DNA of 64,000 bases from positions 1,685,018 to 1,749,017 of the forward strand of contig NZ_LT965953.1 in NCBI RefSeq assembly GCF_900240995.1, in the 5' to 3' direction. The notes under the pieces were generated by a model. The model saw only the letters and a program-made list of their open reading frames with translations. It was not told the DNA's origin and ran no database searches. The translations under genes and the position numbers were made by a program. This document shows positions 1-64,000 of the stretch, in pieces. Source of the DNA: Bacillus sp. Marseille-P3661 (GTDB lineage: Bacteria > Bacillota > Bacilli > Bacillales > Bacillaceae_J). Position 1 is the first letter of the stretch. Every line of letters starts with the position of its first letter.

Positions 1-81
1 TAGGGGTCTTATCCCTAGCTTTCCTTCTTGATATTCTCTAACCACCGTTAATTTCAAATCATCACTATATTTTTTAGCCAA
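1..81 (-). CDS. IS3-family transposase OrfA-like protein, N-terminal fragment
   Basis: Only the first 27 codons are inside the window. The peptide begins MAKKYSDDLKLTVVREYQEG and continues KLGIRPL. This resembles the beginning of the helix-turn-helix OrfA protein of IS3-family elements, which binds the element ends and is joined to OrfB by frameshifting. The start is TTG at 79-81, and the gene lies about 50 bp inside the presumed terminal repeat, as expected for OrfA. The remainder is missing because the window ends, not because the gene is visibly broken. It could also be a stand-alone helix-turn-helix protein, but the adjacent IS-like end favours a transposase. Confidence 0.55.
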   Translation of the reverse strand, partial: MAKKYSDDLKLTVVREYQEGKLGIRPL

Positions 82-136
82 AATAAACACCCCAAAAGAT
101 TAGTTTTTTTGACTCTAACTTTTGGGGTGCACCTCA
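1..136 (-). mobile_element. Right part of an IS3-type insertion sequence, cut by the window edge
   Basis: The stretch holds the start of an OrfA-like gene reading towards the window edge. Upstream of that gene is a terminal sequence that reads on the minus strand TGAGGTGCACCCCAAAAG. Ends of the form TG..GCACCCCAAAAGTT are typical of many IS3-family elements. The inner copy CCCCAAAAGATTA (93-105) pairs with TAACTTTTGGGG (115-126), so the end can also fold into a hairpin. The outermost TGA (134-136) supplies the stop codon of the neighbouring ATPase remnant. The other end of the element and the target duplication lie outside the window, so the family call is an inference from the end sequence and the protein start. 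Confidence 0.5.
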
Positions 137-562
137 GTTCCTGTCCCCGTGGGCCATGGCCACATTTTCCTTTATCAAATCATATGTTGTACACATTGGT
201 TTATCTGTTCTTGGATCACGGCCGATTTCAGCGTCAATGTTAAATACACTCTTCAGAATGTCTTTTTGCATGACCTCTTCAACTGTTCCTGCTTTGATCA
301 GACTGCCATTTTTCAGTGCAATTATATTATGTGAAAAGCGAGCTGCATGGTTTAAATCATGTAAAACCATAATAATGGTCCTATTTTGTGTCATATTTAA
401 GTCCTTCAGCAACTCAAGGACTTCTAATTGATGTGCCAAGTCAAGATAAGTTGTTGGTTCATCTAAGAAGATAATTTCGGTTTCTTGAGCAAGTGCCATC
501 GCGATCCACACACGTTGTCGCTGGCCGCCTGAAAGAGAGTCTACCGTCCGAAACTTATAGCT
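134..562 (-). pseudogene. Siderophore/iron ABC transporter ATPase, 3' remnant (FepC/FecE type)
   Basis: About 140 codons of the C-terminal part of an iron-chelate import ATPase remain. Visible elements are the ABC signature LSGGQRQR, the Walker B segment IIFLDEPTTYLDLAHQ and the switch histidine in VLHDLNHAARFS. The N-terminal half with Walker A is absent: homology stops near 557-562, where the reading frame runs into unrelated sequence and a stop. The C-terminus is also abnormal, because the last residues (AHGDRN) are encoded by a dispersed GGGACAGG-type repeat and the TGA of the adjacent IS3-like end. The gene is therefore damaged at both ends. Without Walker A it cannot bind ATP normally, so loss of function is expected. 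Confidence 0.85.
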
Positions 563-950
563 ACTAATTCTAATCCCTTATGCAGTATATAAAGCTAGAT
601 TTCTTGATGTTTTACATTTAGGTGATGAAGTAGCTACTGGAGTGGGTGTCCAAATTGAAAAGGAAAGAAGAATTTTACTTATTGTCTCAGTTGCATTAGC
701 GGGCGTTTGTGTATCAGTCGGTGGTGGCATTACTTTTCTAGGATTAATCGCACCACATATTGCTAGACGTCTAATAGGTGCAAGAAATACGAAACTCCTT
801 CCGTTAACAGCTATCATTGGTGCGTTATTACTTCTATCAGCAGACACGTTAGGAAGAGTAATTATGGCACCTGTTGAGTTACCTGTAGGATTAGTGGTTT
901 CAATTTTAGGTGCTCCATACTTCATTTACTTATTAGTCAAGACAGTTTAA
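561..950 (+). pseudogene. Siderophore/iron ABC transporter permease, 3' remnant (FecCD family)
   Basis: The open frame begins directly after a stop codon at 558-560 and encodes about 129 residues of the C-terminal part of a FecCD permease. It contains the family-typical stretches LGDEVATGVGV, VCVSVGGGITFLGLIAPHI and ARRLIGARN, then the last membrane helices ending in YFIYLLVKTV. Intact family members are usually about 330-350 residues, so roughly the first 60 percent is gone. The first ATG (642) lies inside the conserved region and has no good ribosome binding site. The fragment abuts the ATPase remnant head to head at about 560. That is not the normal co-oriented order of such operons and points to a deletion or inversion joining two halves. 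Confidence 0.85.
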
Positions 951-1003
951 GAAAATCGTATAAAAAGTAGAAAAGATTCTAAGATAGAAAGGAAAGTAGG
1001 AAA

Positions 1004-1528
1004 ATGGAGAAAATCAATTTTTCAACTGAAGCTGTTACTTCGGAGAAAGAACTAAGAGAAATAATCGGAATTCCTCACGAGTATGTCATAAAAAAGGAAA
1101 TTACCTTTATAGATGAACAATGTGAAAGATTTATTTCGTTGTCACCTATATTTTTCCTTTCGACCTCTAAGGCTGACGGAAAATGTGACGTTTCACCTCG
1201 AGGTGATTTACCAAACGAAATTATTATTTTAAATGAAAATCAATTAGTTATTCCTAATCGCCCAGGTAATAGAAGAGTAGATTCATTTATCAATATATTA
1301 TCAAACCCACATGTTGGACTCGTCTTTCTAATTCCGGGTTTGGATGAGGTTCTTCGTATAAATGGAAAAGCAACCATTATTAAAAATAAAGAAATCTTAG
1401 ACACAATGAGCATTAACGGGAAACCTCCATTACTAGCGATTGGAGTAGATGTAGAAGAATGTTTTATTCATTGCTCTCGAGCTCTGAAAAAATCAAAAAT
1501 TTGGAACCCTGATACATGGCCAAACTAA
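1004..1528 (+). CDS. Pyridoxamine 5'-phosphate oxidase-type (PPOX) flavoprotein
   Basis: The 174-residue protein has the split-barrel FMN-binding fold signature of the PPOX superfamily. A strand reads SPIFFLSTSKADG and is followed by DVSPRGDLP, the FMN-contact loop, and later GNRRVDSFINIL and a C-terminal CFIHCSRALKKSKIW. The CFIHCSRA end resembles the group annotated as MSMEG_1061-type FMN-dependent proteins. Such proteins often reduce or bind small electrophiles, but no substrate can be named from sequence. A purine-rich ribosome binding site (GAAAGGAAAG) precedes the ATG. The gene follows the permease remnant by 53 bp and ends at a strong hairpin. A short in-frame-looking fragment between its stop and the hairpin carries no start. 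Confidence 0.75.
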   Translation: MEKINFSTEAVTSEKELREIIGIPHEYVIKKEITFIDEQCERFISLSPIFFLSTSKADGKCDVSPRGDLPNEIIILNENQLVIPNRPGNRRVDSFINILSNPHVGLVFLIPGLDEVLRINGKATIIKNKEILDTMSINGKPPLLAIGVDVEECFIHCSRALKKSKIWNPDTWPN

Positions 1529-1625
1529 GATGCAATACCATTAGGCCTTGATATATTCCATGCTCATCTAAAAATAAATGGTGTCGAAGTAAAGAAATAG
1601 TCTAGTAAACTTAAAAATTATAAAC

Positions 1626-1658
1626 AAAACCATAATGGATTTCGTCCATTATGGTTTT
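1626..1658. terminator. Bidirectional rho-independent terminator
   Basis: A 14-bp stem AAAACCATAATGGA / TCCATTATGGTTTT with a 5-nt loop is flanked by A-rich and T-rich sequence. It lies between the convergent PPOX gene and ytbE and can serve both. Confidence 0.85.
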
Positions 1659-1695
1659 TATTTTCATTCCTAATAAAATTTGTAGATTATGCGAA

Positions 1696-2538
1696 TTAGA
1701 AGTCAAAATTATCCGGGTCTGGCCCCACTCTTTTGTTTTGATTTAAGCTATCAATCTGTTCCATTTCTTCTATCGTTAATTCAAAATCATATAGGTTTGA
1801 GTTCTCAATGATTCGTTGTTCTCTAATAGATTTAGGAATGATCACTACATTATTTTGTAAGTTCCAGCGCAGAATAATTTGAGCAGTGGATTTCTTATAT
1901 TTTTGAGCAATTGATACCAAGACTGTGTGATCTAAGATTTGACCTTGCATCAATGGGGACCATGCCTCCAATTGAATCCCATTTTGTTGGCAATACTGCA
2001 GCAATTCTTTTTGTGTTAATCTAGGATGACGTTCAACTTGATTAACCATAGGCAAAATAGATGCATTTTTCATCAACTCTTCTAGGTGATGAATATGAAA
2101 ATTACTAACACCAATTGCCTTTACTTTGCCTTCTGCATAAAGTGTTTCTAACGCTCTCCATGCCTCAGCGAACTTTCCCTCCACAGGCCAATGAATTAAA
2201 TAAAGATCTAAATAGCTTAGGCCCAGCTTTGTTAAACTTGTATCAAATGCTTTGATGGTAGCATCATACCCCAAATCATCGTTCCACACTTTTGATGTAA
2301 TAAATAAATCTTCTCTTGTTATACCTGTTTCCCTAATCCCTGCAACAATTCCTTCGCCCACACCTTGTTCGTTACCATAAATAGCTGCTGTATCAATACT
2401 GCGGTATCCATGAACAATTGCCGTTTTAACTGCTTGAACTAGATCTGGTCCTTCCTCTACTTTAAATACACCCAGCCCCAGCCATGGCATGTTTACCCCG
2501 TTTTGTAATGTTGTTGTATCTTTAATATGATTGATCAT
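1696..2538 (-). CDS. ytbE: Aldo/keto reductase, YtbE-like
   Basis: A 280-residue NADPH-dependent aldo/keto reductase with a TIM-barrel fold. The catalytic tetrad is visible as Asp49 and Tyr54 (in RSIDTAAIYGNE), Lys83 (in TSKVWND) and His116 (in YLIHWPVEG). The second family signature, with VNQVERHPRLTQ, and the cofactor loop IPKSIREQRI are also present. The length equals that of B. subtilis YtbE, and the gene neighbourhood (MFS exporter and HxlR regulator) is the same as ytbE-ytbD-ytcD there. It lies 42 bp downstream of the exporter gene on the same strand, so the two are probably co-transcribed from the promoter facing ytcD. A role in detoxifying reactive carbonyls is likely by family, but the substrate is not known. 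Confidence 0.85.
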   Translation of the reverse strand: MINHIKDTTTLQNGVNMPWLGLGVFKVEEGPDLVQAVKTAIVHGYRSIDTAAIYGNEQGVGEGIVAGIRETGITREDLFITSKVWNDDLGYDATIKAFDTSLTKLGLSYLDLYLIHWPVEGKFAEAWRALETLYAEGKVKAIGVSNFHIHHLEELMKNASILPMVNQVERHPRLTQKELLQYCQQNGIQLEAWSPLMQGQILDHTVLVSIAQKYKKSTAQIILRWNLQNNVVIIPKSIREQRIIENSNLYDFELTIEEMEQIDSLNQNKRVGPDPDNFDF

Positions 2539-2580
2539 TATGTTAATCCTCCATTACTAATTTTTTATTTTTTAAACTTC

Positions 2581-3795
2581 TCAGCAAGCATTTTTTAGCT
2601 TTGCTGATTCTCTTCTAAGATCTTTGTTTTCTAAACTAACACTCCATATTGTTAAGATCACTGCGAAAGTAACCATAAGTCCACCTAGCCATCCTGTGTG
2701 AATGAGACCTATCGATTCAGTTGTTAGGCCTCCTAAATACGATCCAATAGCAATACCCGCATTGAATGCAGCGATATTGATCGCAGAAGCAACATCAACA
2801 GCTCCTGGAACGAATCTTTCAGCTAGCATAACAACATAAACTTGCAAACCAGGGACATTCATAAATGCAAATAACCCCATAATTGAAATCGTTATTAAGC
2901 TAGCAATTTTAAATGGAGCAGTAAATGAAAGTATATAAAGAACAATTGCTTGGACGATAAACATATATAGCAAGGATCGAATTGGATTTTGATTAGCTAA
3001 TTTACCACCTAACATATTTCCAATGGCAATGGCAATCCCATAGATTAATAGAATTATAGTTACTGTTTCCGACTTAAAGCCCGTTACTTCTTGTAATAAA
3101 GGTGATAAATAGGTAAAGACTACAAATGTCCCGCCATAGCCTAGAGCTGTGATTGCGAATACTAACAGCAAACGTCGATTCTTTAGTAGTTTTTGTTGAT
3201 CTGAAAAAGTCGAACGCACTCCTCCTCTCAATCCAGATGGCACTAAAATACTGTTAGCTAGTAAAGCAACGATACCGATCAATACAATTGCTAAAAATGC
3301 AAACCTCCAGCCAAGTTGTTGCCCTAGAAATGTTCCAAATGGCACTCCAGTAACGGTAGCAACCGTCAATCCCGTAAACATAATTGATATGGCACTTGCT
3401 CTTCGATCTTCTGGAACTAAACTAGCTGCAAGCGTCGAACCAATAGACATAAACACTCCATGAGAGAATGCTGATAGGACCCTAGCAAACAATAAGACCC
3501 CTATACTGGTAGCACTAGCTGCAATACTATTTCCAATGATAAAAATAATCATGATCCAAAGTAGCAACGTTTTTCTAGACATGGATGAAGTAAATGACGT
3601 TAGGATGGGCGCCCCAAATGTAACTCCAAGAGCATACATTGAAACCGTAAGCCCAGCCATTTTAACTGATATATTTAAATCATCTGCGATAAGTGGTAAT
3701 AAGCCCACACTAATAAACTCTGTAGTACCAATCGCAAAAGCACTAACCGCCAAGGCAAGTAATCCGAACAGACTACTCTTACTTTCCTTTAACAT
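2581..3795 (-). CDS. ytbD: MFS drug/metabolite exporter, YtbD-like (DHA1 group)
   Basis: A 404-residue, 12-helix major facilitator of the drug:H+ antiporter (AraJ/YtbD) group. The N-terminal helix contains AIGTTEFISVGLLPLIADDL, typical of this subgroup. The cytoplasmic-loop motif A region is present around helix 2-3 (SSMSRKTLLLW), and motif C-like sequence GLTVATVTGVPFGTFLG lies in helix 5. It exports an unknown small molecule across the plasma membrane. It heads the ytbD-ytbE transcript, and its ATG follows a GGGAGG ribosome binding site. It is divergent from the HxlR-type regulator ytcD, with inverted repeats between them, so it is probably controlled by YtcD. Confidence 0.85.
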   Translation of the reverse strand: MLKESKSSLFGLLALAVSAFAIGTTEFISVGLLPLIADDLNISVKMAGLTVSMYALGVTFGAPILTSFTSSMSRKTLLLWIMIIFIIGNSIAASATSIGVLLFARVLSAFSHGVFMSIGSTLAASLVPEDRRASAISIMFTGLTVATVTGVPFGTFLGQQLGWRFAFLAIVLIGIVALLANSILVPSGLRGGVRSTFSDQQKLLKNRRLLLVFAITALGYGGTFVVFTYLSPLLQEVTGFKSETVTIILLIYGIAIAIGNMLGGKLANQNPIRSLLYMFIVQAIVLYILSFTAPFKIASLITISIMGLFAFMNVPGLQVYVVMLAERFVPGAVDVASAINIAAFNAGIAIGSYLGGLTTESIGLIHTGWLGGLMVTFAVILTIWSVSLENKDLRRESAKLKNAC

Positions 3796-3868
3796 TGTCT
3801 TTCCTCCCTAAATTTGTGGTAATTTTTCGCCGGCAAATGTTATTATGATATATATAATTCAAAAGAAA

Positions 3869-3920
3869 AAGTACGTACTTTATAGTGCTATAGACACCAA
3901 AAAGTAATATAGGTACTTTT
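3869..3920. promoter_or_regulatory. Candidate YtcD operator: two inverted repeats
   Basis: Two dyads lie in the divergent ytbD-ytcD intergenic region. One is the perfect palindrome AAGTACGTACTT (3869-3880). The other is AAAAGTA, 7 bp, TACTTTT (3900-3906 and 3914-3920). Both share the half-site AAGTA/TACTT. HxlR-type winged-helix dimers bind such dyads, so these are likely autoregulatory and ytbD-controlling sites. Binding itself is inferred. Confidence 0.6.
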
Positions 3921-3949
3921 AGGTGCCCATTAGAAGGAGGAGGAAAATC

Positions 3950-4312
3950 GTGAACAAAAAGAAATACAATATATCAGTTGAAGCTACGTTAGAGGTAATC
4001 GGCGGGAAGTGGAAATGCGTAATTCTTTGCCATTTAACACATGGAAAAAAAAGAACAAGCGAACTAAAACGGCTAATGCCAAACATCACTCAAAAAATGC
4101 TCACACAACAACTCCGCGAACTCGAAGATGATGGGGTTATCAATCGTATTGTTTATAATCAAGTACCTCCAAAAGTAGAATATGAGTTAAGCGAATATGG
4201 TCAGAGTTTAGAACATATATTAAGTTCTTTATGTGCTTGGGGAGAAAAACATATCATCAAAGTTTACGGTGACAAATCAGAAGTTTTAGAAGAAAGTATC
4301 TTAAATAATTAA
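3950..4312 (+). CDS. ytcD: HxlR-family transcriptional regulator, YtcD-like
   Basis: The 120-residue winged helix-turn-helix protein contains the HxlR hallmarks GGKWKCVILCHL, LTHGKKRTSELKRLMPNITQKMLTQQLRELEDDG as recognition region (written here as one continuous domain, about residues 25-65), and the wing VPPKVEYELSEYG. I place the start at the GTG at 3950, 9 nt after AGAAGGAGGAGG, rather than at an earlier in-frame GTG (3923) that lies upstream of that site. Cysteines occur at positions 21 and 26 (WKCVILCHL). Related regulators sense aldehydes or quinones through cysteines, so such a role is possible here. It is divergent from ytbD. Confidence 0.85.
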   Translation: MNKKKYNISVEATLEVIGGKWKCVILCHLTHGKKRTSELKRLMPNITQKMLTQQLRELEDDGVINRIVYNQVPPKVEYELSEYGQSLEHILSSLCAWGEKHIIKVYGDKSEVLEESILNN

Positions 4313-4359
4313 TAGGATCTGAATTCTTAACCTCAAAATTTCCAATAACTTAATTAGAC

Positions 4360-4395
4360 GGGGCACAAAACACTAACACTAGTGTTTTGTGCCCC
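4360..4395. terminator. Strong intergenic hairpin (terminator)
   Basis: A 15-bp perfect stem GGGGCACAAAACACT / AGTGTTTTGTGCCCC with a 6-nt loop lies between the convergent ytcD and VOC genes. There is no clean T-run on the plus side, so it may mainly protect 3' ends. Confidence 0.65.
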
Positions 4396-4448
4396 TATAT
4401 TCGACTTTATTCAGAAGGAACGAAAGAAATACTCATAGGTTGTATCCC

Positions 4449-5363
4449 TTATCCCTTGTATGCTTTCTTTAATTCGACAAGATCAAATTTTTTCATTTTA
4501 AGAAATGCTTTTGTTAGTCGAGCAAGTTGATCTGGTGTCCCCTTGCTCATCATCTCATCCATCCCACTCGGAACGATTTGCCAGGATACGCCAAATTTAT
4601 CTTTCAGCCAGCCGCATTGCTCGGCTTCAGGAACCGCAGAAAGCCGATCCCAGTAGTAATCAATCTCTTCTTGTGTGTCACAGTACACCATAAAGGAAAG
4701 TGCCTCGTTAAAACTGAATTTATGCTCATGCGCGCTATCCATTGCGACAAACCACTGATTTTCAAGCATAAAGTCAGAGAACATAATTGTTCCTTCTTTG
4801 TCAGGCTCCATGCCTTTCGGGTAGCGGGCGATATGTCCCTGCTTGGTGTTTTTAAAGACGGATAAATAAAAATTCTTTGCCTCTTCCGCGTTGCCGCATT
4901 GATCACCGACAAACAAAAGTGACGGAACAATTTCTGGATGCTCTTCACCTTCTGAATCCGTAAGCATTAACTGCCAGGATAAACCATACTTATCCTGAAT
5001 CCAGCCATATTTCTCACTAAATGGATATTGATCGAGCGGCATTAACGCAGTGCCGCCTTCGGACAATTTGTTCCAAACCTCATTAATTTTTTCACTGGCA
5101 TCTTTTACGCGCGATGGGTCAAAATTAACGATGAAAGACACCGAAGGATTGAGCTTGAAATGCGGCCCAGCGCTAATTGCCATGAACTTCTGCCCCCAAA
5201 GCTCAAATGAGACAATATCGGAGTCGCCTGATGGTGTATCGTGAATTGTTCTAACACCCGTTATTTTTGATTCTGGGAAAATAGAAGTGTAAAACTCCGC
5301 TGCCTCCTTTGCCTCTTTGTCATACCATAAATGTGGTACAATTTTTTGATTTGTTATTGACAT
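4449..5363 (-). CDS. Two-domain VOC (PhnB/glyoxalase-like) protein
   Basis: The 304-residue protein is an internal duplication of the PhnB-type vicinal-oxygen-chelate fold. Domain 1 covers about residues 5-130 (PHLWYDKEAKEAAEFYTSIF, then DKYGLSWQLML). Domain 2 covers about residues 145-285 (PSLLFVGDQCGNAEEAKNFY, then DKFGVSWQIVPSGMDEMM). Each half shows the repeated pattern of an N-terminal strand, a helix with FY and a late GWxxDKxGxSWQ block. PhnB-like proteins of this kind have no firmly known reaction; the old name 3-demethylubiquinone methyltransferase is a misnomer. It stands alone between two hairpins and has an unremarkable start. Confidence 0.75.
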   Translation of the reverse strand: MSITNQKIVPHLWYDKEAKEAAEFYTSIFPESKITGVRTIHDTPSGDSDIVSFELWGQKFMAISAGPHFKLNPSVSFIVNFDPSRVKDASEKINEVWNKLSEGGTALMPLDQYPFSEKYGWIQDKYGLSWQLMLTDSEGEEHPEIVPSLLFVGDQCGNAEEAKNFYLSVFKNTKQGHIARYPKGMEPDKEGTIMFSDFMLENQWFVAMDSAHEHKFSFNEALSFMVYCDTQEEIDYYWDRLSAVPEAEQCGWLKDKFGVSWQIVPSGMDEMMSKGTPDQLARLTKAFLKMKKFDLVELKKAYKG

Positions 5364-5531
5364 AATTTATACCTCTCTAATTTTCTTATGAATTTTATAA
5401 AACATAAAAAGAACACAACCTAGTTCCAATTTCACAAAAAGGCCTTTAAATGCAAATTTAGGCTCTTCGGGCTGTCCTTTTATCTCCCCCAATGGTCGAA
5501 CAGTCTGCCTTTAACCAAGATTAATTTCTCA

Positions 5532-6125
5532 TTAATCATTTAATCCCTTACCATTAAGAATTTGCTGCATATATTTTTCAATTCTTGATAGTCGAGTTTT
5601 GGACTGTTTGGGTGCAGAAAAATAAAGAATATATGCTCTTTGACGTCCCGGCGTTAAGGCTTCAAAAGCAGTTTTCAGAGCAGGGTTTTCCTCAAATTTA
5701 GTTTGAAGTTCTTCAGGTATTATGTATTCTGCAGTCTTTTTAAAACTCACTTCCAAACCCTCTTTTTCAACTTCAATTGCTTGATAAATATAGGCTTTTA
5801 AGATCGTTTCCATTTCAACTATTTCTTGCACTTTGGTAAATCGAATCTGGCGCTGCGCCTGCGAGTTCTCCCCAGGTTTAATTAAAATTCCATTGGGATC
5901 ATTCAACAACGTACCTTTGAAAAACATAAGCGCACAGTATTCTTTAAATCCTTGAATGATTACGATATTACTTTTCTGATATGTATAACAAGGCAATCTC
6001 CACTTCAATTCTTCAGTAAGCCCACAGTCAAGAACGATTTTTCTCAACTCTTCAAATTCTTCCTTCCACTGTTTAGCTTTGTATAAAAATTCATCAACCT
6101 TTGGATTCATATTACTAGTTGCCAT
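5532..6125 (-). CDS. DUF1801/YdeI-family protein
   Basis: The 197-residue protein has the DUF1801 region at about residues 20-120 (ELRKIVLDCGLTEELKWRLP, CYTYQKSNIVIIQGFKEYCA) and the C-terminal YdeI/OmpD-associated block (PEELQTKFEENPALKTAFEALTPGRQRAYILYF, which spans about residues 150-180, followed by SKTRLSRIEKYMQQILNGKG). The arrangement matches B. subtilis YdeI, whose function is not established. I chose the ATG at 6125 because GAGGGGTGG lies 6-8 nt upstream; an in-frame ATG seven codons earlier overlaps that ribosome binding site. The gene is monocistronic. Confidence 0.75.
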   Translation of the reverse strand: MATSNMNPKVDEFLYKAKQWKEEFEELRKIVLDCGLTEELKWRLPCYTYQKSNIVIIQGFKEYCALMFFKGTLLNDPNGILIKPGENSQAQRQIRFTKVQEIVEMETILKAYIYQAIEVEKEGLEVSFKKTAEYIIPEELQTKFEENPALKTAFEALTPGRQRAYILYFSAPKQSKTRLSRIEKYMQQILNGKGLND

Positions 6126-6225
6126 TAAAGGACCACCCCTCTTCAATTTTTCAATTCTCTGCCAGTCAAGGTAATATACAGCGGTCCCTGCCCGTCCCCC
6201 ATACGTGTTCGATTCGAAACTAATT

Positions 6226-6933
6226 TTAACATCTTACATATTTGCGTTTGAAACCAAGTCTCTTTTTATCGATTTCTTTTTGGATACTTTCGTAAGCGTT
6301 TAGGAAACTGCTTTTTTTCTTGTCCCGCTTGACTTCTACTATCCCTACTTCCTTTGCAGTCTCGACTGCCTTTTCATGTAACGGTAAAAATGAAATTCCC
6401 ACTGTATAAAGAAAATTATTCATAGAGGATTTTGTTCGTTCTGGAGAATCGTGAATCGACTGTTTCACAGCATCAAGCATAGTGGAAATCTTGCTTTCAG
6501 AAAATTCACTGTCTTTGCAATTCCCTAACAGCCAGCAGTAGCAACTCCAGCCTGCTGACATTCTCAGCTCTTCACCGCTTGCGATCCATTTATCAGCAAC
6601 CTCTTGTGCAATATCCGACTCTGATAACGTTACGGCCACCACATAATCAGACAGCATATAAAAATACGCTCCATCCATCCATCGATCATAATCTGATTCT
6701 GTCATGGCTTTTGGGTCGGCAATAATGCCCGCAAAGTACATCGCATCATAGTTACCTGTGGCATAAAGCTCTTCAGCTAAACGTTGATTTACTTTTATTT
6801 TCTTTGCAATTGGTTTCATAGCACCTGTAGCCACACCAAAAAGTGGCTCGTGCGCACCATTGGATATGTATATTTTTTTCGTTCGTTCCTTACCAAGAGC
6901 TTCAAGCTCTTGCATAACTGTTTCGAATTCCAT
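6226..6933 (-). CDS. DNA alkylation repair (AlkD-like HEAT-repeat) protein
   Basis: The 235-residue, mostly helical protein fits the AlkD/AlkC-type HEAT-like repeat family: GVATGAMKPIAKKIKVNQRLAEELYATGNYDAMYFAGIIADP spans residues 33-74, then the segment WIASGEELRMSAGWSCYCWL. AlkD proteins remove bulky or charged alkylated bases. This subgroup, with the ISNGAHEPLFGVATG start, is widespread in Bacillus, but its activity is less studied. The lysine- and arginine-rich C-terminus (KRLGFKRKYVRC) is compatible with DNA contact. The stop overlaps the edge of a dispersed-repeat region (6180-6205) containing GTCCCTGCCCGTCCCCC. It is transcribed alone. Confidence 0.7.
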   Translation of the reverse strand: MEFETVMQELEALGKERTKKIYISNGAHEPLFGVATGAMKPIAKKIKVNQRLAEELYATGNYDAMYFAGIIADPKAMTESDYDRWMDGAYFYMLSDYVVAVTLSESDIAQEVADKWIASGEELRMSAGWSCYCWLLGNCKDSEFSESKISTMLDAVKQSIHDSPERTKSSMNNFLYTVGISFLPLHEKAVETAKEVGIVEVKRDKKKSSFLNAYESIQKEIDKKRLGFKRKYVRC

Positions 6934-7000
6934 CGTATTGTACGTCCTTCCTTTATATTACTACCATTTATTGTAACTCACTTATTTTATTAAAAAAAGT

Positions 7001-7045
7001 ACCTGCCCCCGATGTACGTACACTTAGCATATCGGAGGGCCGGCA
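7001..7045. repeat. Imperfect hairpin related to the dispersed GGGACAGG-type motif
   Basis: The arms GTACCTGCCCCCGAT and ATCGGAGGGCCGGCAC can pair with a few mismatches around a 17-nt centre. The CCTGCCCCC arm resembles the dispersed CCTGTCCCC motif found elsewhere in the window. It sits in a 269-bp gap upstream of the AlkD-like gene, and nothing else was seen in that gap. Confidence 0.45.
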
Positions 7046-7202
7046 CTGAAGTTTTTTGATGATAGTATAATAGGTTATTAATTACTCTTACGGTAGTCAC
7101 CTGAAATTTTATGAATTTCATCTTACTATTTTATTAAATATTTCTTGGTCTTTTAATCGTGATCAACGCGCCATACAAAACTCATTGTGGGAATATTTTA
7201 TA

Positions 7203-8918
7203 TTAATGAAAAGACTGCCAAAACTCTCCTTTTGTATTAATAATGTCTTTTATTTCTTTAAAAGGAATTTCGAATGAAGGAAATCCGATTGCAGGAGCAG
7301 CTCTGAAGTAAAGGTTTAGTGTATTCTCAGAAATATGGAAAGATTGATTTTCATCGATTGCGTTTTTGATATATTCTGGTGGAAATGGAGGGTCCTCCAT
7401 CATCCTCAATTGTTCTTGGAGTATATCACCTAGTACATTGACATAGTCACTATTTTCCTTGAATAAATCTTTTAATTCATAAAAATTTCCGTTCTGTAAA
7501 TTAATATGGCTATGCCTGATACTAAACATTCCGTGTGGCGTACCAAAAGGGTAATCGTAGCTCTCAGTACGGATCACTAAAAGGTTCTTTTTAAAGAAAG
7601 TAACCTCAAACTCACTGTCATAGCTGCCAGATAGTTGAACTCCGCTTGGAATATCGATAACTTGAGCAATCTCCTTTAATTTTTCATTCACTGATTCTTG
7701 GGCTACTTTATTTTCCATCCCTACGATACGCGGATAATAAACCAAATAATCCTTGTTAGGTTTATATTTAATTTCCATCACAATAACTGAACTGTGTCGT
7801 AAAGATATTGAATTTTCAAGCCAAACTATATTACCATCATAATCTAAGTAAAACAGTCTTTTATCTACATTTGCCTTAATTAATTCCTCTTCCAAGTACA
7901 AGGTTCCCGTACCTTCTACAACCGGAAGGGAAGGCTCAATGTTTCCTTGCTTGTTTATAAAAAAAGCCTCTTCTCCATTATTCGCAGATGCAAAACCTTT
8001 TTCATAATCCAACACATCATAATATTCAAAATCTGATAAAAAACGTCCATCGACAGTAGCAATTGCAAACACATTACCGAAAATAGGAAACGGAAGATCA
8101 GACTCGATTTTCTTGCCGACAGAGACTCTATCTTCTCCTAACATATGAATAAGTTCGTATTGCGGTTTGATCACAAAGGATCCACTTTTATTGATTAGTC
8201 CAGTATGCATGGTATCACTTGAGTAGACAACGGCAGCTCCATTTTCAAAAGGCTGAGCATTAGTAAACTGTGGTTGAATGACAATATTTCCATTTTCTTC
8301 TATATAGCCAACTGGACCCCCTTGCTCTTCACGGAAAGCAAGTAAACCATCTCCTCTATTCCCAACAAAGGGATAGTGGTATGTTTGAAGAATCTGACCA
8401 TGTCTGCCAATTAAGGCATATTCATTATCAGCAATCTTAACAAGTGCTTTGTCCTTACTAAAATCTTCTCCTGCTAAAAATCGTGCTGGAATTACTTCAT
8501 TTCCTTGCAGATCAAGATAACCATAAATGGATCGTCCTGTTTCGCCTATTTTACTAAATAAAGCCCGTTGATTTTCATAAGTCCCGATAAAGCGGTAAGT
8601 CTGTGAAGTCACAATGTTTCCTCTTTCATCAATGACTTTATAACCCTGAGCATCCTTTACAACAGCCCGCCCCTCAGAAAACGGTTGAATCGCCTCGTAC
8701 CGTGGTTTCAAAATAAAATGGCCTGATTTATTAATCACACCGAATTTTTTATTTTCTTTAACTACCGCAAGATCATTAGCCTGAAAATCAAGAGCAAGTT
8801 CAAACTGAGGCTGAATCATAAAATTCCCTTTACTATTAATATATCCCCATCTCTCTCCATTGACGATTCGTGAATATGCAGGATACAATGTTAAACTTTT
8901 CTTTTTTTTCTCCACCAT
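7203..8918 (-). CDS. WG-repeat protein with C-terminal RsiV-like (DUF3298) domain
   Basis: The 571-residue protein begins with about seven WG/beta-propeller-like repeats over residues 15-290, for example RWGYINSKGNFMIQPQF, KFGVINKSGHFILKPRYEA, PVGYIEENGNIVIQPQF and HTGLINKSGSFVIKPQYE. The C-terminal part (about 375-570) is related to DUF4163/DUF3298, as in the extracellular domain of RsiV: SGSYDSEFEVTFF, SFHISENTLNLYF and FPSFEIPFKEIKDII. There is no signal peptide or membrane helix, so the location is uncertain. The start is supported by GAAGGGGG before the ATG. WG-repeat proteins are common but functionally obscure; a carbohydrate- or peptide-binding role is only a guess. Confidence 0.75.
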   Translation of the reverse strand: MVEKKKKSLTLYPAYSRIVNGERWGYINSKGNFMIQPQFELALDFQANDLAVVKENKKFGVINKSGHFILKPRYEAIQPFSEGRAVVKDAQGYKVIDERGNIVTSQTYRFIGTYENQRALFSKIGETGRSIYGYLDLQGNEVIPARFLAGEDFSKDKALVKIADNEYALIGRHGQILQTYHYPFVGNRGDGLLAFREEQGGPVGYIEENGNIVIQPQFTNAQPFENGAAVVYSSDTMHTGLINKSGSFVIKPQYELIHMLGEDRVSVGKKIESDLPFPIFGNVFAIATVDGRFLSDFEYYDVLDYEKGFASANNGEEAFFINKQGNIEPSLPVVEGTGTLYLEEELIKANVDKRLFYLDYDGNIVWLENSISLRHSSVIVMEIKYKPNKDYLVYYPRIVGMENKVAQESVNEKLKEIAQVIDIPSGVQLSGSYDSEFEVTFFKKNLLVIRTESYDYPFGTPHGMFSIRHSHINLQNGNFYELKDLFKENSDYVNVLGDILQEQLRMMEDPPFPPEYIKNAIDENQSFHISENTLNLYFRAAPAIGFPSFEIPFKEIKDIINTKGEFWQSFH

Positions 8919-9080
8919 TATCCCCCTTCATTCCATTATGTAATTAGGATATGAAGAGAAAGCTGGAATTGGTGCTTGACTCACACTATACCCGACGACG
9001 TAACAAGTGTTAATAAACTATTAATTAAGAGACTATCTTTTACCTGTAAAATAATTGTTAATAAACCAGTTAGAACAAAG

Positions 9081-9125
9081 TAAACCTAAAAACACCCTAC
9101 TATCCGCGAGGTGTATTTAGGTTTA
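9081..9125 (-). terminator. Terminator of the YeiH-type gene
   Basis: A 16-bp stem (TAAACCTAAAAACACC with GGTGTATTTAGGTTTA, one mismatch) has a 13-nt loop. It lies just downstream of the stop of the minus-strand transporter gene. Confidence 0.7.
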
Positions 9126-9146
9126 CTTGTTGTTTACTTTTAGATG

Positions 9147-10208
9147 CTAGTAGGTTAGATAAATAATTGCAATACTTACTACTGCTACTAGAACAGATGC
9201 AAATAATCCTGTATAAATCGGCGCCATTCCTAAGTGCCTAATTTTTTTAATATCTGCACTAAGCCCGACACTAACCATGGCCATTAGGATCATAAACTTA
9301 GAGATAACTGTAATGACTTCTACCGTACTAGCACTAAAAAAACCGACTGTATTAAGCAAAGACATTCCCAAAAATCCGAATAAAAACATAGGAAACACTT
9401 TGTGAAGTTTAATTTTTGAACCTTCATTTATATCTTTATTATTTTTGATACTTACCCATACACCAATAATTATTGCTAATGGAACTAAAAATAGTGTACG
9501 AGTTAATTTTACAACTGTTGCAACCTCCCCTGCCTCGTTACTATAAGCGAATGCTGCAGCTACAACAGAAGACGTATCATGAATAGCCGCTCCCGCCCAC
9601 ATTCCGAATATTTCATTCGGCATTCCGACTAGTGCTCCTATTAATGGATACGCGATTACTGCAATAACGTTAAAAATAAAAATCGTTGTAATGGCATAAG
9701 CTGTTTCTTCTTCCTTCGCTTTCATTATGGGTGATATAGTTGCAATAGCTGTGGCTCCACAAATAGCAGTCCCCACACCAATGAGTGGAGAAATATTTCC
9801 TGATAACCCAAGTCGCTTTCCTACAAAACTAGTTAATAAAATTCCTAAAATGACTGTAATTACAATTGGAATTAAAGAAGAACCTCCAATAATTAATACC
9901 TGATATAAATTAAGACTTGAACCTAACAAAACAATTGCATATTTTAAAACTTTTTTTAAAGAATATTGAATGCCCGCATCAAATATCACGGGTATCGTTA
10001 AAAAATTCCTCATAAGTACTCCTAGCAAAATAGCCATTACCGTTGATCCAATTAGTGGTAACTCCTTCCCAACAGTGTGTGCGATATAGGCTAAGACAAA
10101 TACAAGGAGAATCCCAGATAAATACTTCCCAAATTTCAATTTTTTTAAAACCTCCACCTTACCTAACCTAGAAACCATTTTTATATGCTGTGATTGTATA
10201 TCAGCCAT
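9147..10208 (-). CDS. YeiH-family (UPF0324) putative sulfate/sulfur-anion exporter
   Basis: The 353-residue integral membrane protein has about ten helices and matches the conserved YeiH/UPF0324 family. Diagnostic stretches are LLGSSLNLYQVLIIGGSSL, GVGTAICGATAIATISPIMK, GMWAGAAIHDTSSVVAAAF and LMAMVSVGLSADIKKI. Members are annotated as putative sulfate exporters, but transport has rarely been shown. I place the start at 10208, where CAGGAGG lies 5 nt upstream of the ATG; the longer frame (to 10244) reads through this site. It lies alone, back to back with guaD, and the gap contains a copy of the dispersed repeat (about 10354-10368). Confidence 0.8.
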   Translation of the reverse strand: MADIQSQHIKMVSRLGKVEVLKKLKFGKYLSGILLVFVLAYIAHTVGKELPLIGSTVMAILLGVLMRNFLTIPVIFDAGIQYSLKKVLKYAIVLLGSSLNLYQVLIIGGSSLIPIVITVILGILLTSFVGKRLGLSGNISPLIGVGTAICGATAIATISPIMKAKEEETAYAITTIFIFNVIAVIAYPLIGALVGMPNEIFGMWAGAAIHDTSSVVAAAFAYSNEAGEVATVVKLTRTLFLVPLAIIIGVWVSIKNNKDINEGSKIKLHKVFPMFLFGFLGMSLLNTVGFFSASTVEVITVISKFMILMAMVSVGLSADIKKIRHLGMAPIYTGLFASVLVAVVSIAIIYLTY

Positions 10209-10354
10209 TATAGCCTCCTGTACCTTTCCAATTAATTCTACCATCAGTATGGGCTTTTTATCCAGAAATGGATTAATAATCTTTTACTTTTCCTTTTGAA
10301 ACTGGAGGGTCAGGTTTACTAGTATTAACTCGTTAGAAGTTAATTAACCCACGT

Positions 10355-10370
10355 TACCTGTCCCCCTGGT
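10355..10370. repeat. Copy of the dispersed CCTGTCCCC motif
   Basis: TACCTGTCCCCCTGGTCA lies in the yeiH-guaD gap and matches the motif found at 33873, 34143, 42439, 52970 and other intergenic sites. No stem partner is visible here. Confidence 0.55.
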
Positions 10371-10434
10371 CAGAGTATTGCATTTTCTTTTTCGAGCAGG
10401 AATATACTTTATTATTTAAAAAGGAGGGAATTCA

Positions 10435-10905
10435 TTGCCAAACGATTTGTTTATGAAAAAAGCAATTGATATGGCTTATGAAAATGTAAGAAACAATACA
10501 GGAGGCCCGTTTGGTGCTTTAGTAGTCAAAGATGGGGAAATTATTGGTGAAGGGAAAAATCAAGTAACAGAAACTAATGACCCCACAGCACATGCTGAAA
10601 TCCAAGCCATTAGAGCTGCATGTGAGTATTTAAAGGATTTCCAATTAACTGGTTGTGAAATTTATACGAGTTGCGAGCCTTGTCCAATGTGTATAGGCGC
10701 TATTTATTGGGCAAGACCTAAAGCTGTGTATTTTGCATGTACCAAAGAAGATGCTGCATCAATCGGTTTTGATGACCATTTTATTTATGAGGAAATTGCA
10801 TTACCTATAATAAAACGAAAAATTAAGATGGAACAATACATGGTAAATAACTATGACTTACCCTTTAAAGAATGGAAAGAATCGAAGTTTAAGAGAGAGT
10901 ATTAA
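10435..10905 (+). CDS. guaD: Guanine deaminase
   Basis: The 156-residue cytidine-deaminase-fold enzyme hydrolyses guanine to xanthine and ammonia in purine salvage. Zinc ligands are His53 (TAHAEIQAIR, with catalytic Glu55) and Cys83/Cys86 (SCEPCPMCIGAIYWAR). Length and the C-terminal region (GFDDHFIYEEIALP, then a KREY end) correspond closely to B. subtilis GuaD. The start codon is TTG at 10435, preceded by AAAGGAGGG. It is a single-gene transcript with a clear terminator some 230 bp downstream; between lies a short fragment without a credible gene. No purine-box or riboswitch was recognised upstream. Confidence 0.9.
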   Translation: MPNDLFMKKAIDMAYENVRNNTGGPFGALVVKDGEIIGEGKNQVTETNDPTAHAEIQAIRAACEYLKDFQLTGCEIYTSCEPCPMCIGAIYWARPKAVYFACTKEDAASIGFDDHFIYEEIALPIIKRKIKMEQYMVNNYDLPFKEWKESKFKREY

Positions 10906-11137
10906 TAAATCTTGAATGAATCCCACTTCTTACTGAAAAAAATATCTACGAACCTCTATTTATATACTGCGTTTATACCTCTATTTGAAAGACACAAATT
11001 TGGAAACAAACAGGAAAGCTTTAATGGCCCGCTTATTAAATGTCATCGCTCAATCATGGTCGTACGAAAGAGGAAAGTTCCAATAGCACTATTGAGATAA
11101 TTGTGCATTAACCATTATTATTACTCCCAACAAACTT

Positions 11138-11188
11138 AAATCACCAATCGTTCGTTTTCTGGACAATTGGTGATTTGTTATTTTTTTT
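11138..11188 (+). terminator. Rho-independent terminator downstream of guaD
   Basis: An 11-bp stem AAATCACCAAT / ATTGGTGATTT is followed by a T-run (11179-11188). Confidence 0.85.
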
Positions 11189-11265
11189 AGAGTATCTGTA
11201 GTTTTAATTATAGTAGAAACTAGACTCACACTGAGTGTTCTCTTTTAATCATTTTACAGAGCTAT

Positions 11266-12180
11266 TTACTTATAAACTGGTATATTTGCTTCAATCTCAT
11301 TCATCTTAAGAGTATACTTCATAAATTTTTTTGTAGCAGCAGTAAGAGATTTTCCTTTTTTGGTTGTCAAGCAGATTTCCCATGTAAAGTTTTCATCTTT
11401 AAATCTTACTACATTTACATTAGGAATCTGATTAGAAACCGACTCTACACTTACCCCCACCCCACAATTAGCGATACTTAGATTATGAACTAAAATTAGT
11501 TCCATTGTTGAAAGGTCTATATTAGGCTCAAAACCAGCTTTTCTACAACGACTAATAAAATTATGATAGGTCTTAAAGTTTTCGTTTACAATAATGATCT
11601 TTTCATTCTTGATTTCACCAAAATCAACAAAAGCCTTTTCTGATAAAGGATTCTTTTTATTAACCAATAAGCATACTTTTTCACTTTTAATTACTGAATA
11701 ATCCATGTCTATACTATCTATTGGCGAAATAGTAAAACCAATATCTGCTTTTTCATTACGTATCGTTTCCTCACAATCATAATCGGGATATTCTTTTATA
11801 TTTAATTGGATATTCGGATATTTATCGCGAAAAGTTGTTACGAAGTTAGTTGGAAGAGCATTTAGTACACCAAACGCAAATGCCACATTAATTATACTAT
11901 TATTAGAACCTTTTAATTTATCCATTTCATCCATTAGTATATTAGACTCTTTTAGTATATTTTGTGATTTACTCCTTAGGCATTCGCCATACTCAGTTAA
12001 TAGTATCCCTGCTTTTGTTCTGTAAAATAAAGGAACCTCCAATTCTTCTTCAAGTACTTTGATAGCCTTACTTAACCCCTGTTGCGTAATATAGAGATGT
12101 TGGGCTGCCTTCGAAAAACTTTTGCTTTCACATATTTGAAGGAAATACTTAATTTGTTTAATATCCAATCCTCTCACCAC
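11266..12180 (-). CDS. LysR-family transcriptional regulator
   Basis: The 304-residue protein has a typical LysR N-terminal winged helix-turn-helix (residues about 4-63: QIKYFLQICESKSFSKAAQH, LYITQQGLSKAIKVLEEELE, VPLFYRTKAGILLTEYGE) and a C-terminal periplasmic-binding-like effector domain. It is divergently transcribed from the SDR gene at 12354 with a 173-bp gap that contains a dyad at 12211-12232, the usual LysR layout. It therefore probably controls itself and the SDR. The effector is unknown. Confidence 0.85.
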   Translation of the reverse strand: MVRGLDIKQIKYFLQICESKSFSKAAQHLYITQQGLSKAIKVLEEELEVPLFYRTKAGILLTEYGECLRSKSQNILKESNILMDEMDKLKGSNNSIINVAFAFGVLNALPTNFVTTFRDKYPNIQLNIKEYPDYDCEETIRNEKADIGFTISPIDSIDMDYSVIKSEKVCLLVNKKNPLSEKAFVDFGEIKNEKIIIVNENFKTYHNFISRCRKAGFEPNIDLSTMELILVHNLSIANCGVGVSVESVSNQIPNVNVVRFKDENFTWEICLTTKKGKSLTAATKKFMKYTLKMNEIEANIPVYK

Positions 12181-12210
12181 CTAATATAAATCTTGACTTC
12201 TATATTTCTT

Positions 12211-12232
12211 ATAGTTGTTGATCTACAACTAT
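12211..12232. promoter_or_regulatory. Candidate LysR-type binding dyad
   Basis: ATAGTTGT and ACAACTAT form a perfect inverted repeat separated by 6 bp, in the gap between the divergent LysR and SDR genes. It fits the T-N11-A style of LysR sites. Confidence 0.6.
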
Positions 12233-12353
12233 TCTCTGTTTTTATACAAATTAGACTCTATATATAATAGAAAGTAAGAAATATTATAAAACATTATTTA
12301 ATAGACACATGACTACAATTTACTTCACTACGTATTTGAATGGAGGGAACGAA

Positions 12354-13154
12354 ATGATAACTTCAATGAAAGATGCATTTAGTGTAAAAGGGTTAAATGT
12401 CTTAATTACTGGTGGTAACCAAGGTATTGGCTTGGGTATTGCTGATGCCTTTTGTCAATGTGGCGCAAACGTCGCCATTATGGCTAGAAATGCTGAAAAA
12501 GGTGAAAAAGTGGCCACAGAACTCAACGAAAAATATAATACTAAAGTTGGATTCTACCAAGGTGATATTGTAAAAAAAGGTGACCCAGAAAGAGTGGTAG
12601 CCGAAATAATTAATGATTTCGGCAGAATTGATGTTCTTGTAAATAATGCCGGTATTGCAAGATTTTTTGAAGCTATGAATGCAGATGAAAATGATTTTCA
12701 AGATTGGCATGATGTAATAAACGTTGATTTAACCGGACCTTTTATCATGTCTGTTTTAGTTAGTAAACATATGAAAGAACAAGGTTGGGGCAGCATTATT
12801 AACATAACCTCAAATGCCGCGGAAATTGTAAATCTACCTCAAAAAATGGTTTCGTACAGTGCAGCAAAAGCTGGGGCTAATAGAATGACGAAAATGTTAG
12901 CACATGAATGGGCCCCATATAAGATTCGTATGAACGCTATTGCACCAGGATATACAGAAAGTGACCTTACTCCACCTATCGATGGCGATGAGTTACAAAA
13001 TCTTATCAATTACTGGACAGAGCGTACACCAACAGGACGTTGGGGAAAACCAATTGAAATTGGCGCAATGGCTGTATATCTTGCATCCGAAGCTAGTGAA
13101 CAAATAACCGGTGCAGTATTTACTATTGATGGCGGTTATTCCTTAGCAAACTAA
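12354..13154 (+). CDS. Short-chain dehydrogenase/reductase (SDR), LysR-linked
   Basis: The 266-residue classical SDR shows the NAD(P)-binding motif TGGNQGIGLGIA, the structural NNAG (VLVNNAGIARF), and the catalytic Ser..Tyr-x-x-x-Lys (ITSNAAEIVN then VSYSAAKAGANR). The C-terminal IDGGYSLAN ending resembles sorbitol/gluconate-type and KduD-like SDRs of carbohydrate metabolism. The start at 12354 follows GGAGGG with good spacing; a longer frame from 12309 is less likely. It is divergent from a LysR gene and ends at a hairpin, so it is a one-gene unit. Substrate unknown. Confidence 0.85.
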   Translation: MITSMKDAFSVKGLNVLITGGNQGIGLGIADAFCQCGANVAIMARNAEKGEKVATELNEKYNTKVGFYQGDIVKKGDPERVVAEIINDFGRIDVLVNNAGIARFFEAMNADENDFQDWHDVINVDLTGPFIMSVLVSKHMKEQGWGSIINITSNAAEIVNLPQKMVSYSAAKAGANRMTKMLAHEWAPYKIRMNAIAPGYTESDLTPPIDGDELQNLINYWTERTPTGRWGKPIEIGAMAVYLASEASEQITGAVFTIDGGYSLAN

Positions 13155-13201
13155 GGATAAGTTGCCAGATCAATTAACTATGACGGTGTATTTGGAAAAG
13201 C

Positions 13202-13247
13202 AATGTCTGTGGTTAAAATTATTCCTCAACATCACAGACATTTTCTT
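13202..13247 (+). terminator. Terminator of the SDR gene
   Basis: A stem AATGTCTGTG / CACAGACATT is followed by TTCTTTCC. It lies about 50 bp after the SDR stop and well before the repeat array. Confidence 0.75.
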
Positions 13248-13375
13248 TCCATTTACACCATACTTTCCAAACTGCAGAAAACCCATCGACTATCACTTTA
13301 TTAGAAATACCGTTAAATCCCCATCAGTTTATCTACCACGATTTGCTTTGTTAATACCGTTACTTAAGCCTAAAA

Positions 13376-14998
13376 CTGTCGGAATCAAAGACTGATTCTG
13401 ACTGGAAACTCAAAATTTAGCCTATTCCTGTCAGAATCAAACTCTGATTCTGACTCAAACCCAAACTTAAACCAAATCCTGTCAGAATCTACCTCTGACT
13501 CTGACTCAAATCTCATACTCTAGCTTATTCCTGTCAGAATCCAACCATGATTCTGACTCAAAACCCAAACTTAAACCAAATCCTGTCAGAATCTACCCCT
13601 GACTCTGACTCAAATCTCATACTCTAGCTTATTCCTGTCAGAATCCATACATGATTCTGACTCAAAATCTCATACTCCAGCCTATTCCTGTCAGAATTTA
13701 CCCATAATTCTGACTCAAATCTCAAACTTAAACCAAATCCTGTCAGAATCAACCCCTGATTCTGACTCAAATCTCAAACTTAAACCCAAACCTGTCAGAA
13801 TCAACCTCTGATTCTGACTCAAACCCAAACTTAAACCAAATCCTGTCAGAATTCACCCCTGATTCTGACTCAAAACTGAAACTCTAGCCTATTCCTGTCA
13901 GATTTTACCCATAATTCTGACTCAAATCTCAAACTTAAACCAAATCCTGTCAGAATCAACCCCTGATTCTGACTCAAATCTCAAACTTAAACCCAAACCT
14001 GTCAGAATCAACCTCTGATTCTGACTCAAACCCAAACTTAAACCAAATCCTGTCAGAATCAACCCCTGATTCTGACTCAAATCTCAAACTTAAACCCAAA
14101 CCTGTCAGAATCAACCTCTGATTCTGACTCAAACCCAAACTTAAACCAAATCCTGTCAGAATCAACCCCTGATTCTGACTCAAATCTCAAACTTAAACCC
14201 AAACCTGTCAGAATCAACCTCTGATTCTGACTCAAACCCAAACTTAAACCAAATCCTGTCAGAATCAACCCCTGATTCTGACTCAAATCTCAAACTTAAA
14301 CCAAAACCTGTCAGAATCAACCTCTGATTCTGACTCAAACCCAAACTTAAACCAAATCCTGTCAGAATCAACCCCTGATTCTGACTCAAATCTCAAACTT
14401 AAACCCAAACCTGTCAGAATCAACCTCTGATTCTGACTCAAACCCAAACTTAAACCAAATCCTGTCAGAATTCACCCCTGATTCTGACTCAAAACTGAAA
14501 CTCTAGCCTATTCCTGTCAGAATCCAACCATGATTCTGACTCAAATCTCAAACTTAAACCAAATCCTGTCAGAATCCAACCATGATTCTGACTCAAATCT
14601 CAAACTTAAACCAAATCCTGTCAGAATCCAACCATGATTCTGACTCAAATCTCAAACTTCAGCCCAATTCTGTCAGAATCCATTCCCGATTCTGACTCAA
14701 AACCCAAACTTAAACCAAATCCTGTCAGAATCAACCCCTGATTCTGACTCAAAACCCAAACTTAAACCAAATCCTGTCAGAATCAACCCCTTATTCTGAC
14801 TCAAAACCCAAACTTAAACCAAATCCTGTCAGAATCAACCCCTTATTCTGACTCAAAACCCAAACTTAAACCAAATCCTGTCAGAATCAACCCCTGATTC
14901 TGACTCAAAACTGAAACTCAAGCCTATTCCTGTCAGAATCCAACCATGATTCTGACTCAAAACCCAAACTCAAAATTCAAACTTCAGCCCATTTCTGT
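13376..14998. repeat. Tandem array of about 30 units of 52 bp, each with an inverted repeat
   Basis: About 1.6 kb is filled by 30 clear units plus degenerate units at each end (13376 and 14993). Each unit has GTCAGAATC, a 7-nt loop (usually AACCCCT, AACCTCT or CAACCAT), GATTCTGAC, then about 27 bp beginning TCAAA and ending in CCT. Unit starts (the G of GTCAGA) fall at 13430, 13481, 13533, 13585, 13637, 13690, 13742, 13794, 13845, 13897, 13949, 14001, 14052, 14104, 14155, 14207, 14258, 14310, 14361, 14413, 14464, 14516, 14568, 14620, 14672, 14724, 14776, 14828, 14880 and 14932. Intervals are 52 bp (21 times), 51 (7) and 53 (once). From 13949 to 14464 a two-unit, 103-bp block repeats almost perfectly five times. 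The array lies between the 3' ends of two convergent genes and has no convincing coding content. Function unknown. Confidence 0.95.
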
Positions 14999-15100
14999 CC
15001 TAGCAAAGTCCACAATCCCTGTTGTAAAGTGCCGATCTAGATCATTTTTATAAAGGTGCCCATATTTATGGAACACCATCATTTTGACCGAATGCTATCA

Positions 15101-16051
15101 TTAATGTGCGGCTGCTAATACTTGTTTTTTACTACGAGAATAAAAATCCCAGCCAATTACAAATACTAATAGCGCGCCTAGAATGAACGTTTGATAGAAT
15201 GAATGAACATTTAATAAGCCAAGTAGATTATCAAGTATTCCTAAAATAAACAGACCCATTAATGTTTTCGGAATACTACCTTCTCCCCCTGCTAAACTAG
15301 TACCTCCAATAACAACAGCCGAGATAACGGTTAATGCTGCATCACTTCCAACAAATGGAGACGCTGAATTTAACATGCCCGTTAATAAAATTCCTGCAAG
15401 TGTTGCAGCCACACTGGAAATTACAAATACACTAATTTTATAAAATCTTACTGAAATTCCGGTAAGTCTTGCTACCTGTTCATCTCCACCAACTGCGTAT
15501 ATATTGCGACCATATTTCGTTTTTCGTAAGATATAATCTGCTATTACTGAAAGAACAATTAGCATGACAATCAAATTCGGGATACTTAAGAATGTGCCTG
15601 CACTAATATAATTTAATATTGGATCTTGTGCACTTGCCGGACGTCCATCTGAAACCGATAAAGCAAGACCGTTATAAAAAAACATCGCACACAAGGTAAC
15701 AACAAATGAATTTAATCCTAGGAAAGCTATTAAAAATCCTGTAATTAACCCAATAACTACACCTAATAGAAGTGTTAATATGATGGCTAGGATGGTCCCA
15801 GTATGAGGAATCAATTTAACCATGAAAATACCTGAAAACGCCATTACAGCACCAATTGAAAGGTCAAATTCTTTATTTAATACTACATAAGTCATAGCTA
15901 AAGCCATGATTCCAAAGATACTAAGCTGTGTAACTAAGTAAGTTAAATTTTGTACCTTCAAAAAATAAGGAGAACTTACTGAAGCGAAAATGACCATTCC
16001 TATTAAAATTACTAACACCTTTTGGCTATAAATAGTTTTTAAGATGGACAT
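15101..16051 (-). CDS. Ribose-type sugar ABC transporter permease (second permease)
   Basis: The 316-residue protein is a BPD_transp_2 (RbsC/XylH-type) permease with about ten hydrophobic helices. Family blocks are MALAMTYVVLNKEFDLSIGA, the coupling-region block RNIYAVGGDEQVARLTGISV and VISAVVIGGTSLAGGEGSI. It forms the membrane channel together with the adjacent permease and the double ATPase. It is the last gene of the ABC set and starts 5 bp after the preceding permease stop. Its 3' end faces the hairpin array. Confidence 0.9.
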   Translation of the reverse strand: MSILKTIYSQKVLVILIGMVIFASVSSPYFLKVQNLTYLVTQLSIFGIMALAMTYVVLNKEFDLSIGAVMAFSGIFMVKLIPHTGTILAIILTLLLGVVIGLITGFLIAFLGLNSFVVTLCAMFFYNGLALSVSDGRPASAQDPILNYISAGTFLSIPNLIVMLIVLSVIADYILRKTKYGRNIYAVGGDEQVARLTGISVRFYKISVFVISSVAATLAGILLTGMLNSASPFVGSDAALTVISAVVIGGTSLAGGEGSIPKTLMGLFILGILDNLLGLLNVHSFYQTFILGALLVFVIGWDFYSRSKKQVLAAAH

Positions 16052-16055
16052 TTTC

Positions 16056-17063
16056 TCACCCCTTCCTCATTAGATTTGTCTCATTACGTCTATCAAGTAA
16101 AAGTGCAGCAACGATAATTAAGCCCTTTGCCATCATTTGGTCATAGTTGCTTAAGCCAATAAGGACAAACACATTATTAAGTACACCAATGATAAGTACT
16201 CCAACTAATGTACGAGTAATATTTCCTGCTCCGCCTGCCAAACTCGTACCGCCAATAGCAACAGCAGCGATAACATCTAACTCGAATCCCACACCTACTA
16301 CCGGTGAACCATTCAAGGTTTGGGAGCTTTTAATTAAACCACCGATCGAAACTAGTACTGCTGCAATCATAAAAGTAATCGTTCGTATGCGATGAATAGG
16401 AATGCCCGACAAACGTGCGGCCTCGTGATTTGCACCTGTTAAGTAGATCGATCTTCCAAACGTTGTATACTTCAACACCACATGCAAAATAATAGAAAAG
16501 AAGATTAATATTACGATTGGTGCAGGTATACCTAAAAATGAACCATTACCAAACCATGCAAAGACAGCGTCTTGTTGAGGTTTTAGTGTAAAACCTCCGG
16601 TATACAATAGGGCAAGTGAAGCAAGGATCGTTCCAGTTCCAAATGTGATCATGATGGAAGCACCAAAATCACCCTTAATAAATTGAAGAATCGTACCATT
16701 TATGAGACCAACTACTAATGCAACAAGAATAACAGCAAAAAGTGCTCCAATTGTACCTAAATAAGGCTGCAATCCAACAATTAATACAGCACCTAACGAC
16801 AACATCCCTGCTACAGATAGGTCAAAAAACCTTCCGATAACGACATATGTCATTCCTATGGCACCTAAACCAAGGACAGAAACTTGCGTAAGTATATTAA
16901 AAAGATTTCCTTTTGTAAAAAATACTGGTGATAAAATTGAACCAATAATCATTAGAATAAGTAGTGCCAAAATTGGACCTACATCCGCTAAATCCACTTT
17001 ATTCCTCATTCGTTGGATCAACTTTTCATTCCTTTTTTCAGTAACCGCTCCTACTGTTTCCAC
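16056..17063 (-). CDS. Ribose-type sugar ABC transporter permease (first permease)
   Basis: The 335-residue BPD_transp_2 permease has blocks GAIGMTYVVIGRFFDLSVAG, RSIYLTGANHEAARLSGIPI and VIAAVAIGGTSLAGGAGNIT. A basic cytoplasmic N-terminus (RNEKLIQRMRNKVDL) precedes the first helix. Two different permeases, instead of one RbsC homodimer, suggest a heterodimeric channel. The gene is tightly packed between the ATPase (16 bp) and the second permease (5 bp), so the three are one transcript. Sugar specificity cannot be read from the sequence. Confidence 0.9.
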   Translation of the reverse strand: METVGAVTEKRNEKLIQRMRNKVDLADVGPILALLILMIIGSILSPVFFTKGNLFNILTQVSVLGLGAIGMTYVVIGRFFDLSVAGMLSLGAVLIVGLQPYLGTIGALFAVILVALVVGLINGTILQFIKGDFGASIMITFGTGTILASLALLYTGGFTLKPQQDAVFAWFGNGSFLGIPAPIVILIFFSIILHVVLKYTTFGRSIYLTGANHEAARLSGIPIHRIRTITFMIAAVLVSIGGLIKSSQTLNGSPVVGVGFELDVIAAVAIGGTSLAGGAGNITRTLVGVLIIGVLNNVFVLIGLSNYDQMMAKGLIIVAALLLDRRNETNLMRKG

Positions 17064-17079
17064 TGTTTCAACCCCTTTC

Positions 17080-18567
17080 TTAAACTAGCGCTTGTTGAAG
17101 GATCTTTTCAGGACTTGCTTCAGATCCTGCCAATTCCCCTTTTACCTTGCCTTCATGAAGAACAACAATTCGATCACTTAAAGCAATAAGTTCAGGCCAA
17201 TCAGATGAAATTAACAAAACGGATTTTCCATTCTTAATTAAATCTTGAATGACAGAGTAAATTTCTCTTCTTGCCCCAACATCCACACCTCTTGTTGGTT
17301 CATCGAGTATTAAAATATCAGCATCCGAAAATAAATACTTGGCTACCACTACCTTTTGCTGATTACCTCCACTTAAATTTAAAGCTAATTGATAAATGGA
17401 TGGTGTCTTAATACTAAGCTTTTCTACTAACGCTTTAGAGGCCTCATTCTCCTTAAACCACCGTATGAATCCAAACTTATTTATCTTTTTCAATGCTGCC
17501 ATTGTAAAATTCATATTTAATGGAAATTTTGTAATAAGCCCATGTTCTTTTCTATCTTCTGGAACAAGAGCTATTCCCAGTTCAATTGCCTTTTTTGGAT
17601 TGGAAATTTTTATAGTATTACCTTTATAAACGATTTCTCCTTCATCAAACTTATCAGCGCCGAATATGCAACGAGCTATTTCTGTTCTACCCGCACCTAC
17701 TAAACCAGCAATACCTAGAATTTCACCTTTCTTTAACTGAAAGCTTACATCTCGCAGTTTACCTTTTAGGCTTAGATTTTTGACAGACAATATTTCTTCA
17801 CCAGGCTCCAGCGTTTCCATTGTTGGATATTCTTCATCTAGATCTCGGCCTACAATACCTTTAATAATCTCTTCTCTAGTTGTTTCTTTTACAATTCTAG
17901 TGTCCACAACTTTACCATCCCGCATAATCGTTAAGCGATTGCAAATGCGATCAATCTCTTCTAGGCGATGAGAGATGTAAATGACAGTTACCCCTTTTTC
18001 GGTTAATGTTTCAATCGTTTCAAATAATTGTTTTAATTCGGCTCCACTTAAAACAGCAGAAGGTTCATCCATAATAATTAAATCGGCATTAAAGGAAAGC
18101 GCTTTGGCAATCTCAACCTGCTGCATTTGAGCTACACTAAGGTCTCTTACAATCGTAGATGGATTGATATCTGTTCCGACCTGTTTTAAATAATACGTCG
18201 CTTTCTCATGGACTTCTTTCCAATCTACATTATATTTACTGCCGAAAAGCCTTCCCAAAAATATATTTTCAGCGACTGATAGCATTGGTACAAGGCTAAG
18301 TTCCTGGTGAATGATAACAATTCCTTTCTGTTGGGCATCTAGTGGAGAAGAAAACTTTACTTTTTCATCCTTAAAGTAAATCTCACCCTCATCTGGTTGA
18401 ATAACCCCTGAAAGCACCTTCATTAATGTCGATTTCCCGGCGCCGTTCGCACCAAGTAAACCATGAACTTCCCCTTTACGAACCTCTAGTTCTATATTTT
18501 GCAGTGCCTTTACTCCTGGAAATGATTTACTGATCCCCTTCATTTGCAAAATACTCATTACGATCAC
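17080..18567 (-). CDS. Sugar ABC transporter ATPase with two ABC domains (RbsA/MglA type)
   Basis: The 495-residue protein contains two fused ABC domains. Domain 1 has a canonical Walker A (LLGANGAGKSTLMK), signature (LSVAQMQQVEIAKAL, family-typical) and Walker B (LIIMDEPSAVL). Domain 2 has the degenerate Walker A GLVGAGRTEIARC usual for this family, LSGGNQQKVVVAKYL and ILILDEPTRGVDVGAR. It powers uptake of a monosaccharide or polyol. It heads the ATPase-permease-permease set and follows the binding-protein gene by 100 bp containing a hairpin, which probably limits its expression relative to the binding protein. Confidence 0.92.
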   Translation of the reverse strand: MIVMSILQMKGISKSFPGVKALQNIELEVRKGEVHGLLGANGAGKSTLMKVLSGVIQPDEGEIYFKDEKVKFSSPLDAQQKGIVIIHQELSLVPMLSVAENIFLGRLFGSKYNVDWKEVHEKATYYLKQVGTDINPSTIVRDLSVAQMQQVEIAKALSFNADLIIMDEPSAVLSGAELKQLFETIETLTEKGVTVIYISHRLEEIDRICNRLTIMRDGKVVDTRIVKETTREEIIKGIVGRDLDEEYPTMETLEPGEEILSVKNLSLKGKLRDVSFQLKKGEILGIAGLVGAGRTEIARCIFGADKFDEGEIVYKGNTIKISNPKKAIELGIALVPEDRKEHGLITKFPLNMNFTMAALKKINKFGFIRWFKENEASKALVEKLSIKTPSIYQLALNLSGGNQQKVVVAKYLFSDADILILDEPTRGVDVGARREIYSVIQDLIKNGKSVLLISSDWPELIALSDRIVVLHEGKVKGELAGSEASPEKILQQALV

Positions 18568-18603
18568 CCACTCTTCTTTTTACTTGTAAAAGTATATAAA
18601 ACA

Positions 18604-18630
18604 GAAGGGCTCCTTTAATAAAAGCCCTTC
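18604..18630 (-). terminator. Attenuating hairpin between binding-protein and ATPase genes
   Basis: GAAGGGCT / AGCCCTTC with an 11-nt loop lies 37 bp after the end of the ATPase start region and 38 bp below the binding-protein stop. Such hairpins commonly let the solute-binding protein be made in excess. Confidence 0.6.
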
Positions 18631-18667
18631 CTACAAAGTTTGCGGTTTCACCAAAACTAGGTTTTTA

Positions 18668-19663
18668 TTAATAAGTTGGAGTAAAACTATCTAAGTTGTC
18701 TTTTGTAAGTTTTCCTACAGGAACATCGATAACTTTTTCTACCTGTTCTCCATTAATCGCTTTTTGAGCAACCTCCATTTGCATTTCCGCAGTCCAAACT
18801 AAGTCTTCTGTTACCGTGCCATACATTTCTCCTGCTTTGATTGCATCAACTGCCTCAAAAGTACCACCCAGCCCAATTACTGTAACTTGATCTAGCTTAC
18901 CTTCTTGTTTTAAAGCTTGAATAGCACCCATTGCCATGTCATCATTGTGTACGAAAATACCATTAAGATCAGGATACTTCGTTAAGTAGTTTTGCATAAT
19001 CGCTAAAGCATTCGAACGATCCCATTGTTGCGATACTTGTTTTTCTAAAATTTCCACATTTGTTCCTTCTAAAGCTTGTTCAAATCCTGCTGTGCGTTCT
19101 GTAACCGTAATTCCTGGATCACCTTCAATAATGGCTACCTTTCCACCCGCTTCTCCTAACGCCTCTTGCATTAATTCTGCAGCAAGATTACCAGCTTTAA
19201 TATTATTTGGACCTACAAACGACGTAATATACTCGTCTGCAGAAGGTGAAACAGGCAGCGTTCCTATAATAACGTGAATGCCGGCATCTTTTAATTCTTT
19301 AACGCTTGGTACAATACCTTCTGGGTCGATTACGTTAACAAATACAGCGTCAACACCTTGAGTAATTAAGTTTCTAGCTTGTGTAGCTTGTGTTTGCGGA
19401 TCGAATTGAGCATCCATATTAACAATTGTCCCATTTGATTCAGCGGCAACTTCTTCAATTCTATTTTTAATGACTTGTACTGGTGGTACAGAAGTTGCAG
19501 ACCACAATGCACCAATTACAAAATCAGAGTCACTAGCTTCCCCTTTTTCAGCTGGAGCTGTATTGGCCGGGGCTGTATTCGGTGAACTTTCTTGTGGTCC
19601 AGCACACGCTGATAAAACGAAAGCTGTCAAAATTGCAATCATTAACAAATAAGTTTTTTTCAC
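18668..19663 (-). CDS. Sugar-binding lipoprotein of the ABC importer (RbsB type)
   Basis: The 331-residue protein has a lipoprotein signal (about residues 1-20, lipobox LSAC with Cys20) followed by a Ser/Asn/Pro-rich linker and a type-I periplasmic-binding fold. The fold blocks are DFVIGALWSATSVPPVQVIK, VDAVFVNVIDPEGIVPSVKE, GIFVHNDDMAMGAIQALKQE and GTVTEDLVWTAEMQMEVAQK. It is anchored to the outer face of the membrane and delivers a sugar or polyol to the two permeases. It has its own upstream region with a cre-like site 76 bp before the ATG and a hairpin separating it from the transketolase genes, so it may start a new transcript. Confidence 0.9.
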   Translation of the reverse strand: MKKTYLLMIAILTAFVLSACAGPQESSPNTAPANTAPAEKGEASDSDFVIGALWSATSVPPVQVIKNRIEEVAAESNGTIVNMDAQFDPQTQATQARNLITQGVDAVFVNVIDPEGIVPSVKELKDAGIHVIIGTLPVSPSADEYITSFVGPNNIKAGNLAAELMQEALGEAGGKVAIIEGDPGITVTERTAGFEQALEGTNVEILEKQVSQQWDRSNALAIMQNYLTKYPDLNGIFVHNDDMAMGAIQALKQEGKLDQVTVIGLGGTFEAVDAIKAGEMYGTVTEDLVWTAEMQMEVAQKAINGEQVEKVIDVPVGKLTKDNLDSFTPTY

Positions 19664-19738
19664 ATTATTTCCCCCAATAATAGTAGTATCAAGATTTTTA
19701 GAATTTTAGAGACTTTATAACCTTTCCACACGATCCTA

Positions 19739-19752
19739 CGTAAACGTTTTCA
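19739..19752. promoter_or_regulatory. cre-like site upstream of the binding-protein gene
   Basis: CGTAAACGTTTTCA agrees with the cre consensus TGWNANCGNTNNCA at 13 of 14 positions. It lies 76-89 bp before the start of the binding-protein gene, suggesting CcpA control. Confidence 0.65.
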
Positions 19753-19802
19753 GTTTCTACTAGAGAACTATTTTTGTTCAGAACTTGTTCAATTTTTGTA
19801 AG

Positions 19803-19839
19803 TCACTCAACTAGCAACTTTAAATTACTAGCTGAGTGA
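19803..19839 (-). terminator. Hairpin between transketolase C-terminal subunit and binding protein
   Basis: TCACTCAACTAG / CTAGCTGAGTGA forms a 12-bp stem with one mismatch just after the transketolase stop. There is no strong T-run, so termination may be partial. Confidence 0.6.
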
Positions 19840-19848
19840 TCAAACTGT

Positions 19849-20814
19849 TTATCTCAAGAAAGCTCTTACTGTTTCAGCGATTCCTTCTGGTGCCATACCA
19901 TAATAACGATAGACTTCATCTGGCTCACCAAGGACACAGAACTCGTCTGGAAGAGCAATTCTTTTAAATCTACAAGGTATATCAGACTCGGCAATTAGTT
20001 CAGCAACGGCTCCACCAAGACCACCATGAATGCTATGGTCTTCTACTGTAACAATACATCCTGTTTCAGCTGCAGCTTGAAGAACAGCTTCTTTGTCAAA
20101 CGGTTTAATGGTATGCATATCAAGCACTCTCGCCTTGATCCCTTGCTTTTCTAGCTCTTCAGCAGCCTTTAATGACCAGTAGACACTACTACCTGTACCA
20201 ATCAATGTTAAATCAGAGCCTTCTTTAATTTTGATTGCCTTGCCAATTTTAAATTCATAATTGTTATCAGCATATACATCCGGCTCTGCTCCACGAGCAA
20301 TACGAATTATCATTGGGCCCGGATATGTCATGGATTCTCTCACAACCCTAGCACACTGATTGGCATCGGCAGGAGAAACAATCGTTAAGTTTGGTACTGC
20401 CCGGTAAAAGGCAAGGTCAGCGATAACATTATGTGTAGGACCTCCACCTGATGTAACACCAGCATGTGTCCCTATTAATCTAACAGGTACATCGTTATAC
20501 GCAATATCAGCATGGATTTGATCTGCTGCTCTTAATGGTAGAAATGGTCCAAATACTTGTGCAAAAACAACTTTTCCTGACAAAGCTAATCCTGCAGATA
20601 TTCCTACTTGATTCGCTTCAGCAATCCCTACATTAAAGCAACGATCAGGATAATCAGCCATAAACTTACCTACTGTAGAAGAAGGTGCTACGTTATCAGA
20701 GCAAGTAAATGCAAACTCTAATCCTTCTTCTGCCATTTTCCTTAATTCGGTACCATACACTTCTCGAGCAGATGATAAAATTTGGTCAAAATTTAATGTT
20801 ACTCTTGTCGTCAT
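19849..20814 (-). CDS. Transketolase, C-terminal subunit
   Basis: The 321-residue protein corresponds to the Pyr and C-terminal domains of transketolase (TktB half). Recognisable are EFAFTCSDNVAPSSTVGKF, NVGIAEANQVGISAGLAL (with the Glu that activates the thiamine pyrophosphate ring), GVTSGGGPTHNVIADLAFYR, and the C-terminal domain with CIVTVEDHSIHGGLGGAVAE. It works only with the N-terminal subunit encoded just upstream; their genes overlap (TAATG), as expected for a heteromer. It transfers a two-carbon ketol unit; donor and acceptor are unknown here. It is part of the SDR-alcohol dehydrogenase-transketolase operon. Confidence 0.92.
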   Translation of the reverse strand: MTTRVTLNFDQILSSAREVYGTELRKMAEEGLEFAFTCSDNVAPSSTVGKFMADYPDRCFNVGIAEANQVGISAGLALSGKVVFAQVFGPFLPLRAADQIHADIAYNDVPVRLIGTHAGVTSGGGPTHNVIADLAFYRAVPNLTIVSPADANQCARVVRESMTYPGPMIIRIARGAEPDVYADNNYEFKIGKAIKIKEGSDLTLIGTGSSVYWSLKAAEELEKQGIKARVLDMHTIKPFDKEAVLQAAAETGCIVTVEDHSIHGGLGGAVAELIAESDIPCRFKRIALPDEFCVLGEPDEVYRYYGMAPEGIAETVRAFLR

Positions 20815-21683
20815 TATTGTCTCACCTTCCTTGTGTTTTCAATTGACTCAATTGCTTCCTCTAACTTCTCTTTACTTAAAGATCCTGCATGCCAGCCAAT
20901 CACATTTTCCATGAATGCTACACCAGCACCTTTGACTGTATTTGAAATAATAGCTATAGGCTTTCTTCTTATATAAGGATCAGATTCAGGAAGAGACTCT
21001 AATGCCTCGCAAACCTCTGCCATGTCATTACCATTTATTTCAACAACATCCCATCCAAAAGCTTTTAATTTCTCATCAAGCGGATCCACTGATACAGTAT
21101 TTGCAGTAGTGCCCGACATTTGTAAATCGTTTTTATCCACGATCGCAACTAAATTCCCTAATTGGTATTGGCCTGCTGCCATAAATGCTTCCCAGTTTGT
21201 TCCTTCCTGAAGCTCACCATCGCCTAGAATACAGAAGGTTCTCCATTTTTCTCCAGACATTCTTGCACCTAGAGCAAGCCCTGTCGCAATTGGTAAGCCG
21301 TGACCTAAGGACCCAGTAGATGCTTCGATTGCTTCAATGTATTTACGGTTTGGATGCATACTAAATTTCCCAGTGGCAAGTGTGTTGAAATGCTCAACCA
21401 TATAATCCATTGTGTACATACCTAAATCTGAATAGATTGTATATAATGTTTCACCACAATGTCCTTTACTTAAAATAAGTCTATCGCGATCAGGCATTTC
21501 GGGATTTGATGGATCATACTTCATATATTTATAGTATAGTGCGACAGCAACATCAACCATCGACAACTCACCACCTAAGTGACCGGCTGTTGCTATACGA
21601 TAAATATAGGTACATAAATCCTTTCTAATATCAATCGCTTTGTCTTCAAGCTGTTTTACTAATTCGATATCAACATTTCCCAT
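20814..21683 (-). CDS. Transketolase, N-terminal subunit
   Basis: The 289-residue protein is the thiamine-pyrophosphate (PP) domain half of transketolase. The TPP/Mg motif is GDGELQEGTNWEAFMAAGQY with VAIVDKNDLQM after it. Substrate-side residues are in ATAGHLGGELSMVDVAVALY, LSKGHCGETLYTIYSDLG and STGSLGHGLPIATGLALGAR. Split transketolases replace the usual single 650-residue enzyme in several carbohydrate or polyol pathways. The gene is 35 bp downstream of the alcohol dehydrogenase and overlaps its partner. No sugar kinase or isomerase is adjacent, which leaves the chemistry of the substrate open. Confidence 0.92.
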   Translation of the reverse strand: MGNVDIELVKQLEDKAIDIRKDLCTYIYRIATAGHLGGELSMVDVAVALYYKYMKYDPSNPEMPDRDRLILSKGHCGETLYTIYSDLGMYTMDYMVEHFNTLATGKFSMHPNRKYIEAIEASTGSLGHGLPIATGLALGARMSGEKWRTFCILGDGELQEGTNWEAFMAAGQYQLGNLVAIVDKNDLQMSGTTANTVSVDPLDEKLKAFGWDVVEINGNDMAEVCEALESLPESDPYIRRKPIAIISNTVKGAGVAFMENVIGWHAGSLSKEKLEEAIESIENTRKVRQ

Positions 21684-21718
21684 ATATCATTAACCCCTTT
21701 TCATAGAATCTATTAGCT

Positions 21719-22765
21719 TTATTCATCACATTTAATTAATACTTTTGGATATTTCCCACTCATATGGATTTCAAATGCTTCAACGCCTTGTGAAAGCGGA
21801 AATACTTTTTGTGTAAAAGGCTTTAAATCTAGTTTTGGGAGCATTTGTACTGCTCTTGGAAAGGCGTAAGGTGCAACGAATATCCCCGAAATCGTCAACT
21901 CGTTAAAATAACATTTATCATACAAATTGAGTGGCATTTCGTAATTTTTCGGGAACATTGCAATATAAAGAACTGTACCTCCCCTAGAGGCAATATCACA
22001 TGCAACAGTTGCAGCTCTTGGAGAGCCCGATGCTTCAATAACTACATCAAATCCGCGGCCGTCATTGATTTTTGCAGATTCTTCTTGAACATCCTGGTTA
22101 ATCGGATCAATAACATAATCTGCTCCGAATTGCTTTGCTAGATTTCTTCTTTCTTCAATAGGTTCAATGAGCGTTAATGAGGTAGCACCAAAATGTTTAA
22201 ACATTTGTAAGGTTAATAGTCCAATTGGTCCACCACCTGAAATAGCTACACGCTGTCCAACCTTCATATTTGCTTTATCCACAATTCGCACAGCAATCGA
22301 AACCGGCTCTAATAAACAAGCTTCTTCTAAAGAGACATCATCTGGTAGTTTCCAAACCTGTGACTCATGCCAAACAATTGTTTCGGCCATTCCTGGTCGA
22401 TTATAATCATGGATATTTTCACAAAATTGTTCATTTCCATCTAAGCAGTAATAACATGTTCCACAAAACTTCAGGAAATTACCTGCAACGCGATCGCCAA
22501 CTTTTAATCCTTTTTTCGTAGCTTTTGAGCCAAGTTCCACAATTGTTCCTGATACTTCATGACCCAGGCCAAATGGCGGCTCGAGATCAAAGATTCCTTC
22601 AACTAAATGTGGGTCTGAACCACAAATGGAGCAATAAGCTATCTTAATTCTTACATCTTCTTCTCCAAGTTCCTGTTCCGGGAAGTCTAAAACCTCTACT
22701 CGCCCCCTAGTTTCTTCATTTGAATCTTTTAAACTACCAATTTTAGTAACTGCAATCGTTTTCAA
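21719..22765 (-). CDS. Zinc-dependent medium-chain alcohol/polyol dehydrogenase
   Basis: The 348-residue enzyme of the sorbitol/threonine dehydrogenase group has catalytic zinc ligands in AYCSICGSDPHLVEG (Cys) and GLGHEVSG (His-Glu), four structural-zinc cysteines in KFCGTCYYCLDGNEQFC, and a Rossmann nucleotide site VAISGGGPIGLLTLQ. It should oxidise a polyol or secondary alcohol to a ketose with NAD(P)+. I choose the TTG at 22765 (MKTIAVTKIG), 6 nt after GGGGTG, over a GTG at 22774 that overlaps that ribosome binding site. It lies 22 bp downstream of an SDR gene and is followed by the transketolase subunits. Confidence 0.87.
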   Translation of the reverse strand: MKTIAVTKIGSLKDSNEETRGRVEVLDFPEQELGEEDVRIKIAYCSICGSDPHLVEGIFDLEPPFGLGHEVSGTIVELGSKATKKGLKVGDRVAGNFLKFCGTCYYCLDGNEQFCENIHDYNRPGMAETIVWHESQVWKLPDDVSLEEACLLEPVSIAVRIVDKANMKVGQRVAISGGGPIGLLTLQMFKHFGATSLTLIEPIEERRNLAKQFGADYVIDPINQDVQEESAKINDGRGFDVVIEASGSPRAATVACDIASRGGTVLYIAMFPKNYEMPLNLYDKCYFNELTISGIFVAPYAFPRAVQMLPKLDLKPFTQKVFPLSQGVEAFEIHMSGKYPKVLIKCDE

Positions 22766-22786
22766 TAGTAACACCCCATTTATTTA

Positions 22787-23572
22787 TTAAATTGTTGATG
22801 CAAAACCTCCATCAACACTAATCGTAAATCCGTTAATATAATCCGATGCACTACTTGCTAGAAACAATGCTGTTCCCATCAAATCATACGGATCGCCCCA
22901 TCGCCCTACTGGAATACGGTCATTTATCTTGTTGTAGTACTCTTTATTTTGACTAATTTCTTTATTAACCTCTGTCACGAGAAAACCTGGCGCAATTGCA
23001 TTTGTCTGAATGTTGTATTGACCTGTTTCAGCTGCAAACACTCTAGTTAAACCAACTATGCCATGCTTACTTGTTGTATATGGCGGACATTTTTTATCGG
23101 CTGTGAAAGCTAAGGCTGAGGCAATATTAATAATCTTACCTGACCTTTTTTGAATCATTTCCTTTGCCACTCTATGGCTTAAGTAGTAGACCGCATTTAA
23201 GTTAATATCCATGATCTTTTCCCAAGCTGTATCTGGATATTCTCTAAATTCACCAAACTTACTTGCTCCTGCATTATTTACAAGAATGTCAATTCTTCCG
23301 TATTCCCTCATACATGTATCAACTATGTCTTGAATATAATCTTTATCTGTCAAATCACCTTGTAGAAACTTTACTTGCTGTCCAGTTTCTTCAATTAATT
23401 TTGTAATTTCTGAAACATCATCTGTTAGATGAGGTATAAATAAATCCGCTCCAGCCTTTGCAAATGCTACTGCGTATGCCATTCCTAGTCCCTGATTAGC
23501 ACCCGTTACAATTGCAACTTTACCTTTTAATGAAAATAGATCTAATGAAAAATCACGTATGTTATTTTCCAT
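22787..23572 (-). CDS. SDR dehydrogenase, first gene of the transketolase operon
   Basis: The 261-residue classical SDR has the NAD(P)-binding glycines TGANQGLGMAYA, NNAGASKFGE, catalytic Ser in IASALAFTAD, the active-site YTTSKHGIVGL and the C-terminal ISVDGGFAS. It resembles gluconate 5-dehydrogenase or 2-deoxygluconate dehydrogenase (KduD-like) enzymes, acting on a sugar or sugar acid. The start follows GGGGAGG. It heads the SDR-ADH-transketolase operon. Its upstream region has a cre-like site and an activator-type promoter shared in layout with the aldehyde dehydrogenase gene. Confidence 0.88.
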   Translation of the reverse strand: MENNIRDFSLDLFSLKGKVAIVTGANQGLGMAYAVAFAKAGADLFIPHLTDDVSEITKLIEETGQQVKFLQGDLTDKDYIQDIVDTCMREYGRIDILVNNAGASKFGEFREYPDTAWEKIMDINLNAVYYLSHRVAKEMIQKRSGKIINIASALAFTADKKCPPYTTSKHGIVGLTRVFAAETGQYNIQTNAIAPGFLVTEVNKEISQNKEYYNKINDRIPVGRWGDPYDLMGTALFLASSASDYINGFTISVDGGFASTI

Positions 23573-23645
23573 ACTTAACCTCCCCGTTTTCTTGGTTTTT
23601 TTCTACAAAGAAATAATGGTTGCTGCTGCTATTTTTCGCTACAAA

Positions 23646-23659
23646 TGAATGCGTTTACA
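23646..23659. promoter_or_regulatory. cre-like site upstream of the SDR operon
   Basis: TGAATGCGTTTACA matches the cre consensus at 13 of 14 positions. It lies between the -10 element and the SDR start, a position typical of repression by CcpA. Confidence 0.65.
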
Positions 23660-23743
23660 TTGTATTGATAAACATTAACTTTTTGCATTCTTGACAACAC
23701 TTCTTAATTACTTTTTGCATTACTGTAACTTGTTGTTAAATTT

Positions 23744-23806
23744 ATTGTACTGAATTTTTATTTAATTCTGGTGTGCATTTTTTAGGAATAAGTGTCATTT
23801 TTTAAA
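23744..23806 (-). promoter_or_regulatory. Promoter of the SDR operon with paired AraC-type boxes
   Basis: On the minus strand a -10-like TACAAT lies at 23749-23744. Upstream, in plus-strand reading, two direct repeats occur: GGTGTGCATTTTTTAGG at 23770 and AGTGTCATTTTTTAA at 23791, with GTGT cores 21 bp apart (two helical turns). The first box starts 21 bp from the -10 and covers the place of the -35, which itself is poor. The same arrangement, with the same distances, occurs at 27195-27255. This is the expected architecture for an AraC-type activator overlapping the -35. Confidence 0.7.
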
Positions 23807-23875
23807 TTTTGGGATAATTTAAACTTTTATCACTATAGAAAAAATAATAAATCTATTGTAAAATAAATTTATTAT

Positions 23876-25507
23876 TTGGAGGTGGTCCATATCAGTCTAT
23901 CAATCATACTGTGCGCCGATGAGGAAATTTCATCAACCATTAATGAGTACGCTGCTATAAATAGTAAAGAATTTTCTATTTCTTACACCACTAGTTGCTA
24001 TGAGAATTGCATTGATAAAGCAATTGAATTAAAAGCTGATATAATTATTTTTCAACTCACCCATCCCATTTGCAAAGTTCAAAATCTTTTTGTTGATTTA
24101 ATGCACGCCAATATATCTCCAACCCTACTTGCATTTCATTTAAATCCTGAAAATGAAATCGCTTTCTCGGTTACTAGCATCCCAAATCAACATCTACTTA
24201 ACCGTTTAAAACATTTCTTTCAGCTGTCTTTAATTGAAAAATATAATTGTAAGTTTAATACCATTGGCGGAGCAAAAGATTCAAATCTGATTATGAATAC
24301 TAGGATTAAAACATTAGAAAAAGCAGAGTATCTTAAGGACATTTTGCGAGGAGCTACATATGATGAATTCCTATATTATAAGAAAAAAGCAAATCTTAAT
24401 CTAAAATGCTCAGGATATTATTTGTATATTTGTAATTTAATGGATATTGAATATTCAGATCATGATCTTAATAAAAACATTTATTATTTTGTAGGAGAAG
24501 AATTTGTAAAGGAATGTCAGAATGTTTTGGATTCGTATCATGGAGGAGAAGCGTTTTATATTAATCCGCTTTTAATAGGGATTATCATTAACGCTGATCG
24601 TTCAAAGAGCGAAGCCACTCGACAGCAAGTTCTTTCAGAAATTACGAATAAACTTAATAAAGTATTGGACATGAAAACAGCTTTAAAGTTTAGAAGTAAC
24701 TATATTAAAAATATTGAAGATATTAGAGATGGATATGAAGCGTTTTATCGACTACAAATTTATTATTTCTTTTGCCAAGATGCACCTTTAATTACTCAAG
24801 AGTACATCCACTCTGTAAAAAAGGAAATTGACTATAAGGTCATTGATGAAATTCTTAGAGAAATAAAAGAATTAATTCATCTTAATATCGCTGATCCTGC
24901 ACTAATTGAATTAACGAGAAAACTATTTTTAGAATATGTAAAACCAAGTCTAAGCTATAATTTATTTTATTACTGTCAAACCTCCCTTTTAAGTGCACTG
25001 ACAAGCAAATTTAATAGCTTATATAACAAAAATCTTGGCGATAGCTATTCCCCCCGAGAATTATTTTATATGTCGATCGAACAAATGTGTAATGATACTA
25101 TCGAAAATATACTATTACTCAAAGGTAAACTTTCTAATAGCTCGATGGTCAAAAACTCCTTTGTTCTCCAAGCAATTGAATTTATTCATAATCATTATGC
25201 GGATGATATAACGGTTAACTTAATTGCTGAACGTTTAAATATTAGCAACTCCTATTTAAGTCAAATGTTTACAAAGGAAATGGGGATTAGTCCGATCAAA
25301 TACCTTGTTGCCTATAGAATTCAAAAAGCAAAAGAGTTAATTTCATCTTCTGACGATTTGTTAGTAGCTGAGGTCGCTGCTAAGGTTGGCTTTTTTGAAG
25401 TTAAACATTTTTCTAAAACTTTTAAAAAGGTAACAGGCCTAACTCCTATGCAGTATAAAAAAATACATGGAAAAACAGAATTCGTCACAATAAAAGGAAC
25501 GATTTAG
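23876..25507 (+). CDS. AraC-family regulator with degenerate receiver-like N-terminus
   Basis: The protein of about 540 residues ends in a two-helix-turn-helix AraC domain (about residues 435-535: VNLIAERLNISNSYLSQMFT and VAAKVGFFEVKHFSKTFKKV, then the signature TGLTPMQYKK). Residues about 5-110 look like a CheY-type receiver (SIILCADEE start, KADIIIFQLTH), but the phospho-acceptor aspartate position is occupied by Gln or Leu and no partner kinase is near, so it is unlikely to be a phosphorylation switch. The middle region is unassigned. The start is uncertain: GGAGGTGG overlaps the possible TTG (23876) and GTG (23882) starts. It is divergent from the SDR operon and probably activates it and the aldehyde dehydrogenase gene. 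Confidence 0.85.
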   Translation: MEVVHISLSIILCADEEISSTINEYAAINSKEFSISYTTSCYENCIDKAIELKADIIIFQLTHPICKVQNLFVDLMHANISPTLLAFHLNPENEIAFSVTSIPNQHLLNRLKHFFQLSLIEKYNCKFNTIGGAKDSNLIMNTRIKTLEKAEYLKDILRGATYDEFLYYKKKANLNLKCSGYYLYICNLMDIEYSDHDLNKNIYYFVGEEFVKECQNVLDSYHGGEAFYINPLLIGIIINADRSKSEATRQQVLSEITNKLNKVLDMKTALKFRSNYIKNIEDIRDGYEAFYRLQIYYFFCQDAPLITQEYIHSVKKEIDYKVIDEILREIKELIHLNIADPALIELTRKLFLEYVKPSLSYNLFYYCQTSLLSALTSKFNSLYNKNLGDSYSPRELFYMSIEQMCNDTIENILLLKGKLSNSSMVKNSFVLQAIEFIHNHYADDITVNLIAERLNISNSYLSQMFTKEMGISPIKYLVAYRIQKAKELISSSDDLLVAEVAAKVGFFEVKHFSKTFKKVTGLTPMQYKKIHGKTEFVTIKGTI

Positions 25508-25521
25508 TAATCGTTCCTTTT
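25492..25521 (+). terminator. Terminator of the AraC gene
   Basis: AAAAGGAACGATT / AATCGTTCCTTTT with a 4-nt loop. The stop codon of the AraC gene lies in the loop. Confidence 0.85.
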
Positions 25522-25586
25522 ACTGTATATTAAAAATTAAAATTTGTACTAATTGGGCCAATTTAGCTCTTGCGCATTTCAATTAC

Positions 25587-27086
25587 TTAGAAAGGAAATT
25601 GGCGATATTTTGTTTGAACTGATACCCATTTGGTTACAGTAAATTCTTCTACTACCCATGGATTACCAAAACGGCCTAAGCCACTAGCTTTGTTTCCTCC
25701 AAATGGAATGAATGGCGCATCATTTACTGTTTGATCATTAATATGCGTCATACCTGCATCAACTTGTAATGCAATCTCTTCTCCGCGTTCTAAATTACTT
25801 GTAAAGATGGCTGAGCTTAAACCATGCTCTGTATCATTGGCAATTTCAATCGCTTGCTCATCTGTTTCTGCTTTGATAATAGTTGCAATTGGTGCAAACA
25901 ATTCACTTTGTGCAAGCTTGCTAGAATTATTAACATTCGTGAAGACATAAGGCGTCAATACATTTCCAATGCGTTGTCCCTCTAGTGCAACTGTTGCTCC
26001 CTCTGCTTTCGCTTCCTCAATAAAGTTTAGCGCTTTAACCATTTGTGTTTTGTTAACTAGTGGACCAATTACAGTTTTCGGATCGCTCGTATCTCCGTAA
26101 GGAAGTGCTTTTGCTCTTTCTACGAACTTCGCAACAAACTCATCATGTAAATCTTGATGAACAATGATACGATTAATGATCATACAAATTTGGCCTTGGT
26201 GGATGAACTTTCCAAAAATTGCTGCATCAACAGCGCGCTCAACATCCGCATCTGATAATACGATAAGTGGACTATTACCACCTAGCTCTAGAGCAACACG
26301 TTTTAAGTTACGTCCAGCAATTTCACCAATTTTACGTCCTACAGCTGTAGAACCAGTAAAACTGATTAATTTAGAGTTAGCATTCGTTAACATTTCATCG
26401 CCAATTTCTTCAATGTCTGTCATTATTACGTTAAGAACACCTTTTGGTAGCCCTGCATGTTCAAACGCTTTTGCAAGGATAATTCCGCCACTTAGACCAA
26501 CTTGAATATCTGGTTTATGAACCACACTATTACCTAAAGCAAGGGCGGGTGCAATCGTACGCATTGATAGATTCATAGGAAAATTAAATGGTGAAATAGA
26601 AGCAACAACACCTAACGGAATACGATGAATATGATTTAGCTTTCCTTCTACATGACCTGGTACTTCTTTAAATGTATGGATTTCATCTGCATATTTAATA
26701 GATTCTTCAAGGAATTCAAGCGTTAAATGCAACTCAACATTCGCTTTTAAAATGGTGCCACCTGTTTCACGACTTATTATACTAACAATTTCATCACGAT
26801 TTTCTTTTAAATAGTCAGCAGCTTTATGCAAAACATCACGACGTTCTTCTACTGTGCTCTTTCCCCATGCTTTTTGAGCTTCCTTTGCAACCTCAAAAGC
26901 TTGTGATAATTGCTCTTTCGTCGCTAAAGGGACTGTCATTATTAATGAGTCATCAAAAGGATTAGTAATATCATATGTTCGATTGCTCTCCCCTGCAGTC
27001 CATTCTCCATTAATAAAACTTTTGTTGATACTTTCAAAGTTTTGCCATTCATTCTTACTTTTGTTCATACTTTCTGTGTTTTGCAA
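25587..27086 (-). CDS. NAD(P)+-dependent aldehyde dehydrogenase (YfmT-like)
   Basis: The 499-residue enzyme has all aldehyde dehydrogenase landmarks: ISPFNFPMNL for substrate and cofactor binding, GSTAVGRKIG as nucleotide loop, ALELGGNSPLIVL with the general-base Glu, and HQGQICMIINRIIVH with the catalytic Cys. The last block is like B. subtilis YfmT (vanillin or benzaldehyde dehydrogenase group). In this setting it may oxidise an aldehyde made by the sugar pathway. I favour the TTG at 27086, 8 nt after GAAAGGG; a GTG at 27095 is possible. It has its own promoter with AraC-type boxes and a cre-like site right before the start. Confidence 0.88.
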   Translation of the reverse strand: MQNTESMNKSKNEWQNFESINKSFINGEWTAGESNRTYDITNPFDDSLIMTVPLATKEQLSQAFEVAKEAQKAWGKSTVEERRDVLHKAADYLKENRDEIVSIISRETGGTILKANVELHLTLEFLEESIKYADEIHTFKEVPGHVEGKLNHIHRIPLGVVASISPFNFPMNLSMRTIAPALALGNSVVHKPDIQVGLSGGIILAKAFEHAGLPKGVLNVIMTDIEEIGDEMLTNANSKLISFTGSTAVGRKIGEIAGRNLKRVALELGGNSPLIVLSDADVERAVDAAIFGKFIHQGQICMIINRIIVHQDLHDEFVAKFVERAKALPYGDTSDPKTVIGPLVNKTQMVKALNFIEEAKAEGATVALEGQRIGNVLTPYVFTNVNNSSKLAQSELFAPIATIIKAETDEQAIEIANDTEHGLSSAIFTSNLERGEEIALQVDAGMTHINDQTVNDAPFIPFGGNKASGLGRFGNPWVVEEFTVTKWVSVQTKYRQFPF

Positions 27087-27111
27087 TTCAACCACCCTTT
27101 CAAAATAATAT

Positions 27112-27125
27112 TGTATACGCTTACA
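27112..27125. promoter_or_regulatory. cre-like site before the aldehyde dehydrogenase gene
   Basis: TGTATACGCTTACA matches the cre consensus at 13 of 14 positions. It lies 26-39 bp upstream of the proposed start and downstream of the promoter, suiting roadblock-type repression by CcpA. Confidence 0.65.
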
Positions 27126-27194
27126 TACGTTATAGAACTAAACATACTTTTACGTAAGTATATGGATATTTCTATACGTTTTTTGTATATTTTG

Positions 27195-27255
27195 ATTATA
27201 CTGAAAATTAATTCAGGCTAGGTGTGTTTTTTTTAGGAATAGGTGTCTGTTTTTA
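27195..27255 (-). promoter_or_regulatory. Aldehyde dehydrogenase promoter with paired AraC-type boxes
   Basis: On the minus strand a perfect -10 TATAAT lies at 27200-27195. In plus-strand reading, direct repeats GGTGTGTTTTTTTTAGG (27221) and AGGTGTCTGTTTTT (27241) have GTGT cores 21 bp apart. The proximal box starts 21 bp from the -10. The block GGTGTG..TTTTTTAGGAATA.GTGTC is nearly identical to the one at 23770-23797. Both promoters lack a good -35, which the box replaces. Confidence 0.72.
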
Positions 27256-27257
27256 TA

Positions 27258-28229
<972 letters not shown>

Positions 28230-28258
28230 TCACAACATAAAAAGATTTAAATATTGTG

Positions 28259-28321
28259 ATTATATTTTAAATGATTAACTTGAACAATGAGCTAACTTGC
28301 TAAATAGGTGTGTTTTTTTTA
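28259..28321 (-). promoter_or_regulatory. pfkA promoter with a single AraC-type box
   Basis: On the minus strand TTGTTC (-35, 28287-28282) and TATAAT (-10, 28264-28259) are 17 bp apart, a good sigma-A promoter. Upstream, in plus-strand reading, AGGTGTGTTTTTTTTA (28306-28321) is the same half-site as in the two paired-box promoters. Its distance from the -10 (43 bp) is close to that of the distal box in those promoters (42 bp). No second box is visible. Confidence 0.6.
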
Positions 28322-28540
28322 TAAAACTCTAGATCATTTAACGGCATCCTTTTCTCTTCACCTCTTTAAAAGTCATTTAATTTTCATTGATATCTAAATC
28401 ATTATTGGACACAATAAGGTGAAAGATTATAGTAGGACTTATGTAACGGATATTTTTATGGTTTCTCATTAAATTCTAATCTTTTTTTCATGTTCTTTTT
28501 AAGTTTTTTTCTTATGATGATTAAAAAGAAGGAGAAACCT

Positions 28541-29221
28541 ATGAAGTTTTTTGAACATTATTTTGTGCAATCATTCTCACACTTGCTTAATTTTTTTGCT
28601 GCCTTTTTCCACGATAATTACGGAATGAGTATTATAGTTCTAACGATCCTGATACGTTGTGTATTGTTGCCTATTACAATTAATCAACAAAAAACACAAC
28701 TTCAAATGAAAAAGATGCAGCCACAATTACAGGAAATTAAAACAAAACATTCTTCCAAAGATCCACAAGAGCAATTGCTACTTCAACAAGAGCTTATGCA
28801 ACTATATAAACAAAATAATTTTAACCCTTTAAACTCAGGCTGCTTACCATTATTGGTTCAAATGCCTATCCTAATGGGCTTTTTTTATGCAATTAGAGGA
28901 ACTGAAGAAATAGCAACACATAGCTTTTTGTGGTTTCAATTAGGCACACCCGATCCACTTTTTATTCTGCCATTCTTAGCAGCATTTACAACATTCATTC
29001 AAACTAAAGCATTGAGACGTGGAGAAGATTCAAATCCTACAAATATTAAAACCTTGATGTATGTGATGCCAATTATGATTCTATTCTTTGCATTAAAAGC
29101 ACCTGCTGCACTAGTGTTATATTGGATAACCGGAAATCTATTTTACTTCCTTCAATTATATATATTTTCTATAGGTCCTTTTCGAAAAGCATTATCACTT
29201 AAAAATGAGGAGAACGCATGA
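28541..29221 (+). CDS. yidC: YidC/Oxa1-family membrane protein insertase
   Basis: The 226-residue protein has the Oxa1 core of five helices: [20 protein letters not shown] with the conserved hydrophilic-groove Arg, a charged coiled-coil hairpin ([16 protein letters not shown]), [20 protein letters not shown], and [19 protein letters not shown]. Unlike SpoIIIJ or YqjG of B. subtilis there is no lipoprotein signal with a lipobox cysteine, and the protein is shorter. I choose the ATG at 28541 after AAGGAG; an in-frame start at 28490 is upstream of that site. Its stop overlaps the response-regulator start (ATGA), an unusual coupling. No mifM-like leader was recognised upstream. Confidence 0.88.
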
Positions 29222-29889
29222 ACATACTAATCATAGAAGATGAAAAAAATATGGCTCGGTTTATTGAGCTAGAATTAAATTACGAAGGCTATACAAGCCA
29301 AACTGCTTATGATGGTAGAGTTGGCCTAGATCTGGCTTTAAATGAAGACTTTGATGTCATTTTATTAGACCTCATGTTGCCTTCACTAAATGGAATGGAA
29401 GTTTGTAGAAGAATACGCGCCTCAAAGACAACACCCATAATTATGCTTACTGCGCGTGATAGTGTATTAGATCGTGTTTCGGGTCTTGATGCTGGAGCTG
29501 ACGATTACATTTCTAAACCTTTTGCAATTGAGGAATTATTAGCTAGAATTCGTGCTGTTATAAGACGGAAACAACAAGATTCGCATCAACACAAAGTCCT
29601 ATCTTTTAAAGATATCGAAATTGATATAGATGCACGTATTGTTAAACGCGGAAAGCAAATCATCGAATTGACAAAACGTGAGTATGATTTACTGCTTGTT
29701 TTCATGCAAAATATTAACCGAGTTCTAACAAGAGAAATCTTGTTAGAAACAGTTTGGGGCTATGATGCTGCGGCTGAAACAAATGTTGTCGATGTTTATA
29801 TTCGCTATTTACGAAGTAAAATCGACTATAAAGATGAAGAAAGTATCATCCAAACGGTTAGAGGCACTGGCTATGTGATGCGGTCATGA
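29218..29889 (+). CDS. OmpR-family response regulator (coupled to yidC)
   Basis: The 223-residue protein has a receiver domain with Glu7-Asp8, phospho-acceptor Asp51 ([13 protein letters not shown]), Thr78 region (PIIMLTARD) and Lys100 ([16 protein letters not shown]), followed by an OmpR winged helix ([20 protein letters not shown], then [15 protein letters not shown]). Start and stop overlap yidC upstream and the kinase gene downstream by ATGA, giving a three-gene translationally coupled operon. It resembles ArlR/YkoG-type regulators. Confidence 0.9.
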
Positions 29890-31271
29890 AAACATACCTT
29901 TCTCGCTTTCCAATTAAGTGGAAAATCACGATTTGGACGTCAGTAGTATTATTTTTACTATTTTCATTTTTTGCAATCTTTCAGTACTTTTTCTTGAAAA
30001 ATTGGATGTTAAATCATGAAAAGACATTAATTATTGAAAAAATGCGTGAGGTACAAGCTTACGTATTAGCTCATGACGAATTAAGTAAAGAAACCATTAT
30101 CCAAAGTAAACAGCTATTAGAAAATGTTAATGAAAAAAATGAACTTATAAAAATTGTAGACCAAAACGATAACACCATTCTCACTATTACAGATGATCCA
30201 TTTTTAGAACGATTGTCATATATACCTAAATTGAATGAAGTAACATTTATAAAAAACAAGACCGATCATTATATTATCTATACCGAAGATATTAACCACC
30301 ATGATTTTCACGGGTCTGTTGAAATTATTAGGAATTTAGAAAGCTATACTCGTTTATTCCATCATCTATCGATCATGATGGTGCTTGCAGTTCTTGGTGC
30401 CATCTTGCTAAGTAGTATCGGTGGAATAATCATAGCCAATCAAATTTTGAAGCCCATTAAAGTTTTAAGTGCAATCATGCAAAAAATTAAAGCTAAAGGA
30501 TTAAAACAACGAGTTCCAGAATTTCATACAAAAGATGAAATAACTGAATTAACTAGAATTTTTAATCAGATGATGGATGATTTAGAAAACTCTTTTAATA
30601 AACAGAAACAATTTGTTGAAGATGCTTCACATGAACTGCGTACTCCCATTTCAATTTTAGAAGGTCACTTGTCAATGCTTCAAAGATGGGGAAAGAAAGA
30701 TGCCCAAATTTTAGATGAATCGTTAAAATCATCCCTCTATGAAGTAAAACGTCTAAAAGACTTAGTTTTAAATTTATTGGATTTGACAAGAGTTGAATCC
30801 ACTCAAATAAAAAAAGAAACCTTTAACCCAAACTTTATTATTGACCATGTTATTCATAGCTTTATAACGCTTTATCCTGATTTTAAATTTATTATGGATT
30901 ATAAAAAAACAAATGTAGAGTTTCACGGAGTACAACAACATTTTGAACAATTATTGATCATCATCTTGGACAACGCTATAAAGTACTCGCAAAGTAATAA
31001 AAGGATACTCGTAGATTCTGAAGTTAAAAATCAAAAATTATTTCTATATGTGCGTGATCATGGTGAGGGTATTCCAAAGGAAGAGTTGCCATTTGTTTTT
31101 GACCGGTTTTATCGAGTGGATAAAGCGAGAAGTCGTGCCAAAGGTGGGAATGGTCTAGGTCTATCAATAGCTAAAAAAATCGTTGAAAACTTTGACGGAA
31201 CAATCACGATTGAGAGTGAGTTAAACAAAGGAACAACAGTCATTCTTGGTTTTCCAATTCATATGAAATAA
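29886..31271 (+). CDS. Sensor histidine kinase (coupled to yidC operon)
   Basis: The 461-residue kinase has two membrane helices (about 15-38 and 161-187) around an extracytoplasmic sensor of about 120 residues, a HAMP linker ([19 protein letters not shown]), the H-box [13 protein letters not shown] with His249, and N (LDNAIKYSQ), G1 ([10 protein letters not shown]), F ([12 protein letters not shown]) and G2 ([14 protein letters not shown]) boxes. It is an ArlS/YkoH-like kinase for the adjacent regulator. Coupling to an insertase suggests it may sense membrane-protein or envelope stress; that is inference from context. Confidence 0.9.
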
Positions 31272-31298
31272 GTAACAAAGATTGAAAGGAAGTTTATA

Positions 31299-31534
31299 TT
31301 GAACAAAGAAATTATTAAATTTATTAGAAATAAATACAACATGACCCAACGAGAATTTGCAAAAACAGTGCAATGCAGCTTTGCACTAATTGCTTTAATT
31401 GAGGTGGGAAAACGAAGAGTAAAGATAATTTAGAAACGAAAATTAAAGATGCGTTTAATCTCAATGATGAACAGCTAACTTCGATAGCCATAATGGTAGA
31501 TCAATTACGCCAAGGGATGCCCCCATTAAATTAA
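31299..31534 (+). pseudogene. Small HTH (XRE-type) regulator with a frameshift
   Basis: A TTG after GAAAGGA opens a frame encoding an HTH_3-like start (RNKYNMTQREFAKTVQCSFA, then LIALIEVGKRRVKII) that stops after about 43 codons. In the next frame the sequence continues with KDNLETKIKDAFNLNDEQLT and ends MPPLN with a TAA at 31532. Together they would give a DNA-binding protein of about 78 residues. A change of one or two bases near 31420-31430 breaks the frame. It follows the kinase by 27 bp and ends at a hairpin. A sequencing error cannot be excluded. Confidence 0.7.
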
Positions 31535-31543
31535 GTACAGAAT

Positions 31544-31573
31544 AGAGGTATGACTATTCATACCTCTGATATT
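31544..31573 (+). terminator. Terminator of the yidC-two-component operon
   Basis: AGAGGTATGA / TCATACCTCT with a 4-nt loop is followed by GATATTTTC. Confidence 0.75.
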
Positions 31574-31822
31574 TTCTGAAAATAACAGATTCACTTTCCA
31601 ATGACTTCCCCCTTACCATTAATTCCAAAATTAAATTTTCAATATTAATTTCTAATCTAATTCTAATCTTCTTTTAAATAGTTTTTCATATTAATAATGT
31701 TTAATAAATATATAAGATTTTTATCTTAACTCATTTTAATGCTTGTCTATAATTATTATTTCTGAATACAGTTCCGAACTTATAATTGTAGGCCTTATAA
31801 TGCCAAGGAGGGAATGGAATTG

Positions 31823-31942
31823 ATGCTTTTTCGTTTTATTGCCATAGGCTTTTTCTCATTAACTGCATTATCACTATTCAGTTTTCAATCAATAGAAATC
31901 TTCCAATCTTTAATGGACAGTTATTTTAGTCATAAATCTTAA
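31823..31942 (+). CDS. Predicted small membrane peptide (39 residues)
   Basis: An open frame preceded by CAAGGAGGG encodes one hydrophobic helix (FIAIGFFSLTALSLFSF, about residues 5-21) and a short polar tail ending SYFSHKS. The ATG at 31823 lies 11 nt after the ribosome binding site; a TTG one codon earlier or an ATG at 31814 are alternatives. It lies in a 632-bp gap between the HTH remnant and copC with a perfect palindrome 58 bp downstream, so it may be a separate short transcript. No family was recognised. The strong ribosome binding site and clean single helix are the evidence. Confidence 0.5.
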   Translation: MLFRFIAIGFFSLTALSLFSFQSIEIFQSLMDSYFSHKS

Positions 31943-32000
31943 CTTATTATCTATGTAAGTCACCGGATTTACATCTAAATATCCTTAGATCATTACTCTA

Positions 32001-32040
32001 GGCACGTATTCAGAGTTTTATAAAACTCTGAATACGTGCC
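32001..32040. terminator. Perfect 40-bp palindrome
   Basis: GGCACGTATTCAGAGTTTTA (32001-32020) is followed without any loop base by its exact reverse complement (32021-32040). In RNA it would fold with a small loop of the central TTTATAAA and act as a terminator after the small peptide gene. TACTATTTT follows. Confidence 0.65.
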
Positions 32041-32166
32041 TACTATTTTCTATTTCGTTCCTCTTCCTAATTTCGACCGATAAAATGATTTGCTCTAAAT
32101 TTTTGTATATTACTTTTCCCTTTGATACAATAAGTTCAATTATTACTACTATTTGGAGGATCTACT

Positions 32167-32769
32167 ATGAATAAAGTATTATTATTTACCTGTGTGTTTT
32201 TCCTTGCATTTGTACATAATTCTTTTGCACACACTGGATTAGAAAGCTCTTCACCTCAAAATGGTGAAGTCATTAAAGAGAAATTGAATCAGATTGCTTT
32301 AACTTTTGAAACAAAGATTGAACAAGGCAGTACATTTGAACTTATTAATTCAGTTGGAAATACTTTTGATGTAGAAGAGATCGTGATCAATGAGAATACA
32401 ATGGTAGGACAACTAGCCAACCCGTTAGAGAATGGACAATACCATGTAAATTGGGACATTATTGGTGCTGACGGTCACCCGATTGAAGGAGAATTTTCTT
32501 TTGCTGTTCAGTTACCTATTACTGAAACAAATGCAGATGAGCAGGTTAATCCTGAAGAAGAAACACAGACCCCTGCAAATGATGAAGAAACTCAAAAAGA
32601 TATAGTAAAAGACCCTGAGAAGGAAACTCAAGAAGATACAGTAAATGAGGAAACAGAGTCAGAAACGGAGAGTACTGAAAAGCCATCAAATATCATTCCA
32701 ATTTTAATCGGTTTATTAATTATTCTTGTTGTAGGCAGCTTTATCATTATTTTAAAAAGGAAGAAATAG
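32167..32769 (+). CDS. copC: CopC-domain copper-binding protein with C-terminal membrane anchor
   Basis: The 200-residue protein has a signal peptide cleaved before His22 (FVHNSFA-H), leaving His as the new N-terminus, the first ligand of the CopC copper brace. The other ligands appear as Asp102 and His104 in GADGHPIEGEFSF. After the beta-barrel domain (about 22-115) comes an acidic Glu/Thr-rich linker (about 118-172) and a membrane helix (IIPILIGLLIILVVGSFIII) with a KRKK stop. In B. subtilis the CopC and CopD parts are fused in YcnJ; here they are separate, adjacent genes (3-bp gap). It probably hands copper to CopD for uptake. Confidence 0.88.
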   Translation: MNKVLLFTCVFFLAFVHNSFAHTGLESSSPQNGEVIKEKLNQIALTFETKIEQGSTFELINSVGNTFDVEEIVINENTMVGQLANPLENGQYHVNWDIIGADGHPIEGEFSFAVQLPITETNADEQVNPEEETQTPANDEETQKDIVKDPEKETQEDTVNEETESETESTEKPSNIIPILIGLLIILVVGSFIIILKRKK

Positions 32770-32772
32770 CAG

Positions 32773-33870
32773 ATGCTTTTCATTGGATTCATTAGTCAGG
32801 CTTTGTTATACCTTTGCTTTTCAATAACTTTGGGTAGTTTTATTTTATACCTTGTACCGAACACACATCGACCAGATTTTAATATACCAAAGGGTACTAT
32901 ATTGGCATCTATAGTTGGGATAGCTATTTTTTCATTTTTTCCCGTTTTACAATTAGTTTTATACTTATCTCCAAACATTGGATTTATACAAACATTGACA
33001 TCTATCCTTCTAACATTTGAAGTCGGAAAAGCATGGCTATTTACTTTTATACCATCGATCATTTTATTCCTGTTTGTCATTTGGTTTGATTATCGCAATA
33101 AACCTTTAAATGCTTGGATTGGAATTTTTCTTACATTCATATTAATTCTTGCATTGGGTTGGTCAAGTCATGCCACCGCCTATAAACAGCTATGGGGTTT
33201 CTTCAATCACACTACACATTTTACTGCTGTTAGTGTTTGGATCGGGATACTATTTGTCATTAGTTGGTTTTCATTTAATCACACGAATTGGTTGAATTTT
33301 TTAAAATGGTACACCCCTGTTGCAGTAATTTGCCTTGTCTGCACTATTGTAACAGGGCTTATTATCATGACTTTCGTAGTTGATTTGAAAGAGTACCCTA
33401 CTTCTTGGATGATTCCGTATGGACAAGCATTATTAATTAAACATATCTTGATTATCCCTTTACTTACCTATGCAATGATAAACGGTTTTCTTATTAAAAA
33501 GAAATTAATGAATGATGTACAATATAATCCAATACCTTGGGCAAGAACCGAAAGTATGATCATCTTGCTTATTTTTTCAGTAACATCGGTATTAGGACAA
33601 CAATCACCGCCCCACGAAATGAACGTATCAAGCGAAGAGGTTTCTAGAATATTTTTGTTGTTATATCAAGGTCAGTTTCAGCCAGAAACGACTGTTCAAC
33701 TTGAACCCAACCCAACTAGCCTTTCTCTATGCGTTTTAGCAGCTCTTTCCTGCGCTATGATTGTGATGTCTTATATCAAAAAAATGCCAGCCATAGTCTC
33801 ATTCTTGACGAGTATTCTACTAGTGGTTTGTGTTTACCTATCATTAATCCTCAGCATTCATTTAATCTAG
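32773..33870 (+). CDS. copD: CopD-family copper transport membrane protein
   Basis: The 365-residue, eight- to nine-helix protein has a CopD domain in the middle (LGWSSHATAYKQLWGFFNHT, THFTAVSVWIGILFVISWFS, then KHILIIPLLTYAMINGF). Conserved histidines SHA, NHTTHF and KHI are candidate copper or heme ligands of the family. It is co-transcribed with copC and is the probable copper importer of this pair. Downstream is a dispersed-repeat hairpin that may stop the transcript. Confidence 0.85.
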   Translation: MLFIGFISQALLYLCFSITLGSFILYLVPNTHRPDFNIPKGTILASIVGIAIFSFFPVLQLVLYLSPNIGFIQTLTSILLTFEVGKAWLFTFIPSIILFLFVIWFDYRNKPLNAWIGIFLTFILILALGWSSHATAYKQLWGFFNHTTHFTAVSVWIGILFVISWFSFNHTNWLNFLKWYTPVAVICLVCTIVTGLIIMTFVVDLKEYPTSWMIPYGQALLIKHILIIPLLTYAMINGFLIKKKLMNDVQYNPIPWARTESMIILLIFSVTSVLGQQSPPHEMNVSSEEVSRIFLLLYQGQFQPETTVQLEPNPTSLSLCVLAALSCAMIVMSYIKKMPAIVSFLTSILLVVCVYLSLILSIHLI

Positions 33871-33872
33871 TA

Positions 33873-33907
33873 CCAGGGGGACAGGTCCACTGACCCTACC
33901 CCCCTGG
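33873..33907. repeat. Dispersed GGGACAGGTCC repeat forming a hairpin
   Basis: The outer arms CCAGGGGG and CCCCCCTGG and an inner GGTC/GACC stem make a hairpin just after copD. GGGGACAGGTCC is the core of the dispersed motif. The 381-bp gap up to the germination operon holds a second copy at 34143-34157 (GGGACCTGTCCCTGTGG on the plus strand) and no gene. Confidence 0.65.
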
Positions 33908-34251
33908 AGTAAAAATTCTGTAAAGCGGTGCCTAAAGGGAAGCGCCATGCCCGTTACGTTAATGTTTTTCTCATACTATCTCCCACTACAACTCCATTCA
34001 GTATTTCACTTTTATAACTGAGCTTTTTTAAATTTGTTCTTTACTATCGGCCCTTTTCAAGAGTTTTACAGTTGATAAAAAATGTAAACCTCATAAGGGA
34101 TAAGTAATCTGGAGCGTTTATATAATTCTTAACTGACTACGGGACCTGTCCCTGTGGTCTCTTTAGGAGATTGTAATCTTTCAACATAAAAATTGTGTTT
34201 TGAAAGATACTAAAAATGTAGGATTGGATTAACTTCAGGATGTGAAGAATA

Positions 34252-35727
34252 TTGTTTTCATTTAGAAAGAGTCAAGAATCGATGAACGAAAATTTAGAAT
34301 CACCCTTGGACAAAAACATGGAAACCAATGTTGACCAGGTGAAAGATATATTCTCCTACGGTATGAATACAGACTTTTCAATGCGGGAGTTTACAAGTAA
34401 TCAGAAACATGTTTTGTTTTTTTACTCATCCACAGTGGATACTGTAAAAATAGAAAACAACATCATAAAACCACTCTTGTTTGCACAATACAAAAACGAT
34501 GTACACTCCATCGTAACGATTGAAAAGATAGAAGAGGCATATGATTTCGAGGATATTGCAGAGGGCTTGATTAATGGTAAAGCCATTTTGTTTAGAGAAG
34601 GAGATGAAAAAAAGGCATATGTCCTTGATGTTTCCAACTTTAAACATCGTAATATTGAGCAATCCCAAAATGAGAATCTTGTTAAAGGCCCAAAAGAGGC
34701 ATTCACAGAATCTCTAAATACTAACCTATCTCTAATAAGAAAGAGGATCCATGACAACGATTTAATAGCGGAAAAAGTAAGTGTTGGTAAGCGTTCTAAA
34801 TCAAATGTTACAGTTATGTATATAAAAGACCTTGCGAATGGTGAAGTGTTGGGCCAAGTAAAAAGTCGAATAAAACGGATTAACACAGATAGTGTACGAA
34901 ATATAGAAATACTTGAACAATACATAGAAGATAAACCTTTTTCTATCTTACCTACCTTGCTTTATACAGAAAGACCTGATAGAGCTGCTTCCTATTTAGA
35001 AGATGGCTATATTGTTCTACTCATGGAAAATTCGTCAGCTTGCTTAATATTGCCTGTTACGTTCTGGTCCTTTTTTCATTCACCAGAGGACCGCTATTTA
35101 CGTTTTATGTTTGGAAACTTTGCCAGGTTGATTCGATTTACAGCGATGTTCATTACAATGTTTATTTCATCCATCTATATAACTTTAACGAATTTTCATA
35201 GCGAGATGATACCACCAGATCTATTGTTGGCAATTGCTAGTTCCAGAGAAAAGGTTCCCTTCCCTGTCGCCTTTGAAGTGTTAATTATGGAGTTTGCTTT
35301 TGAATTAATAAGAGAAGCTGGGCTCCGAATACCTTCTCCATTAGGTCCTACAATTGGAATAGTCGGTGCATTAATTTTAGGGCAGGCAGCAGTTGAGGCA
35401 AATATAATTAGTCCAATTATTGTGATTGTTGCAGCTTTATCCGGTCTTTCATCGTTTGCCATTCCAGATATTAGCTTTAACTATTCAGTTCGTATCACAC
35501 GCTTCCTGTTCATCTTTTCTTCTATGCTTTTTGGCATTTTTAGTTTGACAGGTTGTTTTTTATTATGGGTTATGTATTTAATTTCTGTTAAGTCGTTTGG
35601 TGTACCCTATCTATCACCCTTAACTCCACATTTTAAATCATCAAACGATACCTTACTTCGAAAGTTAATTGGCAATGAACTTTGGAGACCTGGGAATATC
35701 AGACCAAAGGACATGAGGAAGCAATAA
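34252..35727 (+). CDS. Spore germinant receptor A subunit (GerA family), operon 1
   Basis: The 491-residue protein is a GerAA/GerKA-type A subunit: a soluble N-terminal domain of about 270 residues (FFYSSTVDTVKIENNIIKPL, GPKEAFTESLNTNLSLIRKR, then PTLLYTERPDRAASYLEDGY) and a C-terminal membrane domain with about five helices (ITMFISSIYITLTNFHSEMI, IGIVGALILGQAAVEANIIS). With B and C subunits it forms the receptor in the inner spore membrane that responds to nutrients. The start at TTG 34252 has only a weak ribosome binding site; ATG 34282 is an alternative. It is first in the A-B-C-D operon. Confidence 0.9.
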   Translation: MFSFRKSQESMNENLESPLDKNMETNVDQVKDIFSYGMNTDFSMREFTSNQKHVLFFYSSTVDTVKIENNIIKPLLFAQYKNDVHSIVTIEKIEEAYDFEDIAEGLINGKAILFREGDEKKAYVLDVSNFKHRNIEQSQNENLVKGPKEAFTESLNTNLSLIRKRIHDNDLIAEKVSVGKRSKSNVTVMYIKDLANGEVLGQVKSRIKRINTDSVRNIEILEQYIEDKPFSILPTLLYTERPDRAASYLEDGYIVLLMENSSACLILPVTFWSFFHSPEDRYLRFMFGNFARLIRFTAMFITMFISSIYITLTNFHSEMIPPDLLLAIASSREKVPFPVAFEVLIMEFAFELIREAGLRIPSPLGPTIGIVGALILGQAAVEANIISPIIVIVAALSGLSSFAIPDISFNYSVRITRFLFIFSSMLFGIFSLTGCFLLWVMYLISVKSFGVPYLSPLTPHFKSSNDTLLRKLIGNELWRPGNIRPKDMRKQ

Positions 35728-35743
35728 AGGGAAGGATAATTCC

Positions 35744-36835
35744 ATGAAAGCACAAGGAACTCTAAAAGCACGTGAGATGTTTGCCATCATATCAATATTA
35801 ATCGGCATTAAGCTTTCTGACATGACACCAACTATATATGCGCAAACAGGGAAAAATAGTTTTTGGTTGATGCCTATTATTTCTTTCGTCATCATATTCC
35901 CTTCTGTTTTATTACTATTAAAATTGCTAGAAAGGTATAAAACCAAAAATCTTGTTGAATTAACCCGACATATTTTAGGTTCAAAGATCGGAAGTTTCGT
36001 TTCGTTTATTTTTTTTCTTACAACTTTTTCCGCCCTTTCCATTGACAGTAGAAATTATGTTGAAACACTAAGTATCTTGTATTTTGAGGAGTCTCCTGAG
36101 ATAGCATTATATTTAACTTTTATGCTTATATGCGCATTTGGAGCTAAGAAAGGATTTGAAACTATAGGTAGTACCGCTTGGGCTGTATTGCCTTATATCA
36201 AAATATCCCTCCTTCTCCTTATTGTTATTGTTATGAAAGATGTGGTTTGGTTAAGAATATTCCCTATTTTTGGAGGTGGATTTAAGGACATTGTAATGGA
36301 TGGTGTAAAAAAAGGAGCTATCTTCGGTGATTTGTTTATCATTACAATAGCCTATCCTCTTGTAAAAGATACAAAAAGTTTCCACAAAGGATACTTATTT
36401 GGAACATTTTTTGCTTTGTTTGAGTTAACGTTATTTTATTTAATTTATTGTACATTTTTTGATTATAAATCCATCGCAAAAATTGCGTTTCCCTATCATG
36501 AGATTACACAGTATGTTAACGTGGGGACATTTTTCACGAATTTGGAAACATTTTTTATGACCTTTTGGATTCTGGCTGCATTTATTCGTTTCATTTTATA
36601 CCTTTATGTAGCTGCATGGATCTTTGGCGCGATTTTTAAAATTAAAGAATTCGAACCTTTGGTTTTTATCTTAGGATTCATCTCACTAACTGTTGGTATG
36701 CTACCTAATGGTCCGATTATAAATACGCTAACCCTAAGAGAGAACTTTTTGAATATTATTACCCCTTTTTTTGTTTTATTCCCGGTAATGTTATGGGTAG
36801 TTGCTAAATTCAAAGGGGAGTTGACTAGAACATGA
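35744..36835 (+). CDS. Spore germinant receptor B subunit (GerB family), operon 1
   Basis: The 363-residue protein is a ten-helix transporter-like B subunit of the APC superfamily: LKAREMFAIISILIGIKLSD at the N-terminus, KNLVELTRHILGSKIGSFVS, and VPF-like central helices. B subunits bind or sense the germinant amino acid or sugar. AAGGGAAGG precedes the ATG, 16 bp after the A-subunit stop. The stop overlaps the C-subunit start by 4 bp. Confidence 0.88.
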   Translation: MKAQGTLKAREMFAIISILIGIKLSDMTPTIYAQTGKNSFWLMPIISFVIIFPSVLLLLKLLERYKTKNLVELTRHILGSKIGSFVSFIFFLTTFSALSIDSRNYVETLSILYFEESPEIALYLTFMLICAFGAKKGFETIGSTAWAVLPYIKISLLLLIVIVMKDVVWLRIFPIFGGGFKDIVMDGVKKGAIFGDLFIITIAYPLVKDTKSFHKGYLFGTFFALFELTLFYLIYCTFFDYKSIAKIAFPYHEITQYVNVGTFFTNLETFFMTFWILAAFIRFILYLYVAAWIFGAIFKIKEFEPLVFILGFISLTVGMLPNGPIINTLTLRENFLNIITPFFVLFPVMLWVVAKFKGELTRT

Positions 36836-38079
36836 AAAGTACATCAATTCTATTTATACTTCTATCCATATCACTCCTGTTGTCCGGCTGTTACGATAAA
36901 ATTGAACTTGAACAACAATCCTATGTTGTCGCTTTAGGATTGGATCAAGCAGCAGGAAAAAAAGGGCTATTCGACATTACATTTCAGTTAGCAAACCCGG
37001 AAGTAGGGACATCTGCTCAAGGCGGAGGGGCTGATGAACCGTCCAGAGAAACCGTAACCTTGCCCGCAAATGATTTCGTAACAGCCAAAAATACTGCAAA
37101 CTCATTTGTAAGCAGAAAAATTACTCTGGACTTTGCGAAAGTACTAGTAGTTTCGGAAGAGTTAGCTCGCTCAGAGGAGTTTTTAAAAATAATGGAAACA
37201 GCAGCTCGAACAAAACAATTAAGAGAAAACGTAAGTATAATTGTATCAAAAGAAAAGGCTAGTGCATTTTTGAAAAATAATAAACCTAAAACGGAAACGA
37301 GACCGCATAAGTATTTCCAGTTCATGATCGAACGGGCAAGAGAAACAGGAATAATCCCTGAATCCACCGTCCACCGTTTTTTTCAAATTACAGAAGGAGA
37401 CGCAGACCTATTCCTGGCCATATATGCCACAACAGAAAAAAATTATAAAAAAGATAGATATGAGGACGATTACAAAGCAGGTGAAATTCCACACAAAGGT
37501 GGAAATAATACTGAGTTTATGGGATCTGCAGTATTTAAAGAAGGTAAAATGATCGATAGTATAACTGGTGAAGAGACACGTATTGCAAACATTTTAGATA
37601 ATACAGTAGAAATGCAGGATGTATTAGCCACTTACCCAGACCCGAAAAATGAAAAATATCAGATAGCAGCAAGGTTCACCAAAAAGGAAGATACTGACAT
37701 TAAAGTTTTTTATCATAAAGATAAACCTTCAGAAATAAAGGTAAAGGTTCCAATTCAAATCGAAATATTGGCAGTTCCTAGCTTAATCGATTATTCATCT
37801 AATAAAGAAAATAGAGAATTGCTGAAACAAACAATAGAAAAGACTCTAAAGAAAAAATATGAAGAGTTTATTGAAAAAACACAAGAAGAATATAAAACAG
37901 AACCATTTTATTGGTCTCTCTATATAAGAAAATATTTCACATCCATAGAAGAGTATGAACAAGCTGATTGGAATAAGAAGATCTACCCTAATGCAAACAT
38001 TATAATTGAGGTCGAATTAGAAAAATTAAAGTTCGGAAAGTTATTAAGAAGCACTAATTTTTCGGAGGTACAAGACTAA
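36832..38079 (+). CDS. Spore germinant receptor C subunit (GerC family lipoprotein), operon 1
   Basis: The 415-residue protein has a lipoprotein signal with lipobox LLSGC (Cys20), followed by the GerAC-type domains (YDKIELEQQSYVVALGLDQA, then RKITLDFAKVLVVSEELARS and a C-terminal domain ending near 400). It is lipid-anchored on the outer face of the inner spore membrane. Its ATG overlaps the B-subunit stop and its own stop overlaps the small D-type gene (TAATG). Confidence 0.88.
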   Translation: MKSTSILFILLSISLLLSGCYDKIELEQQSYVVALGLDQAAGKKGLFDITFQLANPEVGTSAQGGGADEPSRETVTLPANDFVTAKNTANSFVSRKITLDFAKVLVVSEELARSEEFLKIMETAARTKQLRENVSIIVSKEKASAFLKNNKPKTETRPHKYFQFMIERARETGIIPESTVHRFFQITEGDADLFLAIYATTEKNYKKDRYEDDYKAGEIPHKGGNNTEFMGSAVFKEGKMIDSITGEETRIANILDNTVEMQDVLATYPDPKNEKYQIAARFTKKEDTDIKVFYHKDKPSEIKVKVPIQIEILAVPSLIDYSSNKENRELLKQTIEKTLKKKYEEFIEKTQEEYKTEPFYWSLYIRKYFTSIEEYEQADWNKKIYPNANIIIEVELEKLKFGKLLRSTNFSEVQD

Positions 38080-38243
38080 TGATGTTAGCATTTTTAACGT
38101 ATGTTATAGGTATAGTTGTTGTTATATATACAAGCATACATTGCATAAAAGTGTTCAAGGAAAAAAATAAAGTTGGCGGGATTACAATCATCGTTCTAAT
38201 CCTCGTTGCGCTCTTTTGTCCATACATAATCTTGACAGTATGA
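38079..38243 (+). CDS. Small two-helix protein, D-type germinant receptor subunit, operon 1
   Basis: A 54-residue frame overlaps the C-subunit stop (A of TAATG) and has GGAGG 10 nt upstream. It encodes two membrane helices (about 4-17 and 34-52) separated by a short basic loop (KVFKEKNKVGG). Small two-helix D subunits at the end of ger operons are known in Bacillus and modulate receptor responses. Placement and topology fit; sequence similarity is too short to be decisive. ATG 38082 is an alternative start. Confidence 0.72.
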   Translation: MMLAFLTYVIGIVVVIYTSIHCIKVFKEKNKVGGITIIVLILVALFCPYIILTV

Positions 38244-38253
38244 AAAGATATTA

Positions 38254-38268
38254 GGGGGGATTCCCCCC
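38254..38268. terminator. Short GC hairpin between convergent ger operons
   Basis: Six G and six C separated by ATT, with only weak flanking T or A tracts. It is the only stem seen in the 91-bp gap, so it probably ends operon 1. Confidence 0.4.
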
Positions 38269-38334
38269 AATGCACAGTTCATCCAATTAAAGTGACTAGG
38301 CACTCGGAAAAGGAATAGCATTATGTGGTGCTAT

Positions 38335-38541
38335 TTAAATAAATAATTCGACTACGGAAGAAACAATCTGGTTTAAACCAATTACCTTCACCTCTAAAAT
38401 GTGTAATTCACTCATGATAAAGGCAAAACTTAAGAAGCATGTATAAATAACCAATGCCTTCACCTTTCTTGCCTTCATCATACGGCGATAATCCATAAAG
38501 GAGATGGAGATAAAGAGGATGAATAATAAAAAAGTGTCCAT
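38335..38541 (-). CDS. Small two-helix protein, D-type germinant receptor subunit, operon 2
   Basis: The 68-residue protein has two hydrophobic segments (TFLLFILFISISFM and ALVIYTCFLSFAFIMSELHI) with a basic loop (RRMMKARKVK) between. Its ATG overlaps the stop of the operon-2 C subunit, the same coupling as in operon 1. It is the last gene of the B-A-C-D operon. By position and topology it is a D subunit. Confidence 0.75.
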   Translation of the reverse strand: MDTFLLFILFISISFMDYRRMMKARKVKALVIYTCFLSFAFIMSELHILEVKVIGLNQIVSSVVELFI

Positions 38542-39707
38542 TACTCAGGCACATCCTTAAGTTTTACTTGTGTTGGCTCAATGATTAACCCAGTTCTCCT
38601 TACATTAGACTTCACTTTTATATCAAACTCCACACGATCTAAGTATGCATACGAATCACGGATTTCGCTCCAATAATCAGGATAGAATCGTCTTAACTCT
38701 CTCCCAATCCCGTATATATCAGAATCCATATCTTTAGCAATTTGAAATTCGTTAACTACATTCTCTTCTAGGTTTTTAGCAATTTCTTTCTCCACTGATC
38801 TTAATTGCTCTTTCCTTAACAAGTCGATGTTACATGTCTGGTCAAGCAAATTCCCCTCCAAAGTTACATCTACCTTAAAAATAATTTTTTCGCTTTTCAC
38901 TTGTGGTAGAACATTGCTTTGAAAATCAGTAATTTGAAATGCAAAGAACTCATCTTCCTTTTGACTCTCAGGGCATATACCTTCAATTATAGAGAAATTC
39001 AACTTGTTATTTATGATTTCTATCCCTAATGTTTCAGGTCCAGTAACATAACCTTTTAACTTATCATGGTTAAAGATCGCAACACCATCTAACTCAAACG
39101 TTTCTACTTCTCCCCGAATTTTCTTTGGATTAATTACATCTAGTACCGGCTCTATACCGGGGGTCGCGAGAATTGTCATCAAGTCTCTTAGCTTAACCTC
39201 CATTACGTTTATTTGTCTCAACGTCGATCCTTCGATCAGATCAGCCATCGATTTTGCTGGAACATCGCCTAGCTCTATTTTGTTGTTTAATAAGTCCTCT
39301 GCAGTACCTTGGGTCACAATAACCAGTGCTCCTGCCCGACTATCACTATCTCTTTCAAACCATGTAATTACTGGCCCTATTCCCTCTTTTGCTAGTTCTT
39401 CACCGAAAATAATTATTTGTAAGTGCGCCCAATAAAAACGACGTGGAGACAACTCATTTAAGTTTCTAATCGCACCCATAACTGTATTTCCTGTTGCAGA
39501 AACACTCCAGGTAGGCAACTCGGAGCCACTACCACCTTTCTCTCCAGAAGGTGGTTTAATAACTTGAGCTGTTATTTTATATTCTTCTTCCACCTTATCA
39601 ACACCTACCCCCATCACCACAGCTACTTCATTTAATTCCTTTTTATCCCAACAACCACTTAAAAAGAATAAACAGAAAACAACTAACCAACAATTCTTAT
39701 ACTTCAT
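38541..39707 (-). CDS. Spore germinant receptor C subunit (GerC family lipoprotein), operon 2
   Basis: The 388-residue lipoprotein starts MKYKNCWLVVFCLFFLSGCW, with lipobox LSGC (Cys19), then the GerAC start DKKELNEVAVVMGVGVDKVE and later GNTVMGAIRNLNELSPRRFY and AHLQIIIFGEELAKEGI. I place the start at 39707, immediately after the A-subunit stop (1-bp gap); a longer frame from 39785 lies wholly inside the A gene. It is anchored to the outer face of the inner spore membrane. Confidence 0.88.
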   Translation of the reverse strand: MKYKNCWLVVFCLFFLSGCWDKKELNEVAVVMGVGVDKVEEEYKITAQVIKPPSGEKGGSGSELPTWSVSATGNTVMGAIRNLNELSPRRFYWAHLQIIIFGEELAKEGIGPVITWFERDSDSRAGALVIVTQGTAEDLLNNKIELGDVPAKSMADLIEGSTLRQINVMEVKLRDLMTILATPGIEPVLDVINPKKIRGEVETFELDGVAIFNHDKLKGYVTGPETLGIEIINNKLNFSIIEGICPESQKEDEFFAFQITDFQSNVLPQVKSEKIIFKVDVTLEGNLLDQTCNIDLLRKEQLRSVEKEIAKNLEENVVNEFQIAKDMDSDIYGIGRELRRFYPDYWSEIRDSYAYLDRVEFDIKVKSNVRRTGLIIEPTQVKLKDVPE

Positions 39708-39708
39708 A

Positions 39709-41259
39709 CTATCTATTTCTCCCGTTAAAATGATGGTCTTCGCTTGGGTTTGGCATCCTATTTTGATTATCATCTGTAATCTCATCTGGTCTTTGATTCA
39801 TATCCCACCAAGGAACTCTAATAAATAAATCTTTCCAATCTTCCTTATGAAAAGGAACTGCAGGTGATAAGTAAGGTACGCTAAATGATCGTAAAGAATT
39901 TAAATGAATGAATAAGAGGAGTAATCCGAAAATCAGACCAAATGCCCCTAAAACAGCAGATAAAATTAATAAGATAAATCTTATTAATCTTGCAGTGATT
40001 GCGATATTGTAAGAAGGTGTTGTGAAGGAACATATAGCCGTTAGCGAAACTGCAATAACGGTTGCTTGACCAACCAGACCCGCTTCAACTGCCGCTTGGC
40101 CAAGTACTAAACCACCTACAATCGAAACCGCTGCACCAACGGTTTTCGGCAATCTTAGCCCCGCTTCCCTTAAAACTTCAAAGGTAAACTCCATTATTGC
40201 AATTTCTATTGCAATACCAAAGGGTACCCCTTCTCGCTGTCCAGTGATCGCTATTAATAATGGAGACGGTATCATTTCTTGGTGGTAAGTGAGTAAAGCT
40301 ACATATAATCCTGGTAAAATAAATGATAGTATAAAAGTAAATCCCCTCAACATTTTCATAAAGCTTGCAAAATCATAACGTTGATAATAATCTTCGTTAG
40401 ATGTTAAGAAAAGACCAATTGTTGCAGGAACCAATAGTACAACAGGAGTTCCATCAACGATTATGGCAATTCTACCCTCCAATAAACCAGCTGCGATTCG
40501 ATCGGGTCTTTCTGAGTTAAAAACCGTTGGAAATGGTGTATAACCGTTAGGATCTTCAATCATCTCCTCTATATAAAGTGATTCAAGGATGCCATCTATA
40601 TCTAACTTGTCTATACGTGAAATAACTTCTTTGACAATTTTATCTTTGGCTATTCCATCTATTGAAAGGACAGCTATGGAAGTTTTAGTTTCCTTACCAA
40701 TGGATTTCTTATATACCTTTAACTTAGGTGTTTTTAACCTTTTTCTAATTAATCCAATACTGGATATCATCGATTCATTAAAAGATTCACGGGGTCCGCG
40801 GACAACCGTCTCTACGGTAGATTCTGAAACAGGTCTTCTTTCCCCACCTGTCGTTTCTGCAGCATAAGCTCTTGTTTGTCCATCCATCAAAATAATTGTA
40901 TAGCCTAGTAATAGATGTTCAACTAGTTCTTTATGTTTGGTCAATTCCTTCAATTTAGTTATAGACAAAATAAGATTGTCAAAAGTAAATACTTCACTAG
41001 TAAGTTGACGATTTAAGGGATGGATTACATAGTGGTCGATTGTATCTTTTTCCACCAGGCTATCTATAAACATAATTGCAATTGTCCGATTATCACCTTG
41101 CAGATACCTAATGGAAAAATCAGAATCATCACCAAATAATTCTTTATATCTTTTAATATTTTTATCAAGCTCAGACAGGAGTAATGGATTTTCTTGATCG
41201 CTTTTAGAGTTTTTATAATTCGTTTGTTTAGCTTTTTCCCAATTCCTAAACATCATCAT
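39709..41259 (-). CDS. Spore germinant receptor A subunit (GerA family), operon 2
   Basis: The 516-residue A subunit has family blocks VRGPRESFNESMISSIGLIR, FPTVFNSERPDRIAAGLLEG, FTFILSFILPGLYVALLTYH, MEFTFEVLREAGLRLPKTVG and VSIVGGLVLGQAAVEAGLVG. These match GerKA/YndD-like proteins more typically than the operon-1 copy. Its ATGATGATG overlaps the B-subunit stop. The order B-A-C-D differs from operon 1, so the two are separate acquisitions rather than a local duplication. Confidence 0.9.
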   Translation of the reverse strand: MMMFRNWEKAKQTNYKNSKSDQENPLLLSELDKNIKRYKELFGDDSDFSIRYLQGDNRTIAIMFIDSLVEKDTIDHYVIHPLNRQLTSEVFTFDNLILSITKLKELTKHKELVEHLLLGYTIILMDGQTRAYAAETTGGERRPVSESTVETVVRGPRESFNESMISSIGLIRKRLKTPKLKVYKKSIGKETKTSIAVLSIDGIAKDKIVKEVISRIDKLDIDGILESLYIEEMIEDPNGYTPFPTVFNSERPDRIAAGLLEGRIAIIVDGTPVVLLVPATIGLFLTSNEDYYQRYDFASFMKMLRGFTFILSFILPGLYVALLTYHQEMIPSPLLIAITGQREGVPFGIAIEIAIMEFTFEVLREAGLRLPKTVGAAVSIVGGLVLGQAAVEAGLVGQATVIAVSLTAICSFTTPSYNIAITARLIRFILLILSAVLGAFGLIFGLLLLFIHLNSLRSFSVPYLSPAVPFHKEDWKDLFIRVPWWDMNQRPDEITDDNQNRMPNPSEDHHFNGRNR

Positions 41260-42356
41260 TCCGCCCCTCTAACCTTTCTTTTTGCCTTTTTAAACTGGCT
41301 TATAACTAGTAAGACAAGAGGTAAAATAAATCCAACAAATGTAACATAATAAGGATAGTAATCTTTTAAAAAGCGGAAAACTCCTATCAAATCCTCACTA
41401 TTTACTATAGAAACGATGGCAAGCAGTGCTCCAATAGGAACGACCAAAATTTTATAGTTTTCCATCTTAAATAACTGGGCTATACCAAGAACAATGGCAT
41501 ACAGAAATAAAGACACTTTTGTGAAAGATCCTAATGACCAAAGAAGGATCCCTAAGATGTCCAATCTTTGTAATGCGCCTATTTCTATATCTCTTAATAG
41601 TAGGAAGGTAGGAAAGTAAAGGCCCTGTGCTCTTTCTTCCCCATAAATTGCAACAACGCCCGTAACTGGACCAATAAACATAATAATCAGGAGTAACATT
41701 GTAATGATGGAGTACCTTTTTAGTTGTTTTGTGTCATTCACAAAAGGAAAAACCATACCTAAAACAAAAATCGAGGTAAATAATGAAATAATTGAAAGAG
41801 TGCCATTCCATGCAGGACCCATTCCGTCTTCTAGAATTGGCAGGAAATTACGATAATCCTTATCCTTATGTGTAAGGATAGAGGCCAAAATCCCTATGGG
41901 TATTAAAAAGACAAGGATCGCCTGATTCGTTCTCGCAATTACTTCAAGACCACAGCGCACCGCATATCCAGCAAGTATTAGTATAGCGATTAAATAAACT
42001 AAAATAGGTGTTCGCGGTGTAACCGCAGTAGTATAAAAATCTCCAAATCCTCTAATAGATAAACTAGCTTCATGAAGAAAATATATCAAAAAAGTGATTA
42101 CGACCAATTTACCCAACCATTTTCCAAGTATCAATTGACAATACTCAACCATAGTACAACCTTGATAACGTTGTGATAAAAGAGCGACAATAAAACCAGT
42201 TAGGATGGCCGGAATTATAGCAAGTATTAAAGAAATCCAACTATCTCGACCAGCATGGCCAATTATTACAGGAATAAACAAAAGATGGCCAGTTACTGTA
42301 ATACTTGAAATTCCTAGCATTAAGGCTTGTATCTTAGTAATTTTGATCTTTTCCAT
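41256..42356 (-). CDS. Spore germinant receptor B subunit (GerB family), operon 2
   Basis: The 366-residue, ten-helix B subunit of the APC fold starts MEKIKITKIQALMLGISSIT, then GCTMVEYCQLILGKWLGKLV. It is the first gene of operon 2. Upstream on the minus strand GTATT, 17 bp, AGTACTA is a weak match to a sigma-G promoter, which is expected for ger operons but not proven. A dispersed-repeat hairpin lies 83 bp upstream. Confidence 0.88.
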   Translation of the reverse strand: MEKIKITKIQALMLGISSITVTGHLLFIPVIIGHAGRDSWISLILAIIPAILTGFIVALLSQRYQGCTMVEYCQLILGKWLGKLVVITFLIYFLHEASLSIRGFGDFYTTAVTPRTPILVYLIAILILAGYAVRCGLEVIARTNQAILVFLIPIGILASILTHKDKDYRNFLPILEDGMGPAWNGTLSIISLFTSIFVLGMVFPFVNDTKQLKRYSIITMLLLIIMFIGPVTGVVAIYGEERAQGLYFPTFLLLRDIEIGALQRLDILGILLWSLGSFTKVSLFLYAIVLGIAQLFKMENYKILVVPIGALLAIVSIVNSEDLIGVFRFLKDYYPYYVTFVGFILPLVLLVISQFKKAKRKVRGAE

Positions 42357-42438
42357 GAAGGCACCTCAATACTTAGTTAAGTTAGTACTACTAGTTATAG
42401 TCATTAAATACTTAGATTAATCCCAACAAAATAAAAAC

Positions 42439-42491
42439 CAGAGGGACAGGTCCATTGGCTCGTTTGTTGAGCCAATGGACCTGTCCCTCTG
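42439..42491. repeat. Dispersed repeat as a perfect 22-bp stem hairpin
   Basis: CAGAGGGACAGGTCCATTGG continues into CT (42439-42460) and pairs exactly with 42470-42491 around a 9-nt loop. It is the longest and best-preserved copy of the motif. It lies between the NlpC/SLH stop (42502) and the germination operon 2 start, so it may also terminate upstream readthrough. Confidence 0.8.
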
Positions 42492-42501
42492 ATCTAGAAA
42501 C

Positions 42502-43416
42502 TTAGATATTCTTTACTCTTGATAAGATAACCGCAAACTCTGCTCTTGTGATTAATTTATGTGGTCTAAAGGTATTATCGGAATAGCCACCAATATATCC
42601 ACTTGAGATTGCCTTTTGAACATCACTATAATACTTATCTGATTCATTTATATCATTAAATTCAACATCATTTTCATTATTTGAATTTGATTCCAATTCA
42701 TATGCCGTATTAATTATAGCCGATACTTCTTCCCTAGTTAATTGATCAGTAGAATCTTTCTCTTCTAACTCAATATCACTTGGGAATTCTTTCTCACCTA
42801 ATGATCTAGTGATCATTGTCTTTACTTGTTCATACGTAATGGGGTCTTCAGGATTAAACCCATTCCCATCACCGCTAACAATTCCATCTTCTTTTAAGTC
42901 CTTAATTTCATCAAAAGCCCAATATTGCGATGATACGTCATTAAAAATTTTCTCAACATCTATGATCTGTTGTGAAGTTAATACTCTTCGGGCCCCTATG
43001 TACCGTGAATTCCAATAACTTTCATTCAGTGAAGATATTGTTATCCCCTTAGAAGTTGATGCATGAATAAACTTATTGTTTTCTATGTAAATCCCTAAAT
43101 GAGATGGACCAGTTCTATATGTTTGAAAAAACACCAAATCCCCTTTTATTAAATCTTTTTTATTTATTGCCTTACCTGCCTTAAATTGCTGGCTTGTAGT
43201 TCTTGGCAATTGAATGCCTTTTTCCTCAAACACATATTGAGCAAACCCTGAACAATCAAACCCAGCTGATGGTGACTTTGCACCAAATACATAAGGTGTG
43301 CCTATATATTTTTTTGAATTTTTAATGAGGCTGTCAGCTGTACTTTCTGCGTTAACGATTGTAGTAGAAAAACAAATTGTAATAGCCATTACGACAAGTG
43401 AAAATATCTTCTTCAT
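42502..43416 (-). CDS. Secreted NlpC/P60 endopeptidase with SLH domains
   Basis: The 304-residue protein has a signal peptide (to about residue 23), an NlpC/P60 catalytic domain (about 25-135) with Cys55 in GFDCSGFAQYVF, His106 in GPSHLGIYIE and His118 in NKFIHAS, and two SLH modules (about 150-210 and 245-302; the last ends ITRAEFAVILSRV). It should cut D-glutamyl-diaminopimelate-type bonds in peptidoglycan while the SLH modules hold it to cell-wall polymers. GGAGGTGATC precedes the ATG. It is monocistronic. Confidence 0.88.
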   Translation of the reverse strand: MKKIFSLVVMAITICFSTTIVNAESTADSLIKNSKKYIGTPYVFGAKSPSAGFDCSGFAQYVFEEKGIQLPRTTSQQFKAGKAINKKDLIKGDLVFFQTYRTGPSHLGIYIENNKFIHASTSKGITISSLNESYWNSRYIGARRVLTSQQIIDVEKIFNDVSSQYWAFDEIKDLKEDGIVSGDGNGFNPEDPITYEQVKTMITRSLGEKEFPSDIELEEKDSTDQLTREEVSAIINTAYELESNSNNENDVEFNDINESDKYYSDVQKAISSGYIGGYSDNTFRPHKLITRAEFAVILSRVKNI

Positions 43417-43692
43417 CTTCGGTGATCACCTCCAAATTTCTTGTTGTTGAATTATCTATTATTCTATCAGAAAAATGTGAAGAAATTTTGTAAGAAACGA
43501 GAATTTCTTATATTTGTAACATTCTTGTAAATTTTTTAAAATCGCCTCATATTTTTTTCCAATCATGATTCTTTCTATCTTCCGCTCTCATTCAAATATT
43601 TACTAGAAAATATTATACAAAAAAGAAACCATCACACCGCAAACAAAAGTTAGAGTTATGATGGTTAAAATATAGAATCCGTAATATAGTAT

Positions 43693-43824
43693 TTAATTTA
43701 CTAATCTTTTATCTATTTTTATGATATGGGCTTTAGTTTTTGTAAGTTCTACTTTAATACCTTTTAATTTTAGTTTATTCACAATATCAACCATTGAAAT
43801 TGTTCGATTACTGTTAGTAAACAC
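43693..43824 (-). CDS. Possible 43-residue small protein downstream of a histidine kinase
   Basis: A GTG after CTGAGGTGATC opens a short basic frame (ISMVDIVNKLKLKGIKVELT, then HIIKIDKRLVN) lying 18 bp after the kinase stop. Codon use looks plausible and the ribosome binding site is good, but no family was recognised. It may be the third gene of the two-component operon. Confidence 0.45.
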   Translation of the reverse strand: MFTNSNRTISMVDIVNKLKLKGIKVELTKTKAHIIKIDKRLVN

Positions 43825-43841
43825 ACGATCACCTCAGAAAA

Positions 43842-45248
43842 TTAATTGTTTTCTTCCATTTTCACAGGGAAAGTAAACGTAAAACAACTTCCTTTGCTTA
43901 ATTCACTTTTCACTTCAATCTGTCCATGCATTAACGAGGTTAAATTTTTTACAATTGCTAAGCCGAGTCCTGTTCCCCCATATTCCTTCGAACGTGATTT
44001 TTCTACTCGATAAAATCTATCAAATATGAATGGTAAATCTTTTTCTGGTATTCCTTTTCCCGTATCCTGCACTGTAATTTTTACAGATTTCTTACTCTGC
44101 CAAATATTAATATCAATTTGTCCTTGATTCGTGTAGCGGATAGCATTTTCAATTAAATTTATAAAAATCTGCTCTAATCTAAATCCATCCACATGTAAAA
44201 GTGCTACATTCGGCTCAAAGTTAAACTTTAGTTTAAGATTCTTCTCACTTACTTTTTGTTTTGTTTTCCAAATGGCACGTTCCATGACCTCGATCACATC
44301 TATCCATTCAACTTGAATATCGAGTTTATTTAATTCCATTTTTGATAATTCAAATAAATCTTCAATTAACCGAGACATTTTTTCCGATTCTTGTTCAATG
44401 GTTAGTAAATATCGCTCTTTCTCATCCTCTGTTTCATATAATTGATTTCGAATGACTTGGGCATACCCCTTTATATAAGTCATAGGGGTTCTAAGTTCAT
44501 GTGAAATAGATGCTAAAAATTCCTTTCGGTTTTCCCGATAATCATATAATTCTACTGCTAAATCATTGATCGCGTCCGCTAATAAACCGATTTCATCCTT
44601 TGATTGACTTACTACTCTCGTATGTAACTTTCCTTTAGCGAGATTTCTTGTTGCCTTCTCCATCTCAAGCAACGGACGCGATAACCTATTTGAAACGATG
44701 TAAGTGAAACCCAATGCTATTATAATTGCACCCGTAACAGATAACATCAATGACTGACGAAACAAAGCAATAGATTGATAAATATCTTCCAACGAAGTAA
44801 ATACAAGAATTACACCATGCACTACATTATCATTTTTTATTTGTTTTCCTGAATACAAATAATGATTATCTGTGACTCTGTCCTTGTACTGTCCTGGTTC
44901 GTCAACTCTTAAATCATTCATAAATGGATGACTTTCTGGTAATGCTTGTCCTTGTGTAAATTCGGAGAAACCTGAGCTAGAAATGATTTTACGATCGGAA
45001 GATATAATTAAAATTTCCGTATCTGTCAACTCAGCAATTGCATTAAAAAAGCTAGAAAAGGTAGGATCATAGATATCATCAATAGACCTAGCATATTTTG
45101 CTGATAAGTCATCAATACGTTCGTACATTTTTCCATAAAAGAAGTTTGAAAAAACCTGATCAATAACGATCCCTAATGGCAGGATGATAGTTAGAATTAG
45201 TATTGCAATCGTACCGCCTATTTTCGCAACAATTCCCAAACGTTTCAT
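43842..45248 (-). CDS. Sensor histidine kinase (two-component system 2)
   Basis: The 468-residue kinase has two membrane helices (about 10-32 and 167-187) flanking an extracellular domain, a HAMP linker, and the H-box SISHELRTPMTYIKG with His250. N (IENAIRYTNQ), G1 (QDTGKGIPEKD), F (FDRFYRVEKSRS) and G2 (GGTGLGLAIVKNL) boxes are intact. It overlaps the regulator gene by ATGA, so the pair is one operon. Confidence 0.9.
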   Translation of the reverse strand: MKRLGIVAKIGGTIAILILTIILPLGIVIDQVFSNFFYGKMYERIDDLSAKYARSIDDIYDPTFSSFFNAIAELTDTEILIISSDRKIISSSGFSEFTQGQALPESHPFMNDLRVDEPGQYKDRVTDNHYLYSGKQIKNDNVVHGVILVFTSLEDIYQSIALFRQSLMLSVTGAIIIALGFTYIVSNRLSRPLLEMEKATRNLAKGKLHTRVVSQSKDEIGLLADAINDLAVELYDYRENRKEFLASISHELRTPMTYIKGYAQVIRNQLYETEDEKERYLLTIEQESEKMSRLIEDLFELSKMELNKLDIQVEWIDVIEVMERAIWKTKQKVSEKNLKLKFNFEPNVALLHVDGFRLEQIFINLIENAIRYTNQGQIDINIWQSKKSVKITVQDTGKGIPEKDLPFIFDRFYRVEKSRSKEYGGTGLGLAIVKNLTSLMHGQIEVKSELSKGSCFTFTFPVKMEENN

Positions 45249-45949
45249 GTTAAATCATCAGGGGATTGAAATGAATAACCAACTCCCCATACCGTTCGTA
45301 TCGGATTAAAGGATAAACCAGCTTCGCGAACCTTAATTCTTATATTTTTAATGTGGGTATCAACAGTGCGTGCATCTTTTGGATCATCAATTCCCCATAT
45401 TTTATCTAAGAGTGTTTCACGATTAAATATTCGTTTTGGGTTCATAGCTATTAATGCGAATAAATCAAACTCTTTTGGTGTTAATTCAATAATTTTACTA
45501 TGAACGGAAACTTTTCTTAAATCGGTATTGATGCTCATTTCATCAGCTATATTTATAGTTGAATCATTATATTGTTCCTCTTTATAATAGGATCTTCTTA
45601 GAAGAGCGTTCACTCTTGCTATAAGCTCTTCAGGTGCAAATGGCTTTACCAGGTAATCATCTGCACCTATTTCTAAGCCGCGAACTTTATCCTTGATATC
45701 CGTTCTAGCTGTCAACATCATAATAGGCAGTTGTCTTTTTTTTCTAATTTTTTCACAAACATCCCAGCCAGACATGTCAGGCATCATGATATCCAAGATA
45801 ATTATGTCAATAGGAGTTTGATCGACTATTGCGATCGCCTCTTTACCTTCCTTAGCCTCAATCACTTTAAAGTCACGTTGTAAATGAATCTTCAATAAAT
45901 TTCTCATATCCCATTCATCGTCAACTATTAATATAGTAGGTTTTTCCAA
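45245..45949 (-). CDS. OmpR-family response regulator (two-component system 2)
   Basis: The 234-residue regulator has an acidic pocket at Asp10-Asp11, phospho-acceptor Asp53 (IIILDIMMPDMSG), Lys102 (DDYLVKPFAPEELIARVN) and an OmpR winged helix (ELTPKEFDLFALIAMNPKRI, ARTVDTHIKNIRIKVREAGL). It is the first gene of the two-component pair. Upstream (46140-45960) no other gene was seen except the small minus-strand frame at 46165. Confidence 0.9.
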   Translation of the reverse strand: MEKPTILIVDDEWDMRNLLKIHLQRDFKVIEAKEGKEAIAIVDQTPIDIIILDIMMPDMSGWDVCEKIRKKRQLPIMMLTARTDIKDKVRGLEIGADDYLVKPFAPEELIARVNALLRRSYYKEEQYNDSTINIADEMSINTDLRKVSVHSKIIELTPKEFDLFALIAMNPKRIFNRETLLDKIWGIDDPKDARTVDTHIKNIRIKVREAGLSFNPIRTVWGVGYSFQSPDDLT

Positions 45950-46164
45950 ATTACAGCACCTCCAACTTCACGGATAATATGGACCTATCAACGTAGTAGT
46001 TGACTCGCAATTTTTCACCTACTACAATTATTAGTATCTTCAAAGCTAAAATATATTGTACCAATAATATGTGTAGATTTTATGAACCTAAGTTTAATAC
46101 TGGGATTCCTTTTAAAGTTAATGAGAAAAAATAGAAAAGCAGGCCTCATTTAAAAGCCTACTAC

Positions 46165-46305
46165 CTATTTTTTAGGATTTACTTTTCGTTTTGCTTTTTC
46201 ATCATGATCACCTTCATCTACACGATCATTTTCTAAATTTTTTCTGACGCTTACTTTATATGCTCCTTCTTGATAGGAATTTACACGCCATGATTGATCA
46301 GTCAT
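46165..46305 (-). CDS. Small charged protein (46 residues), function unknown
   Basis: An ATG 6 nt after AAGGGGG starts a very polar frame beginning MTDQSWRVNSYQEGAYKVSV and ending KAKRKVNPKK. It is rich in Asp, Glu, Lys and Arg and has no hydrophobic helix. The strong ribosome binding site and amino-acid pattern support a real gene, and it resembles the small conserved orphan proteins of Bacillus. No function can be proposed. Confidence 0.65.
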   Translation of the reverse strand: MTDQSWRVNSYQEGAYKVSVRKNLENDRVDEGDHDEKAKRKVNPKK

Positions 46306-46456
46306 TGATATCCCCCTTTCCTATTACTATTTTTGTATTGTTTCCTCATTTTTATAAAAGATTCAAACCGTTCAATAGTGCATCGTAATTTTACAAATAA
46401 TTTTGACAATTCAGTTAAATTGACAGATAATATATTGTAGATAAAGGAGGCACGAC

Positions 46457-46723
46457 ATGAAATCGAAGATATTAAATGCAGTAAAATATATAAGTGGTAC
46501 TATACTGACAATTGGAATTATAACAATCTTATTTGGTTGTTTTAAAAGCAGTTACAGCATTTTAACACCGATTGGAATTGGAACGGTTATCGGTGCTATT
46601 TTTATTTTCTTGATTGGCGTGTTTTTTGTAGCGACGGAAGAAATGCTGGAAAAAACGCCAAAAGGAATAAAGGTTACTCCAATTAAAAAGTTAAAAGGAT
46701 TACCATCAAGGCACTCCTTTTAA
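46457..46723 (+). CDS. Small membrane protein with two helices
   Basis: The 88-residue protein has two predicted membrane helices (about 14-29 and 38-60) and a basic C-terminal tail ending LKGLPSRHSF. AAAGGAGG precedes the ATG with good spacing. It is convergent with qoxD and ends 10 bp from its stop. Not recognised as a known family. Confidence 0.6.
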   Translation: MKSKILNAVKYISGTILTIGIITILFGCFKSSYSILTPIGIGTVIGAIFIFLIGVFFVATEEMLEKTPKGIKVTPIKKLKGLPSRHSF

Positions 46724-46732
46724 CACATCCAA

Positions 46733-47014
46733 TTACATATCCCAGACTAACGCTAGCAATGTTCCGAAAACCGTAACGAGAGCGATGATTAATCCGTAAT
46801 AAACGTTTGTAAAGATGGCTCCCTTATCCTCGGTTTCACCAGCATGCATAAACACTACAAGCTGAAGACCTGCTTGTACGAATGCTGTTACAAGCAGCAC
46901 GGTTAAGCCAACCGCGAACGACATATTAAAGAAGTATACAGCAAGAGCAACGGCAGTAAGGATCAATGAACATATAAATCCCATTACTTGTTTGCGCGGG
47001 AATAATTCGCTCAT
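46733..47014 (-). CDS. qoxD: aa3-type menaquinol oxidase subunit IV
   Basis: The 93-residue protein has three helices (QVMGFICSLILTAVALAVYF, AVGLTVLLVTAFVQAGLQLV and IIALVTVFGTLLALVWDM) and the family block QLVVFMHAGETEDKG. I place the start at 47014 (MSELFPRKQV), two bases after the qoxC stop; a longer frame to 47083 lies within qoxC. It is the last gene of qoxABCD. Confidence 0.9.
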   Translation of the reverse strand: MSELFPRKQVMGFICSLILTAVALAVYFFNMSFAVGLTVLLVTAFVQAGLQLVVFMHAGETEDKGAIFTNVYYGLIIALVTVFGTLLALVWDM

Positions 47015-47016
47015 AT

Positions 47017-47613
47017 CTACATCATTCCTTTCAAATAGATGAAACTGAAAATGAAAATCCAAACTACATCTAGAAAATGCCAATACAGAGAGAAGATAAA
47101 TGCCTTATTGGTTGTTTGTGGTGTTAAGCCGCTTTTATTCACTTGCAAGATAATAAATAATCCCCAAAATAAACCAAGTGTTACGTGTGCTCCGTGTGTT
47201 CCTAATGTTGTTAACAGGATGGATGTAAATGCGCTTGTTTGTAAGGCTGCCCCTTCGTGAACATACGTAATGAATTCAAAGATCTCAACTCCTAAAAATC
47301 CTAGACCTAAAAAAAGTGTGATTGAAAAGAATGTCAACATTGCTTTTACATGAGCTATACGCATCGCATGTATAGCAAGCCCAATCGTAAAACTACTTGT
47401 TAAAAGCAAGATCGTTTCAACTAGCACCGGAGTGATTTGAAAAATCTCTGCTCCAGCTGGGCCGTTACCTGTGCGATTCACTAATGTGAAGTAGGATGCA
47501 AATAGCGTTGCAAACAGCATTATTTCGGCACCCAGAAAAATCCAGAAACCTAAGATTTTTAAGCGATTTTCATCCGTACTATATTCAAGAGGCAGCGAGT
47601 GATCAATTTTCAT
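47017..47613 (-). CDS. qoxC: aa3-type menaquinol oxidase subunit III
   Basis: The 198-residue subunit III has five helices: GFWIFLGAEIMLFATLFASY, then GLGFLGVEIFEFITYVHEGA, GTHGAHVTLGLFWGLFIILQ and YWHFLDVVWIFIFSFIYL. It associates with QoxB in the membrane. It lies 2 bp downstream of qoxB and 2 bp upstream of qoxD. Confidence 0.92.
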   Translation of the reverse strand: MKIDHSLPLEYSTDENRLKILGFWIFLGAEIMLFATLFASYFTLVNRTGNGPAGAEIFQITPVLVETILLLTSSFTIGLAIHAMRIAHVKAMLTFFSITLFLGLGFLGVEIFEFITYVHEGAALQTSAFTSILLTTLGTHGAHVTLGLFWGLFIILQVNKSGLTPQTTNKAFIFSLYWHFLDVVWIFIFSFIYLKGMM

Positions 47614-47615
47614 AT

Positions 47616-49559
47616 TTAGGCACCTCGCAATTTTGTTTCTGTCTCTTCAATTTCTTGAACTGTGATGTAATGGCCGTGATCTTGTTCAAATGAACGGAGA
47701 GCCATACATGCAAAAATCCCTATTGTTGTTACAATGACAGGAATCCACAAACTGAATATAAATGAGAATCCCCATACGAAGAAAATACAACTCATGATAA
47801 ACGGTATCCCGCTGTTATTTGGCATATGAATTTTCTCATAATCACCATTAAATAAAACAATACCTTTTTTCTTAGCATCCCAAAATGCTTCATTTGATTC
47901 AACATGTGGCAGTACTGCAAAGTTATATTCCGGTACTGGGGTATGGGTTGCCCACTCTAGCGTTCGTGCATCCCAAGGATCGTCTCCAATATCTCTTGAA
48001 GCATAACGAGTGCTGTAGTAAATGTTATATACAATTAGTACAAACCCGATCGCCATAATCATAGCTCCAATAAACGAGACCATATTTAGTGGACCAAATC
48101 CAGTTGATTCAGAGTACGTATACATTCTGCGGACTTGACCATCTAAACCTGTAATATACATCGGCATAAACGCTAAGGTAAAGCCAATGGAAAGCAGCCA
48201 TGCCGTCCATTTGCCTATCTTCTCATTCAACATGAAACCAAATATTTTCGGCCAATAGTAAGTAAGACCTGCAAGCATAGCGAATACTACACCCGGAATG
48301 ATTACGTTATGAAAGTGAGCGACTAAAAACATCGTATTATGGTATTGGTAATCAGCCGCCGACATCGCAAGCATGACCCCGGTCACACCGCCTAATGTAA
48401 AAAGCGGAATAAAAAGCATCGAATATAGCATTGGCGTCGTAAAAACAATCTTCCCTTTCCTAAGCGTCAGTATCCAGTTAAAGAGCTTCACTCCAGTTGG
48501 TACTGAAATCGCCATTGTTGTAATCGAGAATATACTGTTTGTTAACGCCCCTTGCCCCATTGTAAAGAAATGGTGCGCCCATACTAAAAAGGATAAAAGT
48601 GAAATAATCACCATCGAGGCAACCATCGATTTATAGCCGTACAGATTACGACGTGCAAAGGTTGAAATAATTTCACTAAATAAACCAAATGCCGGTAAAA
48701 TTAAAATATACACTTCAGGATGGCCCCACACCCAGAAGATATTTGCCCAAAGCATATCCATCCCGCCATTATCCAATGTAAAAAAGTTTGTTCCAAATTG
48801 GCGGTCCATGGTTCCCATTGCAAGGCATACGGCTAATACTGGGAATGCAAATACAATAATTACACTTGCGATAAAAGCAGACCATGTGAACATTGGCATT
48901 TTCATTAATGTCATACCAGGTGCTCGCATTTTAAGAATAGTTGTAATAAAATTAATCCCCGTCATTAACGTCCCAATTCCAGCAATCTGAATGGCGATCA
49001 TATAATAATTGGTCCCTACAGATTCACTAAACTCATTACCTGCAAGTGGGAAATAAGAAGTCCAGCCCGCATCTGGCGAACCACCAACGACGAACGAGAT
49101 ATTGAATAACATCGCTCCCATGAAGAATAACCAGAAACTAAGTGCATTCAAACGCGGGAACGCTACATCACGTGCCCCAATTTGCAATGGAACTACGAAG
49201 TTCATAAAGAACATAATAAATGGCATCGCCATAAATAGGATCATTACAATCCCATGCGTTGTGAAAATTTCATTATAGTGCTGTGCATCTAAAAGTGTGT
49301 TCTCTGGTACGGCAAGCTGTGCGCGCATCATAATCGCATCGACACCACCGCGGAATAGCATTAGCAATGCCGAAATTAAATACATAATACCGATACGCTT
49401 GTGGTCTACGGTTGTTAACCATTCTCGCCATAGGTAACCCCATTTTTTAAAATATGTTAAACCAGCAATTATGACAATTACGGTTAAGCTAATGGCCACC
49501 ATCGATACATAAATCGCTGCACTTGGATGAGGTACCGCAAATCGATCAAAGAAATCCAT
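47616..49559 (-). CDS. qoxB: aa3-type menaquinol oxidase subunit I
   Basis: The 647-residue heme-copper catalytic subunit has about 14 helices. Conserved metal-ligand regions are FTTHGIVMILFMAMPFIMFF (heme a His), WGHPEVYILILPAFG (CuB His with the Tyr cross-link partner), VWAHHFFTMG (CuB His pair) and VAHFHNVIIPGVVFA (heme a3 and a His). It reduces oxygen to water and pumps protons. AAAGGAG precedes the ATG. It is second in qoxABCD. Confidence 0.94.
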   Translation of the reverse strand: MDFFDRFAVPHPSAAIYVSMVAISLTVIVIIAGLTYFKKWGYLWREWLTTVDHKRIGIMYLISALLMLFRGGVDAIMMRAQLAVPENTLLDAQHYNEIFTTHGIVMILFMAMPFIMFFMNFVVPLQIGARDVAFPRLNALSFWLFFMGAMLFNISFVVGGSPDAGWTSYFPLAGNEFSESVGTNYYMIAIQIAGIGTLMTGINFITTILKMRAPGMTLMKMPMFTWSAFIASVIIVFAFPVLAVCLAMGTMDRQFGTNFFTLDNGGMDMLWANIFWVWGHPEVYILILPAFGLFSEIISTFARRNLYGYKSMVASMVIISLLSFLVWAHHFFTMGQGALTNSIFSITTMAISVPTGVKLFNWILTLRKGKIVFTTPMLYSMLFIPLFTLGGVTGVMLAMSAADYQYHNTMFLVAHFHNVIIPGVVFAMLAGLTYYWPKIFGFMLNEKIGKWTAWLLSIGFTLAFMPMYITGLDGQVRRMYTYSESTGFGPLNMVSFIGAMIMAIGFVLIVYNIYYSTRYASRDIGDDPWDARTLEWATHTPVPEYNFAVLPHVESNEAFWDAKKKGIVLFNGDYEKIHMPNNSGIPFIMSCIFFVWGFSFIFSLWIPVIVTTIGIFACMALRSFEQDHGHYITVQEIEETETKLRGA

Positions 49560-49624
49560 ATGCTTGTGACTCCTTTCAAGAATTATTACTTGTCATGTTT
49601 TTAATGGAACAGCTTGGTAAAATC

Positions 49625-50560
49625 TTAATGTTTCATGTTGTTATGATCAGAATTTTCTCTGTGTAACTTTATGTCAGATATAGTGGATTTCCCAGATTTA
49701 GCATCTTTGTCTGAATCAGATGAGTCAGCGTGATTGTGGCTATGTGGAGCCGGTGAGAAATCTAAGTGAGTCCCTGTATACGTTAACTGTCCTAGATGAC
49801 CAGGTTCTAATAACTCATTGAATTTATCTTCGGTTAGAGATTCAGCTGTTTCCTTAACCTCTTCTACCCAATCATTAAATTCATCTTCAGGCATAGCTTT
49901 AACATTAAATGTATTTTCAGCGAATCCTTTCCCACTGAAGTTTGCATTTCGTCCCATATATTCCCCTGGAACATCCGCTGCTAAATGTAATGTGGTCACC
50001 ATGTCACCCATTGCATATTTTTGTCCACCAAGCTGCGGAATCCAGAAACTCGTAATCGGACCGAATGAATATAGTCTAAATTCAAGCGCCCGGTCTGTTG
50101 GAACATACAAATAATTAACAGTTTCAATGTCTTCATCTGGATAACTAAAATGCCACTTCCAGTTAGAAGATGAAGCATAAACGATTAATGGTTCTTTATC
50201 CTCGTATCCTTTTGGCGTAGCCTCAACAATAAAGTTACTTTGAACAGAAACGAAAGAAAGATAAGCAACAATTAATACAGGAATGCCCACACAAATCGCC
50301 TCAACCCATGGATTTCCTTCAATGTGTGGTGGCTCATAATCTTCACTTTGTTTAGAGGCTCGATATTTTACGAGCATAATAACTAAAAGTGTGAAAACGA
50401 CAACAACAATAAAGGACATAATCCCAATGGATAACATAATGTCATTGGATAGTCTTTCAGCTTGTGGCCCTTTAGGATCTAATACCATCAATGGTTCACA
50501 TCCTGTTAGCACTGTGGCAATAGTAAAAATAAATACTAAGAAACCCCATTTGAATTTCAT
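49625..50560 (-). CDS. qoxA: aa3-type menaquinol oxidase subunit II
   Basis: The 311-residue subunit II has a lipoprotein signal (lipobox LTGC, Cys21), two membrane helices (about 42-66 and 90-108) and a cupredoxin domain (SSNWKWHFSYPDED, VTTLHLAADVPGEYMGRNAN). The CuA cysteines and histidine are absent, which identifies a quinol rather than cytochrome c oxidase. A His/Asp/Lys-rich C-terminal tail (PHSHNHADSSDSDK) extends it. It is the first gene of the operon. Confidence 0.92.
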   Translation of the reverse strand: MKFKWGFLVFIFTIATVLTGCEPLMVLDPKGPQAERLSNDIMLSIGIMSFIVVVVFTLLVIMLVKYRASKQSEDYEPPHIEGNPWVEAICVGIPVLIVAYLSFVSVQSNFIVEATPKGYEDKEPLIVYASSSNWKWHFSYPDEDIETVNYLYVPTDRALEFRLYSFGPITSFWIPQLGGQKYAMGDMVTTLHLAADVPGEYMGRNANFSGKGFAENTFNVKAMPEDEFNDWVEEVKETAESLTEDKFNELLEPGHLGQLTYTGTHLDFSPAPHSHNHADSSDSDKDAKSGKSTISDIKLHRENSDHNNMKH

Positions 50561-50752
50561 ACAAGTACTCCTTTCTTTAACCAGGAACCCAAATCTTTAC
50601 AACTAGAGTTGTTACAATATACTACTAATTACAATTAGTTATATTAACAAGTAAGTTTGTAGATATTGTGAAGAACTAAAACAAGTCACAAAATCGTCAC
50701 AAATGCATCACTAAAAACCATCTGCCCTTAACATTGTTTGAGCGAAAACAAA

Positions 50753-50790
50753 AAACGAGCACTAGGTAGCTTTAGTACCAATGCTCGTTA
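50753..50790. terminator. Hairpin upstream of qoxA
   Basis: AACGAGCACTAGGTA pairs with TAGTACCAATGCTCGTT with minor bulges around GCTT. It lies in the 320-bp gap between the divergent qoxA and the small gene at 50881, so it may insulate the two. No other feature was seen in that gap. Confidence 0.5.
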
Positions 50791-50880
50791 TGAACGAAAA
50801 TCTGCTTAATTTTAATTAAACCTTTCAAAATGAATCAAATCCTGGCCTGTATCAAAAACTATATAGCGGAGGTGACACAA

Positions 50881-51027
50881 ATGGAAAAACATTTAAATGA
50901 TGAAAAAAATTCAATGCCTAAGGCTGGGGTTGTCTCCGAAATGAGTCCAGTCCATAACTCAAAACCGCCCATTGTAGAAATTAATGAGCCTATTAAAGAA
51001 GGGAATTTTAAAGAAATAAGAATATAA
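50881..51027 (+). CDS. Small polar protein (48 residues), function unknown
   Basis: An ATG 6 nt after GGAGGTGA starts a soluble frame MEKHLNDEKNSMPKAGVVSE, continuing MSPVHNSKPPIVEINEPIKE and ending FKEIRI. The ribosome binding site is strong. Earlier in-frame ATG (50830) has none. The IS110-type element begins only about 30 bp after its stop. Confidence 0.6.
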   Translation: MEKHLNDEKNSMPKAGVVSEMSPVHNSKPPIVEINEPIKEGNFKEIRI

Positions 51028-51048
51028 GCCAGAGGTGAGTGAGGTGAG

Positions 51049-51060
51049 TCAGAGGGACAG
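51049..51060. repeat. Left part of a dispersed repeat, cut by the IS110-type element
   Basis: CAGAGGGACAG is identical to the arm of the perfect hairpin at 42440, but the following GTCC is missing. The element follows directly. The complementary right arm is at 52970-52984. Confidence 0.45.
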
Positions 51061-51173
51061 CGTATAATGGTAAATAAGTCAAGGGACATTTTTATTTAAA
51101 AAAGGCCGACCTTAAGTAAAACCTACAAATTCCATTTTTTGTAAAGTTCAACTATCACAGAAAAGTATATATA

Positions 51174-51353
51174 GAGCTCCTCTAGAACGTGAAAGGATCT
51201 TGCTTTTTTCATCCTACAGAGATACTGCCTAGCGATATAAACTTTGATTTTCACGTATTATTCGTACTTATAGGACAAGATCCATAACGCTGTCCCACGA
51301 GGTCATTAGCCTCAGGTTCGATGACAATGTGATCTAACGTCCTAGAGGAGCTC
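51174..51353 (-). ncRNA. Candidate bridge RNA of the IS110-type element
   Basis: Downstream of the transposase stop a 17-bp inverted repeat, GAGCTCCTCTAGAACGT (51174-51190) and ACGTCCTAGAGGAGCTC (51337-51353), one mismatch, encloses about 146 bp of non-coding sequence. IS110-family recombinases use a structured RNA from the element end to bring together target and donor DNA, and in the IS1111 group this lies in the right-end region. Size (about 180 nt), location and closed stem fit. Guide loops cannot be assigned without the target and donor ends. Confidence 0.5.
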
Positions 51354-51413
51354 CATTTTTCTAGTAAAACAAGTGTTAGTAAAGTAATTTTTTTATGACA
51401 ACTAATCTTTTAA

Positions 51414-52832
51414 CTATGCTGATAGGCCACTTGATAACGAGACGTGCTTTTCATAAAACTTTTTTACATTTTTAGTTCGTAGCTTTTTGCTTAATTCTTT
51501 TAATAACACATAGTTCTCTTGTCTTGTTTGGTATAAAGTTTGATTACGAATCATTGAAAAGGCTAGACGAATCATTCGATTTCCAATGGCAATATAGGCT
51601 TGACCGGTTAATTTACCTCTATCTTTTAAAGCTAGATATTTCTCCTTCATTTCAGGATTGTTGGTAGACAAGGATTTTCCCACTTGATATACAATATTCC
51701 TAAAAGGTCTCCTCCCTTGTTTAGAAATACCATAATACGTCGGTTTTCTACCGCCGGATTGTTTGACAATCGGATTCGTCCCTGCCATCTTTATAAGTTG
51801 CCCCGCGTGAGTGAAATCGGAGATTTCCCCCATTTCTGCAAACAATTCAGCCCCGGTCACAACCCCAATACCTGGTACACTAAGAATCATTGCACCTTCT
51901 GTTTCTACGAACAAATCTTCAATCTTTTCCTCTAAGACCTTGATCTGTTCCTTTAATAAATCCAATCGATCAAGTTTTTGGGTCAGAAGAAATAGTTCCA
52001 CTTCCACATGGTCTTTTGATTGAGAAATGGATTCTTTCGCAAACTCTACTAAGGTCTTTATACAATCGTCTCTTAATTTAAGGTTTTCACGAATAGATAG
52101 TTTGCGTAAGCCTGCCTCTCCAAGGGCTAGTATATCGCTTGGATGCGGGTAGTTTCTCATCATGAAGAGGGAGGCTTTACCAAATAGATCAGAAAAGGGT
52201 TTTATATGTTCACGCTTTCCCTTAATCCATATACTTTTTCCTTGGTACTCCCTAAAAATATGGTCCATGTGCATTCTTATAAGATTCTGCGTCATGGTTT
52301 GTTCGTTTACCAATTCACGACGAGCACGTGTTAACTTTTGTAAAGTGTAAACTTTACCAGAAGATAGTTCACTAGACGTCCCTCGACCATGAAGGATAGA
52401 TTGTACAATAGCCATAAGATCTAAATTATCTGTTTTCGCCCAATTTAAGAGCGCTTGTCGTTCTTGTGCGGTTGTGGCTGCATTTATGATGCGTACATGA
52501 TAACCTACAGTATGACATCTCCGTACCAGGTCCTCGTAATAGTGCCCCGTTGTTTCAATACCGACAATCACTTTTTCTTTCCCATGTTTCTCTTTTTCAA
52601 TTTCAATGATTCTTTTAATAGCGTCAAATCCCGTCATGGATGCATCAAACTCAAAAGGTTTAACAAGTATATCCCCATAAAAGTTACAAACCATTGCCTT
52701 ATGAGTAAATTTAGCTGCATCTATTGCCACGACTAATAAGTTCTCAGTTCCAATGTCTCGCAAAAATTGTGCCCATCGACTTCCTTTTTTTCCTTGAATA
52801 TGATTCAATGATGTATATACCATCGTTTTCAT
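51414..52832 (-). CDS. IS110-family transposase (DEDD recombinase)
   Basis: The 472-residue protein has an N-terminal RuvC-like DEDD domain with Asp38 (VVAIDAAKF), Glu93 (VGIETTGHYYEDL), Asp135 and Asp138 (AKTDNLDLMAI), a coiled-coil middle, and the C-terminal Transposase_20 domain (ILSVPGIGVVTGAELFAEMG, then GTNPIVKQSGGRKPTYYGIS with candidate catalytic Ser359). It excises and inserts the element through an RNA-guided mechanism. The frame is intact, so the element may be active. AAGGAG precedes the ATG. Confidence 0.92.
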   Translation of the reverse strand: MKTMVYTSLNHIQGKKGSRWAQFLRDIGTENLLVVAIDAAKFTHKAMVCNFYGDILVKPFEFDASMTGFDAIKRIIEIEKEKHGKEKVIVGIETTGHYYEDLVRRCHTVGYHVRIINAATTAQERQALLNWAKTDNLDLMAIVQSILHGRGTSSELSSGKVYTLQKLTRARRELVNEQTMTQNLIRMHMDHIFREYQGKSIWIKGKREHIKPFSDLFGKASLFMMRNYPHPSDILALGEAGLRKLSIRENLKLRDDCIKTLVEFAKESISQSKDHVEVELFLLTQKLDRLDLLKEQIKVLEEKIEDLFVETEGAMILSVPGIGVVTGAELFAEMGEISDFTHAGQLIKMAGTNPIVKQSGGRKPTYYGISKQGRRPFRNIVYQVGKSLSTNNPEMKEKYLALKDRGKLTGQAYIAIGNRMIRLAFSMIRNQTLYQTRQENYVLLKELSKKLRTKNVKKFYEKHVSLSSGLSA

Positions 52833-52969
52833 CTCCTTTGGTCGGGATAGTAATTGGAAGTTCTGTGATAGGTACTTCTATTTTACAATGAAAACGGTGG
52901 TCTTTTTATTGTTTTTGAACTATTTACTATACTAGGTACACTGGTCGTTCTATGATTAAATTAAGCCAC

Positions 52970-52992
52970 GGGACCTGTCCCTCCGACCCATG
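52970..52992. repeat. Right part of the interrupted dispersed repeat
   Basis: GGGACCTGTCCCTCCGACCC is the reverse complement of the arm at 51050-51060 plus the missing bases. It supports insertion of the IS110-type element in a copy of the motif. Confidence 0.5.
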
Positions 52993-52997
52993 CACCA

Positions 52998-53849
52998 TTA
53001 CTCGTGATGCCAAAATAATGCTATAGTTCCTTCTCCGGCATGAACAGCTAATGAGGAGCTGATTTCTCCAATGAATATATCAAGATCAGGTATTGTTTCT
53101 TTTATTTTCTCCTTAAGCTCTATAGCCTTATCTAATACATTACCGTGCATGATTCCAACCTGTTTTACATGCCCTTCTTCGCAAGATTGTTTTAATAAAT
53201 GTATAATTCTGGCAGTCGCCTTTTTCTCTGAACGAACGCGTTCCAGCAATCCTAACTCACCTTCATTATTAATAGATAAAATAGGCTTAACTTGAAGGAG
53301 ATTGCCTAATAAAAATTGAGCACCATTCATTCTTCCACCTTTATATAGCTGCTCTAAATTGCCTAACAATACTAAATTTTTACTCCTACTAATCTGATCT
53401 CTAAGTTCATTCGTTATTTGATTTATATTTTTACCCTCTTCTGCCAACACTATCGCCCTATCAATAAGCTCAGTAATCGAATACGAAAGAGAATAGGAAT
53501 CTATCACTTCCACTTCAAACTCAGCTTGCTCTTTACCAGCATTAGAGCTTGAAATCGTCCCACTTAATTTACTAGAAACATGAAGAGCAATTGCATGATC
53601 GTATTCCTCTTTCAACTTTTGATACAGTTCTATAAAATTACCAACGGAAGGTTGAGATGTTTTTGGAACATCTTTATTGTTTTTAATCATATTGTATAAT
53701 TCTGCCGAAGATAAATTCACTCCATCTTCGTACTCGTGATTATTAGCAATAATTACGATTGGTACCACATATACATCAGGATGGTTTTGTAATTCTTCTG
53801 ATAAATAAGCAGTACTATCTGTTACAAAAGCAATTTTTTTCTTCTCCAT
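52998..53849 (-). CDS. DegV-family fatty-acid-binding protein
   Basis: The 283-residue DegV protein has the N-terminal block KIAFVTDSTAYLSEEL, the ligand-binding TSQPSVGNFIELYQ (conserved Thr-Ser), HVSSKLSGTISSSNAGKEQA, and the C-terminal block VHAGEGTIALFWH. DegV proteins bind free fatty acids and, as FakB-like partners, present them to a fatty acid kinase. No kinase gene is adjacent here. AGGGGAG precedes the ATG. Confidence 0.88.
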   Translation of the reverse strand: MEKKKIAFVTDSTAYLSEELQNHPDVYVVPIVIIANNHEYEDGVNLSSAELYNMIKNNKDVPKTSQPSVGNFIELYQKLKEEYDHAIALHVSSKLSGTISSSNAGKEQAEFEVEVIDSYSLSYSITELIDRAIVLAEEGKNINQITNELRDQISRSKNLVLLGNLEQLYKGGRMNGAQFLLGNLLQVKPILSINNEGELGLLERVRSEKKATARIIHLLKQSCEEGHVKQVGIMHGNVLDKAIELKEKIKETIPDLDIFIGEISSSLAVHAGEGTIALFWHHE

Positions 53850-54110
53850 AGCAACTCCCCTCTCCCTCTACCTACCCTTTCATTATACAAGGTGTTTCCC
53901 CATTATATTTTATAGTTCTAACTTTCATGAATGTTTTCCTCTAGAACTTTTGTCGTCCTACAATAACACATACTTTTGTCTCTACTCCCCTAACTTAAAT
54001 CGAAAAAATTAAGGCAACTACTACTCCTTTTTCTTATTAGTTGTATACTAGTCCATACATTTATTTTATATCATCCATAAACTTACAATAAGGAAAGGAT
54101 GTGACAGCAA

Positions 54111-54344
54111 ATGAAGGATCGGGAGGATAGAAAAATAGAAATTACTTTTAATGAGGGAATTAAAGTAAATTTAAAAGGGTCAGCTTCCTTCACTATAGGA
54201 AAATCGTGCACAAGAGGAACAGTTAGTAAGACAAAGAGTAACACGCTCGTTCAAGTCTCAGGTGACGATAACAAAATTAACGTAAAGTCGTTAGACTCTC
54301 CTATTAATAATTCAAAGAATCCAGACTATTATCGTTCAAATTAG
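54111..54344 (+). CDS. Small predicted spore-envelope protein (77 residues)
   Basis: AAGGAAAGG precedes the ATG. The protein (start MKDREDRKIEITFNEGIKVN) is polar, rich in Ser, Thr, Asn and Lys, with alternating beta-type pattern (GSASFTIGKSCTRGTVSKTK). It is not a recognised family. Its position at the head of a cluster with GerP-like and Hsp20 spore-coat genes suggests an envelope role, which is inference. Confidence 0.55.
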   Translation: MKDREDRKIEITFNEGIKVNLKGSASFTIGKSCTRGTVSKTKSNTLVQVSGDDNKINVKSLDSPINNSKNPDYYRSN

Positions 54345-54457
54345 AGTTTTAAAACTTATCTATACAGTGTTTTAAAACATTTATTTCAAGATATGACTCC
54401 TGCTTTAACAAATTTTTTTTATCAGAATATAATATTAATAATGGAGGGAGGATTCTT

Positions 54458-54718
54458 ATGCCTTTTGATTCAGAACCTATTGGAATAAATATTTTTGGTC
54501 CTTTTAGCTGTAATAATGTAGACGGAAACGGAAGTGTTACAGTCGGGGAGGCTTTTGTTCAAACACCATATAGTCAAGTAAAGCTAAATATGACTGGGCA
54601 AGTATATGGTTATTATAATTATAATTTGATCCAGCCAATTGGATCACCAATTTATGATCCGGATGTCCAGGATTCCGTGATGCCAATCAGCTCTATGCCT
54701 TTTGGTTTAGAGGATTAA
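54458..54718 (+). CDS. GerPA/GerPF-like small spore protein (86 residues)
   Basis: GGAGGGAGG precedes the ATG. The sequence NGSVTVGEAFVQTPYSQVKL, followed by NMTGQVYGYYNYNL, is similar in pattern to GerPA/GerPF small proteins (a GGVVNFGD-like strand, then SPxSxxK, then GSGS). GerP proteins help nutrients pass the spore coat. The N-terminus IGINIFGPFSCNNVDGN matches the INxxxxxGG opening of that group. Similarity is weak; coat location is inferred. Confidence 0.55.
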   Translation: MPFDSEPIGINIFGPFSCNNVDGNGSVTVGEAFVQTPYSQVKLNMTGQVYGYYNYNLIQPIGSPIYDPDVQDSVMPISSMPFGLED

Positions 54719-54769
54719 GCTAAATAAAAACCTTATATTGCAATCCCGCTTAAGAAAATATAGGTAATA

Positions 54770-54819
54770 AACCATCTGAAGATCAATACCTAAAGAGAGA
54801 AGATTATCTTCAGATGGTT
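54770..54819. terminator. Convergent terminator in the spore-envelope cluster
   Basis: AACCATCTGAAGAT pairs with ATCTTCAGATGGTT (14 bp) around a 22-nt loop. It lies between the small plus-strand gene and the minus-strand genes. Confidence 0.7.
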
Positions 54820-54830
54820 ACTTTATCGAC

Positions 54831-55439
54831 TTATTGACCTTCACATAAAGAAAGAACCAAATATTCAAGTAAGATATACTTTTGATACTTCTCAAGGTAT
54901 TCGATTAATTTTGTATATAAAAAGCTTTGCTGCTCTGGGGTTAATCCGTTTATTGATGTATCCCCTGATATTTCTGAAACGTATTGAATAAACAACTGTT
55001 TTAATCTCTTGAAGTATTGATCATCTTGTTGTGATACAACCACTGGGTGAATTCTGTTTAAAAAAAGATGTTCCAATATTTCGGGTGATTCTTCTAATTC
55101 TTTAATAGAGGTTGGCAAGTCATTTAAATGCAATCCACTTTTAATAACTTCTAGAATTTTGGTTGGATCATTAACGTTCACACCTGGCTTTTGTACATGT
55201 ACTGTTAACTTATCTGGAGACGTTTGAATCGATTGTTTTTCAAGTAAACCAGACAAAAAAGCATCAATTAGAAAAATAATAATGAATAGTGACTTTGCTT
55301 CAACTTCAATGCTGTCAGCATGCTTTTTACATAGCTTTCTATCAATCGTTGGATATACTAGTTGATTTTCCTCAAATTGAATTTCGTTTAATTGTTTTAG
55401 CGTTTTCATAAAATAAATTAATTTGGATGCTGGTATCAA
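54831..55439 (-). CDS. C-terminal part of a GerPC-like/DehI-like protein, in a second frame
   Basis: The 202-residue frame (IPASKLIYFMKTLKQLNEIQ onward) has a leucine- and glutamate-rich helical make-up and ends SLCEGQ. Its start is a TTG without a ribosome binding site, inside the preceding gene by 68 bp in another frame. The most likely reading is that it is the continuation of the protein encoded at 55372-55908, disrupted by a one- or two-base change near 55440. Alternatively it is a translationally coupled second gene. No family was recognised for this part. Confidence 0.5.
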   Translation of the reverse strand: MIPASKLIYFMKTLKQLNEIQFEENQLVYPTIDRKLCKKHADSIEVEAKSLFIIIFLIDAFLSGLLEKQSIQTSPDKLTVHVQKPGVNVNDPTKILEVIKSGLHLNDLPTSIKELEESPEILEHLFLNRIHPVVVSQQDDQYFKRLKQLFIQYVSEISGDTSINGLTPEQQSFLYTKLIEYLEKYQKYILLEYLVLSLCEGQ

Positions 55440-55908
55440 AATGGTTTTTCGTTGTATCCCAAACTTTACTTAATACTTCTTTGTTTACTGCTAATTCTTG
55501 AATAAAAACTGGTACATCTTCAATATCTAGAAGTTGTTTTATTTCTACATATATTTCTTTTATTTCTCCGGTAGCTTGTTCAGGGGGAATTTGTGACTTC
55601 TTCTTCTTTTTTTTCTTATCTTTTTCTGCGACACCAATTCCAACTGTACCACTATCCTCCACTTCACTAATCTTTATTTCATTAATGAAAAAACGGTGGA
55701 TCCCATTGGCTTCTTGTATGTTTTTTTCAATCAAATGTCCAAATTGAAGGGTCCCCTTAACCTTATCAATATTTATACGCTGGATATGATATTCATAGAT
55801 ATTTAAATGATCCAGATAAGCTTTTAATTGCTGATTCCACTTTTCTAGGTCATAAATTTGATTACGAAGTCTTTTCATTTCATGGTAGTACCATTGATCT
55901 GAACTCAA
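55372..55908 (-). CDS. GerPC-like coiled-coil protein with a DehI-like segment, truncated by a frame change
   Basis: The 178-residue frame opens with a TTG after AAGGAG. The N-terminal coiled coil (MKRLRNQIYDLEKWNQQLKA) and the following IQRINIDKVKGTLQFG block resemble the layout of GerPC, a spore-coat germination protein. After a lysine stretch (about 97-104) comes EIYVEIKQLLDIEDVPVFIQ and ELAVNKEVLSKVWDTTKNHF, which resembles DehI-type dehalogenase repeats. The frame then leaves the conserved pattern after about residue 158 and stops, while the adjacent frame continues it. Function unknown; a coat protein is suggested by neighbours. Confidence 0.55.
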   Translation of the reverse strand: MSSDQWYYHEMKRLRNQIYDLEKWNQQLKAYLDHLNIYEYHIQRINIDKVKGTLQFGHLIEKNIQEANGIHRFFINEIKISEVEDSGTVGIGVAEKDKKKKKKKSQIPPEQATGEIKEIYVEIKQLLDIEDVPVFIQELAVNKEVLSKVWDTTKNHFDTSIQINLFYENAKTIKRNSI

Positions 55909-56146
55909 TGCATTTCACTCCTTGATTAAAACACTCCTAGTAAGACCCTAGATTACTTATAATTATGGTGACCTAATAGAACAACTGTTGGTCTCCTCTT
56001 TATTAATCATAATGGGACGATTAATTCATTGAATGTTCAGTAGAAATAAAAAAAATATTACATGTAATACCCTAAAAATTTACATCATCATCTTTTCTCT
56101 TTTAAAAGAATAGACTAATTATATCTATTCGACTGGGGGTATTATT

Positions 56147-56515
56147 ATGAAGAACAACTATCCATTTCGACAAACCTATGGTGACGGGTTTCCCCAACAT
56201 AAAATCAACCAAAAAGGGGACGTTCGTACACCAAGAGTTGACCTTTTTGAAATGGAGCACCAATTTTATCTACGATTAAGTCTTCCAGGTGTAAAAAAAC
56301 GAAATCTTAAAGTCTATCTTACTAAACAAGATCTCTTAGAAATTAAGGGCGAAGTCACTACAACTCCTCCAGAACATGTAAAAAAAGTAATTATACAGGA
56401 AATTTATCAGGGTCCCTTTTACCGAACGGTTCATATTCCAGGAAAAGTTGACAAGGATACAATTGCATTTTCCTATAATGGCGGTATTTTAGAGGTAATT
56501 CTAAACAAGATTTAA
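56147..56515 (+). CDS. Hsp20-type small spore-coat-like protein
   Basis: The 122-residue protein is an alpha-crystallin-domain protein (RVDLFEMEHQFYLRLSLPGV, LEIKGEVTTTPPEHVKKVII, GPFYRTVHIPGKVDKDTIAF, NGGILEVILNK). It matches the size and style of CotP/CotM Hsp20 coat proteins more than a heat-shock chaperone, lacking a long N-terminal arm. GGGGGT precedes the ATG. It may be sporulation-controlled; no promoter was assigned. Confidence 0.75.
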   Translation: MKNNYPFRQTYGDGFPQHKINQKGDVRTPRVDLFEMEHQFYLRLSLPGVKKRNLKVYLTKQDLLEIKGEVTTTPPEHVKKVIIQEIYQGPFYRTVHIPGKVDKDTIAFSYNGGILEVILNKI

Positions 56516-56541
56516 CTGCTTGAAATTATTGAGCCTATAAA

Positions 56542-56580
56542 AAAACAATCACCTGCTTTTTCAAGTCAGGTGATTGTTTT
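56542..56580. terminator. Convergent terminator
   Basis: AAAACAATCACCTG / CAGGTGATTGTTTT (14 bp) around an 11-nt loop. It serves both the Hsp20 gene and the convergent gene at 56581. Confidence 0.85.
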
Positions 56581-56862
56581 CTATACCATTCCAGGGTATC
56601 CGGAACTATAACAATTCAGATGGTTATAGGGATGGTAATATAAATAACCAGGGAACATGTTGTATAGAAATGGTAGATATTTTGGGTTAGATTTTTGGTT
56701 CATAACTCCATTAGCAGGATCATGAAGAGAAGATTGATAGGGACTCATTTGTATATTAGATCCATCACCATATGCATTCCCAACACCATTGGTTGTACTT
56801 GATGTGCTTACAGAACCGGAAAAATTACCTTTACCTACAACTAAGGACGAGGTTCCTGACAT
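56581..56862 (-). CDS. Small Gly/Ser/Tyr-rich predicted spore protein (93 residues)
   Basis: The protein has a Ser/Gly-rich N-terminus (SSLVVGKGNFSGSVSTSSTT) and a Tyr/Pro/Asn-rich C-terminus (YLPFLYNMFPGYLYYHPYNH). That composition is common in spore-coat and exosporium proteins. The initial strand resembles GerPF-like small proteins only loosely. It lies 60 bp downstream of the second Hsp20 gene on the same strand, so they may form an operon. Confidence 0.55.
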   Translation of the reverse strand: MSGTSSLVVGKGNFSGSVSTSSTTNGVGNAYGDGSNIQMSPYQSSLHDPANGVMNQKSNPKYLPFLYNMFPGYLYYHPYNHLNCYSSGYPGMV

Positions 56863-56922
56863 ACTGTATACCTTGAAACTTCCAATGTTAATTTCAATCT
56901 GTGGAATAACGATCCCTTCTTT

Positions 56923-57420
56923 CTAAAAATCTGCTGGAATGTCTAATTGAGCCTCCACTTTCTTAAACGTGTAAACTAATACACCATCTTCATAACTTGC
57001 TGAAAAATCTGTTGTTTGGATCGGGGTTTTAAGATGTATTTCCCTTTCATATTCCTTCTGTGGTAATTCACTTTTTAATAAATTCTTTGCACCACCCGGT
57101 TTCATTGAGCGTTGTTTTACTTTAAAAGAGACGATTTGGTGACTATGAAAATTAAGTTTAACATCATCTATTTTAGATAATCCCGGTACAACAAGACATA
57201 AGTAAAGGAATTCATCACATTCCCATAGCTCAAACGGAAAAATTCGCAGATTTCTTCCTTTCAACGTATTTAACCCATGAACTGTTCCCCAAAATTCACT
57301 GTTAAACACAGAGTTATATTGCTTTACCATATTTCTAATTTCTTGTAAATATTCTGGAGAAAAATGCGATTTCGGCAAATGATTAAACGGAAAGCCGTCC
57401 TTTTGATTGAAGAATTCCAT
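56923..57420 (-). CDS. Second Hsp20-type protein
   Basis: The 165-residue protein has an Hsp20/alpha-crystallin domain in its C-terminal two thirds (FPFELWECDEFLYLCLVVPG, HQIVSFKVKQRSM, KEYEREIHLKTPIQTTDFSA, EDGVLVYTFKK). The N-terminal 60 residues are helical. It is divergent enough from the first Hsp20 that they are not a recent duplication. It heads the unit with the Gly/Ser/Tyr-rich gene. GGGAGG precedes the ATG. Confidence 0.75.
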   Translation of the reverse strand: MEFFNQKDGFPFNHLPKSHFSPEYLQEIRNMVKQYNSVFNSEFWGTVHGLNTLKGRNLRIFPFELWECDEFLYLCLVVPGLSKIDDVKLNFHSHQIVSFKVKQRSMKPGGAKNLLKSELPQKEYEREIHLKTPIQTTDFSASYEDGVLVYTFKKVEAQLDIPADF

Positions 57421-57763
57421 GACCTCACTTCCCTCCTAATATGAGTACCCTTATAGGTTATTCAGGCTACAGCTCAATGGTTCATGAACTTTACCTAACA
57501 CGTTAGAAAGTTAGAATGTGTGGAAAGCCCCCGGTACAAAGAAGGTTTATCGATTAATAAGCTATTGATCTATTAATCATAAAGATATACAAAAAACCTT
57601 AGGATTACCCCTCAACCATTGGCAGGGTAGCTTTCTCAAACAAATAACTCCTTTCAAATCAAGTCGCAGTTATGACATTAATCTAAAAGGAGTTGTTTTA
57701 GGAAATCTATTCAAAAAATATTGTAATTATAGTTTGGCGGTTACAAACACAACCTTAAGGAAT
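57421..57763. other. Intergenic stretch without a supported gene
   Basis: A 343-bp gap. A long-looped pair AACTCCTTT (57646-57654) / AAAGGAGTT (57686-57694) could be a weak terminator of the DUF421 gene. No reading frame with a ribosome binding site was found. Confidence 0.5.
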
Positions 57764-58462
57764 CTAATGCAGCATATTGTCATCTTTTCGATCTATGTAA
57801 AGTGTTCCATCCTGTTGCACTTCAGCATAGAAAACTTCAGAAACTTGAGATATGCCTTCCTTTTGTAACTGTTGATTGACCCAATTTTCATCTAAATTTA
57901 ATCTTGAAAGATTTGTTGTATTGATAACTCCATCTGAAATTACTTGGGTAGCCGTAGGATATGCTTTTACCTTATTCGGTATATTTAAATCTCCTTTGGT
58001 TGCAGGCTGTTTATTTTCATACTTCATGACTGAAAGTTGTCCACTTGTTTCAAAAATTGCATAATTAACATCTTTAATAGAAAAAACATCCTTTTGCCTT
58101 AGCAATGTATTTAGGGAGTCCATATCCAATTGAGTTTTTCGAAGGGCATCTTCCATTATTTTCCCTTCTTTTATGACGATAATCGGCTCACCTGTCGTAA
58201 TTTTCCGCGCTTCTTTAAATTTAATATCAATAAAAGCCATCACAAGTGTAAAAACAGTCCAACCAACTAACGCTATAATCCCGTTTCGTATACTTAAAGT
58301 CGAACTAACCACAAGATTGGCTGCAATCGAACCAATTGCAATAGCAGATACAAAATTAAAAAACGTCATTTGACTTATTTCTTTTCTGCCCATTATTCTT
58401 GTCAAAATAAACAATGTTGTAAAAGAAAGGAATATTCTTATTAAAAGTTCTGATATAACCAT
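57764..58462 (-). CDS. DUF421/YetF-type membrane protein
   Basis: The 232-residue protein has three N-terminal helices (ELLIRIFLSFTTLFILTRIM, ISQMTFFNFVSAIAIGSIAA, GIIALVGWTVFTLVMAFIDI) followed by the soluble DUF421 domain (GEPIIVIKEGKIMEDALRKT, LNTLLRQKDVFSIKDVNYAIF, and ends with a strand LYIDRKDD). Such YetF/YrbG-type proteins are spore- or stress-associated in Bacillus. The start at 58462 follows AGGTGAGG; an ATG 18 bp earlier overlaps that site. Confidence 0.82.
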   Translation of the reverse strand: MVISELLIRIFLSFTTLFILTRIMGRKEISQMTFFNFVSAIAIGSIAANLVVSSTLSIRNGIIALVGWTVFTLVMAFIDIKFKEARKITTGEPIIVIKEGKIMEDALRKTQLDMDSLNTLLRQKDVFSIKDVNYAIFETSGQLSVMKYENKQPATKGDLNIPNKVKAYPTATQVISDGVINTTNLSRLNLDENWVNQQLQKEGISQVSEVFYAEVQQDGTLYIDRKDDNMLH

Positions 58463-58576
58463 AAAGACCTCACCTTTCAAATTTTATATTTATCACTCTA
58501 ACCATTTTATGGAAACCTTATTCGATTATTAAAGATTTAGCGTTATTAATTGACCCTTTTATAGAGTAAGGAACTG

Positions 58577-58617
58577 AAAGTAAAAAAGAGATAGCTCGCG
58601 CTAGCTCCTTTTACTTT
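58577..58617 (-). terminator. Terminator hairpin upstream of the DUF421 gene
   Basis: AGTAAAAAAGAGATAGCTCG and CTAGCTCCTTTTACT pair with small bulges, with TTTTTTACT on the minus strand. It probably ends a transcript from the decayed region to the right. Confidence 0.6.
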
Positions 58618-58725
58618 CATCTCCTCAATAAACCGTAGTTAGGTCTTCTCCTCACCTGTCAAAATGTTCTTTCTTCTTCAACTAACGGTTCGTTAGCTTA
58701 AGTTTAGCTATTGTTAAGAATGTAC

Positions 58726-59021
58726 CTATAAATTTTCAGCTAATTCTTTGATTACTTTTTTTGCTTCAGATGCAAATTCGACCGAGGCATTATAATAGTC
58801 TTGACCATCTTTTATAAGTGAAAAATCACCAATTTCAATTTTTATTAAAGTACTACCATTTAGGTTCTCTAAATGAAAGAGATAGGGTTTTCAGCTAATT
58901 CTTCTGTATATCTCACCTTATACTTAAATGGTTTAGTTAAATATATATAAGCCATTCCAGCAACATCTTCGTAGGTTATTTGTTCTTTTAATTTTTAAAC
59001 ACTTCGATTCACCCTTTCCAT
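58726..59021 (-). pseudogene. Decayed small gene, unknown family
   Basis: Reading on the minus strand, protein-like pieces occur in different frames: YEDVAGMAYIYLTKPFKYKV, then RYTEELAENPISF with a stop, and in another frame ENLNGSTLIKIEIGDFSLIK followed by DGQDYYNASVEFASEAKKVI and ending KELAENL with a TAG at 58726-58728. At least two frame breaks and a stop separate them, and the apparent start (MERVNRSV) is followed at once by a stop. It was probably a protein of about 100 residues. No family was recognised. Confidence 0.5.
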
Positions 59022-59040
59022 ATCTTTTAATTCTTCCACT

Positions 59041-59684
59041 AGAGGAGATTAAATATTTTTTATATATGCTATATTTCTAGTAATAAAAAATAATTTTGAG
59101 GTTTCTCTGAAAATAAGCAACCCTTTGTCACTTCTTCAACCGCCCATTTCGAGGCCAAAAACGCATCGAATGTCCGCAAAAAAACACCCAACACGCTCTT
59201 CCATTAACTAAAACCACTTTCGTCCTCTACTCGGTCTTCGCTTAAGTACATACAGTTCGTTATTTCTCTAAAAACCTCATATTCTACTAGTTTACCGGAC
59301 AGTTAATTCCTTATTTCCATTATGTTGCAAATTTAGCTATTTTTATAGCAAATAATAAACCCGTTAGCCGCTTTTATTCGCAACCGGCCTTTTTTGGGGT
59401 CAATAAGGCACCGAATGTCCGCTAAAGATTCACCTATCATGTCTTCGATCATAGAGATATTAGGTTGCATCTCACCTTATAATTAGTCACTAAAGAATTT
59501 AACAACTTTTACCGTGTGCTAAAGAAGTATGAATATTATGAGTAATCGGACCTTTTCCCTACTAACGAGTCACAAGTCAATGAGCCTGTCCCCACGAACC
59601 ACAATAATGATTGACGATATTTTCAATTTACCATATATTATATATGAATACATGATCATATGTTTAATAAAAGAGGTGTTCAAT
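59041..59684. repeat. Non-coding stretch with two diverged copies of a 60-bp sequence
   Basis: The segments at 59137-59195 and 59381-59440 share CAACCG.CC..TTT, then CA and the exact CGAATGTCCGC with following AAA and CACC, about 244 bp apart. Both look eroded. A dispersed-repeat copy (TGAGCCTGTCCCCACG) lies at 59581-59596. No gene with a plausible ribosome binding site was found before the monooxygenase gene. Confidence 0.5.
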
Positions 59685-60728
59685 GTGGTTTATGACGTTA
59701 TCGTGGTCGGTGGAGGCCAAGCGGGGCTGTCAATGGGATATTATTTAAAAAAGTCTACTTTATCGTTTCTTATACTTGATAACCATGAGCGAATTGGAGA
59801 TGTTTGGCGAAAAAGATATGATTCTTTAGTATTATTTACTCCCCGTTTATATAGTTCTTTACATGGATTAGCACTGTATGGCGATCCGGTTGGGTTTCCA
59901 ACCAAGAATGAAATTGCAGATTACCTAGAGCGTTACGTCCAGACATTTGATTTACCCATCCAGCTGAATACTGAAGTCAGCAAGATAACGAAACAAGGGT
60001 CTATATTCTTGCTCGAAACACAGTCTTCGGTACTTGAAGCAAAAAACGTTGTAATTACATCAGGACCTTTTCACAATCCCAATATCCCCTCCTTTTCAAA
60101 TCAACTTTCAAAGGATGTGGTCCAACTACATTCTTCACAATATAAAAATCCCTCTCAATTAAAAGAGGGGAATGTATTAGTCGTTGGCGGGGGAAATTCT
60201 GGCTCTCAAATAGCAGTCGAACTTTCTGAATACCACGATACGTACCTCTCAAGTAGTCAGCCATTTCGATTCTTACCATTAACTTTATTAAAAAGGAGTA
60301 TATTTGAGTGGTTCGATAAATTAGGAATTTTACAAGCAAATACCTCTTCCTTTATTGGAAAACGAATTCAGAGTCAAGGAGATCCTATATTTGGGTATGA
60401 GTTAAAAGAAAGATTAAAAAGTAAACAAATAACATTAAAGTGCAGAACGGTGGAAGCAGATGATCAATTTATTTATTTTAATGATCATTCCTCATTAAAA
60501 GTTGATAATTTGATTTGGTCAACTGGATTTTTACCTAATTACTCTTGGATTGATCTTCCTAACCTTCTTTATTCGAATGGGAAAGTACATCATAAGCGCG
60601 GAATTACATCCATTGATGGCCTTTATTTTCTCGGGTTACCATGGCAACACCGTAGAGGCTCTGCTTTAGTACTAGGTGTTGGAGATGATGCAAAGTTTCT
60701 ATATGAACACATTAAACAAAGGGCTTGA
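59685..60728 (+). CDS. Flavin-containing monooxygenase-like NAD(P)-binding oxidoreductase (CzcO type)
   Basis: The 347-residue flavoprotein has an N-terminal FAD motif (VIVVGGGQAGLSMGYYL), the FMO/CzcO block HERIGDVWRKRYDSLVLFTP, a second Rossmann site VLVVGGGNSGSQIAVELS, and the C-terminal segment SIDGLYFLGLPWQHRRGSAL. It probably oxygenates or reduces a small molecule; the substrate is unknown. I choose the GTG at 59685 following AAGAGGTG; a longer frame from 59529 contains part of a dispersed repeat and no ribosome binding site. Confidence 0.85.
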   Translation: MVYDVIVVGGGQAGLSMGYYLKKSTLSFLILDNHERIGDVWRKRYDSLVLFTPRLYSSLHGLALYGDPVGFPTKNEIADYLERYVQTFDLPIQLNTEVSKITKQGSIFLLETQSSVLEAKNVVITSGPFHNPNIPSFSNQLSKDVVQLHSSQYKNPSQLKEGNVLVVGGGNSGSQIAVELSEYHDTYLSSSQPFRFLPLTLLKRSIFEWFDKLGILQANTSSFIGKRIQSQGDPIFGYELKERLKSKQITLKCRTVEADDQFIYFNDHSSLKVDNLIWSTGFLPNYSWIDLPNLLYSNGKVHHKRGITSIDGLYFLGLPWQHRRGSALVLGVGDDAKFLYEHIKQRA

Positions 60729-60743
60729 TCCACAGTACAAAAA

Positions 60744-60779
60744 AAGCACCAATCATCACTTTATGGACAATTGGTGCTT
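60744..60779 (+). terminator. Terminator of the monooxygenase gene
   Basis: AAGCACCAAT / ATTGGTGCTT with a 16-nt loop, followed by GATCTTTTAC. Confidence 0.7.
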
Positions 60780-60891
60780 GATCTTTTACAATTTGTTATT
60801 ATGTTTTAAACAGAAACTGCCTAATTGTTCTTATGGTATTAAAACAATAGGATCACTTACAAAACCTCACAGATCTTTCCTTGCAGAAACA

Positions 60892-62295
60892 CTATTCCAC
60901 CATTATAGGTATTTTAACAACGAAGGTACTACCCTTGCCCACTTCACTGGAAACCTGAATAGTACCCTTATGGTTCTCTACAATCCATTTCGCGATCGAA
61001 AGTCCAAGTCCATGCCCTCCAGCATAGCGGGTCCTTGCTTGATCCACCCGATAAAAGCGTTCGAAGATTCGACCATAATCCTCTGGATTAATGCCAATCC
61101 CTGTATCTCTCATAGTTAAATACAATTCTTTTCCCCGAATCGAAAGAAAGAGAAACGCCTTGCCGCCATTTGGAGTATATTTGATTGAATTGTCCAATAA
61201 AATATAAAGTAATTGCGTTAACCTTTGGGAATCTCCATTTACTATTACTGTTTTAGGGGCATCGAAATGAAGTTTAATTTGTTTGGTTTCGGCCAACGCT
61301 CGTACAGATTCAACTGCCTCCTCTGCAATCGGACGAAAATCAAACCTTTCATTCACGAGCTCGACGGTTCCCGAATCCGACCGTGCCAATGTCAATAAAT
61401 CACCCACCAGCCCCGACATTCTTTTCACTTCATTTTTCATATTAAAAAGGAGTTTATGTGCATATTCCTCTTTTTGCAACTCCAACGTCATTTCCAATGC
61501 ATTGATTGATGAAAGTAATACACTTAAGGGCGTTCGTAATTCATGCGAAGCATCAGCGACAAATTCACGTTGTCTAGAAAAAGCACGGGTAATTGGAACC
61601 ATCGCCTTTTTGGACATAAAGTAACTGATTACAAGAGCCACACCTAAAAAAAGAACGGCTAAGCCTGTTAGAATTACGGGCAGCATTTTAAAAAATGAAT
61701 AAGCAAACGAAACCTCCTTACCAATATAAAGTATACCAACCGCTTTTCTATTATAGTAAATAGGCTCCCCAGCGATCATTAACCGAATAGTATCCGTTCT
61801 TTGAGTGGGGTGAAACTCATCCCTTCTCGATTTATTAGTTGGTTTCCTTTCAAAAAAATTAACTTCAAACGTTTCTTGAAGAATTTCATTTCTCCCTGGA
61901 TTCCAACCCGAAATTGCGGTTAAAATTGGCGTTCGGAGCTCTGGAATAAGCTCATCTCCTAGCACCAACTCTTCCGAAAGATTTACAACATAAAAGAAAA
62001 ATTGATCAACATCTTTTACAAGTGACTCTTGGTTACGAAACTCTAAATCACCTCTATGATTTTGATATCGTAAATATTCCTCAATGTTTCTCGCTTCCTG
62101 TTGCACACTAGATATCAATTCACGTTCTTGGTCCTTGAAGATCGTTAGGTACAGAATTGAATAAACAACAATGATAAAAAGGACGAGGAAAAGCATAAGT
62201 AAACCACTGTATAATAAGGTTAATCGAAATTGTGTTCTTTCAAAAATGTCTCTTTTACGAAAAAAATGGATGGAGGAGCGACTTTTAGCTCTCAA
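60892..62295 (-). CDS. Sensor histidine kinase (two-component system 3)
   Basis: The 467-residue kinase has two membrane helices (about 24-50 and 205-225) around a large extracellular domain (about 155 residues), a linker, the H-box [16 protein letters not shown] with His251, and N (LDNSIKYTPN), G1 (RDTGIGINPED), F (FERFYRVDQARTR) and G2 ([14 protein letters not shown]) boxes. I place the start at the TTG at 62295 after AGGGGGGTG, overlapping the regulator stop by 11 bp; the longer frame from 62343 is unlikely. Confidence 0.88.
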   Translation of the reverse strand: MRAKSRSSIHFFRKRDIFERTQFRLTLLYSGLLMLFLVLFIIVVYSILYLTIFKDQERELISSVQQEARNIEEYLRYQNHRGDLEFRNQESLVKDVDQFFFYVVNLSEELVLGDELIPELRTPILTAISGWNPGRNEILQETFEVNFFERKPTNKSRRDEFHPTQRTDTIRLMIAGEPIYYNRKAVGILYIGKEVSFAYSFFKMLPVILTGLAVLFLGVALVISYFMSKKAMVPITRAFSRQREFVADASHELRTPLSVLLSSINALEMTLELQKEEYAHKLLFNMKNEVKRMSGLVGDLLTLARSDSGTVELVNERFDFRPIAEEAVESVRALAETKQIKLHFDAPKTVIVNGDSQRLTQLLYILLDNSIKYTPNGGKAFLFLSIRGKELYLTMRDTGIGINPEDYGRIFERFYRVDQARTRYAGGHGLGLSIAKWIVENHKGTIQVSSEVGKGSTFVVKIPIMVE

Positions 62296-62959
62296 CTTTA
62301 TAGCCCACCCCCCTAATACTTTGGAGTAAATCCTGTTTTCCAACTATATTTAATTTTTTTCGAAGTAATTTAATCGTTGCATCAATAGTTTTTGTCGATA
62401 CATCGGCATCAAAGCCCCAGATTCGATCAAGAATTACCTCTCGCGGAAGAACTTGTCCTTTATTTTGAACTAACAAATCTAGTAATTGGAATTCACGTGG
62501 ACTTAACTGAATTTCCTCTTTGCCCTGAATAACTTTTTGACTCGTTCGATTAATGACCAAGCCATGAATAGCAATCTGATCCTCTATTATTGGGGCATAG
62601 TTACGACGTGTAAGTGCACGTAAGCGAGCAAGGAGCTCCTCGATTTCAAATGGCTTGATGAGATAATCATCGGCTCCCGCATCTAAACCGTTAATGCGAT
62701 CTTCCACTGCATCCTTTGCAGTTAACATTAAGATTGCCCTGGAGTAGCCCTCGCTTCTAAGTTTTCGGCAAACGGAGGTACCATCTCCGTTCGGCATCAT
62801 CCAGTCCAATATTAAAACATCATAATAGGATACTTTGACATATTCATATGCATCTTCTCCATCCATCACCCAATCAACCTTGTAGCCAGCCTTCTTCATT
62901 AACATAAAGCGAATTAATTCACCAAGCTGCAGATCGTCCTCTGCTAATAGAATATTCAA
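62285..62959 (-). CDS. OmpR-family response regulator (two-component system 3)
   Basis: The 224-residue regulator has phospho-acceptor Asp52 (VLILDWMMPNGDG), conserved Lys in DDYLIKPFEIEELLARL, and an OmpR winged helix (QLSPREFQLLDLLVQNKGQV, KTIDATIKLLRKKLNIVGK). The TTG at 62959 (MNILLAEDD) has AGAGGTG 6 nt upstream and is preferred to a GTG at 62968. It precedes and overlaps the kinase gene. Confidence 0.88.
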   Translation of the reverse strand: MNILLAEDDLQLGELIRFMLMKKAGYKVDWVMDGEDAYEYVKVSYYDVLILDWMMPNGDGTSVCRKLRSEGYSRAILMLTAKDAVEDRINGLDAGADDYLIKPFEIEELLARLRALTRRNYAPIIEDQIAIHGLVINRTSQKVIQGKEEIQLSPREFQLLDLLVQNKGQVLPREVILDRIWGFDADVSTKTIDATIKLLRKKLNIVGKQDLLQSIRGVGYKVES

Positions 62960-63121
62960 GTTACACACCTCTTTTTTTACCAGTCAATATTATTTCTATT
63001 AATACTACTCTTATAAACACTTTAAGGAAAGATAAATGGCATGAAAAACAATAAACAATACCCACCGCAACGCAGGTTACGGTGGATATTAAATAGAGAG
63101 GAAATTTCGTGCAGATTTATT

Positions 63122-63625
63122 TTAATTCGAAACGATGAAAATTTGATGAAAAATAGAAAAATACACCCAAGGTACCTGAGTGAATTCGAAATAAACTTGT
63201 GGAATCCCTACGTTAAACACGAAATTACTGACGATATAATAACCTGCTAAGAGGGATTGACCAACTAGTAAAAATCCTAAAATTATCGATGGAATCCATT
63301 TGACTCTGGCCACAAACCCCTTTATTTTTCGATGAGCAAAGCTTTCTTTGCATATAGTAAGGGAAGTCAATAAAGATTGAACCAAAATATATGATGCCAA
63401 CACACTAGCTGTAACCATAATTGCCCGTTCATTACCAAGATAGATCGGTAATGCTAGGGCAGCAATAAAAGACAGAGCCCATAAAAGTTCAAGAGCGCGG
63501 CGGATCCACAACAACATTGAAACAGCAATTAGACCTATAACAATATATAACATCAACCTATAGTTGTAAGTAGAAACAAAGTAAAAAGCTCCAATTGCCG
63601 CTATTAACGTTACTGTATCACACAC
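63122..63625 (-). pseudogene. M50-type membrane metalloprotease remnant, C-terminal part
   Basis: The 167-residue, hydrophobic frame (LMLYIVIGLIAVSMLLWIRR, LLWALSFIAALALPIYLGNE, then VKWIPSIILGFLLVGQSLLA and AGYYI) matches the downstream part of the Bacillus M50B-type membrane peptidase family. It begins in a frame different from the N-terminal part at 63610-63849. The frames can be joined by a single-base change near 63670: the alternative frame there reads ETAYSQTFKHTFISYVCDT. The intact protein would be about 240 residues. Confidence 0.75.
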
Positions 63626-63849
63626 ATATGAAATAAACGTATGTTTGAATGTTTGCGAGTAAGCAGTCTCCAGGCATCGCCTTTTTTTAACAACTTGATT
63701 TGATTGCTTTTCCCTCCAGACAAAAGGACCCTACTCACTTCATGAAGCAGCGAATAAAAGTTCAAAAGATACGTTCGAACATAAGGTAGTTTAGTTACAA
63801 CAAACGCTGCCGCCATGTAAACAATAATTGTCAATGAATGCATCTTCAT
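63610..63849 (-). pseudogene. M50-type membrane metalloprotease remnant, N-terminal part
   Basis: The frame contains the first membrane helix (LTIIVYMAAAFVVTKLPYVR) and the zinc-site region LLHEVSRVLLSGGKSNQIKL. In active M50B proteins this reads HExxH (typically HEAGHA); here the second His is Arg, so the zinc site is broken even without the frame change. After GDAWRLL the frame leaves the family pattern and stops. The damage at both places suggests an old pseudogene, not a sequencing error. Confidence 0.75.
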
Positions 63850-63930
63850 TATTCTCCTTTCTTTTTAATAAGAAAAGGAAGCACCAAAGAATGAAATGGT
63901 ACTTCCTCCTAGGTCATACATAAACTTGCT

Positions 63931-64000
63931 TTACGATAGTGCCTCTTTTTCACTTTTTAATTTCACTAATTCTCTATTTAATTCTTCCTCGTTTACATAA
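63931..64000 (-). CDS. C-terminal fragment of a charged protein at the window edge
   Basis: Only the last 22 codons lie in the window, ending with stop TAA (63931-63933). They read YVNEEELNRELVKLKSEKEA, then LS, a strongly charged helical tail. It could be the end of a coiled-coil or small regulatory protein. No function can be assigned. Confidence 0.4.
   Translation of the reverse strand, partial: YVNEEELNRELVKLKSEKEALS

Follow-up and report, generated by a model that had tools for sequence, protein, structure and literature searches.

Dispersed 52-bp palindrome arrays in Bacillaceae and their pairing with NERD-domain genes

The array in the window and its relatives

In the window (the whole stretch of 64,000 nucleotides analysed here), a tandem array occupies positions 13362 to 14974 (period 52, 31.1 copies, reported by TRF as one array) and lies between the 3' ends of two genes: that at 12309 to 13154 on the plus strand, which we take from its sequence to be of the short-chain dehydrogenase type, and that at 15101 to 16051 on the minus strand, presumably a sugar ABC-type permease gene. 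A relaxed unit search finds 31 units between 13378 and 14956, at intervals of 52 (22), 51 (7), and 53 (1) bp. Twenty-two of the 31 are exactly GTCAGAATC N7 GATTCTGAC, as in the typical unit at 14310 to 14334 (on the minus strand, GTCAGAATCAGAGGTTGATTCTGAC, then AGG), and 28 fit GTCNGAAT N9 ATTCNGAC; such palindromes were absent from 20 shuffles of the window. The first recognisable palindrome (25 bp, 13378 to 13402) is an edge unit, GTCGGAATC...GATTCTGAC, and the last intact one is at 14932 to 14956, followed by part of a spacer and a left arm cut short (CTGTC) that reach to about 14999. In the middle of the array, intervals of 51 and 52 bp alternate, giving a 103-bp higher-order repeat in TRF. 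In its canonical orientation the unit reads GTCNGAAT N9 ATTCNGAC AGG N9 AAA N11 GA, and by this the window array, of about 31 units, lies on the minus strand.

The initial annotation had described 30 hairpin units of 52-bp period in a convergent intergenic gap, and both the period and the placement are confirmed, with one unit more. It had also mentioned an ordinary terminator beside the array: a hairpin is indeed visible in the sequence near 13206 to 13245, and a terminator scan, which permits loops of up to 8 only, did not pick it up. No Rfam model matches in the window at the gathering threshold.

The genome to which the window belongs (G000, 5.37 Mb) holds about 490 copies of the palindrome, grouped in some 20 or more arrays at many places (the list of arrays is partial, and their number is therefore a minimum). 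With up to three mismatches allowed, 536 such palindromes are found, and a relaxed GTCAGAAT search gives 487, each with none in the control. Of 397 genomes of the order, 11 contain the two-unit pattern (control 0), and at least 118 array stretches came to light when named genomes were scanned; among those listed are Bacillus-type genera (Neobacillus, Mesobacillus, Robertmurraya, Peribacillus, Aquibacillus, and others) and Ammoniphilus. The numbers of copies are bimodal among genomes, being either tens to hundreds or essentially none. It had been proposed in the initial annotation that related genomes be searched, and that an array seen at no other locus or genome, with copies decaying neutrally in related strains, would be a chance expansion. 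The search shows that the 52-bp architecture recurs in many Bacillaceae and, taken with the copies in its own genome, this means that the window array is not a one-off. In Ammoniphilus resinae, whose genus is usually placed outside the Bacillaceae, GTCCGAAT-type arrays were observed (L066, L100, L107, L122, L129, and L130), possibly as a result of horizontal transfer.

Pairing with NERD-domain genes

When the proteins encoded around the arrays were clustered, one family turned out to lie immediately next to them, that of a NERD-domain protein about 302 aa long; the other recurrent neighbours belong only to common families. In five named loci the array lies directly 3' of the NERD gene, 27–92 bp away in the intact ones. 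The assignment is to NERD (PF08378; Grynberg and Godzik 2004, as cited in PMC9040797) with E values of 1e-14 to 1e-17, and this is the sole Pfam family above the cut-off.

The direction of the test was also reversed, in that genomes were searched with the NERD protein and the region 3' of every match was read. Of the 77 NERD genes of this subfamily, 68 have an array with a period of 50–54 bp no more than 400 bp 3' of the stop codon, as against 9 of 224 other ORFs at the same loci and none of 16 distant NERD genes (22–31% identity). Almost every NERD gene with an identity of about 37% or more has a 51–53-bp array 3' of the stop codon. Seventeen of 20 held-out loci were array-positive, and the three exceptions are an array of 104-bp period, a gene with 119 bp of contig left, and a pseudogene without an array. 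These cis arrays lie at a median of 61 bp after the stop codon and are T-rich on the sense strand of the gene in 57 of 72 cases; arrays 5' of NERD genes are rare. At locus L269 (G106:C1:314400-320400), a clade-1 NERD pseudogene with internal TGA and TAG codons has no detectable array on its 3' side, as if gene and array were decaying together.

In a phylum-wide sample, the NERD subfamily was seen only in the order of the window. Across 397 genomes, the presence of at least two GTCNGAAT palindromes co-occurs with a clade-1 NERD gene (9/13 versus 23/384, p 3e-8). Three genomes have palindromes without such a gene (G178, with 112 copies; G373, with 34; and G340, with 18), and candidate reasons are loss of the gene, an assembly gap, or use of the palindromes by another NERD protein; among these NERD-lacking genomes, the stems in G178 and G373 show no clear decay. 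One genome (G354) has the gene and a single copy of the palindrome. It should be mentioned that many NERD genes in draft assemblies are found no more than a few hundred bases from a contig end (L165, L253, L260, L155, and others); the array probably breaks the assembly there, so that arrays are likely to be under-counted. The NERD gene and the 52-bp array are a well-supported pair, and the array in the window is one of the dispersed arrays of a family whose NERD gene lies elsewhere in its genome, a connection that the initial annotation had not foreseen.

The gene in question is G000:C2:1180095-1181000, whose cis array lies 137 bp after the stop codon and has the same palindrome as the window array, GTCAGAAT N9 ATTCTGAC. 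This genome contains three array-bearing NERD genes and three dispersed array families, the first of which includes the window array. The second family is built on CTTCAT/ATGAAG (260 palindromes; control 3), and the third on GGTAACGAATA/TAATCGTGCCC (64 BLAST pieces). An array of the third family at L301 1325-4160 (G000:C3), with about 55 units (2.8 kb), is the longest seen.

The half-sites differ between NERD paralogues (GTCNGAAT, GTCCGAAC/G, CTTCAT, GTCCGATAGA, and others) within a common frame of 25–27 bp; in the consensus sequences of cis arrays the palindrome is clear in about half, and the other half have no significant palindrome. In one genome (G002), the cis array beside the NERD gene reads GTCCGAAC...GTTCGGAC, and genome-wide 109 palindromes fit GTCNGAA N11 TTCNGAC and none is a full GTCNGAAT...ATTCNGAC. 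The class of stem position 8 (T or not T) agrees between dispersed and cis arrays in 12 of 12 readable genomes, a comparison that leaves out G393 and G006 (cis arrays degenerate or mixed) and G076 (unreadable). In other words, the dispersed arrays bear the half-site of their own genome's NERD gene, and in the Bacillaceae each such gene appears to own a private family of 52-bp arrays.

Geometry, spread, and possible roles of the arrays

The period is 52 bp in 1177 of 1320 intervals and 51–53 bp in 1273; the scan pattern required at least one interval of 52 bp, so that arrays of another period may be missed, and the arrays located from the side of the NERD protein were not selected by this interval. 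The loop is 9 nt long in 1401 of 1455 units, within an allowed range of 5–14. Oriented arrays give the unit GTCMGAAT N9 ATTCKGAC AGG N9 AAA N11 GA, the flanks of which are somewhat inflated, because orientation was partly chosen on AGG, AAA, and GA. A/T triplets are most frequent at a distance of 25–26 bp from the dyad and form a smaller peak around 17 bp; over most of the rest of the unit they hardly occur. What stays constant while the letters change is the geometry: an inverted repeat of 25–27 bp, a 52-bp repeat corresponding to five helical turns, and an A/T tract centred at a distance of 26 bp from the dyad.

In 74 arrays, each homogenised internally and different from locus to locus, deviation from the array consensus is 1.2% per site in the stem (3.2% at stem positions 4 and 22), 15.7% in the loop, and 11.6% in the spacer. 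Units with more than three stem mismatches were left out of these counts, a cut-off that cannot be the source of the tenfold difference between stem and spacer. Compensated changes of stem pairs are not in excess within arrays, the paired changes observed being equal to those expected, a pattern that points, without amounting to proof, to two half-sites recognised by a protein and not to an RNA helix. A period of 52 bp kept over unrelated sequences, constrained half-sites, and free spacers support the suggestion, made when the array was first described, that these are helically phased tandem sites for a DNA-clustering protein; the view that the array is more than a transcription stop is also supported. 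A partition site, which had also been proposed, finds no support, since the array family lies at dozens of loci.

The arrays are intergenic and, with neighbour orientation taken from mechanical ORF calls, have convergent neighbours in 32 of 91 cases (background 72/485) and divergent ones in 11 of 91 (background 127/485). At an orthologous locus the position of the array is stable between species, with 24 units against about 8. In the genome of Bacillus litorisediminis, an array has recently been duplicated with 275 bp of unique flank at 97% identity (L087 4083-4767 and L292 2231-2883), and comparison with the orthologous site in G059 hints at the older of the two. Because unique flank was copied with the array, repair-type copying fits better than cut-and-paste, as judged from this one duplication. 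No clean empty array site was found, the region of a candidate in G095 not being collinear. A larger mobile element around the arrays was considered and rejected, in that the flanks of arrays in G000 share only short stretches resembling decayed units, and with the queries tried nothing was found in plasmids and phages (array DNA and NERD protein) or in viral contigs (array DNA).

In 61 members of the NERD subfamily, E42, D74, K89, Q117, and four Cys are conserved, as is D87 in the four members aligned; the proteins keep intact the residues of a PD-(D/E)XK-type centre and the cysteines of a zinc ribbon. The AlphaFold model, built from four sequences, is poor (mean pLDDT 51) and too weak to argue from, except that residues 210–300 resemble a zinc ribbon with helices after it, and no structural match to the model of the NERD fold was found. 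A sequence search of solved structures returned only weak matches of zinc-ribbon type, and defence-system and NCBI family libraries gave only weak partial matches, including the NERD-containing PglW, MkoA, and MADS6.

From these features we infer that a NERD dimer is likely to bind the palindrome as duplex DNA, probably by way of the zinc-ribbon/helical part at the C terminus, with neighbouring dimers sitting on one face of the helix, five turns apart. We are less sure, with the odds about even, that the nuclease centre drives array growth, homogenisation, and spread, in the way proposed for TnpA-REP and its REPs; breaks would be repaired from other array copies, and only units with intact half-sites would be propagated. 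The best explanation in our opinion, with a probability of roughly 0.6, is that the window array belongs, as a dispersed copy, to a NERD-owned repeat family, mechanism included. The wider proposal, in which multiple NERD nucleases in one genome would each act on their own palindrome only and build and spread phased 52-bp satellites, specificity and satellite changing together, could fall either way.

The same protein might instead serve the host by coating the phased arrays, for chromosome organisation or for titration of a potentially harmful nuclease; the spread of arrays would then be incidental recombination and the half-site constraint ordinary selection for binding. Strict phasing by five helical turns with an A-tract halfway, strong half-site constraint even in arrays far from a NERD gene, and a location that is stable between species as unit number changes are all consistent with such a platform. 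However, the distribution is very patchy, with most genomes of the order, and congeners, having no arrays and copy numbers ranging from 0 to hundreds, and housekeeping hardly explains why one genome should have several NERD paralogues, each with an array of its own, so that we consider this role possible but rather doubtful.

An RNA system, in which the cis array would be transcribed with the NERD gene and the repeat RNA bound or cut by the NERD protein, in the manner of type III toxin–antitoxin systems (ToxIN), seems improbable to us. The position of cis arrays shortly past the stop codon and their T-rich sense strand would suit it, and, as RNA, three of the four units tested fold better than shuffled sequences do, but the fourth folds no better. 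Moreover, stem letters within arrays are invariant and not compensated, a constant 52-bp period over unrelated sequences suits turns of DNA and not RNA, and the dispersed intergenic arrays, which are not beside the NERD gene, contain hundreds of constrained units. ToxI repeats are located 5' of the toxin gene, and a type III layout, which would place the array directly 5', was rejected because the arrays of NERD genes are 3' (68/77). The initial suggestion of a template for a repeat RNA could thus hold for the cis array but fits the dispersed arrays poorly. It is very hard to believe that the arrays are a neutral bacterial satellite, grown by slippage and spread by chance, with the proximity to NERD genes a historical accident. 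Homogenisation within arrays, differences between loci, and the varying number of units at one orthologous locus would agree with this, but half-site variation about tenfold below that of spacers in the same arrays already contradicts it, and the association with NERD genes (68/77 versus 9/224) and the agreement of cis and dispersed half-sites also speak against it.

Comparison with known systems

The sopC site of plasmid F consists of 12 tandem 43-bp units with inverted repeats and is bound by SopB. It resembles the NERD arrays in its tandem inverted-repeat units, a dimeric protein reader (predicted for NERD), and a near whole number of helical turns, but there is one such site per replicon, with genes of the ParA/ParB type, whereas a NERD family has dozens of arrays and a nuclease-like gene. 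A CRISPR array was also considered and rejected, since it needs unique spacers and the spacers here are near-identical within an array. In searches of Rfam and of the literature (the latter mostly without subscription papers), neither the motif, nor 52-bp arrays, nor a link between NERD and repeats was found described, and the pairing is new as far as these searches reach.

The STAR elements of Staphylococcus, according to the accessible text of PMC3532100, have a GC-rich 14-bp core, T(G/A/T)TGTTG(G/T)GGCCC(C/A), and a spacer of 40–44 bp, which gives a unit of roughly 54–58 bp. As described there, they too are intergenic tandem arrays with a short conserved motif, spacers that resemble one another at a given locus but not from one locus to another, and an abundance that is patchy between species; the same text calls their mechanism of propagation unknown and names no partner protein. 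Unlike them, the 52-bp unit consensus lacks the 14-bp STAR core as given in that source.

The closest parallel in logic may be the REPtrons, in which TnpA-REP (RAYT) is associated with REP/BIME/REPIN repeats (PMC8266576, PMC2817692, PMC3116915). In both systems a chromosomal gene has cognate palindromes adjoining it and many further copies in intergenic regions, as was found on testing the NERD arrays; gene and repeat sequences change together, and presence of the gene correlates with the number of repeats. However, the REPtron enzyme is a HuH (Y1) transposase, whereas the partner here is a NERD protein of putative PD-(D/E)XK type; the GTAG tag is absent from the 52-bp units, which by consensus column composition have AGG and GA as flanks; and the units are direct head-to-tail 52-bp repeats in an array 3' of the gene. 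Because two defining features fail (the HuH enzyme and the GTAG tag), the NERD arrays are not REPtrons proper, but they resemble the TnpA-REP/REP system in logic with what would be an unrelated enzyme. NERD domains occur widely, for the most part with no known function, and a subfamily now gains a concrete candidate DNA partner. If the reading of the window array as part of a NERD-owned repeat family is true, it would account for puzzling satellite-like arrays in Bacillaceae genomes and for some assembly gaps, would offer a natural set of protein–palindrome pairs for studying how DNA specificity changes, and would mean that a REPtron-like logic has evolved independently in bacteria.
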